Source of the DNA: Paenibacillus bovis
GTDB lineage: Bacteria > Bacillota > Bacilli > Bacillales > Bacillaceae_C
Length of the DNA stretch: 64,000 nucleotides
NCBI GenBank assembly: GCA_007679095.1
Contig: VEFU01000002.1
Coordinates: forward strand, 62,001 to 126,000
Reading direction: 5' to 3'
Shown piece after piece: positions 1 through 64,000 of the stretch (within the stretch, counting starts at the first letter, position 1; each line of letters begins with the position of its first letter). Made by a program: the position numbers and the translations under genes. Under the pieces are notes generated by a model that did no database searches, was not told where the DNA came from, and saw only the letters and a list, made by a program, of their open reading frames with translations.

Positions 1-1
1 G

Positions 2-922
2 ATTGAATCAGGAAAAATGGATGAACTTGTAACTGTTAGTAAAGAGGCTGTATATACAGAGGGTTCTTCCATCTATCTTCAAGTAGGAGAGAAAATCAAG
101 TTAAGGGATTTAGTTTATGGTTTAATGCTTAGATCTGGAAATGATGCAGCACGTGCTATTGCTGAACACGTAGGTGGTAGTTTAGAAGGATTTGTATTTC
201 TAATGAATCAGAAAGCAGAAGAAATAGGAATGGAAAATACCGTGTTCGCAAATCCACATGGGCTAGATGATCATGAAGAGCACTATTCTACTGCTTATGA
301 TATGGCATTATTAACACGCTATGCTATGAATAATGAGGAGTTTAAAAAAATATCGGGTACTAAAGTTTATAAATTTAAACGCGAAAGTGGAATGCAACAA
401 TGGACAAATAAAAATAGATTGCTAAAAAAATATAAATATACTACAGGTGGTAAGACAGGGTTTACAAAAAGAGCAGGTAGAACGTTAATTACAACTGCTG
501 AGAAAGATGGTACAGAGCTGATAGTCGTTACATTAAATGATGGTAACGATTGGAATGACCACATAAATATGTATGAACATGGTTTTTCTGCTTTTCCGGT
601 AAGGAAAGTGTTAGAAGAAGGGCCTATTAAAGTAAAGGTAGATGGGTTAAAAAATAGAGAAATATATATTGAGGATCCTATCTTTTATCCATTAAACGAT
701 AAGGAAACAGATGAGGTAAATATAGAATACAAGTTACTTCATCTTAATAAATTAAATAAAACATCTTCCGGGAAAATCGGAGTTGGGGTTCTATACTTTC
801 AAAATGAAGAGGTATTACAATTCCCAGTCTTTATACGTACATTAGATACTGAAGATAGTTTACCATGGTGGCAAAAATTGTTTAACTCTTTATTTGGAAA
901 GATTGGTGCTATCCATGATTAA
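2..922 (+). CDS. dacB: D-alanyl-D-alanine carboxypeptidase, sporulation type (5' truncated)
   Basis: This is a penicillin-binding protein 5-type DD-carboxypeptidase that trims peptidoglycan stem peptides, in this context of the spore cortex. The reading frame is open from base 2, so the start, the signal peptide and the SxxK catalytic motif lie left of the window. The visible part has the SGN motif at 134-142 and the KTG motif at 452-460, in the right order and spacing for the S11 peptidase family, followed by the C-terminal beta domain. The 3' end overlaps the start of spmA, matching the dacB-spmA-spmB operon known in Bacillus to be driven by SigmaE in the mother cell. The family and the context agree, so the call is firm. 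Confidence 0.93.
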   Translation: MESGKMDELVTVSKEAVYTEGSSIYLQVGEKIKLRDLVYGLMLRSGNDAARAIAEHVGGSLEGFVFLMNQKAEEIGMENTVFANPHGLDDHEEHYSTAYDMALLTRYAMNNEEFKKISGTKVYKFKRESGMQQWTNKNRLLKKYKYTTGGKTGFTKRAGRTLITTAEKDGTELIVVTLNDGNDWNDHINMYEHGFSAFPVRKVLEEGPIKVKVDGLKNREIYIEDPIFYPLNDKETDEVNIEYKLLHLNKLNKTSSGKIGVGVLYFQNEEVLQFPVFIRTLDTEDSLPWWQKLFNSLFGKIGAIHD

Positions 923-1511
923 TTATATATGGATAGCTATGACAGTGATAGGGCTTATTTTTGCAGCTATTAATGGAAGAATGGATGAAGTGAACGAAGC
1001 AATCTTTCAATCAGCAAATGAAGCTGTAACTTTGTGTATTGGCTTAATTAGTATTTTAGTATTTTGGCTAGGAATAATGAGAATTGCTCAAGAGTCAGGT
1101 CTCTTAGATAAACTTTCTTCTCTTTTTAAGCCTTTAATAGTTAGATTGTTTCCTGAAGTACCAAAAGATCATCCAGCTGTTGGCTACATATTGTCGAATA
1201 TTATAGCTAATATGTTAGGGTTAGGGAATGCAGCAACACCATTAGGAATTAAGGCAATGGAGCAATTAAAACAGTTAAACGGTGGAAAAACAACAGCGAG
1301 TAGGTCAATGATTACATTTTTGGCCTTGAATACAGCAGGATTTACAATAATACCAACAACTGTAATAGCAATTAGAATGAATTACGATTCTGCGTCACCT
1401 ACAGAAATAGTTGGTCCAACTTTACTTGCGACTGTTTGTGCAACAGTCGCAGCTATTATGATAGATCGTTTTTTCTATAATCGAAGAATGAGGAAGGGCG
1501 GGAAAAAATAA
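915..1511 (+). CDS. spmA: Spore maturation protein A
   Basis: Membrane protein of 198 residues with nucleoside-recognition (Gate) family character, needed with SpmB for spore core dehydration in Bacillus. The ATG at 915 gives MINYIWIAMTVIGL, which aligns with the B. subtilis N terminus. An upstream in-frame start at 894 would add seven residues with no homology. The start lies inside the end of dacB, preceded by a GGAAAG at 896-901. The conserved GLGNAATPLGIKAMEQ segment (about residues 103-118) is present, and hydrophobic helices span most of the protein. It is translationally coupled to spmB by a one-base overlap. Confidence 0.94.
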   Translation: MINYIWIAMTVIGLIFAAINGRMDEVNEAIFQSANEAVTLCIGLISILVFWLGIMRIAQESGLLDKLSSLFKPLIVRLFPEVPKDHPAVGYILSNIIANMLGLGNAATPLGIKAMEQLKQLNGGKTTASRSMITFLALNTAGFTIIPTTVIAIRMNYDSASPTEIVGPTLLATVCATVAAIMIDRFFYNRRMRKGGKK

Positions 1512-2044
1512 TGCAAATTATTTCGTTTATTTCATTATGGATCATCCCCGTCATAATCGGTTTTATTTTGGTTTATAGTGCAATAAAAAAGAAGCCTGCA
1601 TATGAAAATTTCGTGGAAGGTGGTAAGGAAGGAGTAAAAATTGCTGTAACTATTATCCCGTTTTTGGTGGGAATGCTCGTTGCAATTACAGTTTTTAGAG
1701 TATCAGGAGCAATGGATTTTTTTATTCAATTGTTCAGACCTTTATTAAATATACTCGGTGTTCCAGCTGAAATCGTACCATTGGCTTTAATTAGACCAAT
1801 CTCTGGAAATGCTGCATTAGGGTTAATGAGTGATATCATTTCGGTTCATGGTCCAGATTCATTTATTGGGAGACTTGCTTCTACCATACAAGGAAGTACA
1901 GATACGACCTTTTATGTAATAACTGTATATTTTGGTGCAGTAGGGATAAAGAAAATGGGAGATGCGCTTAAAGTAGGATTACTCGCAGATCTTGTTGGAA
2001 TTACTGCAGCAATAATAATTGTTACATTTATGTTCAGTTCTTAA
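1511..2044 (+). CDS. spmB: Spore maturation protein B
   Basis: Partner of SpmA, 177 residues with several hydrophobic helices and the conserved RPISGNAALGLMSDI stretch (about residues 95-109) and GSTDTTFYVI (about 136-145). The start codon shares its A with the last base of the spmA stop codon, so translation is coupled. Together with dacB and spmA it forms the three-gene spore maturation operon. A hairpin overlapping its stop codon and a T-run end the unit. Confidence 0.94.
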   Translation: MQIISFISLWIIPVIIGFILVYSAIKKKPAYENFVEGGKEGVKIAVTIIPFLVGMLVAITVFRVSGAMDFFIQLFRPLLNILGVPAEIVPLALIRPISGNAALGLMSDIISVHGPDSFIGRLASTIQGSTDTTFYVITVYFGAVGIKKMGDALKVGLLADLVGITAAIIIVTFMFSS

Positions 2045-2059
2045 ACTGGACTTTTTTTT
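2033..2059 (+). terminator. Intrinsic terminator of dacB-spmAB
   Basis: TTCAGT (2033-2038) pairs with ACTGGA (2045-2050) across a short loop that contains the spmB stop codon. A run of eight T follows at 2052-2059. The stem is only six pairs with one wobble, so it is a modest terminator. Confidence 0.55.
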
Positions 2060-2151
2060 ATGCATGCAAAGTATTGTTTCTTTGAATTTTACCTAACTTA
2101 TGTAATAATTCATACAGTAAATGCCGGATAATGAATATTGAGGTGAAGTAA

Positions 2152-2892
2152 ATGGAACGTTTACAAAAAGTAATAGCACAAGCAGGGATTACATCCCGAA
2201 GGAAAGCGGAAGAAATGATAAAAGAAGGTAAGGTTAAAGTTAATGGTAAAGTAGTTAAGGAGCTTGGTACAAAAGTATCCTCTTCAGATAAAATTGAAGT
2301 CAATGAAATTCCTATAAGTCGAGAAGATAAAAAGTATTTCCTTTTTTATAAGCCACGTGGTGTTATCTCTGCCGTAAGTGATGACAAAGGAAGAAAAGTA
2401 GTGACAGATTATTTTCCACATGTTAGTGAACGAATCTATCCAATTGGAAGGCTTGATTACGATACTTCCGGATTAATAATTCTTTCTAATGATGGTGAAT
2501 TTACTAATTTATTAGCTCATCCCCGATATGGTATACAAAAATTGTATATTGCAAAAGTAAAAGGGATACCAACTAAAGAATCGTTAAGAAGATTAGAAAA
2601 AGGTATAAAACTAGAAGATGGTATGACTGCTCCTGCGAAGGTTAAATTGAAATCGATCGACAAGAGCAAAGGAAGTGCAATTATTGAGATAGTTATCACG
2701 GAGGGTAGAAATAGACAGGTTAGAAGAATGATGGAAGCAATTGGACACCCAGTACTTAAATTAAAACGGGAGCAATATGGTTTTTTACATTTGCGTGGCT
2801 TGAATGCAGGTGAGTTTCGAGAGTTAACTCCGCATGAAGTGAAACAATTGCGTCATCTAGCTGAAAATGGTGAAGGCAGAAATCTTGGTTAG
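2152..2892 (+). CDS. rluB: 23S rRNA pseudouridine synthase RluB
   Basis: Converts a uridine of 23S rRNA helix 89/90 to pseudouridine. The 246-residue protein has an N-terminal S4 RNA-binding domain (residues 1-60, starting MERLQKVIAQAGITSRRKAEE) and an RsuA/RluB/E/F catalytic domain with the GRLDYDTSGL signature, where D102 is the predicted catalytic aspartate. The Shine-Dalgarno TGAGGTGAAG sits directly before the ATG. It lies between the spm operon and resA, as ypuL does in B. subtilis. It is cytoplasmic and constitutive housekeeping in nature. Confidence 0.94.
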   Translation: MERLQKVIAQAGITSRRKAEEMIKEGKVKVNGKVVKELGTKVSSSDKIEVNEIPISREDKKYFLFYKPRGVISAVSDDKGRKVVTDYFPHVSERIYPIGRLDYDTSGLIILSNDGEFTNLLAHPRYGIQKLYIAKVKGIPTKESLRRLEKGIKLEDGMTAPAKVKLKSIDKSKGSAIIEIVITEGRNRQVRRMMEAIGHPVLKLKREQYGFLHLRGLNAGEFRELTPHEVKQLRHLAENGEGRNLG

Positions 2893-2942
2893 AAAGATTC
2901 ACATAACCTTCAAAACAATAACAATGGATATAAATCCGTTAA

Positions 2943-2951
2943 TGATATAAT
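2943..2951 (+). promoter_or_regulatory. Extended -10 promoter of resABC
   Basis: TGATATAAT at 2943-2951 is a TGn-extended perfect -10 hexamer, 38 bases before the resA start codon. No good -35 is present at 17 bases, as expected for an extended -10 promoter. In B. subtilis this promoter is activated by ResD; I did not identify a ResD site. Confidence 0.55.
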
Positions 2952-2988
2952 GGATTCGATAAGAATCACAGCTAGGGGGTATTTGTGA

Positions 2989-3522
2989 ATGGCCAACAAG
3001 AAAAAAAAGCGCCTTGTTATTAGAACCATCATATTATCAATTATGGCTATTGCGGTTGCCTATACATTATATGCGAGCTTTACGAAAGACAAGCATTCTA
3101 AAGTGACAGTAGGTGATAAAGCGCCAAACTTTTCATTAGTGGATATGAACGGTGATCGGCATGAGCTGTCTGATTATAAAGGAAAAGGCATTTTCTTGAA
3201 TTTTTGGGGTACTTATTGTGAGCCTTGTAAAGATGAAATGCCAGATATGGAAAACCAGTATAAAGTGTATAAAGATCAAGGAGTCGAAATTCTTGCTGTC
3301 AATGTAGGGGAACCTGATTATTTCATAGAAAAATTTCTAGATAAATATCCTCTATCATTTCCAGTATTAAAAGATAAAAATCGTGATGTACGAGATGTTT
3401 ATAATATATACAATTTACCTGCTACTTTTTTAATTAACCCAGAGGGAGAAATAATTAAAATAGAGGAAGGTCGTCTCACGGAGGAGAAAATTGCAGCAAT
3501 GATGGAAAGTATTAAGCCATAA
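2989..3522 (+). CDS. resA: Thiol-disulfide oxidoreductase ResA
   Basis: Membrane-anchored thioredoxin-like protein that reduces the haem-binding cysteines of apocytochrome c on the outer face of the membrane. Residues about 9-31 form a single N-terminal anchor after a lysine-rich start. The thioredoxin fold follows, with the redox pair C77-EP-C80 in the segment FWGTYCEPCKDEMP, and E83 close by as in characterised ResA. Length (177) is normal. The ATG at 2989 follows a strong AGGGGG. It is the first gene of resABC, which acts on cytochromes such as QcrC encoded further right in this window. Confidence 0.95.
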   Translation: MANKKKKRLVIRTIILSIMAIAVAYTLYASFTKDKHSKVTVGDKAPNFSLVDMNGDRHELSDYKGKGIFLNFWGTYCEPCKDEMPDMENQYKVYKDQGVEILAVNVGEPDYFIEKFLDKYPLSFPVLKDKNRDVRDVYNIYNLPATFLINPEGEIIKIEEGRLTEEKIAAMMESIKP

Positions 3523-3536
3523 GGGGAGACTAAGTT

Positions 3537-5201
3537 ATGAAAGATATAAAATGTGAGTGTGGTCATGTCAACCCAATCGGTACTATTCTATGTGAATCCT
3601 GTGGAAGAGCGTTAACCGAAAAAGCGAAAAAAGAAAGCTTACATGATATGCGCTATGAAGGAAGTGCACGTAGGTCACAGACGTATAATAAAACGATAAT
3701 AGATAAAATATGGAACTTTTTTTCATCTGTTAAAGTTGGTGTCTGGTTAATTATCATTACGTTAATTGCCTCTGCACTTGGAACAATCCTACCACAAATA
3801 ATGTATATAACACCTAATGTTGACCCACATACATATTATTCGGAACATTATGGTGTATTTGGCTCTATTTATTATTTACTAGGTTTTCATGATTTATATA
3901 AATCATGGTGGTATTTATTATTAGTAGCTTCAATTGGAGTTTCACTTGTTATTTGTAGTTTGGACCGTTTTATTCCACTATACCGAGCATTAAAGAATCA
4001 GCGAGTAAGTCGCCATGAGGGCTTCCTGAAAAGACAAAGATTGTTTAATAGGGTAGCTGCAACAGAAAGTACGAAGGATGATTTTGCAACAATTAAACAA
4101 CGCTTAAAAGAAAGTCGCTATAAAATTCGTGAAGAAGATGGCAATATTCTCGCCGAAAAGGGGCGCTTTTCTAGATGGGGTCCTTATGTTAATCATATCG
4201 GATTAATCATTTTTCTTATTGGTGGTATGTTGAGATTCGTTCCAGGAATGTATATCGATGAAGAGTTATGGTTACGTGAAGGAGAAATCAAAACAATACC
4301 AGGTACAAATGATGAATATGCTCTCGAAAATAAAAAGTTCACAATGGATGTATATGATCCGGAAACAGATAGAGAAGTTTTTGGTGATGCTATAAATCGG
4401 GCTGGAGTAGTTGTGAAAAATTTTCAATCTGACGTTGTCCTGTATAAAAGAGATCCTGATATGATTCTTGGTGAAAGTGAAGGATTAGAAAAAATTGATG
4501 AATTTCAAATTCGGGTGAATGAACCATTAAAATTTGATAATTATGCCTTATATCAAATGAGTTATAAGATAAATGAATTTCATAAAATGACATTTAATTT
4601 TCTTGAAAAAGAATCCGAAAAAATAATTGGAGAAGTTACGATTGATTTATTCGATCCTCAGCACGAGTACGAAGTTAGCCCTGGTTATAAGCTAGAATTA
4701 ATGGGTTATTATCCGGATTTCTCAGGATTTGCTGAGAATGGCGAACCACAAACAAATTTAACAGTACCAAATAATCCTGCCTTTTTATTTAAAATGTTCT
4801 CACCAGAGCACCCAGAAGGGGAAGTTAGTTTTGCTGCAATACAGCAAACTGTTGAGCCTCTAGGAGAAACAGATTATAAAATGGCGTTTAAATCGATGTC
4901 TACTCGAAATGCAACGGTATTGACGGTTAGGAAAGATTTAACATTATGGATTCTTGCCCTTGGTGGTGCAATTTTTATGATTGGTGTTATTCAAGGTTCA
5001 TATTGGAATCACCGAAGAATTTGGTTACAACAAGTGAACGGTGACGTATTGATTGCTGGCCATACGAATAAAAACTGGCATACATTAAAGCGTGAAATTA
5101 ACAAGATAATTACAGATACAAGTATTCCAGAACCTATGGATCAGCAAGAAGAGAAAACAAATGGTAAAGAAAGTGGGAAGACAAATGACGACCTTGCTTA
5201 A
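3537..5201 (+). CDS. resB: Cytochrome c biogenesis protein ResB
   Basis: Core subunit of the system II cytochrome c synthase with ResC. The 554-residue protein opens with a small zinc-ribbon-like motif (C6, C8, C19, C22), then has membrane helices at about 66-86, 121-142, 220-240 and 465-487 flanking a large extracytoplasmic domain, the usual ResB (Ccs1) layout. It starts 14 bases after resA and overlaps the start of resC by 17 bases. The Cys-rich N terminus is also found in B. subtilis ResB, so it is not an oddity. Confidence 0.95.
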
Positions 5202-6378
5202 TACAAGCAGTAATCTTTTAGAAATTTCCTTTATTCTCTATTTAATCGCTACCTTGTTTTTCGGTGGTGGAATTCGTGATAAGAGAAATCGTGAGAAAAA
5301 TGATAAGCCTAATACATGGTCGAAAATTGGGATAATTATCACCATCATCGGCTTTGTTTCTCAGGTCGGTTACTTTATTTTACGCTGGATTGCAGCTGGA
5401 CATGCACCAGTAAGTAATATGTTTGAATTTACAACGTTCTTCGGAATGATGCTTGTTGGAGCTTTTATCATTATTTATTTTATTTACAAAGTAAATACTC
5501 TCGGATTATTTGCACTTGTTGTAGCGATGTTAATGATTGCATATGCAAGTATGTTCCCATCCGATGTTAGTCCATTAATTCCTTCATTACAAAGTCATTG
5601 GCTATATATCCATGTTACAACCGCAGCAATGGGTCAAGCGATATTAGCAATTAGCTTTGTAGCTGGGATTATATATTTATTAAAAGCTGTAGATACAACA
5701 CAAAAAGGTAAAAGAACTTTTTGGCTAGAGGCTGTTATGTACACTCTCGTAGTCACAGTGGGATTCATCATTATTTCAACAGCATTTTCGTTCGCAAACT
5801 ATCAAGCTGATTTTGAATGGATTAACAAAGATGGAGAAAAAGTGGTTCAAAATTATAATTTACCTGCATTAATTGGACCTAATGAAGGTGTACTATTAAC
5901 CGAAGATAGATTAGATCCTAGTATCCATATGCCGGCAATCATTGATGCTAAACGATTTAATACACTCCTTTGGTCTATTTTAACTGGTACAGCACTTTAT
6001 TGGTTAGTAAGATTAATAACTAGACGTAGAATTAGTACTTTATTAAAACCACTAGTCAAGAAGATAAACTTAGATTTATTTGATGAAGTAGGTTATCGTT
6101 CTGTACTAATTGGTTTTCCAATCTTCACACTAGGTGCTCTTGTATTTGCAATGATTTGGGCACAAGAGGCATGGAGTAGGTTCTGGGGTTGGGATCCAAA
6201 AGAGGTATGGGCTCTCATCACATTCTTATTCTATGCGGCTTTCCTCCATTTAAGATTATCAAGAGGATGGCATGGCGAAAAATCTGCTTGGTTAGCTGTA
6301 ATCGGATTTGGTATTATGATGTTTAATTTAATCGCAGTCAATCTAATACTTGCCGGATTACATTCATATGCGGCATAA
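5185..6378 (+). CDS. resC: Cytochrome c biogenesis protein ResC
   Basis: Polytopic membrane protein of 397 residues that handles haem for ligation to apocytochrome c. The WWD-type haem signature [10 protein letters not shown] lies near the C terminus, and conserved histidines occur in flanking helices. I chose the ATG at 5185 ([16 protein letters not shown]), which matches family N termini and follows GGGAAG. A start at 5161 would add eight residues inside resB. It forms the ResBC complex and ends about 75 bases before resD. Confidence 0.94.
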
Positions 6379-6453
6379 GTAGAACCCCATAAAGTAAGAG
6401 CTTTTGTTAATATTGTAGTATAATAATAATAATAGTATGTCGGGGGGATAGTA

Positions 6454-7170
6454 ATGGATCAGCAAATTAAGATTTTAGTAGTAGATGATGAAGAACGTAT
6501 CCGCAGATTATTGAAAATGTATTTAGAACGTGAAAACTATGTCATTGACGAAGCAGATAATGGTGAAGATGCTCTACAATTAGCATTAAACAATGATTAT
6601 CACTGTATTTTACTTGACTTAATGATGCCAGGTAAAGATGGTATTGAGGTTTGTAACGAACTTAGAGAAGAGAAAACAACCCCTGTGATTATGTTAACTG
6701 CTAAGGGAGAAGAAACAAATAGAGTTCAAGGTTTTGAAGCTGGAACAGATGATTATATCGTAAAACCTTTTAGTCCTAGGGAAGTAGTACTAAGGGTTAA
6801 AGCATTATTAAGGCGATCAGCTCAAACAGGTTTTATTGCAGCTAATGCATCTGCAAGGGATATTATTGTATACCCACATCTTTCCATCGATCATGACGCA
6901 CATCGAGTCATGGCTGATGGACAAGAAGTGAACTTAACACCAAAGGAATATGAATTACTACATTTCCTTGCGAAATCGCCAGATAAAGTATTTGATCGGG
7001 AACATTTATTAAAAGAAGTATGGCAGTATGAGTTTTTTGGTGATTTACGTACTGTTGATACCCATGTGAAAAGACTACGTGAAAAATTAAATCGAGTCTC
7101 AGAAAAGGCAGCAGGAATGATTGTAACAGTATGGGGAGTAGGCTATAAGTTTGAGGCAGGTAATGAATGA
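6454..7170 (+). CDS. resD: Respiration response regulator ResD
   Basis: OmpR/PhoB-family response regulator of 238 residues that activates respiratory and fermentation genes when oxygen is limiting. The receiver domain (residues 1-120) has the acidic pair D11/D12, the phosphoacceptor D55 in LLDLMMPG and the switch lysine K104. A winged-helix DNA-binding domain follows (about 140-235) with LTPKEYELL and the DTHVKRLREKL recognition helix region. GGGGGG precedes the ATG. A TATAAT at 6419-6424 may be its own promoter, but no clear -35 accompanies it. The stop overlaps the resE start. Confidence 0.95.
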   Translation: MDQQIKILVVDDEERIRRLLKMYLERENYVIDEADNGEDALQLALNNDYHCILLDLMMPGKDGIEVCNELREEKTTPVIMLTAKGEETNRVQGFEAGTDDYIVKPFSPREVVLRVKALLRRSAQTGFIAANASARDIIVYPHLSIDHDAHRVMADGQEVNLTPKEYELLHFLAKSPDKVFDREHLLKEVWQYEFFGDLRTVDTHVKRLREKLNRVSEKAAGMIVTVWGVGYKFEAGNE

Positions 7171-8933
7171 GATTATGGCGTAGCGTTGTAGGTAAACTTT
7201 GGCTTACTATTCTTGCTCTTGTTTCATTTGTTCTAATCATTCTAACGATTTTGTTATTAGAGTTTTTTGAGAAATACCATATTGATCAAATTGAGCAGGG
7301 GCTTGAAAAACAAGCTAGTAAGATATCAAGCATTATGGCATCACATGAGAATGATACTCAAGGTGAAAAGATCATATTTGAAATAGTAGAAGAACCTTTA
7401 GGAGTAATTATTGCGTACAATAAAAATGATTACATGTACTCACCATATACCTCAAATAATGAATTACCTTTTAATGTCTTGATAGAGGACAATGACCTCT
7501 CAAAGGTGTTCTCACAAAAGGAACAAGTTATAAAGGAATTAGAAGTTTCAGCCGATGAAAAGATTACTAGGTATAACAACTTAGTAGTCGTTGGTGTTCC
7601 GCTCCATAATAGCTATGATGAGAATGGAGCCATCTTTGTATATCAATCTTTGTCATCATTACAAAGCACAACCCAGCAAACAACAAAAATTATTCTTCTT
7701 GCAGCTGGAATTGCTATTGTATTGACAACATTTTTCGCTTTTTTCTTATCAACACGAATTACGCTACCATTAAGAAAGATGAAAGAAGCGGCTTTTGAGG
7801 TTTCAAGAGGTAAGTTTGATACGAAAGTACCATTCTTAAGTCATGATGAAATCGGTGAATTGGCCATTGCCTTTAATCAAATGGGAAAACGTTTGAAAAT
7901 TAATATGAACGTTTTAAGTCAAGAAAAAGAGCAATTGAAAAGTATCTTAAGTAGTATGGCGGATGGTGTGATGACCTTTAGTCAAAGCGGTGAAATATTA
8001 ATTACTAATCCACCAGCAGATCGCTTTTTACAGCAATGGCATTATGAAAATGAAGAAGAAGGAAGCCCAATACCTTTCAAACTAGCAGAATTATTGCAGA
8101 AAGCGATAGAAACTGAAACAGAACAAACAGGTGAACTTGAACTGCAAGGAAGATATTATGTAATGATCATTAGCCCACTTTATACTCAAAATCAAGAGAG
8201 TGTACGTGGAGCTGTGACCGTTATACGCGATATGACGGAAGAAAGAAGATTGGATAAATTACGGATTGACTTTGTATCGAATGTTTCACATGAGCTTAGG
8301 ACGCCGATTTCAATGTTACAAGGTTATAGTGAAGCTATCATAGATGATGTTGTCGAAACAGACGAAGAGAAAAAGGAATTAGCTCAAATTATTTACGATG
8401 AATCGCTTCGTATCGGAAGACTTGTAAATGAACTGCTTGACCTTGCGAGAATGGAAGCCGGACATTTAAGTTTGAATTATGAAGAAGTGAATATGGAACA
8501 ATTTCTCCATCGAATCATAAATAAATTTGGTGGAATTGCGAAAGAAAATGGTGTGGAACTGAAAGGAAACTTTGAAGTTCATGATATAGTAGTGAAGCTT
8601 GACCCTGATCGAATCGAGCAAGTACTAACGAACCTAATTGACAACGCAATTCGCTATACACCGGAAAATGGCCATGTAATTATTACACTTACTAAGACGG
8701 TGAATGGAGTTAATATTTCTGTACAGGATAATGGCGCTGGAATTCCAGCTGAAGACCTTCCGTTCGTTTTTGAACGCTTCTATAAAGCTGATAAAGCAAG
8801 AACAAGAGGTAGAGCAGGAACAGGCTTAGGACTAGCTATCGCCAAAAATATTATAGACGCACACAATGGGCAAATTTCAGTACAAAGTAAATTAGGGAAT
8901 GGAACTACATTCTCCTTCAACCTACCTCAATAA
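7167..8933 (+). CDS. resE: Sensor histidine kinase ResE
   Basis: Membrane sensor kinase partner of ResD, 588 residues. Order: TM1 (about 8-32), an extracytoplasmic sensor region, TM2 (about 172-195), a HAMP linker, a PAS-like domain (about 250-355), the HisKA dimerisation domain with phospho-accepting H375 in NVSHELRTP, and the HATPase domain with the N box (LIDNAIRYTPENG) and G boxes (DNGAGIP, GTGLGLAIA). The start codon lies within an ATGA overlap with the resD stop, so the two are co-translated. Confidence 0.95.
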   Translation: MRLWRSVVGKLWLTILALVSFVLIILTILLLEFFEKYHIDQIEQGLEKQASKISSIMASHENDTQGEKIIFEIVEEPLGVIIAYNKNDYMYSPYTSNNELPFNVLIEDNDLSKVFSQKEQVIKELEVSADEKITRYNNLVVVGVPLHNSYDENGAIFVYQSLSSLQSTTQQTTKIILLAAGIAIVLTTFFAFFLSTRITLPLRKMKEAAFEVSRGKFDTKVPFLSHDEIGELAIAFNQMGKRLKINMNVLSQEKEQLKSILSSMADGVMTFSQSGEILITNPPADRFLQQWHYENEEEGSPIPFKLAELLQKAIETETEQTGELELQGRYYVMIISPLYTQNQESVRGAVTVIRDMTEERRLDKLRIDFVSNVSHELRTPISMLQGYSEAIIDDVVETDEEKKELAQIIYDESLRIGRLVNELLDLARMEAGHLSLNYEEVNMEQFLHRIINKFGGIAKENGVELKGNFEVHDIVVKLDPDRIEQVLTNLIDNAIRYTPENGHVIITLTKTVNGVNISVQDNGAGIPAEDLPFVFERFYKADKARTRGRAGTGLGLAIAKNIIDAHNGQISVQSKLGNGTTFSFNLPQ

Positions 8934-9020
8934 GAGAAAATGTAGAAATCTGTAAAGAAATCTTGTTCCATGAGTAACAAAACTATACGTAGTATCTGTA
9001 AATCGTTATATTTTTTCATT

Positions 9021-9063
9021 AACGGATTGAATAATCTTGAAAAGGTTGTTCAATCCGTTTTAT
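9021..9063 (+). terminator. Terminator of the res operon
   Basis: AACGGATTGAA (9021-9031) and TTCAATCCGTT (9049-9059) form a perfect 11-bp stem with a 17-base loop, followed by TTTTA. It separates resE from sigX. Confidence 0.85.
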
Positions 9064-9102
9064 TATGTCAAAATTAATAACTACATACATATTTAACTTT
9101 TT

Positions 9103-9128
9103 TGTAACTTTTTTGATTCTAATACGAC
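9103..9128 (+). promoter_or_regulatory. ECF (SigX-type) autoregulatory promoter
   Basis: TGTAAC at 9103-9108 is followed, 16 bases later, by CGAC at 9125-9128, 26 bases upstream of the sigX start codon. In B. subtilis SigX recognises a TGTAAC -35 and a CGAC-containing -10 and drives its own operon. The match here is exact in both elements. SigW-type promoters have a closely related -35 (TGAAAC), so cross-recognition is possible. Confidence 0.82.
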
Positions 9129-9154
9129 TAATTAATAACGGGGGAGGTTAATAA

Positions 9155-9688
9155 ATGAACTCCGTGTTTCACGACATATATAGCAAGTATCATCAAGATT
9201 TATTTCAGTTCTTATTCTATATGGTGAAAAACCGTGAGGAGGCTGAAGACTTAGTACAAGAAGTATATATAAGAGTGATGAATTCTTATGATAAATTTGA
9301 AGGTAAAAGTTCTGAAAAAACATGGTTATTTTCCATTGCTAAAAATGTAGCAATTGATCATTTCCGTAAACAGAAAAGTTGGCGTGATCGCTTGTATGAT
9401 AAATTTGATTGGGATCGCCAATCAATAAAAGATACATCCCCGTTGCCTGAGGATAGTACAATATTAAATGAAGAAGTAAAAATGTTGTATAAATGTTTGG
9501 ATTCTTGTTCGACGAATCATCGCTTAGTATTAATTATGCGATTTATTAATGATTTTTCTATTTCCGAAACCGCTGAAGCTCTTAATTGGACAGAAAGTAA
9601 AGTGAAAACGACACAACATCGAGCTATGAAAGCACTTAGAGCCAAGATGGAGCTAGTCCAAGGAAAGGAGGAGAGTGTTTATGAGTAA
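9155..9688 (+). CDS. sigX: ECF RNA polymerase sigma factor SigX
   Basis: Extracytoplasmic-function sigma factor of 177 residues, linked in B. subtilis to cell-envelope charge and cationic peptide resistance. Sigma region 2 holds LFQFLFYMVKNREEAEDLVQ and region 2.4 SSEKTWLFSIAKNVAIDHFR; region 4 at the C terminus has the helix-turn-helix FSISETAEALNWTESKVKTT. The sequence aligns along its length with B. subtilis SigX. GGGGGAGG precedes the ATG. Its last codons overlap rsiX, giving coupled synthesis of sigma and anti-sigma. Confidence 0.93.
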   Translation: MNSVFHDIYSKYHQDLFQFLFYMVKNREEAEDLVQEVYIRVMNSYDKFEGKSSEKTWLFSIAKNVAIDHFRKQKSWRDRLYDKFDWDRQSIKDTSPLPEDSTILNEEVKMLYKCLDSCSTNHRLVLIMRFINDFSISETAEALNWTESKVKTTQHRAMKALRAKMELVQGKEESVYE

Positions 9689-10844
9689 TAAGAAAGATGA
9701 AGAGTTAATTAAACTCTTTAAGAAACTACCAAGTATTACAGATGAACGCCCCGAACATGTGATATTGCGTGATATAAATAGGCGACAAGTCCGAAAACGG
9801 AGAAAATCGATAGTAATTCCTGCACTTTCAAGTGTAGCTGGTATTTTACTATTTTTATTATTAATACCAACACTATTGCAACAGGATTTACTTTCATCAA
9901 ATAATAGTTCAAATGATTCTGTGCAGTTAGAAAAATATGAAGGTAAATCGATAGCACTTGATAATGAAAATGCAGTACAAAAAGAAAGTGTACAACATTT
10001 CGATACTTCAGATCAGCAACAGTCGATCATGACATCTAGTTTAAAAACCGCTGTATATGAAGAAGATATGGAGAATAATGAAGTAAATCTATCTACAATT
10101 TTAACAAATGACGCAATCGTTGTTCCAATAAGTGTAGTAGTGCCAAAAGGGGAAAATTCATCTACGCTACAAGCTGATATTTCTAGAAAACTTAAAGAAG
10201 CTAATCCTAATTTCTATAAGCTAAATGAAATGATAAAACAAGCGAAATATGAAGGAAATTCTAAAGAGGTCATCATATCAATTGATGATAGTAACAGAGA
10301 GATTTTTGAGAAATTTGAGAATCATATTATGACAATGCTTCAATACAATTTAAGGTTCGATGATGTAGAAGTGGTGAAATTTACTGATGGACATGGAAAT
10401 CCAGTAGAATTAGGGAAATATGGAGAAGTGCCAGAATTACAAATAAATGACATATTAAAAAGACCTTATTATGTATACCCAATAGAAAATGGGAATAAAT
10501 ATATAGTTCCTGCTGATTTAGAGTCAGATAATGTTCTAGATGCAATTGCAGATATGAAAGTTTCTCCAAGCGATTTTTATTTCTCACTTATTCCAGAAAA
10601 TGTTGAATTGGAAGTTGCAATTGAAAATAGTCAATTAAGCATCCGTTTCAAAGAAGTTTTTAATTTAACAGAAGGAAATCAAGAGGATAATATGAGAATG
10701 CTGGAAGGGATTTTATTAACTAGTATGGAATTTGGTTATGACACTGTTCAATTTGAAAATCTCACACCAAAAATGTGGGAAGGAATCAATTTAGAAGAAC
10801 CTGTGAGAGTACCACTGGCATCAAATAAGTATGTTTCACAATAA
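9681..10844 (+). CDS. rsiX: Anti-sigma-X factor RsiX
   Basis: Membrane-bound inhibitor of SigX, 387 residues. The cytoplasmic N terminus (residues 1-43) would hold SigX, one transmembrane helix lies at about 44-66, and a large extracytoplasmic domain follows. I chose the ATG at 9681, which is eight bases after AGGAGG. The GTG at 9675 is too close to the Shine-Dalgarno. It overlaps the sigX stop by eight bases. Sequence similarity outside the N terminus is weaker, as usual for these proteins, so identity rests partly on position. Confidence 0.9.
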   Translation: MSNKKDEELIKLFKKLPSITDERPEHVILRDINRRQVRKRRKSIVIPALSSVAGILLFLLLIPTLLQQDLLSSNNSSNDSVQLEKYEGKSIALDNENAVQKESVQHFDTSDQQQSIMTSSLKTAVYEEDMENNEVNLSTILTNDAIVVPISVVVPKGENSSTLQADISRKLKEANPNFYKLNEMIKQAKYEGNSKEVIISIDDSNREIFEKFENHIMTMLQYNLRFDDVEVVKFTDGHGNPVELGKYGEVPELQINDILKRPYYVYPIENGNKYIVPADLESDNVLDAIADMKVSPSDFYFSLIPENVELEVAIENSQLSIRFKEVFNLTEGNQEDNMRMLEGILLTSMEFGYDTVQFENLTPKMWEGINLEEPVRVPLASNKYVSQ

Positions 10845-10891
10845 AAAAGCTACTTTTAATTAGGAAGTACATTATTTTTTCATATTAACAC

Positions 10892-10920
10892 TTCACAAAT
10901 ATAAATTAGTCATGTATAAT
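10892..10920 (+). promoter_or_regulatory. Promoter of the FMN riboswitch-ribU unit
   Basis: TTCACA at 10892-10897 and a perfect TATAAT at 10915-10920, spaced 17 bases, sit about 30 bases upstream of the riboswitch aptamer. Confidence 0.8.
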
Positions 10921-10949
10921 ACTATTGTACAATAAAAAAATATGATTCG

Positions 10950-11078
10950 TCTTCGGGGCGGGGTGCAATTCCCCACCGGCGGTGATGAAGCAATAGCTTC
11001 TAAGCCCGCGAGCTTCTGATGAAGCAGGATTTGGTGCGATTCCAAAGCCGACAGTATAGTCTGGATGGGAGAAGATGG
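10950..11078 (+). ncRNA. FMN riboswitch (RFN element)
   Basis: The sequence carries the conserved RFN blocks in order: GGGGCGGGGTGCAATTCCCC, ACCGGCGGTGAT, AGCCCGCGAGC, GATTTGGTGCGATTCC, AAAGCCGACAGT and GGATGGGAGAAGATG. TCTTC near 10950 pairs with GAAGA near 11071 to close helix P1. It lies in the ribU leader and is followed by an intrinsic terminator at 11140-11170, so FMN binding should stop transcription before ribU. Confidence 0.97.
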
Positions 11079-11139
11079 AGGTTGTCTTGTGTTCAAATTG
11101 CAGGTTTTGAACGCTTATTAATGTATGCCTTATTATTCT

Positions 11140-11170
11140 CCCTCAAAAGATTATTCTTTTGGGGGTTTTT
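11140..11170 (+). terminator. Riboswitch-controlled terminator
   Basis: CCCTCAAAAGA (11140-11150) pairs with TCTTTTGGGGG (11155-11165), followed by TTTTT, between the FMN aptamer and ribU. This is the expression platform. A smaller hairpin (GTTCAAA at 11091, TTTGAAC about 11105-11111) lies between them. Confidence 0.85.
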
Positions 11171-11242
11171 ATTTGGCTGCTAATAAGTAGTAAGTCAACC
11201 TTTCTTCTACAATAGAGATGAATCTCTAAGGAGAGAGGAAAC

Positions 11243-11830
11243 ATGAAGAAGTTTAATGTCAAAACACTAGTTATGATTGGAATGCTTAGCAGTTTATCCT
11301 TTGTATTAATGCTAATTAAATTTCCAATCCCACCATTTCCACCGTTTTTAACAGTTGATTTTAGCGATATTCCTGCACTAATCGCTGCAATACTTTTTGG
11401 TCCACTAGCTGGAGTACTTGTAGAGTTATTCAAAAATATTATTGATTATGCCGTTTCAAGTAGTGCTACAGGAATTCCAATTGGACATATAGCCAATTTC
11501 TTAGCAGGTGTATTATTTGTATTACCAACGTATTACGTATATAAATATTTGAAAATGAAAAAAGGATTACTTATTTCATTAATTGTTGGTACGATTTTCA
11601 TGGCTGTATTTATGAGTGTATTTAACTATTTTGTACTTTTACCAGCATATATTGGATTATTAGGTTGGGATCCAATGACAAATGCACAGTTACGCAGCTA
11701 TGTTGTAGCATCAATTCTTCCATTTAATGTTATTAAGGGATTGATTGTTACCGTCCTTTTCTTACTATTATATAGTCGTTTAAGTAGTAGATTAATGAAG
11801 AATTTTAATATAAAAAATAATACGATATAA
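11243..11830 (+). CDS. ribU: Riboflavin transporter RibU (ECF S component)
   Basis: Substrate-binding membrane subunit of an energy-coupling-factor transporter for riboflavin and roseoflavin, 195 residues with about six helices. The early motif FPIPPFPPFLTVDFSDIPAL and the FGPLAGVLVELFKN segment are typical of the RibU/YpaA/FmnP family. AAGGAGAGAGG precedes the ATG. The gene is monocistronic behind the FMN riboswitch and must share the EcfAAT energising module encoded elsewhere. Confidence 0.95.
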   Translation: MKKFNVKTLVMIGMLSSLSFVLMLIKFPIPPFPPFLTVDFSDIPALIAAILFGPLAGVLVELFKNIIDYAVSSSATGIPIGHIANFLAGVLFVLPTYYVYKYLKMKKGLLISLIVGTIFMAVFMSVFNYFVLLPAYIGLLGWDPMTNAQLRSYVVASILPFNVIKGLIVTVLFLLLYSRLSSRLMKNFNIKNNTI

Positions 11831-11832
11831 AA

Positions 11833-11883
11833 AAGAGGCTCCCAATAAGTCACCAAAATTTGACTTGTTGGAAGCCTCTTATT
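11833..11883. terminator. Bidirectional terminator between ribU and fer
   Basis: AAGAGGCT at 11833-11840 pairs with the AGCCTCTT ending at 11880, and the inner arms AAGTCA and TGACTT also pair. A-rich flank on the left and T-rich flank on the right serve both convergent genes. The stem resembles the one after ypbF at 16781-16830. Confidence 0.8.
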
Positions 11884-11935
11884 TCATATTTAAGTTTGAC
11901 TGTTAATTTCCGCTATAGATGCTCGCTTTGTTCTG

Positions 11936-12196
<261 letters not shown>

Positions 12197-12382
12197 TCAG
12201 TGAACCTCTATATTTAACCATGTAATCGGATAATTATTGAAAAAACTACTCCTTCATTTTAAGACTCTTTCGTGAATATTTCAACAAAATTACATTTTAA
12301 TAGAAATATTGACAAGAAAACCGAATATGATTTGTCGAAAACGTCCAACTGTAGGAATACATAGTCGAAAATTGTTTTCCAT

Positions 12383-12399
12383 GTTAATATGATATTAAC
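12383..12399. promoter_or_regulatory. Perfect 8-1-8 inverted repeat upstream of ypbB
   Basis: GTTAATAT-G-ATATTAAC at 12383-12399 is a perfect dyad about 25 bases before the ypbB start codon. The size and position fit an operator, but it is AT-rich and I cannot name a regulator. Confidence 0.3.
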
Positions 12400-12423
12400 G
12401 ATTGACCAAGGAGATTGGAACAT

Positions 12424-13476
12424 ATGACTTTTTTGCAAGCTGTTATATTACATTGTTTACATAAAGTAAATAGTGAACGGACCATATATTCAATCTTTCA
12501 CTTATTAACAGGAAAGAAATCATCACAGACGATACAAGATGGGCATTTATATGACATGCTTACGTTCTTTAAGGTATTACCACGTTTAAAGCGTCAGCAA
12601 TATGATTTACTGATTGAACAATTAAAGAAACAACAATATATCCACTTTCCAGAATCTAATCTTCATGCTGTTGTTTCCAATCAAGGTCAAGAGGCTTATA
12701 TTGCTTTCTTTCAAAAACACCCATTTCCAACTTTTATCCATGGTTGGAAATTTCAAGATGCTTCTATTCAGATGTGGAAGCGATTGACATTATTGATACA
12801 GGCAATTTCTCATTTCAATTATTCCAGTACACGTTATTATCCAATACAAAGAGACCCTGATACTGCTACATGGGTAAAGCAATATATTCTTAGACATAAA
12901 AATATTTCACAATTAAAAGAACAATTATATAACGAATTGTTTTATGTCTTTTCAAATGATTTTCCGGAGGAACCCAATTTTATCATTGAGAGGTTTAGCG
13001 GATATGAAAAGATAGGATTAACTGGAAGTCAGATTGCAGAAAAATATACGATCAATGAAATTGAAGCATATTTCCGCTATCTAAATTGTCTCCATTATAT
13101 TGTAGAAAAGGTAGCTTCTCATAAGGATCAATTCTCTGTATTATTCTCATTAATACAGGATGTATTTAAACAAGTTCCCTTCACGCAATCAACACTTTAT
13201 ACATATAACTTATTACATCAAAATTATTCCATTGATGAAATAGCAAGGATCAGACAGTTAAAAGTGAGTACTATAGAAGACCATATTATCGAGATTGCAT
13301 ATGCAGACCCTCATTTTTCGATCACACCTTTTATTGATGAACACTTGGTGAAGCGAGTATCTGAAGCAGCTAATAAACTAGGAATTAAAAAATTAAAGCC
13401 AATTAAAGAATGTGTGAAAGAATCTTCTTATTTTCAAATTCGCTTAGTTCTTGCAAGGGCAGGTGTTAAACGGTGA
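12424..13476 (+). CDS. ypbB: YpbB, helix-turn-helix protein encoded before RecQ
   Basis: A 350-residue protein of the YpbB family, which is found next to recQ in Bacillaceae. Its function is not established. The C-terminal part contains a helix-turn-helix segment (LLHQNYSIDEIARIRQLKVSTIEDHIIE, around residues 275-300), resembling the domain that replaces HRDC in RecQ-linked proteins. The ATG at 12424 lies nine bases after GGAGA. The TTG at 12415 touches that Shine-Dalgarno and is unlikely. The stop codon overlaps the GTG start of recQ, so YpbB and RecQ are co-translated and probably work together. Confidence 0.88.
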   Translation: MTFLQAVILHCLHKVNSERTIYSIFHLLTGKKSSQTIQDGHLYDMLTFFKVLPRLKRQQYDLLIEQLKKQQYIHFPESNLHAVVSNQGQEAYIAFFQKHPFPTFIHGWKFQDASIQMWKRLTLLIQAISHFNYSSTRYYPIQRDPDTATWVKQYILRHKNISQLKEQLYNELFYVFSNDFPEEPNFIIERFSGYEKIGLTGSQIAEKYTINEIEAYFRYLNCLHYIVEKVASHKDQFSVLFSLIQDVFKQVPFTQSTLYTYNLLHQNYSIDEIARIRQLKVSTIEDHIIEIAYADPHFSITPFIDEHLVKRVSEAANKLGIKKLKPIKECVKESSYFQIRLVLARAGVKR

Positions 13477-14921
13477 ATAAACTATTACAAGTACTTGAAG
13501 AAAAATTTGGTTATACATCTTTCCGTCCTGGGCAATCAGAAATTATTGAAGCGGTACTAAACCAGCATGATGTTTTGGCAATGCTCCCAACTGGAACAGG
13601 AAAATCTCTATGTTATCAATTACCTGCTTATATGGTGGAGGGAACTGTTCTAGTTGTATCACCATTAATTTCACTAATGCAGGATCAAGTTGAACAGTTG
13701 CGATTATTAGGGGAGAAGAAAGCTGTAGCTATTAATTCTTTCTTGCAAAATACAGAGAAATATCATATGTTTCAAAATTTACATGACTATCGCTTTATTT
13801 TTATTTCCCCTGAAATGCTTAGTAATGAAAAGGTCATTAAACACCTGAAAAATGTAAATATATCCTTATTTGTTATTGATGAAGCACATTGTATTTCACA
13901 ATGGGGACCTGATTTTCGACCAGATTATTTGAGTGTAGGGAAAATAAGGGGAATTCTAGGAAACCCACCAGCATTAGCTTTAACTGCTACTGCAACGAAA
14001 GATGTTCGGGAAGATATTATACATTTTTTAAAGCTTGAAAGCCCGAAAGAATTTATCTACTCTGTAGATCGCCCTAATATTAGTATGGTGGTTGAAAAAC
14101 TTGATAATAGCTTAGAGAAAAGAGATCGGTTAAGGGAATTCATAGCTAGAATACAGAAACCAGGTATTATTTATTTCTCTAGTAAACGAGTAGCAGAGGA
14201 GACTGCAGAATTCTTAAAGGCTGAAGGCTTTGCTAAGGTATCAGTGTATCATGGTGGTATGGATCAAGAGCAACGTATATTAATACAGCAACAATTCTTG
14301 TATGATCAGTTACAAATTATTTGTGCAACAAGTGCTTTCGGTATGGGAGTTAATAAAGAGAACATACGCTTTGTGATTCATTATCATCCACCTGCACAGT
14401 TAGAATCCTATTTGCAGGAAATTGGAAGAGCTGGCCGTGATGGGAAGCCTAGTATTGCGGTTCTCCTTTACTCTCGTGGAGATGAACAAATACCAAAACG
14501 GCTTATAGAATCAGAGTTACCAGACGATAACCAAATTGATCATTATTTTCAATTAGCTAATATCAAGAAACAAGAGGAGCTAATTCAAGAACTGCAGCTT
14601 TCGGAAACTCAATTACGATTTCTAGCATTTTATTATAATAATAAAGTAAGTGTTGCCGATGTTAGAAATATTTGTCAGGAGCGAATGGAGTACAAGCAAA
14701 AAAAATTAGTGCAAATGATAAGTTGGATTCACTCAGAGTATTGCAGAAGAGAGCAAATATATTCGTACTTTGATGAAGATTGTGAAAAAGTACCAGCACA
14801 ATGCTGTGATATTTGCTCAATAGAAGTCGATCAATATTTTGAAACGAATAAACAAATTTCTAGCGAGCGGGAAACAACGTGGCAACATAATTTGCGATTG
14901 CTGCTTTTGGGAAGTGATTAA
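13473..14921 (+). CDS. recS: ATP-dependent DNA helicase RecQ/RecS (short form)
   Basis: Superfamily 2 3'-5' DNA helicase for recombination and replication-fork repair, 482 residues. Walker A GTGKS is at 41-45, the DEAH box at 136-139, and motif VI in QEIGRAGRDG. The RecQ C-terminal zinc site is present in the final quarter (C of SEYCRREQ, then the CEKVPAQCCDIC cluster). There is no winged-helix HRDC extension, which is the size of the B. subtilis RecS paralogue. It starts at a GTG overlapping the ypbB stop. Confidence 0.93.
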   Translation: MNKLLQVLEEKFGYTSFRPGQSEIIEAVLNQHDVLAMLPTGTGKSLCYQLPAYMVEGTVLVVSPLISLMQDQVEQLRLLGEKKAVAINSFLQNTEKYHMFQNLHDYRFIFISPEMLSNEKVIKHLKNVNISLFVIDEAHCISQWGPDFRPDYLSVGKIRGILGNPPALALTATATKDVREDIIHFLKLESPKEFIYSVDRPNISMVVEKLDNSLEKRDRLREFIARIQKPGIIYFSSKRVAEETAEFLKAEGFAKVSVYHGGMDQEQRILIQQQFLYDQLQIICATSAFGMGVNKENIRFVIHYHPPAQLESYLQEIGRAGRDGKPSIAVLLYSRGDEQIPKRLIESELPDDNQIDHYFQLANIKKQEELIQELQLSETQLRFLAFYYNNKVSVADVRNICQERMEYKQKKLVQMISWIHSEYCRREQIYSYFDEDCEKVPAQCCDICSIEVDQYFETNKQISSERETTWQHNLRLLLLGSD

Positions 14922-15508
14922 TGATGAAGCATAGTCAGGCAGAAATAGTGAAAAACTTAACTGGTAAGGAGTTGCGTTTTCACCTTTATATATCTCAGTT
15001 TGCAATAATTTTATTAGCAATTATATTAGGTTTTATTTTTATGCAAAACATTCCTGACTCCATGTTCCAAATAAATTTCCGTTATTTAGCCATTGGTGCT
15101 GTAAGTGGAATTATTGTAGTAATCATCGATCTGCTATTTATGAAGATTGTGCCACCTCACTACTTTGATGATGGTGGTATAAATGAGAAGATTTTTAAAG
15201 GATTATCTATACCAAAAATATTTGCAATGACTTTATTAATTGCAGTTGCGGAGGAATTATTATTTAGAGGTGTTATTCAAACTAAGTTTGGATTAGTAGT
15301 TGCGAGTATTATATTTGCATTGACACACATCCGTTACTGGTCAAAATGGTTCCTTCTGATCAATATTATCGTATTAAGCTTTTGGATTGGTTTTATATAT
15401 GATTGGACGGAACAGCAATTATTGCCAAGTATCGTCATGCATTTTACTATTGATTTTTTTCTGGGTATATATATAAGTCGTAAATCAATAAGGAACAATA
15501 TTGATTGA
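14921..15508 (+). CDS. ypbD: CPBP family intramembrane metalloprotease YpbD
   Basis: Polytopic membrane protein of 195 residues with the Abi/CAAX-protease signature EELLFRG (about residues 113-119) and a downstream histidine pair motif (LTHIRY and VMHFTIDF). These residues form the presumed active site of CPBP proteases. The start ATG shares its A with the recQ stop, and a second ATG follows immediately at 14924, so either may be used. The physiological substrate is unknown. Confidence 0.88.
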   Translation: MMKHSQAEIVKNLTGKELRFHLYISQFAIILLAIILGFIFMQNIPDSMFQINFRYLAIGAVSGIIVVIIDLLFMKIVPPHYFDDGGINEKIFKGLSIPKIFAMTLLIAVAEELLFRGVIQTKFGLVVASIIFALTHIRYWSKWFLLINIIVLSFWIGFIYDWTEQQLLPSIVMHFTIDFFLGIYISRKSIRNNID

Positions 15509-15521
15509 GGAGGTAATTTCG

Positions 15522-16271
15522 ATGGCATCTGATAAGAAGCATGACTTTTATGAAGCTTCCACATCTCTCCCGTCAAGGAGTGAATTTCACGGTAAAAAAA
15601 CGAAGAAACGAAAAAATATTAGGAATGAGAACTCAACTCAAAAGAAAAAAAGTTTTAAAGTATCAATCCCACTTGTACTTGTAATAATTCTCTTATTATT
15701 ACCAGCTTCATTTCTTATTTATTACATTAATAATGAAAAACCATCAAATGCAGAGACGGTAAATAGGGGAGGAGAACAAATTTCATTTCATGAAGATGAA
15801 GATGAGGATGAAAAGGAAGGAATTGTAGAAGGGGACGATAAAGGTCAAGAAGATGTTAGTTTAGATACTGATAATGAATTAGAGAATCTCGAAGAAGTTA
15901 ATGATAATGAGAACATTATTGAAACACCATCTACTAACGAGATGAATAATCAAGACACTCAACCTGAGAATGTAAAAGATGAAGAACAAGTACCAGAAGA
16001 ACCTAAAGAAAATGAAAACATGAATCAAATAGAACAGGAAGAAAAAATCTCGAAGGAAGAGCAAACAATACCTGAGCAAAAGTCAACAGAGGAACCTGTA
16101 AAGGAGGAACAAACGTATATATTTCACACTGTACAAAAAGGGGACACGCTTTTTAGTATTGCGATGAAGTACTTTAATAGTCAAACTGGAATGGAAATTA
16201 TACAAAATGAAAATGGACTAGAAGGAATCGAAGTGAAGATTGGACAAACATTAAAAATACCACAATCTTAA
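15522..16271 (+). CDS. ypbE: LysM-domain membrane protein YpbE
   Basis: A 249-residue protein with a basic cytoplasmic head, one membrane helix at about 47-69, a long Glu/Asp/Asn-rich low-complexity linker (about 80-195), and a C-terminal LysM module (FHTVQKGDTLFSIA to GQTLKIP) that would bind peptidoglycan outside the membrane. The ATG at 15522 follows GAGGAGGT with seven bases; a TTG 21 bases earlier precedes the Shine-Dalgarno. The architecture suggests a cell-wall tether, but no activity is known. Confidence 0.88.
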   Translation: MASDKKHDFYEASTSLPSRSEFHGKKTKKRKNIRNENSTQKKKSFKVSIPLVLVIILLLLPASFLIYYINNEKPSNAETVNRGGEQISFHEDEDEDEKEGIVEGDDKGQEDVSLDTDNELENLEEVNDNENIIETPSTNEMNNQDTQPENVKDEEQVPEEPKENENMNQIEQEEKISKEEQTIPEQKSTEEPVKEEQTYIFHTVQKGDTLFSIAMKYFNSQTGMEIIQNENGLEGIEVKIGQTLKIPQS

Positions 16272-16331
16272 AGGCATACCTTGATAAGCTTGTTCATATT
16301 TATTAGTGAACGGCTATCGAGGGGGGTTTTT

Positions 16332-16778
16332 ATGGAACCATTCTTGCTAAATATCGATGATCATAGTACGAAGTATATGTTGCAAAATTTAATAAATAAA
16401 AAATTAAAATTCATTCGCTATAAAAATATTCATTTTATTTTCTTAACTTCGGCATTCTTATATAGTTTTTTTGCCTTTTATTTTATTTATAAAACTGGAA
16501 TAGAACCTTATGATATATCTATGATGGATGCTTTTTCTTCGTTTCTTCGTAATTCACATTTCGCTACACTTATTTGTATTGCATTCATCCTTTTTGGTGC
16601 AGTTAAAATATTTAATGAAAAAAAAGAAAAACTCGAGAAAGAATTTCATGCTCTTCGATGTGAAATTATTGATAAGGCAAATGATGTGTGGAAGGGCGAA
16701 AGCAAACACGAAAGAAATTCAATATACGAAAAGATGAAAAAGAAGTATGATATTAATTTATATCATGTAAGTAAATAA
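16332..16778 (+). CDS. ypbF: YpbF-like membrane protein
   Basis: A 148-residue protein of the YpbF family with two hydrophobic helices (about residues 30-52 and 72-92) and a charged C-terminal tail. GAGGGGGG directly precedes the ATG at 16332, which is better supported than an in-frame start at 16281. Position after ypbE matches B. subtilis. Function unknown. Confidence 0.83.
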   Translation: MEPFLLNIDDHSTKYMLQNLINKKLKFIRYKNIHFIFLTSAFLYSFFAFYFIYKTGIEPYDISMMDAFSSFLRNSHFATLICIAFILFGAVKIFNEKKEKLEKEFHALRCEIIDKANDVWKGESKHERNSIYEKMKKKYDINLYHVSK

Positions 16779-16780
16779 GG

Positions 16781-16830
16781 ATAGGGGCTCTCAAGTAAGT
16801 CAAGAAAACTGACTTTATGAGAGCCCCTAT
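16781..16830. terminator. Bidirectional hairpin between ypbF and ypsA
   Basis: ATAGGGGCTCTCA (16781-16793) pairs with TGAGAGCCCCTAT (16818-16830), and AGTCA/TGACT extend the stem. Flanking T-runs are short. It separates convergent genes and is built like the ribU/fer terminator, suggesting a repeated terminator type. Confidence 0.7.
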
Positions 16831-16884
16831 TCCCTTTTACTCTAATTGTTTATTTAAGCTTCAGGCACTCCAAATAATGTACAA

Positions 16885-17442
16885 TTAATAAAAATCCTGA
16901 TTCGCCTGTTCTTCTTCAGCTATCACTTGTAAATCATATCCATTAATGATGAAGATCTCAAAAGCATGTTTCTCCGCATAGTGTTCAGCTAATTCTTTTA
17001 TATATTTCGGTGATCCTTCATTTTCTTCGTCGTAAATAAGCAATAACCCATCGGCATTGCGAATCAGAAATTTGTTTTTTTCGATAAATTGCCAAGGGGC
17101 CTCATATGGTTTTTTTGTCACACTTGTGTAAAAATCAGCATTTGCAATAATCGATTGATATTTTTCTTGGTTGTGTTCATTCCACCTTTTTTCTTGATCA
17201 AAAAAAGGAGTGATTACTGCATATTTGATGGGGAAATTGCGTTTTTTTAAGTCGATTATTAGCTCCGCTGTCCATATTTCTACTCCTAGTTGTCCACTAA
17301 TAATAACCCATTCTAATCCTTCATCGATTAATGGTAGCAATTGATTTTCAATTGCTTTTTTTATGTATGTTATTCCCGGGTGTTTTTCATCAAATATACC
17401 AAGTTCATGTTGTTTATAACCAGTCACGATAAGTCGTTTCAT
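16885..17442 (-). CDS. ypsA: SLOG-family protein YpsA
   Basis: A 185-residue protein of the YpsA (DUF1273) family with a Rossmann-like SLOG fold. The segments VTGYKQHELGIF, EWVIISGQLGVEIWTAELI and DGLLLIYDEENEGSPKYI match B. subtilis YpsA, which has been linked to cell division and oxidative-stress protection. I chose the start at 17442 (MKRLIVTGYK); the upstream ATG at 17466 adds eight residues that fall in the leader. In B. subtilis the gene is next to gpsB; here it stands alone, convergent to ypbF. A candidate ncRNA terminator ends about 20 bases before its Shine-Dalgarno. Confidence 0.9.
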   Translation of the reverse strand: MKRLIVTGYKQHELGIFDEKHPGITYIKKAIENQLLPLIDEGLEWVIISGQLGVEIWTAELIIDLKKRNFPIKYAVITPFFDQEKRWNEHNQEKYQSIIANADFYTSVTKKPYEAPWQFIEKNKFLIRNADGLLLIYDEENEGSPKYIKELAEHYAEKHAFEIFIINGYDLQVIAEEEQANQDFY

Positions 17443-17461
17443 GTAAACATCCCCAGTCCAA

Positions 17462-17492
17462 ATCAAAAACCAGTTCCCGTAGGAAACTGGTT
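17462..17492 (-). terminator. Terminator of the minus-strand ncRNA / ypsA leader
   Basis: On the minus strand AACCAGTT (17492-17485) and AACTGGTT (17475-17468) form an 8-bp stem with loop TCCTACGGG, followed by TTTTGATT. It ends just before the ypsA ribosome binding site, so it either ends a separate small RNA or attenuates ypsA. Confidence 0.72.
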
Positions 17493-17699
17493 CAAAGTCA
17501 TGTTAAATTAAAGCCGCCTTTGTCGTATTTGTCAAAGAAAGTTTTAAACCACCACTCCTAAAAGTGGGTGTTCGCAGAAACATTCCTGTATGTCCTTGTT
17601 ACATAAGTGAACGAGGCTTGCCATTTCTGTTTCGATTTTAAACTCCCTATTACAGCTTAAAGGTTAAAACTTGCTATCAATACGAGCAATGCAGCTTGT
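17462..17699 (-). ncRNA. Candidate rod-shaped ncRNA (6S-like or ypsA leader)
   Basis: The roughly 238-nt minus-strand transcript predicted here has its own promoter and terminator and folds as a long rod. Closing helices on the transcript: AAGCUGC (17697-17691) with GCGGCUU (17517-17511); UCGUAUUG (17685-17678) with CAAAUACGA (17531-17523); AAGUUUUAACC (17672-17662) with GGUUUAAAACUU (17550-17539). A small hairpin lies at 17570-17550. The ends pair at the predicted start site, with bulges in the middle, which is the general shape of 6S RNA. I do not see a sequence match to B. subtilis 6S-1 or 6S-2, nor to RNase P RNA or tmRNA. A regulatory leader of ypsA is the main alternative. Confidence 0.55.
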
Positions 17700-17705
17700 A
17701 TATAT

Positions 17706-17734
17706 AGTATATACCAGTTTGTTGAGATATACAA
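17706..17734 (-). promoter_or_regulatory. Promoter of the candidate ncRNA
   Basis: On the minus strand, TTGTAT (17734-17729) and TATACT (17711-17706) are spaced exactly 17 bases. The predicted start (about 17699) coincides with the base of the RNA's closing helix. Confidence 0.65.
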
Positions 17735-17765
17735 TGGAAATTCATACTAATAAACTTGCAATTAA

Positions 17766-17780
17766 TTATAATAATTATAA
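17766..17780. promoter_or_regulatory. Perfect PerR-type box
   Basis: TTATAATAATTATAA matches the Bacillus PerR consensus (7-1-7, TTATAATNATTATAA) at every position and is the centre of a 23-base perfect palindrome (17762-17784). It lies between the divergent ncRNA promoter and the pfeT promoter. AT-richness raises the chance of a fortuitous match. Confidence 0.6.
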
Positions 17781-17817
17781 TTAAATAACTGATGTAGAAT
17801 TGTATAACATATGATAT

Positions 17818-17832
17818 TAATAATCATTATCG
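17818..17832. promoter_or_regulatory. Fur-type box upstream of the pfeT promoter
   Basis: TAATAATCATTATCG differs from the 7-1-7 Fur consensus TGATAATNATTATCA at two of fourteen defined positions. It is about 30 bases upstream of the -35, a position suited to activation. Confidence 0.5.
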
Positions 17833-17860
17833 TTAAAAGATGTATTTTCTCAGTTATAAT

Positions 17861-17889
17861 TTGACAACAAACGATTATTTTAATATCAT
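17861..17889 (+). promoter_or_regulatory. pfeT promoter
   Basis: A perfect TTGACA (17861-17866) and TATCAT (17884-17889), 17 bases apart, lie about 58 bases upstream of the pfeT start codon. Confidence 0.75.
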
Positions 17890-17893
17890 TAAA

Positions 17894-17908
17894 ATATAAT
17901 AATTATTA
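17894..17908. promoter_or_regulatory. PerR-type box over the pfeT transcription start
   Basis: ATATAATAATTATTA matches the PerR consensus at 12 of 14 defined positions and covers the predicted start site just downstream of the -10, a repression position. Confidence 0.5.
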
Positions 17909-17946
17909 TAAATATGGTACGAGTCATATGGAGGTGTCACATAAGG

Positions 17947-19857
17947 ATGGATGCACATGTGTTAAAGAGTGAGAAATCAATAGCCTCAAGAAATTATTTA
18001 GAGAAGATAAGGATAAATAGTGAATTAGTTGCTGCAATCTTTAGTGGAATATTAATCCTCATTGCTTGGATATTAGAAGGAAATATGTCAGTAATACCAA
18101 TCATTTTATACGTAGTAGCTTTTATTATTGGAGGTTTTGCAAAGGCGAAAGAAGGAATTGAAGAAACAATAGAAACGAAGAAGCTGAATGTAGAGATGTT
18201 AATGATTTTTGCTGCAATTGGTTCAGCTAGTATCGGCTATTGGACAGAGGGCGCGATACTTATTTTTATTTTTTCTATTAGTGGTGCTCTTGAAACTTAT
18301 ACAATGAATAAGAGTCGTGCTGAAATCTCATCGTTAATGGAATTACAGCCTGAAAAAGCCTTAAGAATAATGAATGATAAGGAAGAATTAGTTCATGTTG
18401 AGGAGTTAAATATAGGTGATCATATTTTAATCAAACCTGGTGAAAGGGTTCCCTCAGATGGTGAAATTATTAAAGGAGCAAGCACGTTAGACGAATCAAC
18501 TATAACTGGTGAATCAATACCAGTAACAAAAAGTAAGCTTGATCAAGTATTTGCAGGAACTGTAAATTTAAATGGCTCTATTACTGTAAAGATTACGAAG
18601 ACTAGCAAAGATACATTATTTCAAAAAATTATTGAATTAGTACAATCGGCTCAAAGTGAAAAATCACCATCACAATTATTCATTGAACGATTTGAAAGTG
18701 TTTATGTAAAGATTATATTAGTTGTTGTAGGGGTCATGATGTTTTTACCACATTTTGTATTAGGATGGAGTTGGACGGAAACTTTATATCGCGCCATGAT
18801 TTTACTTGTAGTAGCATCTCCATGTGCGCTTGTGGCTTCCATTATGCCAGCAACTTTATCAGCGATTTCTAACGGCGCAAAGAAGGGATTGCTTTTTAAA
18901 GGAGGAGTTCATTTAGAGCAACTAGGTAATATTCATGCTATCGCATTTGACAAAACTGGAACATTGACGCGAGGAATGCCAGAGGTTACGGATATGTTTG
19001 TCAATGATGAGTTAAATGCACAAGCAATTCTTCGAATAGTTGCATCGATTGAGAACGAATCAAACCATCCATTAGCTAATGCAATAGTTAGATACGGGAA
19101 AGAACAAGGACATGATAAATTGTTACATCCGGATAGTTTAGATGATGTGCCGGGTTGGGGAATAAAGGCCGTTGTAGATTCAAGAACGTGGAAAATTGGT
19201 AAAGCTGAATTTGTTGGAAAAGAAGCAGCAAATAACTTTCTAGATGGCTATGGAAAATCTCTTGCTAAAAATGGAAAAACAGTAATATATGTAAGTTTAG
19301 AAAATAAAGTTATTGCATTATTTGCTTTGAAAGACAAAGTTCGAATTAATGCAATAAAAGCAATTGAATTACTTAAAGCAGAAGGAATTCATACTATCAT
19401 GTTAACTGGGGATAGTGAAGAAACAGCAAAAAATATTGCGTCTGAAAGTAACATAGATGAATATATAGCGGAATGTCTGCCCGTTCATAAAGTAGAACAT
19501 ATTAAAAAATTAAAAGAAAAATACAAACATGTTGCAATGGTCGGAGATGGTATTAATGACGCACCAGCATTAGCGACTGCAGATGTAGGTATTTCCATGG
19601 GAGAAGGTACTGACGTAGCATTAGAAACTTCAGATGTAGTGTTGATGAAGAATAATTTAATAAGAATATCAGAAGCCATCCGATTATCAAAAAGAATGAA
19701 CAAAATTATTAAACAAAATATTGCTTTTTCTATAATTGTGATCTTATTACTAATAGCATCTAATTTTTTTCAAGTATTGGATTTACCGTTAGGGGTAATT
19801 GGGCATGAGGGAAGTACCATTTTAGTCATATTAAATGGTTTAAGATTATTAAAGTAA
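17947..19857 (+). CDS. pfeT: P1B4-type metal ATPase, PfeT/ZosA-like Fe(II) exporter
   Basis: P-type ATPase of 636 residues, virtually the length of B. subtilis PfeT (ZosA, 637). Early transmembrane helices lie in the first 125 residues. The actuator domain has TGES, the metal site is SPC (S291-C293) in the middle of the membrane core, D335 of DKTGT is phosphorylated, and GDGINDAPAL forms the hinge. The last helix has HEGST (H620). SPC with HEGxT marks the P1B-4 group, whose Bacillus and Listeria members export ferrous iron. The ATG at 17947 follows GGAGGTG; an earlier start at 17914 lacks one. The boxes listed upstream fit PerR repression and Fur activation, as known for B. subtilis pfeT. Cobalt or zinc export is possible. 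Confidence 0.88.
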   Translation: MDAHVLKSEKSIASRNYLEKIRINSELVAAIFSGILILIAWILEGNMSVIPIILYVVAFIIGGFAKAKEGIEETIETKKLNVEMLMIFAAIGSASIGYWTEGAILIFIFSISGALETYTMNKSRAEISSLMELQPEKALRIMNDKEELVHVEELNIGDHILIKPGERVPSDGEIIKGASTLDESTITGESIPVTKSKLDQVFAGTVNLNGSITVKITKTSKDTLFQKIIELVQSAQSEKSPSQLFIERFESVYVKIILVVVGVMMFLPHFVLGWSWTETLYRAMILLVVASPCALVASIMPATLSAISNGAKKGLLFKGGVHLEQLGNIHAIAFDKTGTLTRGMPEVTDMFVNDELNAQAILRIVASIENESNHPLANAIVRYGKEQGHDKLLHPDSLDDVPGWGIKAVVDSRTWKIGKAEFVGKEAANNFLDGYGKSLAKNGKTVIYVSLENKVIALFALKDKVRINAIKAIELLKAEGIHTIMLTGDSEETAKNIASESNIDEYIAECLPVHKVEHIKKLKEKYKHVAMVGDGINDAPALATADVGISMGEGTDVALETSDVVLMKNNLIRISEAIRLSKRMNKIIKQNIAFSIIVILLLIASNFFQVLDLPLGVIGHEGSTILVILNGLRLLK

Positions 19858-19863
19858 AGCTTT

Positions 19864-19907
19864 GGTTAAGTAGAAATGTATGTGCGATTTCTGCTTAGCC
19901 TTTTTTT
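19864..19907 (+). terminator. pfeT terminator
   Basis: GGTTAAGTAGAAAT (19864-19877) and ATTTCTGCTTAGCC (19887-19900) form a 14-bp stem with two wobble pairs, then seven T. Confidence 0.85.
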
Positions 19908-20001
19908 ATGGAGAATTGTGAAATAAGAATGATTATTACTATTTATCGTACAATAATGAAGTAAATGGTATAATCAGTTTAAAAATAAGGTGTGGTCCCT
20001 C

Positions 20002-20763
20002 ATGGTTTATGGAATAATTTTCGGGTGTATCGTACTATCCCTATTGTTCATTTATATGTTATTACAAGCCTTTGAAAACAACCTTGAATATGTATCTATG
20101 ACTTTTCCTGAATTCCCGAAAGAAGTAGGAAAGCTAAGCGTTTTTTTTATCTCTGATATTCATAGGCGAAAAATTAATTCTACCATGATTGAACAAGTGA
20201 AAGGGAAAGTGGATATCGTTATTATTGCGGGAGATTTAACTGAAAAGGGTGTACCATTATCAAGAGTACAAGAAAATGTAATAATATTAAGAAAAATCGC
20301 ACCTGTTGTCTTTACTTGGGGGAATAATGATTATGAAGTCAACCAAGAGAAATTTCAAGAGTTATTAAAAAAAAGTGGCGTAATTTTGCTTAAAAATGAA
20401 ATTTTTTACATGAATCACAATAACATTGCACTTATTGGATTAGATGATGTCACTACGCAAGAAGTTCCTTCGCTAGAAAGCTTATTGGAAGATATTGAAC
20501 CAAGTTCATTTCAAATTTTAATAAGTCATAACCCTAGTGTAATGGATATGTTGCCCGATAATCATCGTTTGTCGTTAGTATTAAGCGGCCATACTCATGG
20601 AGGGCAAATTCGCATATTGGGTTTTGGCAGATATAAAAAAGGTGGCATTGAGGAAAAAAAGGGTTGTAAGCTTCTTATAAGCAATGGATATGGCACAACT
20701 TTAATTCCTTTACGATTAGGGGCCAAACCTGAAACACATTTAATTACATTAAAACCTCGATAA
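20002..20763 (+). CDS. ypbG: Membrane-anchored metallophosphoesterase YpbG
   Basis: Calcineurin-like phosphoesterase of 253 residues with an N-terminal membrane helix (about 3-25). All metal-ligand motifs are present: SDIHRRK, GDLTEKG, GNND, an isolated histidine in ISHNPSV, and SGHTHGGQ. It is close to the YkuE/YpbG group. I placed the start at the ATG 20002, nine bases after AAGGTG; a GTG at 19990 lies in the Shine-Dalgarno. An extended -10 (TGGTATAAT, 19966-19974) is upstream. The substrate is unknown. Confidence 0.88.
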   Translation: MVYGIIFGCIVLSLLFIYMLLQAFENNLEYVSMTFPEFPKEVGKLSVFFISDIHRRKINSTMIEQVKGKVDIVIIAGDLTEKGVPLSRVQENVIILRKIAPVVFTWGNNDYEVNQEKFQELLKKSGVILLKNEIFYMNHNNIALIGLDDVTTQEVPSLESLLEDIEPSSFQILISHNPSVMDMLPDNHRLSLVLSGHTHGGQIRILGFGRYKKGGIEEKKGCKLLISNGYGTTLIPLRLGAKPETHLITLKPR

Positions 20764-20833
20764 AACTTCTTATGAACCATCTAACCCCTGTTTCATAATA
20801 TGGTGTAAGAGCTACATGCAGGGGGCGGATTCA

Positions 20834-21415
20834 GTGAAATTAGAACGAATTGCACCAAATCAAATAAAATATATCATTTCATTTGAAGAATTGACATATA
20901 AAGGCTTTTCGGAAGAAGAGTTGCTAGAAGAATCATTTGTATGGGATACACTATTTGACGAAATGCTGGATGAGGCGAGTAGAATGTTTCAACTTGAATC
21001 AACAGGAGCCGTATCAATTGAAATTTATTCATTAACAGCTAAAGAATTAGTTCTCATATTAACGATTGATGAAGATGAAGTAGATGAGCTCTTTTCCAGC
21101 GATGAAATGACTCTAAAAGTAAATTTGGATCCAATTTATTTAACAGTAGCTTTTGCTGATATAGAGGATTGTATAACATTAGTGAATGAACTTGAAAATC
21201 TTCAATTTAATGAATTAATAAGTACTTTATATATATTGGAAGAAGTGTATTATTTACTTATAGAAAAATCTACAGAACCAAATGAATCACTTTTAGCGAT
21301 TACAGAAGAGTTTGGTGAGATTTCAACTATTACTTCTGCATTCCTAGATGATTATGGAAAAATGATTATTGAAAATAATGCAATTAATACACTAAATCAT
21401 TACTTTAGAACTTAA
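20834..21415 (+). CDS. ypbH: MecA-family adaptor protein YpbH
   Basis: Homologue of the ClpC adaptor MecA, 193 residues. The N-terminal substrate-binding domain (KLERIAPNQIKYIISFEEL, GFSEEELLEE) and the C-terminal ClpC-binding domain (AFADIEDCITLVNELENL) are both recognisable. In B. subtilis YpbH delivers proteins to ClpCP and influences competence and sporulation. I chose GTG 20834, seven bases after GGGGGCGG. The in-frame ATG at 20816 would precede that Shine-Dalgarno. The short acidic linker is normal. A true MecA probably exists elsewhere in the genome. Confidence 0.86.
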   Translation: MKLERIAPNQIKYIISFEELTYKGFSEEELLEESFVWDTLFDEMLDEASRMFQLESTGAVSIEIYSLTAKELVLILTIDEDEVDELFSSDEMTLKVNLDPIYLTVAFADIEDCITLVNELENLQFNELISTLYILEEVYYLLIEKSTEPNESLLAITEEFGEISTITSAFLDDYGKMIIENNAINTLNHYFRT

Positions 21416-21434
21416 TAATTGCACTATATTTTGA

Positions 21435-21466
21435 AAACTCCTATCATATTAATAGGAGTTTTTTAA
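21435..21466 (+). terminator. ypbH terminator
   Basis: AAACTCCTAT (21435-21444) pairs with ATAGGAGTTT (21452-21461), followed by TTTT. Confidence 0.85.
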
Positions 21467-21490
21467 TGATATGGATAGGGGAGTTATGTA

Positions 21491-22465
21491 ATGCAAAAAG
21501 AAGATTGTATTATCGTTGGTGGAGGCCCATGTGGTTTAGCTGCTGCCATCGCCTTGAAAGATGCGGGGAAGAATCCTTTAATTATAGAAAAAGGTAATAT
21601 CGTAAATGCGCTGTACCATTATCCAACACATCAAACTTTTTTCAGTTCGAGTGAGAAATTAGCAATAGGCGATGTACCATTTATTACGGTAGAACGTAAG
21701 CCTAGAAGAAATCAAGCTCTTACATATTACCGCGAAGTAGTAAAAAGGAAGGATTTGCGAATTAATCGTTTTGAAAAGGTTGAAAATGTTGAAAAACATG
21801 GTGATGTTTTTACGGTTACAACTAGTAAAGGGGTTTATGAAACTACATATGTTGTAATTGCAACAGGCTATTATGATAGTCCAAATTATATGGGGGTTCC
21901 AGGAGAAGAACTAAACAAGGTTTTCCACTATTTCAAAGAAGCACATCCATACTTCGACACGGATGTAGTTGTTATTGGTGGTAAAAACTCTGCAGTAGAT
22001 GCAGCATTGGAATTACATCATGCAGGGGCACATGTTACTTGTCTGTATCGGGGAAGCGATTATTCTCCAAGTGTGAAACCGTGGATTATTCCAGAGTTCC
22101 AATCCCTCGTGAAACATGGCCAAATTAAAATGGAATTCAATGCACATGTAAAAGAAATTACAGAGCATTCAGTTGTATATGAGGTTGAGGGTAAGCAGAC
22201 GGAAATAAGTAATGATTTTGTATTTGCAATGACAGGTTATCATCCAGATCATACATTTATCAGTAATATGGGAGTGCAAATTGATTCTGAAACTGGAAGA
22301 CCTCATTTTAATCCAGAATCTATGGAGACAAATGTGAAGAATTTATTTATAGCTGGAGTTATTGCGGCAGGAAATGATGCAAATGAAATTTTCATCGAAA
22401 ACGGAAGGTTTCATGGAGAACAAATTGCTAAACATATTCTCGAAATGGAAAAAAGTGTTCTATAA
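21491..22465 (+). CDS. ypdA: Bacillithiol disulfide reductase YpdA (Bdr)
   Basis: FAD/NADPH-dependent reductase of 324 residues. The FAD-binding GGGPCGLAAA (residues 10-19) carries the conserved C14 used in catalysis by YpdA enzymes, and a second Rossmann motif (VVIGGKNSAVDAAL, about 159-172) binds NADPH. There is no CxxC, unlike thioredoxin reductase. It reduces oxidised bacillithiol in the cytosol. bshB1 and bshA, which make bacillithiol, are about 33 kb to the right. GGGGAG precedes the ATG. Confidence 0.92.
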   Translation: MQKEDCIIVGGGPCGLAAAIALKDAGKNPLIIEKGNIVNALYHYPTHQTFFSSSEKLAIGDVPFITVERKPRRNQALTYYREVVKRKDLRINRFEKVENVEKHGDVFTVTTSKGVYETTYVVIATGYYDSPNYMGVPGEELNKVFHYFKEAHPYFDTDVVVIGGKNSAVDAALELHHAGAHVTCLYRGSDYSPSVKPWIIPEFQSLVKHGQIKMEFNAHVKEITEHSVVYEVEGKQTEISNDFVFAMTGYHPDHTFISNMGVQIDSETGRPHFNPESMETNVKNLFIAGVIAAGNDANEIFIENGRFHGEQIAKHILEMEKSVL

Positions 22466-22496
22466 ATGGCATAATTTAAAAAGTGAACAAATCTAG

Positions 22497-22534
22497 AAAA
22501 GTGGAGAAAAAACGATTTTTCTCCACTTTTTTTT
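22497..22534. terminator. Bidirectional terminator between ypdA and ansA
   Basis: AAAAGTGGAGAAAAA (22497-22511) pairs perfectly with TTTTTCTCCACTTTT (22516-22530), followed by TTTT, between convergent genes. Confidence 0.9.
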
Positions 22535-22582
22535 AAGTTGTATTTCTTACATTTGTTAATAAAATACCTCTCCGATTATTCT

Positions 22583-23548
22583 TTAAGTGAATACTTCATT
22601 AAGTGGTTTTTTTATTTGTGATGATAATGCAACTAATACTTTGATTCTTGCTTTTGGACCATTTAGTCCATTGCAGAAGATAACCCCCATTTCTTTTAAT
22701 TGTTTACCACCCCCGACATATTGATATGTATCTTGAGCTATTCCATTAAAGCACCTGGATACAAGTACAATCGGAATATGTGCGTCTAATAACTTCTTTA
22801 TTCCCTCGATTGTTGCTGGTGGTAAATTACCTGTTCCAAATGCTTCTATAACTACTCCATCATATTTTAATTGATGAAGGGAGTGGAAAACATCTGCTTC
22901 CATACCTGAATAAGCTTTTAACAGTGCCACCCTTACATTAATATCCTTAATAGCATATTTTTCCGATTTATCCGGCTTTTGTTGGAAAATTATATCACGC
23001 TTTGTAACAAGACCAATAGGTCCGTATTGTGGACTTTGGAAAGTAGATACATTAGTTGTGTGTGTTTTTGTTACATTCATTGCTGTATGAATCTCGTCGT
23101 TTAGAACAACTAGTACACCCTTGTTTTTTGCACTATCAGAACATGCAACACGGATGGAAGTAATAAAATTATATAATCCATCTGAACCAATTTCGTTACT
23201 AGATCGCATTGCACCTGTCAAAATGATGGGGATATTCAAGTTTACTGTTAAGTCAAGAAAATATGCAGTTTCTTCAAGTGTATCTGTACCATGGGTAATT
23301 ACTACACCATCTAGATTGTTTTTCTCATATTCTTCTTCTATTAGTTCTTTTAATAAAAGCATCTCCTTTGGTGTTATGTGTGGAGAGGGAAGAAGAAAAG
23401 GTTGTTTTAAAATTAATTTTGCGGTAGTTTCAAATTGTTTTGAAATCTGTGGAAGAGGATTTTCATCTTTAGGAGTTACAACTCCTGTTTCGTGATTCTC
23501 CTCCATTGCGATAGTACCTCCGGTATGAATTACAAGAATGCGTTTCAT
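22583..23548 (-). CDS. ansA: Type I L-asparaginase
   Basis: Hydrolyses L-asparagine to aspartate and ammonia in the cytoplasm. The 321-residue protein has both active-site threonine motifs, TGGTIA (residues 9-14) and ITHGTDTLEETAYFLDLTV around residue 85, plus the catalytic lysine region TKTHTTNVS. Length fits the cytosolic AnsA group and there is no signal peptide. AGAGGTG precedes the minus-strand ATG. It is monocistronic, divergent from prsW; the ansB partner of B. subtilis is not present. Confidence 0.93.
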   Translation of the reverse strand: MKRILVIHTGGTIAMEENHETGVVTPKDENPLPQISKQFETTAKLILKQPFLLPSPHITPKEMLLLKELIEEEYEKNNLDGVVITHGTDTLEETAYFLDLTVNLNIPIILTGAMRSSNEIGSDGLYNFITSIRVACSDSAKNKGVLVVLNDEIHTAMNVTKTHTTNVSTFQSPQYGPIGLVTKRDIIFQQKPDKSEKYAIKDINVRVALLKAYSGMEADVFHSLHQLKYDGVVIEAFGTGNLPPATIEGIKKLLDAHIPIVLVSRCFNGIAQDTYQYVGGGKQLKEMGVIFCNGLNGPKARIKVLVALSSQIKKPLNEVFT

Positions 23549-23631
23549 TATAACACCTCTGAATAAATTGTTATTTCCATCTCATGCTTTCCATGATACG
23601 ATTAATAAAAAGAATGAAAAGAGGGCTGCAT

Positions 23632-24321
23632 ATGCTTGGCGTTATTTCTGCCGGTATTGCCCCTGGACTTGCTCTAGTTAGTTATTTTTACTTACGTGAT
23701 CAATTTGAGCAAGAGCCGGTTAGAAATGTATTTCGTGTTTTTTTATTAGGAGCTATTTTAACTTTCCCAATTATGTTTATACAATTTGTATTACAAGAGG
23801 AAGGTTTAATTAATAATGGTTTTTTACATGCATTTTTCTCTGCAGCTTTAATGGAAGAATTCTTTAAATGGTTTCTTTTATTTATAGCTATATATAAGCA
23901 TGCAGACTTTGATGAACCATATGACGGTATTGTCTATGGTACTAGTATTTCATTAGGATTTGCAACTGTTGAGAATATATTATTTCTAACTGCTAATGGA
24001 ATAGAATTTGCAATTGGTAGAGCTTTATTACCAGTCTCGAGTCATGCGATATTTGGAGTGCTAATGGGTTATTATCTTGGTAAAGCGAAATTTAACATAT
24101 ATGGTCGCTTCCATTATTGGCTAGTTGCATCCTTCGTCGTGCCTTATATATTGCATGGGTTATATGATTATATTTTAGTAATAGGTACTAATTGGATGTA
24201 TTACATCCTGCCGTTTATGTTATTTTTATGGTATTTTGGTCTCCGTAAAGTAAAACATGCTCACATTTTGTCAAGAAAACATTTTCATAATCAAAATGAA
24301 AATAAAAACGCTGCATTCTAA
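23632..24321 (+). CDS. prsW: Site-1 intramembrane-linked protease PrsW
   Basis: Polytopic glutamic-type protease of 229 residues that starts the cleavage of anti-sigma factor RsiW in B. subtilis and so activates SigW. The conserved motifs are present: the EE pair in MEEFFKWFLL (about residues 81-90), the FDEPYDGIVYG segment, and SHAIFGVLMGYYLGKA plus LHGLYDY. The ATG at 23632 (MLGVISAGIAPG) follows AGAGGG and matches the family; an earlier in-frame start at 23584 has no Shine-Dalgarno. Its target may include RsiW rather than the RsiX encoded here. Confidence 0.92.
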   Translation: MLGVISAGIAPGLALVSYFYLRDQFEQEPVRNVFRVFLLGAILTFPIMFIQFVLQEEGLINNGFLHAFFSAALMEEFFKWFLLFIAIYKHADFDEPYDGIVYGTSISLGFATVENILFLTANGIEFAIGRALLPVSSHAIFGVLMGYYLGKAKFNIYGRFHYWLVASFVVPYILHGLYDYILVIGTNWMYYILPFMLFLWYFGLRKVKHAHILSRKHFHNQNENKNAAF

Positions 24322-24343
24322 ATAAGAATGAGCGTTTTTTTTA
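24304..24343 (+). terminator. prsW terminator
   Basis: AAAACGCT with ATTCT (24304-24319) pairs with AGAAT and AGCGTTTT (24325-24338, one side bulge), followed by a T-run. Confidence 0.82.
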
Positions 24344-24352
24344 TTTGTTTTG

Positions 24353-24384
24353 TGCATAAAAGTATAGAAACTATCTGACACTAT
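24353..24384 (+). promoter_or_regulatory. Possible SigmaG promoter of sleB-ypeB
   Basis: TGCATA at 24353-24358 and a CACTAT-containing -10 near 24379-24384 resemble the forespore SigmaG pattern (TGnATA, CATACTA). sleB is SigmaG-dependent in Bacillus. The spacing is slightly long and the -10 imperfect. Confidence 0.35.
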
Positions 24385-24415
24385 CCAAAGAATATAATTT
24401 TTGGAGGCTATGAAA

Positions 24416-25279
24416 ATGAGATATAGCAGAACAATAAAGCTGATATCCGTTTTATTACTTTGCACAATGCTTACAATTTCTTCAACTCCTGCAAATGATG
24501 CACATGCATTCTCTAATCAAATAATTCAAAGAGGTGCTGTAGGAGATGATGTGATTGAGCTCCAGGCTAGACTTCAATACATTGGATTTTATAAAGGAGA
24601 AATTGATGGAGTTTTCGGTTGGGGAACATATTGGGCGTTAAGGAACTTTCAAAAAGACTATGGATTGGATATTGATGGATTAGCCGGAAGTGAGACAAAG
24701 GATAAGTTAGTTAAAGCATCAAAGTACCACGAAAAATGGGTAAAAGAACAAATAAGAAAAGGAAATACATTTACACATTACGGTGGTACGGATTTGGCAA
24801 AACAAACAAAAGCAAATAAAAAAGGAAATACAAGTACAGGAAAACAACAACAAGGAGATAACACACAAGCAAATACACCTACATCACCGACGAAACCAAC
24901 AGCTACAAATACTCCTGCTGGTTTTTCACAAAATGATATACAGCTGATGGCTAATGCGGTATACGGAGAGGCTCGTGGAGAACCATACGAGGGACAAGTT
25001 GCTGTTGCAGCTGTAATATTAAATCGAGTTAATAGTGCATCATTTCCTAATACTGTAGCCGGTGTTATTTTTGAGCCACGTGCGTTTACAGCTGTTGCTG
25101 ATGGACAAATTTGGCTAACTCCTAATGAAAGAGCGAAGGAAGCTGTTCTCGACGCGATCAATGGATGGGATCCATCGCAAAATGCATTATATTATTTCAA
25201 TCCAGATACCGCAACAAGTGGGTGGATTTGGTCTAGACCGCAAATTAAAAGAATTGGGAAACATATATTTTGTAAATAA
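24416..25279 (+). CDS. sleB: Spore cortex-lytic enzyme SleB
   Basis: Lytic transglycosylase that degrades muramic-lactam-containing cortex during germination. The 287-residue protein has a signal peptide (about 1-32, ending in AHA), an N-terminal peptidoglycan-binding domain with the repeat VGDDVIELQARLQYIGFYKG (about 45-105), a low-complexity Thr/Gln/Asn linker, and a C-terminal Hydrolase_2 catalytic domain starting MANAVYGEARGEPYEGQVAV with the catalytic glutamate in GEARGE. The ATG at 24416 is eight bases from GGAGG; the ATG at 24410 is too close. Followed 18 bases later by ypeB. Confidence 0.95.
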   Translation: MRYSRTIKLISVLLLCTMLTISSTPANDAHAFSNQIIQRGAVGDDVIELQARLQYIGFYKGEIDGVFGWGTYWALRNFQKDYGLDIDGLAGSETKDKLVKASKYHEKWVKEQIRKGNTFTHYGGTDLAKQTKANKKGNTSTGKQQQGDNTQANTPTSPTKPTATNTPAGFSQNDIQLMANAVYGEARGEPYEGQVAVAAVILNRVNSASFPNTVAGVIFEPRAFTAVADGQIWLTPNERAKEAVLDAINGWDPSQNALYYFNPDTATSGWIWSRPQIKRIGKHIFCK

Positions 25280-25297
25280 TAAAGGTGGTCGTAATAT

Positions 25298-26647
25298 ATG
25301 GTTAGGAATATTTTGATTGTTGTATTGGCAATTGGAGTTGCTGGAGCAGCATATTGGGGTTATCAAGAGCATCAGGAAAAGAACGCTATATTAATTAATG
25401 CAGAAAATAATTATCAGCGCTCTTTCCACGACTTATCCTACCAAATTGATATTCTTCACGATAAAATTGGTACAGCACTTGCAATGAATTCAAGGAAGTC
25501 GTTATCACCTGCACTTGCCGAAGTGTGGAGAATTACATCCGAAGCTCGAGGAAATGTAGGGCAACTACCATTAACATTACTGCCATTTAATAAAACGGAA
25601 GAGTTTTTAACGAATATTGGAAACTTTAGTTACCGTACTGCAGTAAGAGACTTAGATAAAGAACCACTTTCGGATGATGAATATGGACTGTTAAAAGAAT
25701 TGTACGCACAAAGTGATGAAATTCGTGGAGAATTACGTAAAGTTCAACATTTAGTTTTAGAAAACAATTTGCGCTGGATGGATGTGGAGCTAGCATTAGC
25801 TTCAGGAAAAGAAACTGCAGATAATACAATCATTGATGGATTTAAAACTGTAGAAAAAACTGCAGAAGGTTTTGATCAGGAAAATTTGCAAAATCCATCT
25901 ATAATGCCTTTTCAAGAAAAAGAAGAAAATTTTGAGCATATAAAGGGTAAAGAAATCTCTGAAGATGAGGCGCTTGAACTTGCTAAGAAACATGCTGATT
26001 TAAAAAAAGTAACCGAATATAATGTTGCAGAAAGCGGTAAAGGTTCACCGTATGGATTTTTTAGTGTCAACCTTGATGATGGGAAAGGTCAAGGTGTTAG
26101 TATGGATTTAACAAAAAAAGGTGGATATCCTATCTGGTTTATGAATCATCGTGAAGTAGGAGATCGGAAGATAAGTTTAAATGATGCTGTGAATAAAGCG
26201 AGTGATTTTTTACAAAAGCATAATTATAAGAATTTGGAATTATCACAAAGTATGCAATATGATAATACAGGGCTACTTACTTTTGTAACAGTCCAAAATG
26301 GTGTATTGATTTATCCTGAATCAATAAAAGTAAAAGTAGCACTAGATAATGGGCAAGTGGTTGGATTCTCTGCTGGAGATTATTTAAAAGGCCTACGTGA
26401 TAGAGAGATTGTCGATCCCGAGATTTCAATGGAGGATGCACGAGGTTATATTAATTCAAATGTAGAAATTATGGATAATAGTCTTGCGATTATTGTAAAT
26501 GATTTAGGAGAAGAAGTACTTTGCTATGAGTTTATTGGTACATTAGATAATGACACATATCGTATTTATATTAATGCTAAAAATGGTATAGAAGAAAAGA
26601 TTGAAAAACTCCAAAACGCAGAACCTATATATGATAATGTATTGTAA
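25298..26647 (+). CDS. ypeB: Germination protein YpeB
   Basis: Partner required for SleB localisation and stability in the spore, 449 residues. An uncleaved N-terminal membrane helix (about 2-20) is followed by an alpha-helical region and three PepSY-like repeats in the C-terminal half (for example around ISEDEALELAKKHADL, ISLNDAVNKASDFLQKH and ISMEDARGYINSN). AAAGGTGG precedes the ATG. It is the second gene of the sleB-ypeB operon, as in all Bacillus species. Confidence 0.95.
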   Translation: MVRNILIVVLAIGVAGAAYWGYQEHQEKNAILINAENNYQRSFHDLSYQIDILHDKIGTALAMNSRKSLSPALAEVWRITSEARGNVGQLPLTLLPFNKTEEFLTNIGNFSYRTAVRDLDKEPLSDDEYGLLKELYAQSDEIRGELRKVQHLVLENNLRWMDVELALASGKETADNTIIDGFKTVEKTAEGFDQENLQNPSIMPFQEKEENFEHIKGKEISEDEALELAKKHADLKKVTEYNVAESGKGSPYGFFSVNLDDGKGQGVSMDLTKKGGYPIWFMNHREVGDRKISLNDAVNKASDFLQKHNYKNLELSQSMQYDNTGLLTFVTVQNGVLIYPESIKVKVALDNGQVVGFSAGDYLKGLRDREIVDPEISMEDARGYINSNVEIMDNSLAIIVNDLGEEVLCYEFIGTLDNDTYRIYINAKNGIEEKIEKLQNAEPIYDNVL

Positions 26648-26690
26648 CAATATGGAACAATGATAGTGTAGCAATACTGCTGCTCATACA

Positions 26691-26739
26691 AAGCCAAACT
26701 ATCTTGAAATAGTTATAATTTCAAGCAATAGTTTGGCTT
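26691..26739. repeat. Long hairpin of a dispersed family (copy 1)
   Basis: AAGCCAAACTATCTTGAAA (26691-26709) pairs with TTTCAAGCAATAGTTTGGCTT (26719-26739). No T-run follows. Two close relatives lie at 47032-47076 and 53153-53192, so this is a repeated palindrome that may serve as a terminator. Confidence 0.7.
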
Positions 26740-26765
26740 AAATTCTACATACATTCTTTTTGTCT

Positions 26766-26821
26766 AAGCATTTTCATTTTATAAGAGCTATATGCATCTT
26801 ATAGAGAGAGTGCTTTTTTTC
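26766..26821 (+). terminator. Terminator before the YiaA-like gene
   Basis: AAGCA (26766-26770) and TGCTT (26811-26815) close a long imperfect stem containing TATAAGA/TCTTATA, followed by five or more T. Confidence 0.7.
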
Positions 26822-26870
26822 ATGGGTGCATAATATATATACAATATGGATTGGAACGAGGGGGGATAGA

Positions 26871-27335
26871 ATGTCAGAAAATAATGAGGATGTAGTTGCA
26901 AAGGAAGAGAAAACTGGTCGTGCTGTTGTTAGAAAGGAAGGCGAGCCTACTGGTCCATTTAAAGCAGCTGCATGGGGTGCGTTATTTGTCGGTGTCATTT
27001 CATACTTAATCGGTTTGTATAACTCAAATATGGAACTGAATGAGCAAGGCTATTATTTTTCTGTTCTCGTATTTGGATTGTTTGCAGCTGTTTCACTTCA
27101 AAAGTCTGTAAGGGATAGGGATGAAGGGATACCCGTTACAAATATTTATTATGGGGTAAGTTGGTTTGCTTTAATCATAGCGATTGCATTAATGGCAATT
27201 GGTCTATACAATGCAGGCAGTATTGTGCTTTCTGAAAAAGGATTCTTTGGCATGGCTTATGTACTTTCCATTTTTGCAGCGATAACAGTACAAAAAAACG
27301 TGAGAGATACTCAAAGAGCAAGGGAAATGGAATAA
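26871..27335 (+). CDS. YiaA/B-family four-helix membrane protein
   Basis: A 154-residue protein with two copies of a two-helix unit (about residues 34-75 and 94-140); each unit ends in a similar motif, LQKSVRDR and VQKNVRDT. This internal duplication is typical of the YiaA/YiaB family, whose function is unknown. A soluble, charged N-terminal tail of about 30 residues precedes it. GAGGGGGG lies seven bases before the ATG at 26871. It sits between ypeB and motI, where B. subtilis has no gene, with its own terminators on both sides, so it looks like an insertion with its own promoter. Confidence 0.82.
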   Translation: MSENNEDVVAKEEKTGRAVVRKEGEPTGPFKAAAWGALFVGVISYLIGLYNSNMELNEQGYYFSVLVFGLFAAVSLQKSVRDRDEGIPVTNIYYGVSWFALIIAIALMAIGLYNAGSIVLSEKGFFGMAYVLSIFAAITVQKNVRDTQRAREME

Positions 27336-27356
27336 ATGCTGTAAGTTAGATAGAAG

Positions 27357-27392
27357 CCCACTCCATTATTTTGTAAACTGGAGAGGGTTTTT
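27357..27392 (+). terminator. Terminator of the YiaA-like gene
   Basis: CCCACTCCA (27357-27365) pairs with TGGAGAGGG (27379-27387) with one A-A mismatch, followed by TTTTT. Confidence 0.85.
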
Positions 27393-27493
27393 AGTTTTCT
27401 CTATACTTTCATTTTGCTAAATAGATAGAAAGTAGAAGAATTGTACTTTCCATGAGATAATAGACGGAGAAAACGGTTGGGAAGTGACATACG

Positions 27494-28150
27494 ATGTTTA
27501 CAATTGGAATGGAAATTATTATTGAATTAAGCGAAGAGAATCAGGGGGAGAAGTTAAAAGCAACTATCGAAGATTACAATAATGATAAACTCTATATTTC
27601 ATATCCAATAGGTGTAGATTCGAAAAAGACAAAATACTTAATTTCGGATGAAATGTTACATGTTAATTTTGTTCATCAGGAAACACATGTTGCATACTCC
27701 TTTCAATCACAAGTAATTGGTAGAGAAATGAATTCGATACCTCTTCTAGTACTGACATTGCCTCCATTTGAACAAATGTCAAAAATTCAACGCAGACAAT
27801 TTGTGCGAGTAGAAGCATCTTTAGATATATCCCTACAAATTGCTGATACTGAAGATTTTTTTCCAACTACTACATTTGATATTAGTGCTGGTGGTTGTTC
27901 AGCTATATTACCTAAAGACATGCATTTGAATCCTGGTGTTAAAGGCAATGTGTATATTATTATACCTTCGTCATCTGAACCGCACTATATGAAACTGTCC
28001 TGTCAAGTGATCAGAACCTTTACACACAATAAAATTAATCTAGTATCCTTGCAATTTTCCGATATTAGCAAGCATGATCAACAATTAATTATTCGCTATT
28101 GTTTTGAAAAGCAATTAGAATATCGAAAAAAGGGTGTACATTTAGAATAA
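27494..28150 (+). CDS. motI: Cyclic-di-GMP receptor MotI (DgrA/YpfA), PilZ protein
   Basis: A 218-residue YcgR-like protein with an N-terminal YcgR_N domain (about 1-95) and a C-terminal PilZ domain. The c-di-GMP signature is complete: RRQFVR with R101 and R105, and DISAGG at 129-134. In B. subtilis MotI acts like a clutch, binding MotA and stopping the flagellar motor when c-di-GMP is high. The ATG follows GGGAAGTG. ypfB and cmk follow as in B. subtilis. cheR elsewhere in the window also implies motility. Confidence 0.92.
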   Translation: MFTIGMEIIIELSEENQGEKLKATIEDYNNDKLYISYPIGVDSKKTKYLISDEMLHVNFVHQETHVAYSFQSQVIGREMNSIPLLVLTLPPFEQMSKIQRRQFVRVEASLDISLQIADTEDFFPTTTFDISAGGCSAILPKDMHLNPGVKGNVYIIIPSSSEPHYMKLSCQVIRTFTHNKINLVSLQFSDISKHDQQLIIRYCFEKQLEYRKKGVHLE

Positions 28151-28197
28151 TAATTTGTGTAATTGCCGATGCTATGGAAAAAAGTGGAGTGTTTTAA

Positions 28198-28380
28198 ATG
28201 AAGACAGTGGAGCGTATAATATTTAAAATTTTATTAATACAGCTACTCATACTAGTAATCGTGCAAACGTATATACATAGAACACCTGTAATTGATTATT
28301 TAAATAAAGTTTATTTGTATGAAGGTGTAATGGATTCTGAAGAACAACCTAAATTAGATGTATTTAATAATAAAGAATGA
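28198..28380 (+). CDS. ypfB: Small membrane protein YpfB
   Basis: A 60-residue protein with one hydrophobic helix (about residues 8-25) and a charged tail. The size, the position between motI and cmk and the sequence pattern match YpfB (DUF5359). GTGGAG lies upstream of the ATG. Function unknown. Confidence 0.78.
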   Translation: MKTVERIIFKILLIQLLILVIVQTYIHRTPVIDYLNKVYLYEGVMDSEEQPKLDVFNNKE

Positions 28381-28407
28381 AGACAAAACTCGTCTTCATT
28401 TTTTTAT
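28376..28407 (+). terminator. ypfB terminator
   Basis: GAAGAC (28379-28384) and GTCTTC (28392-28397) with flanking AT pairs form the stem, followed by seven T. It overlaps the ypfB stop codon. Confidence 0.85.
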
Positions 28408-28494
28408 GGAAAAATGCAAGAAGTTCATGTTTATATGGTAATATAGATTAGGAAGAAATGATCGTTAATCAGATAACTAAGCAGGTGAGAAAAA

Positions 28495-29178
28495 ATGAAA
28501 AATAAAAAAATTAGCATTGCGATAGATGGCCCTGCAGCAGCAGGAAAGAGTACTGTAGCCAAAATAGTCGCAGGGAAATTAGGCTATGTCTATGTGGATA
28601 CAGGAGCAATGTATCGAGCTATAACGTATAAAATACTAAAAATGAAAATAGACATAAAGGAAGAAAATTTATTAAGACAATTATTGTCTGAAACGAGTAT
28701 TGAACTCAAGCCAGCTAACAATGGGCAAATTATTTTACTTGATGGTAAAGATGTTACAAATGAAATTCGTGAAGCTGAAGTTACGAATACTGTTTCTTCT
28801 ATTGCTGCATTAGGAATAGTTCGCGAAGAAATGGTTTTACGTCAACAACAGATGGGACAAGATGGCGGAATTGTTATGGATGGTCGAGATATTGGAACAC
28901 ACGTTTTACCACATGCAGAGTTAAAAATATTCTTGTTGGCAAGTGTAGAAATTCGTGCACAACGTCGACATCTCGAGAACGTCCAGAAAGGATTTCCGTC
29001 CGATCTAGTAAAATTGAAGGAAGAAATTGCATTAAGGGACAAGCAAGATACAGAGCGTGAAATTTCTCCTCTTAGAAAGGCTGAAGATGCAGTGGAAATC
29101 GATACTTCAAACTTATCAATTGATGAAGTTGCGGATGAAATACTGGCATTAGCTATGGAAAGGATGGAAGAAGTTTGA
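28495..29178 (+). CDS. cmk: Cytidylate kinase
   Basis: Phosphorylates CMP and dCMP with ATP. The 227-residue protein has the P-loop GPAAAGKST (residues 12-20), the NMP-binding segment [19 protein letters not shown] and the lid region RAQRRHLE with [21 protein letters not shown] precedes the ATG. The stop overlaps the TTG start of plsC, so these two are coupled, and ypfD follows. Confidence 0.96.
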
Positions 29179-29762
29179 CCTTTTATAGTTTTGCGAAAAT
29201 GGTAGTGAAATCAATTTTAAAACCATTATATAGAATTGAAATAAAAGGTGTGGAGAACTTTCCAATGGAAGGGTCTGTGCTTTTATGTGCTAACCATATT
29301 GACAATCTAGACCCTCCAACAGTAGGAGTAACTGCACCAAGGCCTATCCATTTTATGGCCAAAGCAGAATTGTTTAAATATAAATGGTCCAAAAAGCTAA
29401 TGACAAATATAAATGCATTCCCGGTTAAACGAGGAATGAGTGATAGAGAAGCATTAAGAACTGGACTAAAATATTTAAAAGAAGGTAAGGTTGTTGGGTT
29501 GTTTCCAGAAGGTAAACGGAGTAAAAATGGTGAGGTTGGAAAAGGGTTAGCAGGAGCTGGTTTTTTTGCGTTACGATCAAATGCTCATATTGTACCATGT
29601 GCCATCATTGGACCATATAAACCATTTAAAAAATTAAAAGTTGTTTATGGAAAACCAATTGACTTTACGGAATTGCGAGAAAATAAAGTGTCAGCAGATA
29701 TTGCAACAGATGTAATTATGGCAGAAATTAAAAAAATATATGATGAAAATCGGGTAAAATAA
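29175..29762 (+). CDS. plsC: 1-acylglycerol-3-phosphate O-acyltransferase
   Basis: Adds the second acyl chain in phosphatidic acid synthesis at the inner membrane face. The 195-residue protein has the NHxxxxD catalytic motif (H41, D46), the FPVKRG block, and FPEGKRS that binds the glycerol phosphate. It starts at a TTG (29175) inside a four-base overlap with the cmk stop, with AAGGATGG upstream. No other in-frame start fits better. Confidence 0.92.
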
Positions 29763-29925
29763 ATTTGGATTTTTTGTATATGCTTTAGGCTCAATTGCTT
29801 GACAAAGTCACCATATTGTAAGAAGTTAGTAACAAGACAATTATTTTAATGATTGGATAAATATAACCATTCATATTGAATAATTATATCCTAATAGTTT
29901 TTAAAGTCGGATAGGAGGAATACAT

Positions 29926-31059
29926 ATGACTGAAGACATGAATAGTATTGAAGTGAAGGATTTTACTGAGGGAGATCGCGTAAAAGGAACTGTTTCTAAA
30001 ATTGAAGAAAAGCAAGTACTAGTAGATGTTGAAGGCAGTAAACTAGATGGTATTATTCCTATCAGTGAACTCTCAAGTCTTCATGTTGAAAAGGCATCTG
30101 ATGTCGTTAGTGAAGGGGATATCCTTGACTTAGTAGTAACTAAGGTAGAGGAAGAATTACTTGTACTTTCGAAAAGAAAAGTAGATGCGGAGAATGCATG
30201 GGAAACATTAGAAAAACGCTATCAGAATAATGAAGTGTTTGAAGCTGAAGTTAATGAGATTGTCAAAGGTGGACTTGTTGTCGATTTAGGTGTAAGAGGA
30301 TTTGTGCCTGCATCTATGGTAGAGGATCATTATGTAGAAGACTTTTCTGATTATCAAGGAAAGACTCTTACTTTTAAAATTGTAGAATTAGATAAAGACA
30401 AAAATCGCCTAATTTTATCTCATCGCGCAGTATTAGAAGAAGAAAAAAATCGCGATAAACAAGCATTACTAGAAAAACTAGAGGTTGGAGCGGTATTGGA
30501 TGGTACAATTCAACGTCTAACTGACTTTGGTGCTTTTGTAGACATTGGTGGTGTAGATGGACTAGTTCATATTTCGCAAATTTCATATGAACATATAGCA
30601 AAACCATCAGATGTTGTCTCAGAAGGCGATAAAGTAAAGGTAAAAGTCCTTTCTGTCGATCGTGATAATGAGAGAATTTCATTATCTATCAAGGATACTT
30701 TACCTGGACCTTGGGAAAGTGTAGCGGAAAAAGCTCCACGTGGGGCAGTACTAGAAGGTACTGTAAAACGTCTAGTTTCGTTCGGAGCATTTGTTGAAGT
30801 TCTACCTGGTGTTGAAGGTCTCGTTCATATTTCACAAATTTCCCACAAACATATTGGCACTCCACATGAAGTGTTAGAAGAAGGTCAAAAAGTAAAAGTA
30901 AAAGTTCTAGATGTGAATGAAAATGACCATCGTTTATCATTAAGTATTAAAGAATTAGAAGAGCAAGAATATCAGCAAGACGACTATGAATTACCTGAAG
31001 AGAATAAAGGTTTTTCTATAAGTGATGTTATTGGTGATAAATTAAAGAAATTTCAATAA
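29926..31059 (+). CDS. ypfD: S1-domain RNA-binding protein (ribosomal protein S1 homologue)
   Basis: A 377-residue protein with four tandem S1 domains, each beginning with a GDxVxGTV-like strand (for example [15 protein letters not shown] at 15-30 and [21 protein letters not shown] near 186). Domains 3 and 4 are the most conserved. This is the shorter Firmicute S1 homologue, not essential in B. subtilis. AGGAGG lies before the ATG. It has a 163-base upstream gap with a TTGACA at 29799 but no matching -10, so I do not call a promoter. Confidence 0.93.
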
Positions 31060-31065
31060 AAATTC

Positions 31066-31093
31066 AAGGGTGTCGTTATGACATCCTTTTTTT
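31066..31093 (+). terminator. ypfD terminator
   Basis: AAGGGTGTC (31066-31074) pairs with GACATCCTT (31080-31088, one wobble) followed by T residues. Confidence 0.85.
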
Positions 31094-31186
31094 ATTGAGA
31101 AATCTTTGTATGTATGTAGAATTTTGTATGTTTTTTTGATTAGACTCATGCATCCTTTCCTATAATGTTAGGGGAGGTGTATATAA

Positions 31187-31783
31187 TTGGAAGGCAGTTT
31201 ATATCTATTATTTATTTGGGTACTATGGATTTATTCGACATTTATTATGGAGAAAAGTAAAGCTTTTCGTCTGCCAATAGCAGCTTTTGCACTAATAATG
31301 ATAATATTTCATCCGGTACATTTTTCCGTCATGTCATTACAAATTAGTGGTTCTAGTATCATATTGCTATTGATTTGCTATTATTTAACAAGTAAATTTT
31401 CTTGGAGACAACAATTACATCTTTTATTTGCAGTATTTGCATTAATGGTTGGTTATGCAGGATTTTTATTACTAGAGTTATATGATCCAGTCATGATTTT
31501 TATTGATCGAAAAATACTGTTATCATTTCTTTTACTATTTATTTCTTTTGTGATTTATCCGTCCTCCATTATTAAAAGATGTATTTTTGTTTGTCTTGGT
31601 TCCTTACAAGGTGATATAGTATTTGCAGCAATACTATGGCGAATGGATTTCCCTTATATTGTTGGATCTCTTGAATATATGGATATTCTTGTAATTGTTT
31701 CAGCAGCATTCATTTGCATCGAGACTATTATGAAAATAAGTAAAGTACCAAAAATTAATAAGATGAGGAAAATTAGCCAATAA
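31187..31783 (+). CDS. yphA: YphA-like polytopic membrane protein
   Basis: A 198-residue protein made almost wholly of hydrophobic helices (about six), matching YphA in size and in place between ypfD and der. It starts at TTG 31187, behind GGGGAGGTG, and a TATAAT at 31161-31166 is upstream. seaA (yphB), which lies between yphA and der in B. subtilis, is absent here. Function unknown. Confidence 0.75.
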   Translation: MEGSLYLLFIWVLWIYSTFIMEKSKAFRLPIAAFALIMIIFHPVHFSVMSLQISGSSIILLLICYYLTSKFSWRQQLHLLFAVFALMVGYAGFLLLELYDPVMIFIDRKILLSFLLLFISFVIYPSSIIKRCIFVCLGSLQGDIVFAAILWRMDFPYIVGSLEYMDILVIVSAAFICIETIMKISKVPKINKMRKISQ

Positions 31784-31884
31784 AATATCATATTGTAGCA
31801 TAATATGGTATATTTTATGGATGTAATTGGCTAGTTCCAATATTTACTAACGTGACATAAAAGACATAAAAGTGAGTGATTAAA

Positions 31885-33195
31885 TTGGCAAAACCGACAG
31901 TTGCAATTGTAGGAAGACCTAACGTTGGAAAATCAACAATTTTTAATAGAATAATCGGAGAAAGAGTATCGATTGTCGAAGATACTCCAGGTGTTACACG
32001 AGATAGAATCTACGGTGTAGGTGACTGGCTTACACATGATTTTCACATCATTGATACAGGTGGTATTGAAATAGGTGATGCTCCATTCTTAGAGGAAATC
32101 CGTTTACAGGCTGAGATTGCGATAGATGAAGCGGATGTAATTATATTTATCGTTAACAGCCGGGAAGGTGTTACTTCAGCTGATGAGGAAGTAGCGAAAA
32201 TATTATTCCGCTCTAAAAAACCTGTTGTATTAGCCGTGAACAAAGTAGACAATCCAGAACAAAAAGCTGAAATATATGATTTCTATGCACTTGGGTTTGG
32301 TGATCCATTTCCGATTTCCGGTGCACATGGACTCGGCTTAGGTGATTTACTTGATGAAGTGGTAAAGCATTTTCCGACACAAACAACGGATGAAGTAGAG
32401 GATGATGTGATCAGATTTTGTCTAATAGGTAGACCGAATGTTGGGAAATCATCTCTTGTAAATGCAATTCTTGGGGAAGAAAGAGTAATTGTAAGTAATA
32501 TTGCAGGAACAACTCGTGATGCTATTGATTCTACTTATGAATATGATGACCAAAAATATACAATCATTGATACTGCTGGTATGCGAAAAAAAGGAAAAGT
32601 ATATGAAAACACTGAAAAATATAGTGTTTTAAGAGCATTAAAAGCAATTGATCGTTCAGATGTAGTGCTTGTTGTGATCGATGGAGAAGAAGGAATACTC
32701 GAACAAGATAAAAAAATTGCTGGTTATGCTCATGAAGCAGGAAGAGCAGTAGTTATTGTCGTTAATAAGTGGGATGCTGTAGAAAAAGATGAGAAAACAA
32801 TGGTAAAATTTGAAGAGAAAATTAGAGCGCATTTTCTATTTTTGGATTATGCTCCTATTGTGTTTGTATCAGCCAAAACGCGCAAACGCTTAACGACATT
32901 AATCCCTGCGATACAAACAGCAAGCGAAAATCATTCTATGCGTGTACAATCAAGTATCTTAAATGAAGTGATTGTGGATGCAGTTGCGATGAATCCTACG
33001 CCATCTGATAAAGGTAGAAAACTAAAAATCTTTTACGCGACCCAAGTTGCTGTTAAACCACCAACTTTTGTTGTGTTCGTAAATGATCCAGAGATTATGC
33101 ATTTTTCATATGAGAGATTTCTTGAAAACCGAATAAGAGATGCATTTGGATTTGAAGGTACTCCAATCCGAATAATTACTAGGCAACGATCTTAA
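31885..33195 (+). CDS. der: Ribosome-associated GTPase Der (EngA)
   Basis: Essential double-GTPase for 50S subunit assembly. Starting at TTG 31885 gives [17 protein letters not shown] and 436 residues, the exact family length. A GTG at 31876 would add three residues. Two G domains each have GRPNVGKS (about 8-15 and 182-189), DTxG and NKxD motifs (NKVD, NKWD), followed by a KH-like C-terminal domain. The Shine-Dalgarno is weak (GTGAGTGAT). It forms a pair with gpsA 23 bases downstream. Confidence 0.96.
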
Positions 33196-33218
33196 TTTTT
33201 TCAAAAGTAGGTGAGAAA

Positions 33219-34274
33219 ATGAGCAAAGTAACAGAACATATTGCTGTCATAGGAGCAGGTAGCTGGGGAACAGCACTTGCTATGGTATTAGCTGACAATG
33301 GGCACCAAGTACGCTTATGGACAAGAAATGACAATCAGAAGCAAGAAATCAACCAGCAACATACGAATGAAAAATATTTGCCTAATATTGAATTACCACA
33401 TTCCATTGTTGCCTATACATCACTCAAGGATGCAATAAAAGAAATTCAAACTGTCATCATTGCTGTCCCAACGAAAGCGATTAGAAGTATCATTCAAGAT
33501 ATTGCAGAATTTCAAGAAAATCCATTAACCTTTGTCCACGTAAGTAAAGGGATTGAACCAGATACGTTAATGCGTATTTCAGAGATGATAGAGGAAGAAG
33601 CACCGGAAAGAATTTTAAATGAGGTTGTAGTTTTATCTGGGCCAAGTCATGCGGAGGAGGTTAGTTTAAGACATCCTACGACCGTTACAGTCTCTTCAAA
33701 AAATATGGAAGTAGCAGAAAAGGTACAAGATTTATTTATGAACCAGCATTTTCGAGTCTACACAAACCCTGATCTAATTGGGGTGGAGATAGGTGGAGCA
33801 TTAAAAAATATTATTGCTCTTGCTGCAGGTATCTCAGATGGGTTAGGTTTTGGTGATAATGCCAAAGCTGCTTTAATTACACGTGGTGTAGCAGAGATTT
33901 CTAGATTAGGGACCAAAATGGGTGCAAATCCATTAACATTTTCTGGCCTAACCGGCATAGGAGATTTAATTGTTACATGTACAAGTGTGCATTCACGTAA
34001 TTGGAGAGCTGGTAATATGCTTGGTAAGGGACAAAAGCTGGAAGAAGTATTAGAAAATATGGGTATGGTTGTGGAAGGGGTAAGAACGACGAAGGCAGCA
34101 TACCAACTTTCGAAAAAATACAATTGTACTATGCCTATTACAGAAGTATTATATAATGTTCTTTTTAATGGCGTTGATGCTAGAACTGGCGTTGAACGAT
34201 TAATGGCCCGCCTAAAAACGAATGAAATGGAAGAACTTGTAGATATTTTTCATGAACAAATGGAACAACAATAG
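33219..34274 (+). CDS. gpsA: Glycerol-3-phosphate dehydrogenase [NAD(P)+]
   Basis: Reduces dihydroxyacetone phosphate to sn-glycerol 3-phosphate for phospholipid synthesis. The 351-residue protein has the N-terminal nucleotide-binding motif [10 protein letters not shown] (about 12-21), the substrate-binding lysine in [13 protein letters not shown], and the [10 protein letters not shown] segment. GGTGAG precedes the ATG. A strong terminator follows at 34371. Confidence 0.96.
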
Positions 34275-34370
34275 AAACACTAGGCAAAAGACGATGCGTT
34301 CTATTTTTAACTGCATATAATGCATTGTAGAATTGCTTAAACAGGTGGAATGGGTATGGATTTGTCACTG

Positions 34371-34406
34371 CATGAAGCGATGATTTATCATTGCTTCATG
34401 TTTTTT
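34371..34406 (+). terminator. gpsA terminator
   Basis: CATGAAGCGATGA (34371-34383) pairs with TCATTGCTTCATG (34388-34400) with one wobble and loop TTTA, followed by six T. Confidence 0.92.
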
Positions 34407-34505
34407 GTCTAGCTTCAGGCGGTAGGGGCTCGAGGGCAAATAACCTGAGCCAATTAAAGGTAAAGAACACCTTTCTTTGTCTCAGAACATTTGCTTGTTC
34501 GCGGG

Positions 34506-34520
34506 CCCGCAGGATGCGGG
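34506..34520 (+). other. AGGAT-loop hairpin 1
   Basis: CCCGC, loop AGGAT, GCGGG: a perfect 5-bp stem inside repeat copy A. Confidence 0.75.
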
Positions 34521-34522
34521 TC

Positions 34523-34563
34523 AGGAAGGCGTTGCAACAGGATGTTGCGTATTTAGCCTTCCT
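34523..34563 (+). other. AGGAT-loop hairpin 2 in an outer stem
   Basis: GCAAC, loop AGGAT, GTTGC (34534-34548) is enclosed by AGGAAGGC (34523-34530) and GCCTTCCT (34556-34563), an 8-bp outer stem. Confidence 0.75.
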
Positions 34564-34650
34564 TCAGCAAACGACCGCCTTTCTCTTTTCTTGTTGTCTA
34601 GCTCCATCGCCTAGCGCCTAGCAAATTTACGATTTCTTCCTACGATAATG

Positions 34651-34667
34651 CCCTACAGGATGTAGGG
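34651..34667 (+). other. AGGAT-loop hairpin 3
   Basis: CCCTAC, loop AGGAT, GTAGGG: a perfect 6-bp stem. The loop region reads ACAGGATGT, the core of the CsrA/RsmA-binding consensus. Confidence 0.75.
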
Positions 34668-34669
34668 TA

Positions 34670-34708
34670 GTTCGATGTTGCCACAGGAAGTGGCGCCTTT
34701 AATCGAAC
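34670..34708 (+). other. AGGAA-loop hairpin 4 in an outer stem
   Basis: GCCAC, loop AGGAA, GTGGC (34680-34694) within GTTCGAT (34670-34676) and ATCGAAC (34702-34708). Confidence 0.75.
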
Positions 34709-34771
34709 AACCTTTGTGGAAGCTCATCGTGTTTCCTTTATCTCGTCAGAAATCTTTGTACAAGTTTGAAG

Positions 34772-34810
34772 CGTCGACTAAAATCGGCACATCCTGTGCC
34801 AACGTCGACG
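34772..34810 (-). other. AGGAT-loop hairpin 5 (minus strand) in an outer stem
   Basis: On the plus strand GGCAC, ATCCT, GTGCC (34786-34800); read on the minus strand the loop is AGGAT. Outer stem CGTCGAC (34772-34778) with GTCGACG (34804-34810). Confidence 0.72.
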
Positions 34811-34837
34811 TGACCAACCTCCTGTTGGCCCACGTCG
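34806..34837 (-). other. AGGAG-loop hairpin 6 (minus strand) in an outer stem
   Basis: Plus strand CCAAC, CTCCT, GTTGG (34814-34828), so the minus-strand loop is AGGAG. Outer stem CGACGTG (34806-34812) with CACGTCG (34831-34837). Confidence 0.72.
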
Positions 34838-34860
34838 CTAAACAGGCGATTCCTCTTTTC

Positions 34861-34986
34861 TTTTTGTCTAGCTACAGGCGGTAGGGGCTCGAGGTCAAAT
34901 AACCTGAGCCAATGAAAGGTAAAGAACACCTTTCTTTGTCTCAGAACATTTGCTTGTCGCCCCTAAACGACCGCCTTCCGCTTTTC
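34861..34986. repeat. Interspersed repeat copy B (compact form)
   Basis: Compact version of copy A. AGGCGGT (34876-34882) with ACCGCCT (34970-34976) and AGGGGC (34883-34888) with GCCCCT (34959-34964) close the element; inside, GAAAGGT and ACCTTTC form a perfect hairpin and CTGAG pairs with CTCAG. Confidence 0.82.
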
Positions 34987-35086
34987 ATAGTTACTTATCA
35001 CTATTTTGTAATTATTTTGCGGACAAGTTATGATGTAAAGATGTTATAATATTTGTTATGTATTTAGTATATTCGGAGGAGAAATT

Positions 35087-35287
35087 ATGTCACTTTCTAT
35101 GCAAAAAATGTGGATCTCAATAATTGGGATGATTTTACTTGCTTTAGCTATGTTTGTAATCTATGTGAGTAGATATAAACTTGAAAATAAGATATTAAAA
35201 GTGTTAACGAGTATTATCGCTTGGATAATGATGATTACTGGTGGAATAATCGTTATGCTGATCGTTTTAACTGGACCTACTAATTAA
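35087..35287 (+). CDS. yphE: DUF2768 family membrane protein YphE
   Basis: A 66-residue protein with two membrane helices (about 8-28 and 38-62) separated by SRYKLENKILK. The KMWISIIGM start and the YVSRYKL hinge resemble the DUF2768 family found before yphF and spoIVA in Bacillus. CGGAGGAG precedes the ATG. The role is unknown, possibly sporulation-linked by context. Confidence 0.82.
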   Translation: MSLSMQKMWISIIGMILLALAMFVIYVSRYKLENKILKVLTSIIAWIMMITGGIIVMLIVLTGPTN

Positions 35288-35317
35288 CAATATAGTATAT
35301 GGAGAGGATGAACACCT

Positions 35318-36022
35318 ATGAAAAGTAAAGCAGCATTGTTAGTAACGATAGTTGTCTCGTTCTTACTAACAGGGTGTATGTATCCAGAGGAAAGAAAAGC
35401 TGAGAATCAGGTTCCTTATGAAGACCAAATTATTTCAGTCCAAAATGCTGTAGAAAAATACCAAGAAGATGAAGGCGGACTGTTACCAATTAAAACTCGT
35501 GACGAGGACACGCCTATCTATATTAAATATCCGATTGATTTTAAAAAATTACAACCAAAATACATACCAGAGCCTCCAGGAAATGCTTATGAAAGTGGAG
35601 GAGTATTTCAATATGTGTTAGTGGATGTTGAAACAAATCCAACTGTAAAAGTATTTGATTTAAGAATTGCTGAAAAGATAAGAGAAATTAAAATAAGAAT
35701 AAGATCACAAGGTTATCCACCTTTCAAAAATTCCATTACAAAAAGTATCTTTACACTAGACTATTCTAAATTAGGATATGATAGTGAACCATATGTAATA
35801 TCACCGTTTACCCAAAACAATCTATCCTTTGTAATAACTGGTTCTGGCGAAATATATGTTGATTATATAAGTGATTTATACCACGCCCTACAAGAATCAG
35901 AGGAATCCTTCCAACCAGGAGAAAATATAATAAATCTATTAACTAAAGATTCTTATTTTGTTCCTGCTTACTCATTACCATATACTGTTGATAAAAACAA
36001 TGAACCTATTTACTTGGAATAG
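35318..36022 (+). CDS. yphF: Lipoprotein YphF
   Basis: A 234-residue secreted lipoprotein. A short signal sequence ends in the lipobox LLTGC, with C20 as the predicted lipidated residue. The rest is a soluble extracytoplasmic domain of unknown function. It lies 30 bases after yphE with a GGAGAGG upstream, and before spoIVA, as YphF does in B. subtilis. Confidence 0.85.
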   Translation: MKSKAALLVTIVVSFLLTGCMYPEERKAENQVPYEDQIISVQNAVEKYQEDEGGLLPIKTRDEDTPIYIKYPIDFKKLQPKYIPEPPGNAYESGGVFQYVLVDVETNPTVKVFDLRIAEKIREIKIRIRSQGYPPFKNSITKSIFTLDYSKLGYDSEPYVISPFTQNNLSFVITGSGEIYVDYISDLYHALQESEESFQPGENIINLLTKDSYFVPAYSLPYTVDKNNEPIYLE

Positions 36023-36026
36023 GAAT

Positions 36027-36069
36027 AATCCTTCTTTCACTAAATATAATGTGGAAGAAGGATTTTTCT
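36027..36069 (+). terminator. yphF terminator
   Basis: AATCCTTCTTTCAC (36027-36040) pairs with GTGGAAGAAGGATT (36051-36064, one T-G pair), then TTTC. Confidence 0.85.
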
Positions 36070-36088
36070 TATATTCTTTTAAATATAG

Positions 36089-36118
36089 TCATATTAGAAT
36101 CGGACAACATCATAAACA
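36089..36118 (+). promoter_or_regulatory. Possible SigmaE promoter of spoIVA
   Basis: TCATATT at 36089-36095 and CATAAACA at 36111-36118, spaced 15 bases, resemble the SigmaE -35 (GTCATATT) and -10 (CATACAAT). spoIVA is SigmaE-dependent in B. subtilis. The -10 is imperfect. Confidence 0.45.
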
Positions 36119-36164
36119 TAAAATGAACCAACGTTTAACGGATGTTATGTCCCTTTAAGAGGTT

Positions 36165-36191
36165 GTTCAAAAAGAGTCCTCCTTTTTGAAC
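36165..36191 (+). other. Hairpin in the spoIVA leader
   Basis: GTTCAAAAAG (36165-36174) pairs perfectly with CTTTTTGAAC (36182-36191) around loop AGTCCTC. No T-run follows, so it is not an ordinary terminator. It is about 33 bases before the spoIVA start. Confidence 0.6.
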
Positions 36192-36224
36192 ACTTGCTTT
36201 AAATTAATGATGGGAGGGAACCTC

Positions 36225-37703
36225 TTGGAAAAGGTGGATATTTTCAAAGATATTGCAGAAAGAACAGGTGGAGACATTTATTTAGGAGTAGTTGGAGCTG
36301 TTCGAACGGGTAAATCCACATTTATCAAAAAGTTCATGGAGCTTGCAGTACTGCCAAACATCATGAGTGAAGCAGATAGAGCTAGAGCGCAAGATGAACT
36401 ACCTCAAAGTGCAGCTGGTAGAACAATAATGACAACAGAACCAAAATTTGTTCCTAATCAAGCTGTATCCGTTCAAGTGGAAGAAGGATTGGAAGTAAAT
36501 GTTAGACTTGTAGATTGTGTTGGTTACACAGTACCTGGAGCAAAAGGATACGAGGATGAAAATGGTCCTAGAATGATTCACACTCCTTGGTATGAAGAAC
36601 CAATCTCATTCCATGAGGCAGCAGAGATTGGTACACGAAAGGTAATTCAAGAACACTCTGTCCTTGGTGTAGTCATTACGACAGATGGATCAATTGGCGA
36701 AATACCGCGATCCGACTACGTCGAGGCGGAGGAAAGAGTAATTAATGAGTTAAAAGAAGTTGGTAAACCATTTATTATGGTTATTAACTCAGCAAGACCA
36801 CATCACTCAGAGACAGAAGCACTTCGCTCTCAATTACAGAAAAAATATGATATTCCAGTATTAGCAATGTCTGTAGAGGGAATGAGAGAAGCAGATGTAA
36901 TGAATGTGTTACGTGAAGCGTTGTATGAGTTCCCAGTATTAGAAGTAAATGTAAACTTACCAAGCTGGGTTATGGTCTTAAAAGAAAATCATTGGTTACG
37001 AAATAACTATCAAGAAGCAGTAAAAGAAACTGTGAAAGATATTAAACGTCTTCGTGATGTAGACCGTGTTGTACAACAATTCTATGAGTATGATTTTATT
37101 GAAAATGCGGGATTAGCAGGTGTCGATATGGGGCAAGGAGTTGCGGAGATTGACTTGTTTGCTCCAGATGATTTATATGACAATGTATTGAAAGAAGTAG
37201 TGGGTGTAGAGGTAAGAGGGAAGGATCACTTATTAGAGTTAATGCAGAACTTTGCAGATGCAAAAAGAGAATATGATCAAATTTCAGACGCATTAGCAAT
37301 GGTGAAACAGACGGGATATGGAATTGCTGCACCTTCGATTGCTGATATGAGTTTGGATGAGCCAGAAATAATTAGACAAGGTGCGCGTTTCGGTGTAAGA
37401 CTTAAAGCAGTAGCACCGTCCATTCATATGATTAAGGTAGATGTTGAATCAGAATTTGCTCCAATTATTGGAACAGAAAAACAGAGTGAAGAACTAGTGA
37501 GATATTTAATGCAAGATTTTGAGGATGACCCATTATCCATTTGGAACTCTGATATATTTGGCAGAAGCCTAAGTTCATTAGTTAGAGAGGGTATCCAGGC
37601 GAAAATTGCAATGATGCCAGAAAATGCAAGATATAAGCTGAAAGAAACACTTGAACGGATAATTAATGAAGGTTCAGGTGGCTTAATTGCGATAATACTA
37701 TAA
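36225..37703 (+). CDS. spoIVA: Stage IV sporulation protein A (spore coat ATPase)
   Basis: Morphogenetic ATPase that polymerises on the forespore surface as the base of the coat. From TTG 36225 (MEKVDIFKDIAERTGG) it has 492 residues, the exact length of the B. subtilis protein; an ATG at 36186 would add 13 foreign residues. The Walker A GAVRTGKST is at about 24-32 and the conserved C-terminal tail GSGGLIAIIL, needed for membrane targeting through SpoVM, is intact. GGGAGGG lies six bases before the TTG. The sequence is very highly conserved throughout. Confidence 0.97.
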   Translation: MEKVDIFKDIAERTGGDIYLGVVGAVRTGKSTFIKKFMELAVLPNIMSEADRARAQDELPQSAAGRTIMTTEPKFVPNQAVSVQVEEGLEVNVRLVDCVGYTVPGAKGYEDENGPRMIHTPWYEEPISFHEAAEIGTRKVIQEHSVLGVVITTDGSIGEIPRSDYVEAEERVINELKEVGKPFIMVINSARPHHSETEALRSQLQKKYDIPVLAMSVEGMREADVMNVLREALYEFPVLEVNVNLPSWVMVLKENHWLRNNYQEAVKETVKDIKRLRDVDRVVQQFYEYDFIENAGLAGVDMGQGVAEIDLFAPDDLYDNVLKEVVGVEVRGKDHLLELMQNFADAKREYDQISDALAMVKQTGYGIAAPSIADMSLDEPEIIRQGARFGVRLKAVAPSIHMIKVDVESEFAPIIGTEKQSEELVRYLMQDFEDDPLSIWNSDIFGRSLSSLVREGIQAKIAMMPENARYKLKETLERIINEGSGGLIAIIL

Positions 37704-37761
37704 GTAGTGTAATAGTGTCGCGAAATGGAAACGACAAATCAAATGAATAAAGAAGTAAGAA

Positions 37762-37796
37762 AAGGTGCCGAAAACGACTAAATTCGGCATCTTTTC
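37762..37796 (+). terminator. spoIVA terminator
   Basis: AAGGTGCCGAA (37763-37773) pairs with TTCGGCATCTT (37783-37793, one wobble) followed by TT. The rest of the gap to hbs (37797-37980) shows no clear promoter that I could assign. Confidence 0.82.
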
Positions 37797-37994
37797 TCTA
37801 TTTATACACTCTTTATTCTTGCTAAGCTTATTAAGTTATGTTAATCTTTTAAAAGAATTGCTGTTAAAACGCACTTTTATCAGTAATTTTTCCGATTTCT
37901 AGCATTTGTATGTATAGAAATTCAAAAAAATGTTCACAAATGTACTAAAAGCTACAGAACAAGATCTCTCAATAACCGGGAGGAGGTGAATGGT

Positions 37995-38267
37995 ATGAAC
38001 AAAACAGAACTAATTAACTCTGTTGCTGAGTCAACTGAGCTTTCTAAAAAAGATGCAACTAAAGCTGTTGATGCTGTTTTCCAATCTATTCAAGATGCAC
38101 TAGCAAACGGTGATAAAGTAGCCCTTATTGGTTTTGGTAACTTTGAAGTTCGTGAGCGTGCTGCTCGTAAAGGACGTAACCCACAAACTGGTGAAGAAAT
38201 CGAAATCGCTGCAAGTAAGGTACCAGCATTCAAACCAGGAAAAGCGCTTAAAGATGCTGTTAAATAA
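37995..38267 (+). CDS. hbs: DNA-binding protein HU
   Basis: Nucleoid-associated HU protein of 90 residues: [13 protein letters not shown] start, [21 protein letters not shown] beta-arm with the DNA-intercalating NPQTG, and the [12 protein letters not shown] end. The ATG at 37995 is eight bases from AGGAGG; the in-frame GTG at 37986 overlaps it and is rejected. Monocistronic with its own terminator. Confidence 0.97.
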
Positions 38268-38295
38268 TTACATATACTTTTATGCGCAAAAATCT

Positions 38296-38326
38296 AGAAC
38301 TGCCTTTTAGGCAGTTCTATTTTTAT
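38296..38326 (+). terminator. hbs terminator
   Basis: AGAACTGCC (38296-38304) and GGCAGTTCT (38310-38318) form a perfect 9-bp stem followed by ATTTTTA. Confidence 0.92.
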
Positions 38327-38392
38327 TTATCCGATAACATATGCTAATATGGACTATTATAAGTAATCATTTTCTACTCAGGAGGAAAAGTA

Positions 38393-38959
38393 ATGGCAGA
38401 GGTTAATGTCGCACAGATAGAAGAAGCTGTGCGAATGATAATAGAAGCAATTGGAGAAGATCCATCACGAGAAGGATTAATTGATACTCCAAAAAGAGTT
38501 GCCAAAATGTATCAAGAGGTATTTGCTGGTCTAAGAAAAGACCCAGCTGATTACTTTGATACAATTTTTGGTGAAGAGCATGAAGAACTAGTTCTAGTAA
38601 AAGATATACCTTTCTTTTCAATGTGTGAGCATCATCTTGTTCCTTTTTTTGGGAAAGCACATGTTGCATACATACCGCAAAATGGGAGAGTTGCAGGCTT
38701 AAGTAAATTAGCAAGAGCAGTGGAAGCAGTTGCTAGTAGACCACAGTTACAAGAAAGAATCACATCAACTGTTGCTGATGTTATGATGAAGAAGCTGGAA
38801 CCACAAGGGGTAATGGTTGTAATAGAAGCTGAACATATGTGCATGACAATGCGAGGCGTTAAGAAGCCTGGATCAAAAACAATTACTTCAGCAGTTCGCG
38901 GGGTATTTGCATCAGATCGTCAAACTCGTTCAGAAGTTCTTTCGTTGATTCATCGATAA
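38393..38959 (+). CDS. folE: GTP cyclohydrolase I
   Basis: First enzyme of tetrahydrofolate synthesis, converting GTP to dihydroneopterin triphosphate. The 188-residue protein has the zinc/catalytic motif [20 protein letters not shown] and the HMCMTMRGV motif with the second zinc cysteine. AGGAGG precedes the ATG. In B. subtilis (mtrA) it is followed by mtrB, the trp RNA-binding attenuation protein; no mtrB frame exists in the 140 bases before hepS here. Confidence 0.96.
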
Positions 38960-39032
38960 AGTAGAAGGAATAAAAAATGATGGTATTTGCTTCTTTTATA
39001 ACGATTCAGAATCAACATGAAGTATATCATTA

Positions 39033-39041
39033 TGGTATACT
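39033..39041 (+). promoter_or_regulatory. Extended -10 promoter of hepS-menG-hepT
   Basis: TGGTATACT at 39033-39041 is a TGn-extended -10, about 59 bases before the hepS start. No good -35 is visible. Confidence 0.5.
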
Positions 39042-39099
39042 ACTTCTAGAGCAATTATTTGATCTGTGATTTTCCGTGATAGAAACGAGGCTTACAAAT

Positions 39100-39909
39100 A
39101 TGGTGGTTAATACCCTTAATCAACAAGTTGAATCAATAATTGTAAATATAAATAATATAAGAAACAATCACTATTTAAATAAACATATTGAACCGTTGGA
39201 TTTAGATATGGATAGAATTCTTTTTCTATCTTGGTCTCTTCATGATTCATCTCTTTCGAAGGAAGAAATTGTTGATTATGTTACAGCAACAGTGCTTGCC
39301 CATCTTGCAATGGAAACCCATGAGCAAGTTGCAAATCCTAATGTTCCCATGAAGAAACGACAACTTGCCATCCTTGCAGGAGATTATTATAGTGGTTTGT
39401 ATTACAGTATATTAGCAGATTACTCTAATATACAATTGATTAGATTACTGGCTACAGCTATTAAAATTATTAATGAGCACAAAATCTCTATATATCAATT
39501 CCAAAATGGTAAAGTAGAGTCATTAATTGAAAATATGAAGAACATCGAGTCTACATTAGTAAATCAATTTAGCGAAAACTTTCATGTGGATGATACGAAG
39601 AAAGAATTAATGATGGAATTTTTGTTTTTTAGAAAAATGGTTTCTGAATTGGAATCTATCCATTTTCAAAATGAAACAATCTTTATCAAGAAACTTAAGC
39701 TAGCATGTTTACAATTAGATGATAATTTTCCTATAGAAAATCTTAGTAATGATGAAAAAAATATTATTATTAACGAATGTACTCATTATATTTATGAATC
39801 AAAGGCAAAGCTAGAAGAGATGTCAAAAATCATTCCTAACATTCCTATTACAATCCAAACAAGATTGAATGAAGTAATTAAACAGTTTACTTTATTGTCA
39901 AGTCAATAA
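39100..39909 (+). CDS. hepS: Heptaprenyl diphosphate synthase component I
   Basis: Small, non-catalytic subunit that with HepT makes the C35 side chain of menaquinone-7. The 269-residue protein has the HEPPP_synt_1 pattern, including the conserved [17 protein letters not shown] segment (about residues 94-110). I chose ATG 39100, nine bases after a weak GAGG; a GTG at 39076 would add eight residues. It is followed by menG and hepT, the usual trio. Confidence 0.9.
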
Positions 39910-39928
39910 GTGGAGGAACTCTACAACC

Positions 39929-40633
39929 ATGCAAACAAAAGAAGAACGTGTACATAAAGTGTTTGAAAATATTCATGAAAAATATGATAAAATGAACTCA
40001 ATCATTAGCTTTCAACAACACAAAAAATGGCGTAAGGAAACAATGAAAAAAATGGACGTCCAGCCAGGACAAAAAGCATTAGACATTTGTTGTGGGACTG
40101 GTGATTGGACTATTGCTTTAGCGAAGGCAGTTGGAAGTAGTGGATCCGTTATTGGACTAGATTTCAGTAATAATATGTTGAAAATTGCGCAAGAAAAAGT
40201 ATCACATGAAAAATTAGAACAAATAGAGTTAATACAAGGTAATGCAATGGAACTTCCTTTTGATGATAATTCTTTTGATTATGTAACAATTGGCTTCGGA
40301 CTAAGGAATGTTCCTGATTATATGCAAGTATTAAGAGAGATGCAGCGTGTCTTAAAACCAGGCGGGATGGCTGTTTGTTTGGAAACTTCGCAACCTACTC
40401 TCCCAGTGTTCCGTCAAGCTTACTACGCTTATTTCCGCTATATCATGCCTCTATTTGGTAAAGTCTTTGCAAAAAGTTATGAAGAATATTCATGGTTACA
40501 AGAATCAGCACGGGATTTCCCTGGAATGGAAGAACTAGCTCAAATGTTTTGGAGAGCTGGATTAGTAAACGTAATTTACAAATCATTCAGTGGTGGAGTT
40601 GCTGCTGCCCATATTGGAACGAAAGAGAAATGA
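39929..40633 (+). CDS. menG: Demethylmenaquinone methyltransferase
   Basis: SAM-dependent UbiE/MenG methyltransferase of 234 residues for the last step of menaquinone synthesis. The class I motif [15 protein letters not shown] (about 51-65) binds SAM, and the [17 protein letters not shown] start and FGLRNVPD motif are diagnostic. GTGGAGG lies upstream. It sits between the two subunit genes of heptaprenyl diphosphate synthase, whose product is part of its substrate. Confidence 0.96.
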
Positions 40634-40651
40634 ACCCTAGGTGGAAGAAAA

Positions 40652-41614
40652 ATGAAACTAACTTTACTTAATTCGAGCTTGAAAGCGGATTTTGAGATAA
40701 TTGAAAAAGGAATGGAAGTAGCTGTCAAATCGGATGTAGAACTTTTAGAAAAAGCTTCTATTCAGCTATTAAAGGCAGGGGGAAAGAGAATACGACCTGT
40801 CTTTGTCCTTCTTTCAGCTAAGTTTGGGTCCTATGATATCGAAAAAATTAAAAATGCTGCAATCGCGTTGGAATTGATACATATGGCATCACTCGTACAT
40901 GATGATGTCATAGATAATGCCAATTTACGAAGAGGTAAGCCGACGATAAATTATACGTGGAATGATCGAATTGCATTACATACCGGAGATTATATTTTAG
41001 CTAGATCTCTAGAGTATATGACAAGCATTGAGAATTCTATTGCACATAAAATTTTATCAAATGCGATTATCGAGGTATGCTTAGGTGAAATTGAACAAAT
41101 AAAGGATAAATATCGATTCAATCAATCAGTAAGAGATTATTTGCGAAGAATTAAAAGAAAAACAGCCTTGTTAATAGCAGTTAGCTGTGAGTTAGGTGCA
41201 GTAGCTGCAGGTACAAGTGAGAAAATACATAAGCAACTTTTTAAATTTGGTTATTATATCGGCATGTCATACCAGATTACCGATGATATTTTAGATTTCA
41301 TTGGTACAGAGAAAGAGTTAGGAAAACCTGCAGGTGAGGATTTACACCAAGGTAATATAACACTACCTGTTTTTTATGCAATGCGCGATGATTATATTAA
41401 GTCAAAAATTATCAAAGTTAATGAGTATACATCTAGAGAAGAAATGGATTCCATCATTGCATTAATTAAATCTTCAGGAGCAATTGAATACTCCAAAGCA
41501 ATAAGTCGTCGTTATTTAGAAAAAGCAAAAAATGTTTTAGAACAACTTCCAAATAATAAGGCAAAGAAACCACTTGAAGAGATAATAAATTATATTGGTA
41601 ATAGAAAGTATTAA
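40652..41614 (+). CDS. hepT: Heptaprenyl diphosphate synthase component II
   Basis: Catalytic trans-prenyltransferase subunit, 320 residues. The first aspartate-rich motif is HDDVID (D84, D85, D88) with NANLRRG following, and the second is TDDILD near residue 215. The region GGKRIRPVFVLL binds the allylic substrate. AGGTGG precedes the ATG. It ends the hepS-menG-hepT cluster. Confidence 0.95.
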   Translation: MKLTLLNSSLKADFEIIEKGMEVAVKSDVELLEKASIQLLKAGGKRIRPVFVLLSAKFGSYDIEKIKNAAIALELIHMASLVHDDVIDNANLRRGKPTINYTWNDRIALHTGDYILARSLEYMTSIENSIAHKILSNAIIEVCLGEIEQIKDKYRFNQSVRDYLRRIKRKTALLIAVSCELGAVAAGTSEKIHKQLFKFGYYIGMSYQITDDILDFIGTEKELGKPAGEDLHQGNITLPVFYAMRDDYIKSKIIKVNEYTSREEMDSIIALIKSSGAIEYSKAISRRYLEKAKNVLEQLPNNKAKKPLEEIINYIGNRKY

Positions 41615-41701
41615 TAAATTTTGCTATTGTTAGAAAATAATGATATTATTTTTATAAGATTTTTTGGGCTTATTCGATATTATTTCTGAGGTGACGGATG
41701 A

Positions 41702-42148
41702 ATGGAAAAAACTTTTCTAATGGTGAAACCAGATGCGGTACAAAGAGGTTTAATAGGAGAAATCGTTGCACGGTTTGAAAAAAAAGGCTTCCAACTAATT
41801 GGGGCGAAATTAATGCGAATCTCGCAAGAACAAGCGGAACAGCATTATATAGAGCATAAAGACAAACCGTTTTATAGAGAATTAGTCGACTTCATTACAT
41901 CGGGTCCAGTATTTGCGATGGTTTGGCAGGGCGAAAATGTCATCCAAATTTCTCGACAAATGATGGGCGTGACAAGACCTCATGAAGCAGCTCCAGGAAC
42001 TATCCGTGGTGATTTTGGCTTAATTGTTCGAAAAAACATTATCCACGGTTCAGATTCGGTTGACAGTGCAGATAGAGAAATTAAGTTGTTTTTCAAGGAA
42101 AATGAACTACTTGAATACTCTAAGTTAATTGATAACTGGATATATTAA
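41702..42148 (+). CDS. ndk: Nucleoside diphosphate kinase
   Basis: Transfers phosphate between nucleoside di- and triphosphates. The 148-residue protein has K9 in MVKPDAV and the phospho-histidine H115 in IIHGSDS. GAGGTGA lies before the ATG at 41702; the ATG three bases earlier is in the same frame phase but is not part of a better start. Length is normal. It lies between hepT and cheR as in B. subtilis. Confidence 0.95.
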
Positions 42149-42197
42149 TGTACATCATCCAATCAATTAGGAACAGAAAATAATTACATAAGCTTTT

Positions 42198-42225
42198 AAC
42201 CACCTGTTAAAGCAGGTGGTTTTTC
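42198..42225 (+). terminator. ndk terminator
   Basis: AACCACCTG (42198-42206) pairs perfectly with CAGGTGGTT (42213-42221), followed by TTT. Confidence 0.9.
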
Positions 42226-42268
42226 CTTTAACATGTTGAAAAATGCAAGATGATAGGGGTATTTTAGG

Positions 42269-43054
42269 TTGGAAAATGATTATGTGCAATTTATTGAGAA
42301 TATCAAAGCAAAAACAGGGATTGACTTATCTTTGTATAAGGAAGCGCAAATGAAACGAAGACTTACATCCTTATACCAAAAAAGGGGTTTTTCCTCTTTT
42401 GCAGAATTCTATAAAGGGATGTTACATAATTCAGCTTTACTTGATGAATTCCTTGATAGAATGACAATTAATGTAACAGAATTTTATAGAAACCGCAGTA
42501 GATGGGATGTATTACAAAATAAAATATTCCCAAAATTGTTAGCTAAGAAAAATAAGTTGAAAATATGGAGTGCTGCATCTTCTACAGGAGAAGAACCATA
42601 TACCATAGCAATGGTGTTATCACATTACTTACCTTTGAAGGATATTTCCATTCTTGCTACTGATATAGATATAGGAGCGATCAATAAAGCTAAGCAAGGT
42701 ATATATTATGAACGTTCCATTGCTGAAGTGCCAGAGGATATGCTGAAAAAGCATTTTCAGAAAGATGGTTCTCTTTATAAAATATCAGACGAAGTAAAAA
42801 AAACAGTTCAATATCAGCAGTTAAATTTATTATCAGACCAATTCCAATCAAATTTTGATTTAATCGTTTGTCGGAACGTATCTATTTACTTTACAGAGCC
42901 TGCAAAAGATGACTTATATAGGAAATTCTCAAAAGCATTAGCTCCAGGAGGAATTCTCTTTGTAGGAAGTACAGAGCAAATATTCACACCTAGTCAATAT
43001 GGATTTGAAATAGAAGACACTTTCTTCTACCGTAAAGTGGCAGAAATAACATAA
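42269..43054 (+). CDS. cheR: Chemotaxis protein methyltransferase CheR
   Basis: Methylates glutamates of chemoreceptors with SAM. The 261-residue protein has the CheR N-terminal domain (YKEAQMKRRLTSLYQKRGF) and the SAM-binding domain with IWSAASSTGEEPYTIAM and DLIVCRNVSIYFTE. It begins at TTG 42269 after AGGGG; no in-frame ATG fits. In B. subtilis the motif reads AACSTGEEP; here Cys is replaced by Ser, which is tolerated. aroB follows directly. Confidence 0.94.
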   Translation: MENDYVQFIENIKAKTGIDLSLYKEAQMKRRLTSLYQKRGFSSFAEFYKGMLHNSALLDEFLDRMTINVTEFYRNRSRWDVLQNKIFPKLLAKKNKLKIWSAASSTGEEPYTIAMVLSHYLPLKDISILATDIDIGAINKAKQGIYYERSIAEVPEDMLKKHFQKDGSLYKISDEVKKTVQYQQLNLLSDQFQSNFDLIVCRNVSIYFTEPAKDDLYRKFSKALAPGGILFVGSTEQIFTPSQYGFEIEDTFFYRKVAEIT

Positions 43055-43076
43055 AGGGAAATAAGGGGGAACAATA

Positions 43077-44150
43077 GTGGAAATAACAGTCGAAACTCCA
43101 TCAAAAAAATATCCAGTGTTTATTGGGAACAGTGCCTTAACAGAGCTTTCTAATCACCTCCAACAACGAAATTATACAAAACTGTTAGTCATTACTGATG
43201 AAAAAGTAGGAGAATTACATTTAAATACACTGAAAGATGTGCTCCCTAAAAACGATGATGTTTTTTTCTTTCAAGTTCCAACTGGTGAAAAAGCAAAGCA
43301 ATTTTCTGTATATGAGCAATGTTTAACTTTTGCTCTCGAAAATGGCTTAGATCGTAAATCTTGTATTATTGCATTTGGTGGTGGAGCTGTAGGGGACTTA
43401 GCTGGTTTTACAGCTGCTACTTATATGAGAGGTATTCCGTTTATTCAAGTACCTACAACGATACTAGCTCATGATAGTGCAGTAGGAGGTAAAACAGGAA
43501 TTAATCATCCACTCGGAAAGAATATGATTGGTTCTTTTCATCAGCCAGAAGCTGTATTTTATTATACGACATTCTTAAAGACATTACCTGCTCACGAAAT
43601 ACGTTCAGGCTTTGCGGAAGCTGTTAAACATGCTCTTATTGCTGATCGTAATTTCTATTACTATTTACTAGAGAATATCCAAGATTTACAACAAGTGGAC
43701 GAAGAGAAACTAAATTATATATTAAAAAAGGGAATTGAAATAAAAGCAGCAGTTGTAGCGGAAGATGAACGTGAGTCAGGTCTTAGAGCAATATTGAATT
43801 TCGGCCATACATTGGGTCATGTTATTGAGGCAACTGCAGGATATGGAAAAGTTACACATGGAGAAGCAGTTATGACCGGTATGGTTTATGCTTTATATTT
43901 AAGTGAAGAGGTATTAGGATTACAATTTGATATAGAAACATTTAAAAAATGGATTGAGAAGCTTGGTTATCAATCGCAGTTACCGAAGGATTTTAACTTT
44001 GAACTAGGCTTGGCAGGAATGAAACGTGATAAAAAGTCTTATGCTAATAAACCTCGTTTTGTTTTATTAGAGGATATTGGCAAACCGGTAATCCAAGAAA
44101 TAAGTGAAGATGTGTTAAGAAGTGTTTTTTCAAGCTTCTCTATTAATTAA
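43077..44150 (+). CDS. aroB: 3-dehydroquinate synthase
   Basis: Second step of the shikimate pathway. The 357-residue protein has the NAD-binding segment IAFGGGAVGDLAGFTAATYMRG and the metal ligands in the GFAEAVKH, NFGHTLGHVIE and THGEAV motifs (a Glu and two His). It begins at GTG 43077 with AGGGGG upstream. In B. subtilis aroF precedes and aroH plus the trp genes follow; none of these is present here, so aroB is the only aromatic gene in the cluster. Confidence 0.96.
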   Translation: MEITVETPSKKYPVFIGNSALTELSNHLQQRNYTKLLVITDEKVGELHLNTLKDVLPKNDDVFFFQVPTGEKAKQFSVYEQCLTFALENGLDRKSCIIAFGGGAVGDLAGFTAATYMRGIPFIQVPTTILAHDSAVGGKTGINHPLGKNMIGSFHQPEAVFYYTTFLKTLPAHEIRSGFAEAVKHALIADRNFYYYLLENIQDLQQVDEEKLNYILKKGIEIKAAVVAEDERESGLRAILNFGHTLGHVIEATAGYGKVTHGEAVMTGMVYALYLSEEVLGLQFDIETFKKWIEKLGYQSQLPKDFNFELGLAGMKRDKKSYANKPRFVLLEDIGKPVIQEISEDVLRSVFSSFSIN

Positions 44151-44180
44151 TTTATACGATTCACTAGTTTAATGAGCATG

Positions 44181-44246
44181 ATTCCTTTCTTTCATTCATA
44201 GCTATGTATAGGAGCATTATTTCGTAGTAGAATGAAAGGAAGGGAT
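44181..44246 (+). promoter_or_regulatory. Hairpin sequestering the ribosome binding site of the next gene
   Basis: ATTCCTTTCTTTCATTC (44181-44197) pairs with GAATGAAAGGAAGGGAT (44230-44246): 15 Watson-Crick and two wobble pairs around a 32-base loop. The 3' arm contains AAAGGAAGGG, the only Shine-Dalgarno of the gene starting at 44255. No T-run follows, so translational control rather than termination is implied. Confidence 0.7.
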
Positions 44247-44254
44247 ATGTAGAT

Positions 44255-45145
44255 ATGCAATATGTGATAGAGAACGCAGCATACATTGAAAATGGACAAA
44301 AAGAAAAATTGTCCTTTATGATTAAAGATAACGAGTTTCGGTATATTGGACCTAATATAAGTTACCACAATGTAATGAAAATGGAAGCTAGCACTTTTCT
44401 CATTACTCCCTCTTATATTTTCTTTGCTCCTGACCTTCCAGAATTTCCTTTTGAGCAGTTTAAAGCAAAATTTTTAAATGAATATGTCTTAAAAGGATGC
44501 GGCACAATTATTACTAATTTTACAATTAATCGAATAAGTGAATTTGATCAAGCATTACGTAGAAAAAGAATGTCACTTCTCAATAGTCCTGTTGATTTTT
44601 TGTTGGGAATCCAAATAAATGCTAAATTAATAACAACAGATTTAATTCGAAAATGTAAACGAGAAAAAATACCAATCATATTTGTTGAAATCACAAAAAT
44701 GAAAGAATTGTACTCTATTCCGTGGGGATGGATACGAGATATTTCTTTTCCTCTTAATCCAATATTTATTCCAATATTTACATCTGAATTAAAACTATTT
44801 AGTGAAAAAATGTTATTGCAAAAGTGGACAACCCTTTTAGAAGATGAAAAAATTGTCCATCTCCCTAGTCCATTACAAAAGAATAAGCCACTATCAATCG
44901 ACATTATTAAAAAAATTGGTTTGTATCCGAAAAAAGGAATTTTAAAAGTAGGTGGCGAATTAAGTTATAATCTCTTTTTTATGAAAAAGGACGATGAACA
45001 GCGGCGTGGGTATCCGTATGGTGTTGATTTATACCCAGATGTATCCGTTCATAAAGGAAAATATGTCTCGATAAATCAAGTACCAATATTTCGTTCAGGA
45101 ACGGGTGAGGAACTAATTATTCATAAAACAGCTATATTTGTTTAA
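44255..45145 (+). CDS. Unrecognised protein, weakly amidohydrolase-like
   Basis: A 296-residue soluble protein I cannot assign. The N terminus (YVIENAAYIENGQKEKLSFM, IKDNEFRYIGPNI) resembles the small beta-sandwich of amidohydrolases, and a stretch around residues 70-140 (GTIITN, LLGIQINAKLITTDLIRKCK, IPIIFVEI) has alternating strands and helices as in a TIM barrel. The metal-binding HxH expected near ITPSYIFFAPD is absent, so a metal-dependent activity is unlikely. It takes the place of the trp/aro block between aroB and ypiA. Its Shine-Dalgarno is buried in a 17-bp hairpin. The amidohydrolase idea is inference only. Confidence 0.6.
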   Translation: MQYVIENAAYIENGQKEKLSFMIKDNEFRYIGPNISYHNVMKMEASTFLITPSYIFFAPDLPEFPFEQFKAKFLNEYVLKGCGTIITNFTINRISEFDQALRRKRMSLLNSPVDFLLGIQINAKLITTDLIRKCKREKIPIIFVEITKMKELYSIPWGWIRDISFPLNPIFIPIFTSELKLFSEKMLLQKWTTLLEDEKIVHLPSPLQKNKPLSIDIIKKIGLYPKKGILKVGGELSYNLFFMKKDDEQRRGYPYGVDLYPDVSVHKGKYVSINQVPIFRSGTGEELIIHKTAIFV

Positions 45146-45164
45146 CGAAGGAAGGATTATTTAT

Positions 45165-46424
45165 ATGAAAGCCGTAGAAAGTATGTTGAAGTATTTAGAA
45201 GAACAAAATTTACAAAAAGCCAAAGCGCAATTTGAAATAATAAAATCAGCTGGATCAGATGAGGATAAATACAATGCCGCACTTGAATTAGCACGATTTG
45301 GATACTTGGAGGAAGCAAAAGAACTTTATGAACACATACTGAAAAACTATAACGATGACGGTGAAATAATTGTTAGTATTGCTGAACTACTTGTTGAATT
45401 AGATAGAGAAGATGAAGCATATCAGTATTTATCAATGGTAAAAACAGATGATCCTAATTATCCAGCGGCATTGCTATTAGAAGCAGACTTATATGAAATG
45501 CAGGGATTATATGAGGTAAGTGAAAATAAACTAAAACAAGCAAAACAAATGCTCCCACATGAACCTGTAATTGATTATGCTTTAGCAGAATTGTTTTTAA
45601 CCCAAGGTCGTTTTCTAGAAGCATCGCGCATATTTAAAGAATTATTAGATGCGAAGGAATTCACCGTTGCAGATGTAGATATCAATAGTAGAATGGCTGA
45701 AGCACTTAGTGCTGGAGGTGCATTTGAAGAGGCACTTGTTTATTATGAAAATGCCTTAAAGAATAAAAAAGAAATCAATGTGTTATTTGGTTATGGATTA
45801 ACATCTTATCAGTCAGGTAATTACAAAAAAGCTATTGATGCTTTTACTGAACTGAGAGAAATTGATCCAGAATATCACTCTTTATACTTATATTTAGCAC
45901 ATAGCTTTGAACATGAGGAAAGATTAGAAGAGGCATTAGATACAGTAGTAGCTGGGATGAAAGTGGATGAATTTAATAAAGAGTTGTATCATTATGCCGG
46001 AAAACTAGCATTGAAACTTGGAAATGAAGAAGATGCAGAAAATTATTTAAGGCAAGCAATTGTACTTGATCCAGAATTTACAGAGGCCGGTTTAACATTA
46101 AATAAATTACTTCTTCATCAAGAAAGATATGAAGATGTGTTGGAAATTTCGAAAATGTTCTCAGATGGAGTTGGGGATGACGCTCAATTTCATTGGGATG
46201 CTGCATTAAGTTACCAAAACTTAGAACAATATTCACTGGCATTAAATGAATATGAAGTTGCATATAATGAAGTTAACAATAACAATGAGTTCTTAAAGGA
46301 TTATGGTTATTTCTTACTTGAAGAAGGCAGAAGAAGTGAAGCAACTATCATTTTTAAAAAGCTGAAGGAAAATGATCCGACTAATGAAGAGTGGATTTCA
46401 ATCTTAGAGCGGCTTGAGGAATAA
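45165..46424 (+). CDS. ypiA: Tetratricopeptide repeat protein YpiA
   Basis: A 419-residue cytoplasmic protein built almost entirely of TPR helices (for example [63 protein letters not shown]). The ATG at 45165 follows GAAGGAAGG; an earlier in-frame start at 45138 lies before it. Length and place before ypiB match B. subtilis YpiA. It is a presumed scaffold; the partner is not known. Confidence 0.9.
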
Positions 46425-46452
46425 GAAAATCTTACGCAGAGGAGGGAAAATA

Positions 46453-46998
46453 ATGGAAACCCCTGTATCTGTCAACGAGAAAAAGGATTTCATTCGCTGG
46501 TTTCTAAATCGATATCAATTGAAGAGGAGAGAATCTGTATGGATTCTCAACTATTTAATGAGTCATGATCAACTAATGGAGAAAGTGCATTTTGTAGAAG
46601 ATGCTCAATGTTGCCCACGTGGATTAATAATGTCAACACATTGTTCACGAGAAGTACCTTTCCGATTTTATAAGGAGAATATCATGACAACGGATGCGGA
46701 AAAGTCTTTTCATGATATTAGACTAAATCGTGATGAGGATATTTTTATTCAAATAAACTTTCGAGGTTCGAATGCATCACATCAATATGCTGCAGTACTA
46801 GAGGAAAATCCATATGTAGAGAAGAAAGTCCATTTAGATGAAAAGGACCGCAAGTACGCAGAAAGATTCTTACAACATAGCATAAAATCATTTAAGGAAA
46901 ATCGCCTCTTACAAGCAATTGACGAAGCTTTAGATAATGAAGATAGAGAAACATTTATACGTTTATCTAAGCAATTAAATGAATTAAGGAAATCATAA
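46453..46998 (+). CDS. ypiB: UPF0302 protein YpiB
   Basis: A 181-residue protein of the YpiB (UPF0302) family, with the conserved [18 protein letters not shown] start, a [17 protein letters not shown] segment, and an [21 protein letters not shown]-terminal helix pair shared with IDEAL-domain proteins. The ATG at 46453 follows GAGGAGGG; an earlier frame start at 46414 overlaps ypiA. Function unknown. Confidence 0.9.
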
Positions 46999-47031
46999 TA
47001 AACTAATACAAAAAAGTGCGATCAAATTAGA

Positions 47032-47076
47032 AGCCAACTATTACTTGAATTCTTTCAAGAATAGTTAGGCTTTTTT
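47032..47076 (+). terminator. ypiB terminator (dispersed hairpin copy 2)
   Basis: GCCAACTATTACTTGAA (47033-47049) pairs with TTTCAAGAATAGTTAGGC (47053-47070, near perfect), followed by six T. It shares its core with the hairpins at 26691 and 53153. Confidence 0.85.
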
Positions 47077-47168
47077 ATTTTCCACGCTCAGTATACTTTT
47101 TTAATGAACATTCAGATGATGAATGATAATATAGCATATAGAACATAATAGATAGAGAGGTGTAATAC

Positions 47169-47627
47169 GTGAATTGGACAGCTAAAGATGTGGAAGTTTT
47201 TCTAAAGGAACGTGAATATATTGATACTGCCATTATCCCATTAGTACCTATTAGCTTTACAGAGTCAATGAGACGTGTAGTAGAGCAAGGTGAATTTATT
47301 GATTTGTTATCGTTGCACTTAGAGAGGCAGTTTAAAGGAAGAATGCTAGTTATTCCTCCATTTACATATATGGGTGAACCTGATCTTAAAAAAGTCGAGC
47401 TTCAACAATGGGCACAACAGGCAATTACGAGTGGGTTCTCACATGTATTCTTTTTAACTTCCGATAAGAAATGGAAGCAACACGAAGAAGAGTTGACTGG
47501 TAAAGTTATTTATGTACCTTCTATACCTATAAAGGATATGGATGAGCATTATAAACATTCCATGATGGACAAGCAATTGAATAACATTATGGATGATATT
47601 ATTGAAGGATGGCAGTTATCTGAATAG
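47169..47627 (+). CDS. ypiF: YpiF (DUF2487) protein
   Basis: A 152-residue soluble protein of the YpiF family, found before qcrABC in Bacillus. The start is GTG 47169 after GAGAGGTG. The motif NWTAKDVEVFLKEREYIDTAIIP begins the protein. No catalytic motif is visible and the function is unknown. Confidence 0.85.
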   Translation: MNWTAKDVEVFLKEREYIDTAIIPLVPISFTESMRRVVEQGEFIDLLSLHLERQFKGRMLVIPPFTYMGEPDLKKVELQQWAQQAITSGFSHVFFLTSDKKWKQHEEELTGKVIYVPSIPIKDMDEHYKHSMMDKQLNNIMDDIIEGWQLSE

Positions 47628-47673
47628 TTAACAACTTTGCCACATTGTTGACAATCTTTAGTTCTGTATATGA

Positions 47674-47702
47674 TTGACCTCACTCAAATATTGATATATC
47701 AT
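47674..47702 (+). promoter_or_regulatory. Promoter of qcrABC
   Basis: TTGACC (47674-47679) and TATCAT (47697-47702), spaced 17 bases, are about 75 bases before qcrA. Another TTGACA at 47648 lacks a matching -10. Confidence 0.6.
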
Positions 47703-47776
47703 GATAATGTCCTAGTTTGTAATGTGCATAAAAAATGTCCGATGGACTTTACCTTACTGATAGAGGGGGGAAAAGG

Positions 47777-48286
47777 ATGAGCAAGAATCCTGTAACAAGA
47801 AGACAATTTCTCAGCTACACACTCACAGGAGTTGGTGGTTTCATGGCTGCGGGAATGTTAATGCCAATGCTTCGTTTTGCAATTGATCCTGTATTAAGTG
47901 CAAAAGCAAGCGGTGATTTCAAAATGACAGATAAGAAAATTGCTGATATTACATCAGAACCAGTTCGTGTCGATTTCACCTATGAACAAAAGGATGCTTG
48001 GTATACTGCAGAAACAACTAGTTCTGCTTGGGTTTACAAAAATGATAATGGAGAAATTGTAGCTCTATCACCAATTTGTAAACACCTCGGTTGTAACGTT
48101 AACTGGAACGGTAGTGAAAAACATCCTGATATGTTCTTTTGTCCATGCCATGCTGGATTGTACACGAAAGATGGTAAGAACGTGCCAGGAACACCACCAA
48201 GAGGACCATTGGATGCTTATCCAACTAGAGAGCAAGATGGCTTTTTAATGCTTGGAACACCAGAACAAAATCCATTCGTAAAGTAA
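47777..48286 (+). CDS. qcrA: Menaquinol:cytochrome c reductase Rieske iron-sulfur subunit
   Basis: Iron-sulfur subunit of the bc complex, 169 residues. The N terminus has a twin-arginine (R8, R9) motif and one membrane anchor (about 12-34). The Rieske ligands are C101-H103 (CKHLGC) and C122-H125 (CPCH), with C106 and C124 forming the disulfide. ATG 47777 follows GAGGGGGG; a start at 47735 is unsupported. It takes electrons from menaquinol to the QcrC haem. Confidence 0.96.
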   Translation: MSKNPVTRRQFLSYTLTGVGGFMAAGMLMPMLRFAIDPVLSAKASGDFKMTDKKIADITSEPVRVDFTYEQKDAWYTAETTSSAWVYKNDNGEIVALSPICKHLGCNVNWNGSEKHPDMFFCPCHAGLYTKDGKNVPGTPPRGPLDAYPTREQDGFLMLGTPEQNPFVK

Positions 48287-48300
48287 AGGAGGCGTAATCA

Positions 48301-48975
48301 TTGCTTAATAAAGTATATGACTGGATTGACGAGCGGATGGATATTACGCCGATATGGAGAGACATTGCAGATCATGAAGTACCTGAACACGTTAACCCGG
48401 CACATCATTTTTCTGCATTTGTTTACTGCTTTGGCGGCTTGACATTTTTCATTACCGTCATCCAAATTCTATCAGGTATGTTCCTAACAATGTATTATGT
48501 ACCTGATATTAAAAATGCTTGGGAATCTGTTTACTATTTACAAAATCAAGTTGCTTTTGGACAAATTGTCCGCGGCATGCATCACTGGGGAGCTAGCCTT
48601 GTAATTGTAATGATGTTCTTACATACGCTACGCGTTTTCTTCCAAGGTGCTTATAAGAAACCACGTGAGTTAAACTGGATAGTCGGAGTACTTATCTTTT
48701 TTGTTATGTTAGCGTTAGGACTTACTGGTTACTTATTACCATGGGATATGAAAGCGTTGTTCGCAACAAAGGTTACATTAGATATTGTTGAATCCGTTCC
48801 ATTAGTTGGACCTTGGATGAAAACATTGATTGCGGGAGATCCAACAATCGTAGGTGCTCAAACATTAACACGTTTCTTTGCGATTCACGTATTCTTCCTA
48901 CCTGCGGCATTAATTGGTTTAATGGCTGCTCACTTTATCATGATTCGGAGACAAGGTATTTCCGGACCATTGTAA
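48301..48975 (+). CDS. qcrB: Menaquinol:cytochrome c reductase cytochrome b subunit
   Basis: Short cytochrome b of 224 residues with four membrane helices and the paired haem-ligand histidines (in MHHWGASLVIVMMFLHTLR and FFAIHVFFLPAALIGLMAAHF). It starts at TTG 48301 behind AAGGAGGCG, giving MLNKVYDWIDERMDITPIWRD, matching B. subtilis QcrB throughout. The remaining helices of a full-length cytochrome b are supplied by qcrC. Confidence 0.97.
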   Translation: MLNKVYDWIDERMDITPIWRDIADHEVPEHVNPAHHFSAFVYCFGGLTFFITVIQILSGMFLTMYYVPDIKNAWESVYYLQNQVAFGQIVRGMHHWGASLVIVMMFLHTLRVFFQGAYKKPRELNWIVGVLIFFVMLALGLTGYLLPWDMKALFATKVTLDIVESVPLVGPWMKTLIAGDPTIVGAQTLTRFFAIHVFFLPAALIGLMAAHFIMIRRQGISGPL

Positions 48976-49022
48976 AATTAAGTTAACCAACTACTAAAAT
49001 CGTTAAAAAGGGAGGGAACGTA

Positions 49023-49793
49023 ATGCATCGTGGAAAAGGTATGAAATTTGTTGGTGATTCACGTGTAAAAGCAGAAAGAACACCAAATATACCTAAGGAT
49101 TATTCCGAATATCCGGGTAAAACAGAAGCTTTCTGGCCTGACTTTCTACTTAAAGAATGGTTGGTAGGGGCTGTTTTCCTAATTGGATTTTTATGTTTAA
49201 CAGTTGCGCATCCAAGTCCCCTAGAAAGGATTGCAGATCCAACTGATACAGGATATATTCCAATGCCAGACTGGTACTTCTTATTCTTATATCAATTAAT
49301 TAAATACACATATGCATCAGGTCCATATAATATTATTGGTATTGCGGTAATTCCTGGACTAGCATTCGGTGGATTAATGCTTGCTCCATTTATCGATCGT
49401 GGGCCAGAACGCAGACCTACAAAGCGTCCATTTGCTACTGGCTTTATGTTACTAGCGATCGCTGCTGTCTTCTATTTAACTTGGGAAGCAGCAGACATGC
49501 ATGACTGGGCTGCTGCGAAAGAACAAGGGAAGATTGTTCATGGAGTAGAAGTTGATAAAGAAGCAGAAGGTTATAAAGTATATGCTGCACAAAGCTGCAT
49601 TAACTGTCATGGTGATAATCTCCAAGGAGTTAGTGGAGTCGGACCAGCTTTGACAAACCTTGACAAATCTGCTGAAGAAATTATCGATATTGCTCATAAT
49701 GGTATTGGAAAAATGCCAGCAGGGCAATACGAAGGTTCTGAGGAAGATTTAGAAAAACTGGCAGAATTTATCGTAAGCTTACAAGAAGAATAG
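49023..49793 (+). CDS. qcrC: Menaquinol:cytochrome c reductase cytochrome b/c subunit
   Basis: Fusion subunit of 256 residues. Residues about 1-160 hold three membrane helices equal to cytochrome b subunit IV, including ADPTDTGYIPMPDWYFLF with the quinol-site PDWYF. The C-terminal domain is a monohaem cytochrome c with C192-IN-C195-H196 and a downstream methionine in GKMPAG. The haem must be attached outside the membrane, needing ResABC. GGGAGGG precedes the ATG. Confidence 0.97.
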   Translation: MHRGKGMKFVGDSRVKAERTPNIPKDYSEYPGKTEAFWPDFLLKEWLVGAVFLIGFLCLTVAHPSPLERIADPTDTGYIPMPDWYFLFLYQLIKYTYASGPYNIIGIAVIPGLAFGGLMLAPFIDRGPERRPTKRPFATGFMLLAIAAVFYLTWEAADMHDWAAAKEQGKIVHGVEVDKEAEGYKVYAAQSCINCHGDNLQGVSGVGPALTNLDKSAEEIIDIAHNGIGKMPAGQYEGSEEDLEKLAEFIVSLQEE

Positions 49794-49800
49794 GGATAAA

Positions 49801-49829
49801 AAAGAGTCGGCATTGCCGGCTCTTTTTTT
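49801..49829 (+). terminator. qcrABC terminator
   Basis: AGAGTCGGC (49803-49811) pairs with GCCGGCTCT (49815-49823) around loop ATT, followed by TTTTTT. Confidence 0.93.
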
Positions 49830-49858
49830 GAAAAATAGAGGAGGATCCCGTTTCACGT

Positions 49859-50458
49859 ATGAATGTAATATATACAATTTTAGCTGATAAAAGGTTTCTG
49901 TGGCTTTTATTTCTTATTAATGCATCCGGCTCCATTTATGGATATATTTGGTATGAAGACCAACTAGCAACTACCCCATCGATTTTTATCCCATTCGTAC
50001 CGGACAGTCCTACAGCTAGTTTATTTTTCACTTTCGTTTTACTCGCTTTTATCCTCGGCAAAAACTGGCCAATCATAGAGGCACTAGCATTAATCACATT
50101 AGTGAAATATGGAATATGGGCTGTTGTAATGAATATATTATCCCTTATCGTTTTAGGTGATTTGTCTTGGCGAGGGTATATGTTAATTGCATCTCACGGT
50201 GCGATGGCGCTTCAAGCTATATTATATGGTCGTTTTTATAAACTTAAATTGTGGCATGTTCTTTTGGCAGCTGTATGGACTTTACATAATGATGTAATTG
50301 ATTATGTTTACATGCAATACCCACAGTATCCTGGATTAGAATTGTATGTAAAAGAAATTGGCTATTTTACATTCTGGCTCAGTATTTTTTGTATTGGGAT
50401 CGCATTATACTATGTAAGAATAATGAAACAAGGAAAAAACTTTCATATTCCTTCGTAA
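49859..50458 (+). CDS. ypjA: DUF1405 membrane protein YpjA
   Basis: A 199-residue protein with about five membrane helices. The conserved IPFVPDSPTASLFFTFVLLAF block and the GDLSWRGYMLIASHG segment define the DUF1405 (YpjA) family. The ATG at 49859 is 14 bases from AGGAGG, a longer gap than usual. No better in-frame start is seen. Function unknown; it follows the qcr operon as in B. subtilis. Confidence 0.9.
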   Translation: MNVIYTILADKRFLWLLFLINASGSIYGYIWYEDQLATTPSIFIPFVPDSPTASLFFTFVLLAFILGKNWPIIEALALITLVKYGIWAVVMNILSLIVLGDLSWRGYMLIASHGAMALQAILYGRFYKLKLWHVLLAAVWTLHNDVIDYVYMQYPQYPGLELYVKEIGYFTFWLSIFCIGIALYYVRIMKQGKNFHIPS

Positions 50459-50530
50459 CATAGTTGATTATAAGGTCTATTCTTGTCCATTTACTCATAC
50501 AGTTTAACAGTAGTATGGGGAGGGACAAGT

Positions 50531-51310
50531 ATGAAATGGAAATCCGTATTCCTGTTAATTATTAGCTTATTGTGTATAAGCTTTCCAGTCCATGCAAAAT
50601 CATCGCTTGCTGAACTTGATGAACTTGCGGATGAAGCATTAAAGTTAACAAAGTTTTCGAAATTAGAAGAGGCGAAATTGTCTTTAGAAAGATTTGGGGA
50701 GCTTTTTTCAGAACAAGGTATTATGGAATACCAATTTACGATGGATGAACTAAGAATTTTAACAGCAGCACATCATAATGCACTAAATGCAGTTACAAGT
50801 GTCAGTCTCAACCAGGATGAGCGGATTAGACAAGTAACTTCCTTTAGACTTGCTACAGATGCAGTTATGTCTAAATATCAACCATTATGGGTCGGTATGG
50901 AAGGTTCTGTTTTAAATTCTTTTCGTGCTGTAAAAAATGCTGCGTTACAAGGTGATGCGGTATTATACAATCAGCAATTAAATGATTTCCTTGCTGTATA
51001 TTCTGTTATTCAACCTAGTATTAAGATCGATGTATCAGTAGAGAAAGTGCAAATGCTTGATTCTAAAGTAGCTTTTATTGATAATTCTAGAACTGCATTT
51101 TCGGAAGAAGCTTGGTTACAAGAGTTAGATAGCTTTGAAGTTGATTTACAAAGGTTATTTACTGATTTTGATGAAGATGATACAGATCCATCTATATGGT
51201 GGGTAATTATAATGACTGGTAGTATTATAGTTTCTACTCTATCTTATGTTAGTTGGCGGAAATATCGTGGTCAAAAGGTGCAGAAAAAAAGGAGAGACCT
51301 TGATGATTGA
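50531..51310 (+). CDS. ypjB: Sporulation protein YpjB
   Basis: A 259-residue protein with a signal peptide (about 1-22, ending VHA), a helical extracytoplasmic domain and one C-terminal membrane helix (about 221-241) followed by a short basic tail. This is the sporulation YpjB layout. GGGGAGGG precedes the ATG at 50531; an in-frame start at 50483 is upstream of it. Its role in sporulation in B. subtilis is minor and not defined mechanistically. Confidence 0.88.
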   Translation: MKWKSVFLLIISLLCISFPVHAKSSLAELDELADEALKLTKFSKLEEAKLSLERFGELFSEQGIMEYQFTMDELRILTAAHHNALNAVTSVSLNQDERIRQVTSFRLATDAVMSKYQPLWVGMEGSVLNSFRAVKNAALQGDAVLYNQQLNDFLAVYSVIQPSIKIDVSVEKVQMLDSKVAFIDNSRTAFSEEAWLQELDSFEVDLQRLFTDFDEDDTDPSIWWVIIMTGSIIVSTLSYVSWRKYRGQKVQKKRRDLDD

Positions 51311-51370
51311 CCAGATAGTAATAATCCAATAAAATAAAGATATAGTATTTGTATTTTATGGAGGGAAGAA

Positions 51371-52060
51371 ATGGGCTTAGGTAATTACTTGATATATTTA
51401 GCGATAATCATTATAGTTCCAATATGGGCACAGATGAAAGTAAAAAGTACTTACAAGAAGTACTCTAAAATTCGGACCACAGCTGGGATGAGCGGTGCAG
51501 AAGTTGCTAGAAGAATACTAGATGCTAATGGATTACACAATGTCACTATTCATGAATCAAGAGGTTTTTTAAGTGACCACTATAATCCTATTACAAAAAC
51601 GGTACATCTTTCTTCAGCGAATTACCACAATCATTCCGTTGCAGGTGCAGCAGTAGCAGCTCATGAAGTAGGACATGCTATTCAAGATGCAGAAGGATAT
51701 GCGGCATTACGTTTTCGTCATTCATTAGTCCCTGTTGCTAACATTAGTTCAAATGCTGCTTGGATATTTATCATAGCAGGTATGTTTTTTACTGCATTTT
51801 CTCAACTAATGTTAATCGGTATTATTTTAATGGCAGCAGGAGTATTATTCCAAATTGTTACACTGCCAGTTGAATTTAATGCATCAACAAGAGCGATGGA
51901 TCAAGTGGTTTCACTTGGTATCATCAATAATAGCGAAGAACGTGATGCAAGAAAAGTTCTAAACGCAGCAGCAATGACATATGTTGCAGCAGCTGCAGTT
52001 GCAGTCTTAGAACTAGTTCGTTTAATACTAATTTATACAAATATTACAAGTGATGATTAA
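51371..52060 (+). CDS. YugP-family zinc metallopeptidase
   Basis: A 229-residue membrane protein with the zincin motif HEVGH (H98, E99, H102) in an AAHEVGHAIQDAEGYAALR segment, an N-terminal helix (about 5-20) and two or three further helices (about 120-165 and 195-220). This is the YugP (neutral zinc metallopeptidase, DUF2268-unrelated) family. GGAGGGAAG precedes the ATG. In B. subtilis this family is at a different locus, so its place between ypjB and purU is unusual. Substrate unknown. Confidence 0.9.
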   Translation: MGLGNYLIYLAIIIIVPIWAQMKVKSTYKKYSKIRTTAGMSGAEVARRILDANGLHNVTIHESRGFLSDHYNPITKTVHLSSANYHNHSVAGAAVAAHEVGHAIQDAEGYAALRFRHSLVPVANISSNAAWIFIIAGMFFTAFSQLMLIGIILMAAGVLFQIVTLPVEFNASTRAMDQVVSLGIINNSEERDARKVLNAAAMTYVAAAAVAVLELVRLILIYTNITSDD

Positions 52061-52062
52061 TA

Positions 52063-52094
52063 GAAGCTGAACCACTCAGCTTCTTTCTTTTTTT
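52063..52094 (+). terminator. Terminator of the yugP-like gene
   Basis: GAAGCTGA (52063-52070) pairs perfectly with TCAGCTTC (52076-52083), then TTTCTTTTTTTT. Confidence 0.93.
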
Positions 52095-52202
52095 TGTTTA
52101 TTTTATGTAATTGATAGTCGATTTGTATCTTATCAATTACCTTTTGCATTATTCTAATAAAAGCCGTACAATATCTATTAAAAAAGTAAAGAGGTATTTT
52201 AG

Positions 52203-53102
52203 ATGGGGAATCATGTTAGTGAGAAGAATAAGTTATTTCGAAAAGAAAATGAGGATCGAGCAAGACTATTAATTAAATGTCCTGACCAACCTGGAATTGT
52301 TGCTGCAGTTTCCAGTTTTTTACGTGATAATGGCGCAAATATTATTGAATCAAGTCAGTATTCTGCTAACCCAGAGGGTGGAAATTTCTTTATTAGAATG
52401 GAATTTGAATGTCCAGGATTAAGAGAAAAACGAACTTTATTAGAAACAGCTTTTTCAGACATAGCTCAACAGTTTAATATGGAATACGATTTTCTTTACG
52501 TTACTGATATTAAGAAAACTGCGATATTTGTCTCGAAAGAACCGCATTGTTTAATGGAGTTACTATGGGAGTGGCAAAATGGTGAGTTAATCATGGACAT
52601 TGAATGTATCATTAGTAACTATGAAGATTCTAGAGAAGCTGCAGAATCACTAGGAATTCCGTTTTATTATATTCCTGCCAATAAAGATATCCGTAAACAA
52701 GTTGAAGCACAACAACTTGAAATTTTGAAAAAACATAATATAGAACTAATTATATTAGCGAGATATATGCAAATCTTAACTCCTGAATTTGTGTCTCATT
52801 ACCCGAATCAGATAATTAATATTCATCATTCATTTTTACCAGCATTTATTGGTGCAAGACCATATGAACGAGCGTATGAACGTGGAGTAAAACTAATTGG
52901 TGCTACTTCACACTATGTGACAAATGATTTAGATGAAGGTCCGATTATTGAACAAGGCGTAGAACGAGTTAATCATCGTGATAAAGTGTTAGATTTAAAA
53001 AGGATTGGTAGACAAATTGAAAGAAGTGTTCTAGCAAGAGCTGTAAAATGGCATTTACAGGACAGAGTCATCGTCGATGGAAATAAAACGATTGTTTTTT
53101 AA
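52203..53102 (+). CDS. purU: Formyltetrahydrofolate deformylase
   Basis: Hydrolyses 10-formyl-THF to formate and THF, balancing one-carbon pools. The 299-residue protein has an N-terminal ACT domain (RARLLIKCPDQPGIVAAVSSFL, about 19-95) and a formyltransferase domain with INIHHSFLPAF containing the catalytic N and H, and HYVTNDLDEGPIIEQ with the catalytic aspartate. GAGG lies before the ATG. PurU is encoded elsewhere in B. subtilis (ykkE). Confidence 0.93.
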   Translation: MGNHVSEKNKLFRKENEDRARLLIKCPDQPGIVAAVSSFLRDNGANIIESSQYSANPEGGNFFIRMEFECPGLREKRTLLETAFSDIAQQFNMEYDFLYVTDIKKTAIFVSKEPHCLMELLWEWQNGELIMDIECIISNYEDSREAAESLGIPFYYIPANKDIRKQVEAQQLEILKKHNIELIILARYMQILTPEFVSHYPNQIINIHHSFLPAFIGARPYERAYERGVKLIGATSHYVTNDLDEGPIIEQGVERVNHRDKVLDLKRIGRQIERSVLARAVKWHLQDRVIVDGNKTIVF

Positions 53103-53152
53103 TTTTGTTAAGAATGATAAGGTTAGAACAAAAGACTGTTGATAGAATTAAT

Positions 53153-53192
53153 AGCCAAACTACCTTGAATTTTCAAGATAGTTTGGCTTTTA
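53153..53192 (+). terminator. purU terminator (dispersed hairpin copy 3)
   Basis: AGCCAAACTACCTTGAA (53153-53169) pairs with TTCAAGATAGTTTGGCT (53172-53188) with one mismatch, followed by TTT. Confidence 0.83.
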
Positions 53193-53338
53193 TTCAAAAT
53201 AATTGGAAAAATCCTAGCGGAGGAAATACATTTTGCAATATGGAGCTAAAAATTCCTTTGAACTATATGTTAATTAATATAGTTGATTTCCGCACCTTTT
53301 TTAACATTGTCTAAATGCTTTTGCTTTTAACATTATTT

Positions 53339-54214
53339 TTATCTTTCTATTGGCCGTTTATTTTCATCAAGTGTGAAGCCTTCTCCTAACACATCATGCA
53401 CGACTGTAACGGAAACGAAGGCATGAGGATCAATGGCGTTTATTAATTTCTTTAGATGAACTATTTCATTTCGTGCTACTACGCAATACAATACTTCTTT
53501 TTCTTTTTTCGTAAATGAGCCATAACCTCTTAATACTGTTACTCCTCTATCCATTTGTTTTAATATTTCACTCGCAATTTCTTCATGCTTTTCCTCTGAG
53601 ATAATCATTACGCCACGTGCAGCATAGGCACCTTCCTGCATAAAATCAATTACTCGAGCCCCTAGAAAAACAGCAACAAGTGTATACATTGCCTCCTTAT
53701 AACTCAAATATGTAATTAAAGAGACGGTAATCACGATGGCATCAAAAATGAACATGGTACGCCCCATACTATAACCTTTATATTTTAAGAGAAGGCGTGC
53801 AATAATATCGACTCCTCCTGTGGTCCCACCGTAGCGAAAAGTAATACCAAGCCCAATACCAATAAAAATTCCTGCAAACAAAGCTGCTAAGAATAAGTCT
53901 CCTTCAAGGGGAATATCAAATTGAAAGCGTTGAAAAATAAATAAAAAGATAGAAACGGACACTGTACCTATCATAGTGTAAATAAAAGATTTACTACCTA
54001 ATAACTTCCAACCAATTAAGAAGAGGGGAATATTTAAAACTAGATTTGATATAGAAGGGTCTAAATTAAATAAAAAATAAAGGAGGAGGGTGATTCCTGT
54101 AAATCCACCTTCAGCTAAATTATTTTGCATATTAAAATGAACAATGCCAAATGAAAAGATGGCTGCCCCTAATAAAATAAAAATTACATTTTTAATTCTA
54201 ATTCCAAAAACCAT
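53339..54214 (-). CDS. ypjC: YitT-family membrane protein YpjC
   Basis: A 291-residue protein with five to six N-terminal helices and a C-terminal DUF2179 domain (RGVTVLRGYGSFTKKEKEVLYCVV). The GLGITFRYGGTTGGVDIIARLL segment is the family signature. The minus-strand start follows GGAGAGG. Size and neighbourhood match YpjC. Transport or regulatory function is suspected but not shown. Confidence 0.9.
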   Translation of the reverse strand: MVFGIRIKNVIFILLGAAIFSFGIVHFNMQNNLAEGGFTGITLLLYFLFNLDPSISNLVLNIPLFLIGWKLLGSKSFIYTMIGTVSVSIFLFIFQRFQFDIPLEGDLFLAALFAGIFIGIGLGITFRYGGTTGGVDIIARLLLKYKGYSMGRTMFIFDAIVITVSLITYLSYKEAMYTLVAVFLGARVIDFMQEGAYAARGVMIISEEKHEEIASEILKQMDRGVTVLRGYGSFTKKEKEVLYCVVARNEIVHLKKLINAIDPHAFVSVTVVHDVLGEGFTLDENKRPIER

Positions 54215-54351
54215 TTTATCCTCTCCAATAGTCTATAATGAAAATATCTATTTACAATATTCCACATTTGTTATAAAACTACTACAATAAAGCATTATTA
54301 TTTGTATATAAAAAAATAATTAGCTAACATAAAGTTGGAAGGTGGCTGCAT

Positions 54352-54699
54352 ATGAACAAAGAAAAAACGATTCAGCAAATGCAAGCAGAGGTGGACGCAT
54401 ACATAAGTCAGTTTAAAGAAGGATATTTTAGTCCACTTGCTTTAATAGCTCGTCTTACAGAAGAATTAGGTGAGCTTGCAAGAGAAGTAAATCATTATTA
54501 TGGGGAAAAACCAAAAAAAGAATCTGAGGAAGAAAAAACAATTGAAGAAGAGCTTGGAGACTTACAGTTTGTTATAATGTGTTTGGCGAATTCATTACAA
54601 ATTGATTTGCAAACTGCACATGATCATGTAATGAACAAATTTAATACACGTGACAAGGATAGATGGACTAGAATAGGAGAAGGTGAAACAAATGAATAA
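54352..54699 (+). CDS. ypjD: MazG-like nucleotide pyrophosphohydrolase YpjD
   Basis: A 115-residue single-domain MazG-type NTP pyrophosphatase. The metal-binding pattern [10 protein letters not shown] (about 41-50) with [10 protein letters not shown] (about 69-78) gives the ExxE and ExxD motif. It probably cleans non-canonical nucleotides. GGAAGGTGG is upstream of the ATG. Its end overlaps the dapB start by eight bases. Confidence 0.92.
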
Positions 54700-55495
54700 T
54701 AACGTAAGAATAGTTATAGCAGGTCCAAGAGGACGTATGGGGAAAGAAGCAGTAAAGCTTGTTCAAGAAGTAGAAAATTTTGAGTTAGTAGCTGTCATAG
54801 ATCGTAAAAATAACGGTATGATGCTTTCAGATGTCGAAGGTTTACCAAACGTAGCGGTCCCTATATATTCTGATATAGCAGAGTGTCTAGGCAACGTTCC
54901 TGCGGATGTTTTAATTGATTTAACTATCCCAGAGACAGGTTATGTACATACGAAAACTGCTTTACAACATGGAGTTCGACCTGTAGTAGGTACAACAGGG
55001 TTTACGAAAGAACAACTAACTGAACTGAAGTCACTTGCGGAAGAAAAAGAAATTGGTTGCATCATAGCACCGAACTTTGCAATTGGGGCTATTTTAATGA
55101 TGAAATTTTCGCAAATGGCCGCTAAATATTTTCCTAATGTGGAGATTCTCGAGCTTCATCATGATAATAAGCTTGATGCACCATCTGGCACTGCCATTAA
55201 AACAGCAGAAATGATTGCTGAAAATAGACCAGAACAAAAACAAGGTCATCCAGATGAAAAGGAAACGATCCAAGGAGCAAGGGGCGCAGATTTTGAGGGC
55301 ATGCGAATTCATAGTGTTCGGTTACCAGGCCTAGTAGCTCATCAACAAGTTCAATTCGGTGCAGAAGGAGAATCATTAACAATCCGTCATGACTCTTACA
55401 ACCGTGCTTCTTTCATGTCAGGAGTAAAGATGTCTGTGGATACAGTCATGAACCTAAATACATTAGTTTATGGTCTAGACAATATAATAAATTAA
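54692..55495 (+). CDS. dapB: 4-hydroxy-tetrahydrodipicolinate reductase
   Basis: Second step of the diaminopimelate branch of lysine synthesis, also feeding dipicolinate for spores. The 267-residue protein has the N-terminal NAD(P)H motif [11 protein letters not shown] (about 9-19), the [15 protein letters not shown] catalytic motif with the His-His and Lys, and GTTGFT. ATG 54692 follows GAAGGTG; an in-frame GTG at 54683 is part of it. The B. subtilis successor mgsA is absent; bshB1 follows directly. Confidence 0.96.
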
Positions 55496-55530
55496 TGAAA
55501 TTGATACGAAGGTAAAAAAGGGGAATTGGA

Positions 55531-56247
55531 ATGAATGATCAACAGGTCGATGTTTTAGCATTTGGCGCCCATGCTGATGACGTAGAAATTGGCATGGCCG
55601 GTACCATTGCTAAATGGACAGCTCGAAATAAGCAAGTGGTCATCTGTGACTTGACAGAAGCAGAGTTGTCATCTAATGGAACAGTGGAGAGTAGAAAAGT
55701 AGAAGCAAAAAATGCAGCAGAAATTTTAGGCGTTGCAGAGCGTATAAATGTAAGATTACCTGACCGAGGTCTTTACGTAACAGATGATAATATTAGAAAA
55801 ATCACTCAGATTATTCGTACATATAAGCCAAAACTTATTTTTGCACCGTATTTTCAAGATCGACATCCAGATCATGGGAATTGTGCCAATCTTGTAAAAG
55901 AAGCATTTTTTTCAGCTGGAATAAAGAAATATACTGTTGAAGGTGAGTTAGAGCCTCATAAAGCTCAGAATTTATATTTTTATATGATTAATGGTTTTTC
56001 AAGACCAGATTTCGTCGTTGATATTTCTGATTTTATAACGGAAAAAATTAATGCTCTTGAAGCATATTCATCGCAGTTTTTCATTAGTGATGATGGGGTT
56101 TCTACTCCTTTGACAGATGGATATATTGATAGTGTAACTGCACGAGAGAGACTTTTCGGGAAAGAAGTAGGTGTAAGCTTTGCGGAAGGATTCTTGTCTA
56201 GTAAGCCACTGTTAATAAATAATGACCTGTTAGGTGATAATGTATGA
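55531..56247 (+). CDS. bshB1: Bacillithiol biosynthesis deacetylase BshB1
   Basis: Zinc-dependent LmbE-like deacetylase of 238 residues that removes the acetyl group from N-acetylglucosaminyl-malate. The metal motif HADD (H14, D16, D17) is in [12 protein letters not shown] and a second metal histidine in [17 protein letters not shown] precedes the ATG. The stop overlaps the bshA start in ATGA, so the two biosynthetic enzymes are co-translated. Confidence 0.95.
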
Positions 56248-57365
56248 GTTTACGAATTGGTATAACATGTTACCCGACAGTGGGTGGCTCAGGTGTCATT
56301 GCGACAGAACTAGGAAAATTATTAGCTGAGAAAGGGCATAAGATACATTTTATAACATCCAATATGCCGTTCAGATTAGATGTATTACATCCGAATATTC
56401 ATTTTCATCAAGTAAGTGTGAATCAATATTCTGTTTTTCAATATGCTCCATATGATATCGCTTTGGCAAGTAAAATGGCAGAAGTCATTAAGAGAGAGAA
56501 TCTCGATATATTACATGTTCACTATGCGATACCACATGCCGTTTGTGCTATTCTAGCCAAGCAAATGGCAGGAACGAATGTAAAGATTGTAACAACTTTG
56601 CATGGTACAGACATTACAGTATTAGGATATGACTCTACATTAGTGGAGGCAATTAGATTTGGAATTGAGAAATCAGATGCGGTTACTGCTGTATCATATG
56701 CATTAAAAGAACAAACAGCAGAAGTAATTGCCGCTGATAAAGAAATCCATGTAATCCATAACTTTATAGACGAAAGAGTGTATCGAAAAGTAAATTCTCA
56801 TCATTTAAAAGCGGAATTGGGTATTGAAGCGGATGAAAAAGTAATTATCCACGTTTCCAATTTTCGCAAAGTGAAGAGAGTAGAAGATGTAGTTAAAAGC
56901 TTTCACAAGATTTCGCATAAATTACGTGCGAAGCTATTACTTGTCGGGGATGGTCCTGAGAAAAATCGAATCTGTCAATTAATCAAAAAATTAAATTTAG
57001 ATGATAAGATATTATTTCTCGGTAGACAAGATCAACTTGAAAAAATCTACTCTATAAGTGATTTAATGCTTCTCCTTTCAGAAAAGGAAAGTTTTGGTCT
57101 AGTTGCTTTGGAAGCGATGGCTTGTGGTGTTCCTTGTATTGGTACAAATATTGGTGGAATTCCTGAAGTGATTATGGATGGTCATAATGGTTATATTTGT
57201 GAATTAGGCAATACGGAGGAAATTAGTAATCGAGCAATAAAATTATTAGAGAATAATGAACTTTGGGAACAACTTTCTGCGAATGCAACAGCAACACCAA
57301 AGCAATATTTTCACTCGCAAAATATCGTCACAAAATATGAAGAAATCTATCAATCATTTATGTAA
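56244..57365 (+). CDS. bshA: Bacillithiol biosynthesis glycosyltransferase BshA
   Basis: GT4-family retaining glycosyltransferase joining GlcNAc to L-malate, the first step of bacillithiol synthesis. The 373-residue protein has the G-loop [16 protein letters not shown] near the N terminus, the HVHYAIPHA segment and the donor-site [16 protein letters not shown] motif with the EX7E glutamates. It overlaps bshB1 by four bases and precedes cca by 12. Confidence 0.95.
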
Positions 57366-57377
57366 GGTGGGTCGCGA

Positions 57378-58595
57378 ATGATAAAGTTAAATCAATTATT
57401 TATAGAAGCTTTACCTGTCATTCGCAAATTAGAAGCAGCAGGATATGAGGCATATTTCGTTGGTGGAGCTGTCAGGGATTTATTGCTGAATAGAGAAATC
57501 CATGATGTGGACATAGCGACATCTGCTACACCACTGGAAATAAAGGAAATTTTCTCTTCTACGGTTGATGTTGGAATTGAGCATGGAACAATACTTGTAC
57601 TATATAAAGGACAAAGTTTTGAGGTTACTACATTTCGTTCTGAGTCTAATTATGTGGACTATCGAAGACCAGGAACTGTAACATTTATCCGTTCCTTAGA
57701 AGAAGATTTAAAACGGCGTGATTTTACCATTAACGCTATTGCACTTTCAGGCGACGGACAACTAATTGATCCTTTTAAGGGGCAGGAAGCGTTGGAATCT
57801 AAATTGATTCAAACTGTTGGTAACCCTGCTGATAGGTTTGAGGAGGATGCATTACGACTGATGCGTGCGATTCGTTTTGTGAGCCAGTTAGGGTTTAAAG
57901 TGGAGGATAATACAATGCAGGAGCTTTTTCATAAAGCTCCTTTATTACAACACATTGCGATAGAAAGAATAACAGCAGAAATGGTAAAACTCCTAAGTGG
58001 GGCCTATAACCACCAAGCTTTGGCTATAGCGCTAAAAACAAACATATACAAATATTGGCCATCACTCTATCATAATCAAGCTACCATTCAGACTGCTTTA
58101 ACACTACCTATTCAGCAATTAAATGAGGTGGAATTATGGGTGTTAGCAGTATACTTACATAAGTCTAAGGATATAAAAAAAGACCTTAGTAAATGGAAAT
58201 TACCAAGTAAAAAGATAAAGTTAATAACGACAATGTATCATTTTTTATTATGGAGATTAGAAAATGATTGGACAAGTTATAGCTTATACAGTGCTGGATT
58301 TAAAATTGCATGTTCAGTCGAAAAAATCTTTACTACTATTCACAAACTAAATGATACCGATCGTCGTTTAAAAAAACTAAAACTAGAGTATGAGGAATTA
58401 ATAATTCATGAACGTTCTGAAATGCAGGTGAATGGAACAGAGTTAGCTCAATGGTTAAATCGTGAACCAGGACCATGGATTAAAAACATGTTAGAAGAGA
58501 TAGAACAAATGATATTGGACAGTCGTTTGCAAAATGAGAAAATGGAGATAAGAAAGTGGGTACAGTCTTGTCAAATTCCATCAGAAAAAAATTAG
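57378..58595 (+). CDS. cca: CCA-adding tRNA nucleotidyltransferase
   Basis: Adds or repairs the CCA end of tRNAs without a template. The 405-residue protein has GGAVRDLLL (about 27-35), the DVDIATSA catalytic aspartates (D43, D45), RRDFTINAIA and RFEEDALRLMRAIRF, the class II signature order. AGGTGGG precedes the ATG. The C-terminal end overlaps birA by 40 bases. Confidence 0.95.
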   Translation: MIKLNQLFIEALPVIRKLEAAGYEAYFVGGAVRDLLLNREIHDVDIATSATPLEIKEIFSSTVDVGIEHGTILVLYKGQSFEVTTFRSESNYVDYRRPGTVTFIRSLEEDLKRRDFTINAIALSGDGQLIDPFKGQEALESKLIQTVGNPADRFEEDALRLMRAIRFVSQLGFKVEDNTMQELFHKAPLLQHIAIERITAEMVKLLSGAYNHQALAIALKTNIYKYWPSLYHNQATIQTALTLPIQQLNEVELWVLAVYLHKSKDIKKDLSKWKLPSKKIKLITTMYHFLLWRLENDWTSYSLYSAGFKIACSVEKIFTTIHKLNDTDRRLKKLKLEYEELIIHERSEMQVNGTELAQWLNREPGPWIKNMLEEIEQMILDSRLQNEKMEIRKWVQSCQIPSEKN

Positions 58596-59554
58596 TGAAT
58601 GCATTACTTTCAGCAAGTGATGATGAATATCTATCTGGTCAGAATCTTGCCGATGTACTTGGTTGTTCCAGAACAGCTGTATGGAAACATATCGAGGATC
58701 TCCGTAAGCTCGGGTATGAAGTGGAAGCTGTAAAGAAAAAAGGGTATCGGATTATTAGGAAACCAAATCAACTTAGCGAGGAAGAAATATTATTTGGTCT
58801 TCGTACGAGCTTCATTGGGCGTAATATTATCCATTACGAAACAGTCGATTCTACACAAATTGAGGCTAAAAAGTTTGCGCGTAATCAAGCGCCAGAAGGA
58901 ACTTTAGTTATTGCAGAGGAACAAACTCAAGGAAGAGGACGTATGGCAAGGGAATGGCATTCAAGTAAGAAGAAAGGAATTTGGATGAGTTTAATTATTC
59001 GACCAAAACTCCCCCTTGAAAAAGCACCACAATTTACATTGTTGACAGCCATTGCTGTTGCTAAAGCAATAGAAGAAGTTACGCAACTACGTCCAGAAAT
59101 AAAATGGCCCAATGATATATTATTAGATGGGAAAAAAGTAACTGGAATCTTAACGGAAGTACAAGGTGAGCCTGATCATATTAATTATCTTGTCATTGGT
59201 ATCGGTATTAATGTAAATCATACACAAGATGATTTTCCTGAAGATGTTCGCGATATTGCGACTTCACTTTCTATACAAGCCAACAATTCTGTATCAAGAG
59301 TTGCGCTAATTCAATCGATTATGCACTATTTTGAAGAATATTATCAATTATATGTGAAACAAGGTTTTGTACCATTAAAGCCAATTTGGGAAAAATATGC
59401 AATTAGTATCGGAAAAGAAATAATAGCAAGAACCGTTTCCGGTAATATTTATGGAAAAGCAATTGGGATAACGGATGAAGGTGTATTAAAGCTAGCAGAT
59501 GATCAAGGAAATATTCAACTTATTTATTCTGCAGACATTGATATCTGTACATAG
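58556..59554 (+). CDS. birA: Biotin-protein ligase and biotin operon repressor BirA
   Basis: Bifunctional protein of 332 residues. The N-terminal winged helix (GQNLADVLGCSRTAVWKHIEDLRKLGYEV, about 27-55) binds DNA, and the ligase domain has GRGRMAREWHSS and KWPNDILLDGKK. It activates biotin with ATP and transfers it to carboxylases, and represses biotin genes. The GTG at 58556 has a GGAG eight bases before; the TTG at 58568 (MSNSIRKKL) is an equally plausible start. Confidence 0.94.
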   Translation: MGTVLSNSIRKKLVNALLSASDDEYLSGQNLADVLGCSRTAVWKHIEDLRKLGYEVEAVKKKGYRIIRKPNQLSEEEILFGLRTSFIGRNIIHYETVDSTQIEAKKFARNQAPEGTLVIAEEQTQGRGRMAREWHSSKKKGIWMSLIIRPKLPLEKAPQFTLLTAIAVAKAIEEVTQLRPEIKWPNDILLDGKKVTGILTEVQGEPDHINYLVIGIGINVNHTQDDFPEDVRDIATSLSIQANNSVSRVALIQSIMHYFEEYYQLYVKQGFVPLKPIWEKYAISIGKEIIARTVSGNIYGKAIGITDEGVLKLADDQGNIQLIYSADIDICT

Positions 59555-59571
59555 TCAAAATTATATTTTTT

Positions 59572-59580
59572 TGTTATAAT
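59572..59580 (+). promoter_or_regulatory. Extended -10 promoter of panBCD
   Basis: TGTTATAAT at 59572-59580 is a perfect TGn-extended -10 about 200 bases upstream of panB, implying a long leader. Confidence 0.6.
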
Positions 59581-59587
59581 TTCTTTG

Positions 59588-59729
59588 GGCAGTATCAGAT
59601 GAACTGCACCATGAAATACCCTTACCATCATATTTTCTGCCTTGATCCATTGTGGACTAGGACAGAGGGCCGAAACGAGTAATGGAATAAAGGAGTCCTT
59701 CTGCCTATTTGGAGAGGACTATTTTTTTT
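59588..59729 (+). ncRNA. Structured panB leader with a conditional terminator
   Basis: The leader contains a GCAGT/ACTGC hairpin near 59591, a CCATT...AATGG helix (about 59648-59685), and an intrinsic terminator: AGTCCT (59694-59699) with AGGACT (59715-59720), then eight T after one A. GGACT (59654-59658) and AGGAC (59659-59663) can pair with the terminator's left arm, giving an alternative fold. The Firmicute pan motif RNA is known from panB leaders, and this is a candidate by position. I could not match its exact consensus. Confidence 0.5.
59694..59729 (+). terminator. Terminator in the panB leader
   Basis: A stem of at least six pairs, AGTCCT/AGGACT, is followed by ATTTTTTTT. It lies upstream of panB in the same transcript as the promoter at 59572, so it must be conditional or partial. 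Confidence 0.75.
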
Positions 59730-59782
59730 GACATTATTGCTCCTTCGCCACCTCTGAATATTTTTAGGAGGTTGACGAGAAA

Positions 59783-60616
59783 ATGAAGACTACACATGAT
59801 TTTATGAAGATGAAGCAGGCAAGTGAGAAAATAACAATGCTTACTGCCTACGATTATCCACAAGCAAAACTAGCGGAAGAAGCTGGAATTGACATGTTGC
59901 TTGTAGGTGATTCATTAGGAATGGTTGTACTCGGTTATGATTCAACTATTCCAGTAACAATACAAGACATGGTACATCATACAAAAGCAGTAAAAAGAGG
60001 TGCAAAATCAACATTCATCGTTGCTGATCTTCCTTTTATGTCATACCACATAAGTAAAGAATCTGCATTAACTGCTGCTGCAAGTCTTATGCAAGATGGT
60101 GGTGCCCATGCTGTTAAAGTGGAAGGCGGCGGTGAGGTTATTAATACCATTAAAGCCTTGACTACTGCAGGTGTTCCAGTAGTAGCACATTTAGGTCTTA
60201 CACCACAGACAGTTGGTGTGTTAGGTGGATATAAGGTACAAGGTAAGACAGCTGAATCTGCCCAAGCATTATTGCAGGAATCAATTAAATGTCAGGAAGC
60301 TGGGGCATTTGCATTAGTGCTAGAATGCATCCCATGGCAACTAGGTAAGCTTATAAGCGAAAAACTAGATATTCCAGTAATTGGGATAGGTGCGGGAAAG
60401 CATACGGATGGTCAAGTTCTTGTCTTGCATGATATCGTCACTTTTGGTGTTGATCGCTTACCAAAGTTTGTGAAGCAATATGGTGATGTGAACCATGTAA
60501 TGAAGGAAAGTTTTCAACAATATATTAGTGAAGTAAAATCAGGAACATTCCCAGCAGAAGAGCACACATTTACAATGAATGAAGAAGATGTTCAATCATT
60601 GTATGGAGGAAAATAA
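59783..60616 (+). CDS. panB: 3-methyl-2-oxobutanoate hydroxymethyltransferase
   Basis: Ketopantoate synthesis using methylene-THF, the first committed step to pantothenate and CoA. The 277-residue protein has [20 protein letters not shown] (about 20-39), [14 protein letters not shown] and the [12 protein letters not shown] metal/substrate segments. AGGAGG lies before the ATG. It is separated from panC by two bases, forming panBCD. Confidence 0.96.
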
Positions 60617-60617
60617 T

Positions 60618-61481
60618 ATGGATATTATTACAACAAAAGCTGCCATGCAAGAAAAAGCAAAAAGCTTAGTGAAAACAGGTGCATCTATAGGATTTGTCCC
60701 TACAATGGGTTTTCTACATGATGGCCACTTAAGACTGGTGAAAGAATCAGTTGCAAATAATGACATTACTATTATGAGTATTTTTGTTAATCCTTTACAA
60801 TTTGGTCCAGGTGAAGACTTTGAAGCATATCCACGGGATGTAGAACGAGATAAAAAACTAGCAATGGAAGCTGGAGTAGATATACTTTTTTTACCTGAAA
60901 GAGATGATATGTATCCACGTGACTTATCCATTGATGTAAAAGCTGTTAGTAGAACGGATGTTTTGTGTGGGAAAACTAGACCTGGACATTTTGATGGTGT
61001 TGCGACCGTATTAATTAAACTTTTTAATATAACAATGCCGGATAATGTTTACTTCGGACAAAAAGATGCCCAACAGGTTGCAGTAGTAGAAGCACTAATT
61101 CAAGATTTAGACATACCAGTGGAATTAGTTCCTGTTCCTACTGTTCGTGAACAAGATGGTCTAGCAAGAAGTTCGCGTAATGTTTACTTGAATGAGGAAG
61201 AGAGAGCACAAGCGCCACATCTCTACAAAAGTTTACAATTGGCTGAGACAGCAATGATGAATGGAGAATATAATACGACTAAACTCGTAGAAATTATTAA
61301 AAATCATATTTATGAAAATACTAATGGAATAATTGACTATGTTGAGATTCTGAAGTATCCCGAATTACAATCGATAAATCAAATTGAAGGCAAAATAATT
61401 ATTGCGATTGCCGTGAAGTTTTCTAGAGCACGATTAATAGATAATATGATTATCAACTTAGAGGAAATGGGGGGCTCTTGA
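60618..61481 (+). CDS. panC: Pantothenate synthetase
   Basis: ATP-dependent ligation of pantoate and beta-alanine. The 287-residue protein has the HxGH nucleotidyl motif in [28 protein letters not shown], and the YFGQKDAQQ segment. ATG 60618 follows GGAGGAAA; an in-frame start at 60579 lies within panB. The stop overlaps upstream of panD, giving a compact operon. Confidence 0.96.
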
Positions 61482-61483
61482 AT

Positions 61484-61870
61484 ATGTTTCGTACAATGAT
61501 GAATGGCAAAATCCATAGAGCAACCGTAACAGAAGCAAATTTAAATTATGTAGGTAGTATTACGATAGACAAAGATATATTAGATGCAGTAGGTATTGTT
61601 GCTAATGAGAAAGTTCAAATTGTTAATAATAATAATGGTGCACGATTAGAGACATACGTTATTGAAGGTGAGAGAGGCTCAGGAGTTGTATGTTTAAATG
61701 GTGCGGCCGCTAGACTTGTTCAACCTGGAGATATTGTAATTATTATTTCATATGCATTAGTTCCAGAAGACAAAGTCGCAACACATCGTCCAAGAGTTGC
61801 TCTAATGAATGCAGAAAACAAGATAGTTGAAATGATTGACTATGAACCAGAATCAACAATTTTTAATTAA
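61484..61870 (+). CDS. panD: Aspartate 1-decarboxylase proenzyme
   Basis: Pyruvoyl enzyme making beta-alanine from aspartate. The 128-residue protein has the self-cleavage site G24-S25 in NYVGSITID and the [12 protein letters not shown] block. I chose ATG 61484 ([19 protein letters not shown]), about ten bases from GGGGGG; a TTG six bases earlier is possible. It supplies the second substrate of PanC, and the operon is complete. Confidence 0.96.
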
Positions 61871-61891
61871 TAAGCTCTGTTAAACTCTGTT

Positions 61892-62028
61892 GTTGATTTT
61901 CGCTTCTGTACACTCGCTTTCTGCGGGCACGGCCTAAGCTAACTTGGCAAGGAAAAACCGCTTTGCCAAGTGGATCTTTGTCTCGTGCTGTTCCCGCAGG
62001 AGTCTCGTGTACATTCGCTACAATCAAC
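61892..62028. repeat. Long imperfect palindrome with inner hairpin
   Basis: Arms pair in order: GTTGATT (61892) with AATCAAC (to 62028); TGTACAC (61907-61913) with GTGTACA (62007-62013); CTGCGGG (61921-61927) with CCCGCAG (61993-61999); ACTTGGCAA (61942-61950) with TTGCCAAGT (61963-61971). The rest of the panD-dinG gap holds only this and a terminator. Similar elements with CGCTTTCtGCGGG arms are scattered in Bacillaceae. Confidence 0.75.
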
Positions 62029-62078
62029 TAAGTTGTTAACAACTATGAACTTTAACATAGCCAATTAATATAATTATG

Positions 62079-62114
62079 AAACCAGCCAGTATTTATATTA
62101 TGGCTGGTTTTATT
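62079..62114 (+). terminator. panBCD terminator
   Basis: AAACCAGCCA (62079-62088) pairs with TGGCTGGTTT (62101-62110) followed by TATTT. Confidence 0.87.
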
Positions 62115-62181
62115 TCTGCTTATCTGTAAGTATGGTATAATTTTCTAAGATTATTTGAATTTGATGTTAGGTGTGGTCATA

Positions 62182-64000
62182 ATGGCAAAAAAATTTGTTG
62201 TAGTCGATTTAGAGACAACAGGAAATACGCATGGACGTGGAGATAGAATCATTCAAATTTCTGCTGTTGTCATTGAAAATTATAAGATTATTCATCAATA
62301 TACATCTTTTATTAATCCTGGAGTAGAGATTCCTCCATTTATTGAAGAACTAACCGGAATTAATGATGAAATGGTCGCAGATGCACCTGATTTTTCAGAA
62401 ATTGCACCTAAAATATATAAATTATTATTAGATTCTGTTTTTGTAGCACATAATGTGCCATTTGATTTAGGTTTTTTGAAGAATGAATTGTCAGAAGTTG
62501 GCTTGCCATTAGCTAATATCGAAACAGTGGATACAGTTGAACTTGCAAAAATCATGCTTCCGGAAGCACAAAGTTATAAGTTATCTGATCTCTCAGAATT
62601 AGTTGGTGTCCAACATGAAAATCCACACCAAGCTGATAGTGATGCGCTGGTTACGGCAGAATTATTATTATTACTCATTAACAAAGCAAGAAAATTACCA
62701 TTAGTTACTTTAGAAAAATTATCTGCATTAGCTTATTATTTGAAAAGCGATATCGATTCCTTATTTACAATGATTGTAATGGATAAAAGAAGAACAATTG
62801 ATGATTTACAAGAGGAATTAGAAGTTTTTAGAGGAATTGCCATTAGGAAAAAACAAGTTCCAGAAACACCTATACTTTCTCAAAAGGTATCTTTTCCAAA
62901 AACTAAAAAAGAAAAACAATTACTTTTCGATAATAGTAATAATCGCCTTTTACTAAGAGATGGCCAAATTTCGATGATGGATACAGTAAACGAAGCGTTT
63001 ACGACGAATAAACATGCAATTATTGAAGCTGGAACCGGGATTGGGAAGTCATTGGCATACTTAATCCCAGCACTTTATTTTGCAGTTGAAAATAAGCAGC
63101 CAGTTATCATTAGTACATATACGATTCAGATGCAAGATCAGCTTTTATATAAAGAACTTGAACGAATAAAAAACATTGTTCCTTTTTCATTCCGAGCTAC
63201 AGTTTTCAAAGGAAGAAGGAATTATATTAACATGTTGAAGTTTGAGCATTCTTTAAGTGAAGTTGATCACCATTACGATACAGTTCTAACAAAAATGCAG
63301 ATTCTTGTTTGGCTAGTCCAAACCGAAACTGGTGATTTAGATGAGTTGAATTTTTCAAGTGGTGGACAAATATATCGTTTAAGAGTAGAACATGATGGTT
63401 GGTTTTATTCACAAGAAAAAGATCCATGGAAGTCTAGGGATTTTTATTTGCATGCTCGAAACCAAGCAACTAATGCAGATATCGTAATTACGAATCATGC
63501 AATGTTACTGGCTGATGCAGAAAAAGATGGGGATATTCTTCCTCATTACCAGTACATGATTATTGATGAAGCACATAATTTTGAAAAAGCAGCGAGAAAA
63601 TGTTTTGGTAAGAAGCTCGAATACAATTCGGTTAAATTTTGGTTGGGAAGGTTAGGGTCATTAGAGAAAAAACAACTTTTATATAAATTTGAAGAGTTGA
63701 TTGTACAAAGGAAATTAAAACCAAAAATTCCTTCTGAGAAAATAGAAAATGCACTTTCACAATTGGAAGTGGAATTAGATGACTTTTTTCTTATTTTAGG
63801 TAAGTTATTATATAACTCGGTCCACAATGGAAAACTGACGACAAAGCATCAACTTCGAATTACAAAAAAGCTACTAGAAAGTAGAAGTTGGCAGGCTCTT
63901 CAAATGTGTGCTGAAAGAGTGTATGATTTTCATCGCTGTATATTAAGAGGCCTGGATAACCGTTTACAATTACTAAAGGAACAATATAAAGAACTATCCG
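62182..64000 (+). CDS. dinG: DinG-family helicase with exonuclease domain (3' truncated)
   Basis: The frame from ATG 62182 is open to the window edge (606 residues seen). The N-terminal DnaQ-like exonuclease domain starts VVVDLETTGNTHG (D and E of ExoI), with HNVPFDLGFL and a HQADSDALVTAELL ExoIII part (about residues 1-170). The helicase domain has Walker A AGTGIGKSLAY (about 283-293) and the DEAH box at 462-465. The Gram-positive DinG lacks the iron-sulfur cysteines and acts as a 3'-5' exonuclease in Staphylococcus. AGGTGTGG is upstream. It follows panD as in B. subtilis. Confidence 0.93.
   Translation, partial: MAKKFVVVDLETTGNTHGRGDRIIQISAVVIENYKIIHQYTSFINPGVEIPPFIEELTGINDEMVADAPDFSEIAPKIYKLLLDSVFVAHNVPFDLGFLKNELSEVGLPLANIETVDTVELAKIMLPEAQSYKLSDLSELVGVQHENPHQADSDALVTAELLLLLINKARKLPLVTLEKLSALAYYLKSDIDSLFTMIVMDKRRTIDDLQEELEVFRGIAIRKKQVPETPILSQKVSFPKTKKEKQLLFDNSNNRLLLRDGQISMMDTVNEAFTTNKHAIIEAGTGIGKSLAYLIPALYFAVENKQPVIISTYTIQMQDQLLYKELERIKNIVPFSFRATVFKGRRNYINMLKFEHSLSEVDHHYDTVLTKMQILVWLVQTETGDLDELNFSSGGQIYRLRVEHDGWFYSQEKDPWKSRDFYLHARNQATNADIVITNHAMLLADAEKDGDILPHYQYMIIDEAHNFEKAARKCFGKKLEYNSVKFWLGRLGSLEKKQLLYKFEELIVQRKLKPKIPSEKIENALSQLEVELDDFFLILGKLLYNSVHNGKLTTKHQLRITKKLLESRSWQALQMCAERVYDFHRCILRGLDNRLQLLKEQYKELS

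Follow-up and report, generated by a model that had tools for sequence, protein, structure and literature searches.

A sequence-only reading of the 64,000-nucleotide stretch of DNA analysed here (the window) had proposed a structured RNA with a 6S-like shape on the minus strand before ypsA, and had left its nature between a separate small RNA and an attenuating leader for ypsA. The locus raises the question of what kind of RNA it encodes, how that RNA relates to the gene downstream, and how the two came to stand side by side. The features on which the answer depends are as follows.

17507..17700, minus strand: 6S RNA, probable second (6S-2-like) paralogue, 194 nt (RF00013, model R1, fold z, covariation)
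17706..17711, minus strand: -10 element TATACT (sequence; all 62 copies have a like pair at this position)
17729..17734, minus strand: -35 element TTGTAT, 17-base spacer to the -10 element (sequence; promoter scoring of 62 copies)
17554..17565, minus strand: small hairpin of ACUU/GAGU type, 3' side of the central bubble (4 pairs)
17659..17672, plus strand: predicted product RNA 5'-AAAGGUUAAAACUU, templated by RNA nt 42-29 (5' side of the central bubble)
17467..17493, minus strand: intrinsic terminator between 6S and ypsA (12 pairs, 5 G-C, loop of 3, T-run)
16885..17442, minus strand: ypsA, 185 aa, SLOG family (PF06908, E 2e-68; NF010181 above cut-off)
17914..19857: P1B-type metal ATPase gene (this gene and the 6S promoter flank both palindromes described below)

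Identity of the RNA

Under permissive filters, the 6S model RF00013 matches 17507-17700 on the minus strand at 62.2 bits (cut-off 46.4, E 6e-12) and is covered in full (1-187 of 187), so that the Rfam scan suggested with the original reading overturns its statement that no sequence resemblance to known 6S RNA could be seen. No RF00013 match to this copy appeared in gathering mode with the Rfam fast filters, whether the whole window or a 601-base piece was scanned, and a genome-wide RF00013 search recovered only the other 6S copy of the genome; because fast-filter scans drop the match, the RNA can look like an orphan. Copies scoring above the RF00013 cut-off are up to 84% identical to it, and its nearest sequences are second 6S genes of other Bacilli. 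R1, a covariance model built from alignment A1, gives the window copy 191.6 bits, the copy itself being part of the training set. All other Rfam families were rejected as identities, the next best reaching 23 bits against a cut-off of 100. Judged from sequence, the RNA is very probably a second, 6S-2-like paralogue of 6S; the RNA class is a known one, and only its recognition at this locus is new.

A probable second 6S gene among scattered paralogues

The same genome carries a 94.1-bit 6S gene on another contig (L001), well above the 62.2 bits of the window copy; it stands between an aspS-type gene and a yrvM/tcdA-type gene. The two copies are 57% identical. According to the cited text of PMC11077062, aspS and yrvM flank bsrA (6S-1) in B. 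subtilis, and because the 6S-1 of this genome occupies the aspS-yrvM place, the window copy is regarded as the second paralogue. Orthology of the window copy with 6S-1 was considered and rejected, there being no aspS-6S-yrvM order and its neighbours being ypsA and a P-type ATPase.

RF00013 scored above its cut-off in 59 of 60 genomes, among them that of the window. Among the best-scoring copies, one per genome (L001-L031), an aspS-type gene is adjacent in 27 of 31 and a yrvM-type gene lies within two genes in 26 of 31. The same 60 genomes, searched with filters on, list 40 additional 6S copies (39 over the cut-off), none of which has an aspS or yrvM neighbour, and at most 4 of the 40 share any one neighbour; second 6S genes are thus scattered, whereas the first are mostly fixed. 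Five named-genome copies, four of them beside ypsA, reach 72-78 bits with RF00013. Moreover, 6 of the 16 genomes of the window's genus have no R1 match, so the second copy is dispensable.

That some Firmicutes have two 6S genes is stated in the cited part of PMC8414754. The window copy resembles B. subtilis 6S-2 (bsrB) in being a second 6S gene outside the aspS-yrvM position, a likeness of gene status and place rather than of sequence compared with that of B. subtilis; unlike the window copy, bsrB is given no ypsA link in the cited portions of the literature. With bsrA it shares the family, the small 3' bubble hairpin and a GG in the product RNA, but bsrA is described, in the text cited, as lying between aspS and yrvM, and the window copy lies elsewhere. 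The tandem ssrSA-ssrSB of the B. cereus group, as presented in the cited part of PMC7726162, is likewise an extra 6S gene in a Bacillus relative; there, ssrSB uses the ssrSA promoter, whereas the second gene described here has a promoter of its own and lies on another contig. Compared with the 6S family as a whole (RF00013, SsrS), the window copy has the full-length covariance match, the rod with a central bubble, a product RNA template, and its own promoter and terminator, and is unusual in escaping fast-filter scans and in scoring well below the 6S-1 of its genome.

Structure and covariation

The segment 17462-17699 folds at -68.1 kcal/mol (z -4.8), with none of 200 shuffles as stable, in keeping with the paired rod first proposed, and its 5' end pairs with about 17511-17517 in the predicted fold, close to the partner at 17511 named earlier. 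The core alone (17507-17700, 194 nt) reaches -52.4 kcal/mol (z -3.9).

Covariation in relatives was followed in two alignments, both of which contain covarying helices. A1 comprises 32 sequences and leaves out 9 of the 40 second copies, judged by eye too different (L055, L057-L061, L063, L064 and L069); A2 comprises 34, namely the window, 10 named-genome copies and 23 of the remaining 31 similar second copies, 8 near-duplicates being left out. With an Rfam-derived structure that was not fitted to its rows, A2 has 86.2% of cells paired and both-side changes in 18 of 49 pairs, against 40-48% and 6-14 pairs in slid controls and means of 81.5% and 12.8 pairs in shuffles, none of 500 of which reached the observed values. 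With its RNAalifold structure, A1 has 98.6% of cells paired and 11 of 42 pairs with both-side changes (slid controls 43-57% and 2-5 pairs). Covariation is greatest in the apical stem, and the bubble hairpin pairs (A1 columns 143-146 with 153-156) are standard in 32 of 32 rows. In the terminal stem, the window copy has one C-A mispair where U-G or C-G is usual (A1 columns 15/190). Terminal stem, central bubble and apical stem make up the rod expected of a 6S RNA, and covariation backs this architecture.

Promoter and terminator

The discrete RNA of the sequence-only reading, with its own promoter, rod and terminator, is borne out in all three elements, and its coordinates were right to within a base or two. 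The -35/-10 pair with a 17-base spacer is present as TTGTAT (17734-17729) and TATACT (17711-17706), and the RNA would start at about 17700 on the minus strand, just after TATACT. The promoter-scoring script chose the overlapping TGTATA, with a 16-base spacer, as the -35 element of the window, and the promoter, too weak for the consensus promoter scan, is absent from the list produced by that scan. The terminator hairpin with T-run, placed earlier at 17468-17492, runs from 17493 to 17467, ahead of the ypsA start at 17442; the end of the 6S gene lies 64 nt from that start on the same strand.

These signals recur in a set of 62 copies consisting of the window, 20 copies from f49 (a family in another order of the same class), 10 named-genome copies and 31 others. 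A -10/-35-like pair precedes the RNA by the same distance in all 62, compared with 13.9% of mononucleotide shuffles, under criteria fixed after some of the 62 sequences had been looked at. A terminator lies within 90 nt 3' of the RNA in 55 of the 62 (shuffles 2%), the other 7 having none by the script's test.

Several further features of the window were observed. A TTGACA-17-TTTAAT arrangement at 17507-17535 on the minus strand, at the 3' end of the 6S gene, points toward ypsA; by eye it occurs in none of the other rows of A1 and A2, and since in addition its -10 has no second-position A, it is perhaps due to chance. Two palindromes of the form TTATAATNATTATAA, which we take to resemble the PerR box, lie at 17766-17780 and 17897-17911 with 0 and 1 mismatch, where 0.29 were expected in the window and 2 of 100 shuffles had two; the neighbouring P1B-type ATPase may be a PerR-controlled metal efflux pump. 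The Rfam scan of the window also listed an FMN riboswitch (10945-11080), three Bacillaceae-1 RNAs (34506-34828) and a pan motif (59586-59669).

Product RNA and proposed function

The 14-mer AAAGGUUAAAACUU is encoded in 47 of the 62 copies, by a tally of sequence types, and a text search of the literature for part of it returned unrelated matches only. In B. subtilis, the 6S-2 product RNA presumably begins with A. Known 6S product RNAs have GG at positions 4/5 or 5/6, with an A of the 6S RNA preceding the start, in the rules set out in the cited part of PMC8414754, and the predicted product RNA follows these, with GG at 4/5 and an A just before the start. The predicted start site lies near 17659. 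The product RNA given for B. subtilis 6S-1 in the cited text of PMC12005410 is GUUCGGUCAAAACUA.

As a member of the 6S family, the window gene may be expected to act by promoter mimicry. Its own promoter would yield an RNA of roughly 195-240 nt whose rod and central bubble would imitate an open promoter; this RNA would bind the sigma-A RNA polymerase holoenzyme and keep the enzyme off DNA promoters, until the polymerase copied the short product RNA AAAGGUUAAAACUU from the 5' side of the bubble, whose synthesis would refold the 6S RNA and free the polymerase, for example at outgrowth. This sequence of events follows the account of 6S RNA in the cited part of PMC8876501, in which the promoter mimic retains sigma-A RNA polymerase until product RNA synthesis sets it free; association of B. 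subtilis 6S-2 with sigma-A polymerase is mentioned in the cited text of PMC11077062, and the cited part of PMC7726162 calls the function of 6S-2 unclear. The rod and bubble, covarying helices, promoter, terminator, conserved template and separate 6S-1 gene are features read from sequence, while expression of the window gene, polymerase binding, product RNA synthesis and any division of labour with 6S-1 are expected by analogy.

Recurrence of the 6S-ypsA arrangement

The named-genome scan covered the best 80 of 172 ypsA relatives, with flanks of up to 6 kb, and R1 finds a 6S gene in 9 of these 80 loci. In 4 of the 80, all from Sporosarcina (L113, L081, L078 and L114), the 6S gene lies directly upstream of ypsA on the same strand, at 77-293 nt; in L130, a tandem 6S pair lies farther from ypsA. 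Among 37 f49 genomes with ypsA, 24 have an R1 match (one weak, 54 bits), and in 5 (G566, G484, G558, G653 and G455) the 6S gene is on the ypsA strand and precedes the first aligned ypsA residue by 72-87 nt; three of these five linkages were recovered again in a search of YpsA loci. From its range of identities, f49 is probably a Planococcaceae-type group (Sporosarcina, Psychrobacillus, Lysinibacillus, Planococcus). A terminator lies 3' of the 6S gene in 9 of 9 ypsA-linked copies. Within the window's order, inspection by eye revealed no other 6S-YpsA pair within 1 kb among the matches listed, and two genomes (G206 and G231) have weaker 6S matches, of 93 and 88 bits, about 5.5 kb from YpsA. No paper on 6S-ypsA linkage or on 6S expansion was found in the literature searched, the scope of which left out most subscription papers.

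Two side observations concern these loci. Tandem 6S-2-type pairs, with starts about 260-340 nt apart, occur in L130 (1473-1928), G135 and G281. Additionally, in 3 of the 5 loci that were scanned with Rfam, ypsA is closely followed by a BsrC RNA (RF01410) encoded on the other strand (L081 6653-6740, L078 6653-6740 and L113 6659-6746); the fast-filter Rfam scan of the window lists none.

Alternative explanations

The recurrent gene order bears on the reading of the RNA as an attenuating 5' leader of the ypsA mRNA, in which the hairpin at 17467-17493 would be a regulated terminator. Shared strand, the 64-nt gap, the position of the terminator immediately before the ypsA start region and the recurrence of the order in Sporosarcina and f49 genomes are all what a leader would lead one to expect. 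However, ypsA occurs in the flanks of none of the 40 second copies from relatives (flanks of at most about 2.8 kb, less where a few contigs end), and R1 matches nothing within about 1.5 kb of any of 30 YpsA loci from the window's order. The RNA has the structure of a trans-acting 6S RNA, and in the predicted fold the terminator arms do not pair with the 6S part. With the terminator hairpin separating the two genes, the earlier suggestion of an attenuating leader loses its footing: we consider this explanation very improbable and a ypsA-leader role of the window RNA unlikely, although read-through from 6S into ypsA may occur.

A separate, new class of small RNA with only the look of 6S would account for the empty fast-filter scans, but it is left with next to no probability by the full-length match under permissive filters and by the identities of up to 84% to copies over the RF00013 cut-off; the separate small RNA entertained at the outset is instead an RF00013 member nearest to second 6S genes of other Bacilli. 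The gene might also have been acquired as a 6S gene and be decaying without function, whether or not it is transcribed, as the C-A mispair in the terminal stem, the lower Rfam score, an end branch of 0.21 in the 6S tree and the patchy occurrence in the genus could suggest. Its R1 score nevertheless falls inside the 165-223 bits of the family's strong copies, with the caveat that R1 was trained in part on this copy, and the promoter, terminator, bubble and product RNA template are all intact, which makes decay improbable.

Origin of the locus

Protein search finds ypsA in only 6 of the 16 genomes of the window's genus. The other five are 46-51% identical to that of the window, and their flanking genes, which we take to be the usual ypsA-gpsB surroundings, are unlike those of the window, where ypsA lies between ypbF and ypbG. 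Of 15 relatives examined around ypbG, none has ypsA in the ypbF-ypbG stretch: in 10, ypbF lies on the stretch, separated from ypbG by other ORFs (the same three genes in five of them), 4 have no ypbF within about 6 kb, and in G001 the contig ends first. The ypbF-ypbG interval (window 16778-19990; L207-L221) is variable in the genus. Other window genes nearby are also far from the genus, mecB being 45-54% identical.

Among the ypsA relatives listed from a class-wide search of 398 genomes, f49 sequences fill all of the first 26 ranks (60-70%), with G052 of the window's order next at 61%; no other listed genome of that order exceeds 54%, and the remaining families of the class go up to 59%. In the ypsA tree, own-genus sequences split from the window and 80 others (SH-aLRT 100), and the window, with the longest end branch (0.41), stands beside a Psychrobacillus-Lysinibacillus-Ureibacillus group (SH-aLRT 82) and not beside the 6S-linked Sporosarcina, supports here being of the 'quick' kind. 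Because of this position and branch length, a simple Sporosarcina donor is disfavoured. Among the best 80 of 172 loci, no Psychrobacillus or Paenisporosarcina locus has an R1 match in its flanks (up to 6 kb). The ypsA and 6S sequences of L080, titled Arthrobacter beigongshangensis, nest with Sporosarcina-type sequences, and this entry is probably mislabelled or contaminated.

Both 6S trees use 31 of the 40 second copies, and the tree containing f49 also leaves out the 6S-1-like L345 and L349. The window falls with the f49 and named copies, with support of 86/50 for the whole group and 90/85 for a ten-member subgroup holding five ypsA-linked copies. In topology tests on groups chosen after the tree had been seen, placing the window with six own-genus copies was rejected (p-AU 0.003), and placing it with 25 copies from families of the same order, its own among them, was not rejected (p-AU 0.204). 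The 6S tree alone does not prove transfer, and the window 6S groups with the wider f49-type family less firmly than ypsA does.

From the ypsA identities, flanks and trees, transfer of ypsA is therefore fairly well supported. Joint transfer of 6S with ypsA would be the simplest reading of the shared gene order, though not a proven one; independent insertion, or old paralogues with losses, may offer alternatives.

Multi-copy genomes and significance

Amplification of 6S genes is apparent in several f49 genomes. G484 has five strong R1 copies (172-191 bits; L340-L344) and one weak, 6S-1-like copy; G558 has three strong copies (L346-L348) and one weak; and G551 has three copies within 8 kb (L350), which share about 330-360 bases. 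Of the G484 copies, those at 1074680 and 1155518 are 82% identical over about 106 bases upstream of the RNA, and no other flank similarity among the copies of that genome was listed at E 1e-4. The multiplying unit may be little more than the gene and its promoter.

We put forward tentatively, and with somewhat less than even confidence, the view that 6S-2-type genes in Bacilli are mobile promoter-6S-terminator cassettes that multiply and cross taxa, the window copy having come with ypsA from a Planococcaceae-type genome and landed in a variable spot by ypbF. If this is true, a host may gain an extra handle on RNA polymerase by horizontal transfer.

On the level of annotation, a second 6S gene can escape notice because fast Rfam filters drop its match, and some 6S paralogues in Bacilli may be uncounted, with one case found here beside 40 other extra copies obtained with filters on. 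If the linked transfer and the multi-copy genomes hold, 6S-2 could be tested as a gene subject to gain, loss and amplification, and genomes with none, one and five strong R1 copies would provide a natural dosage series.
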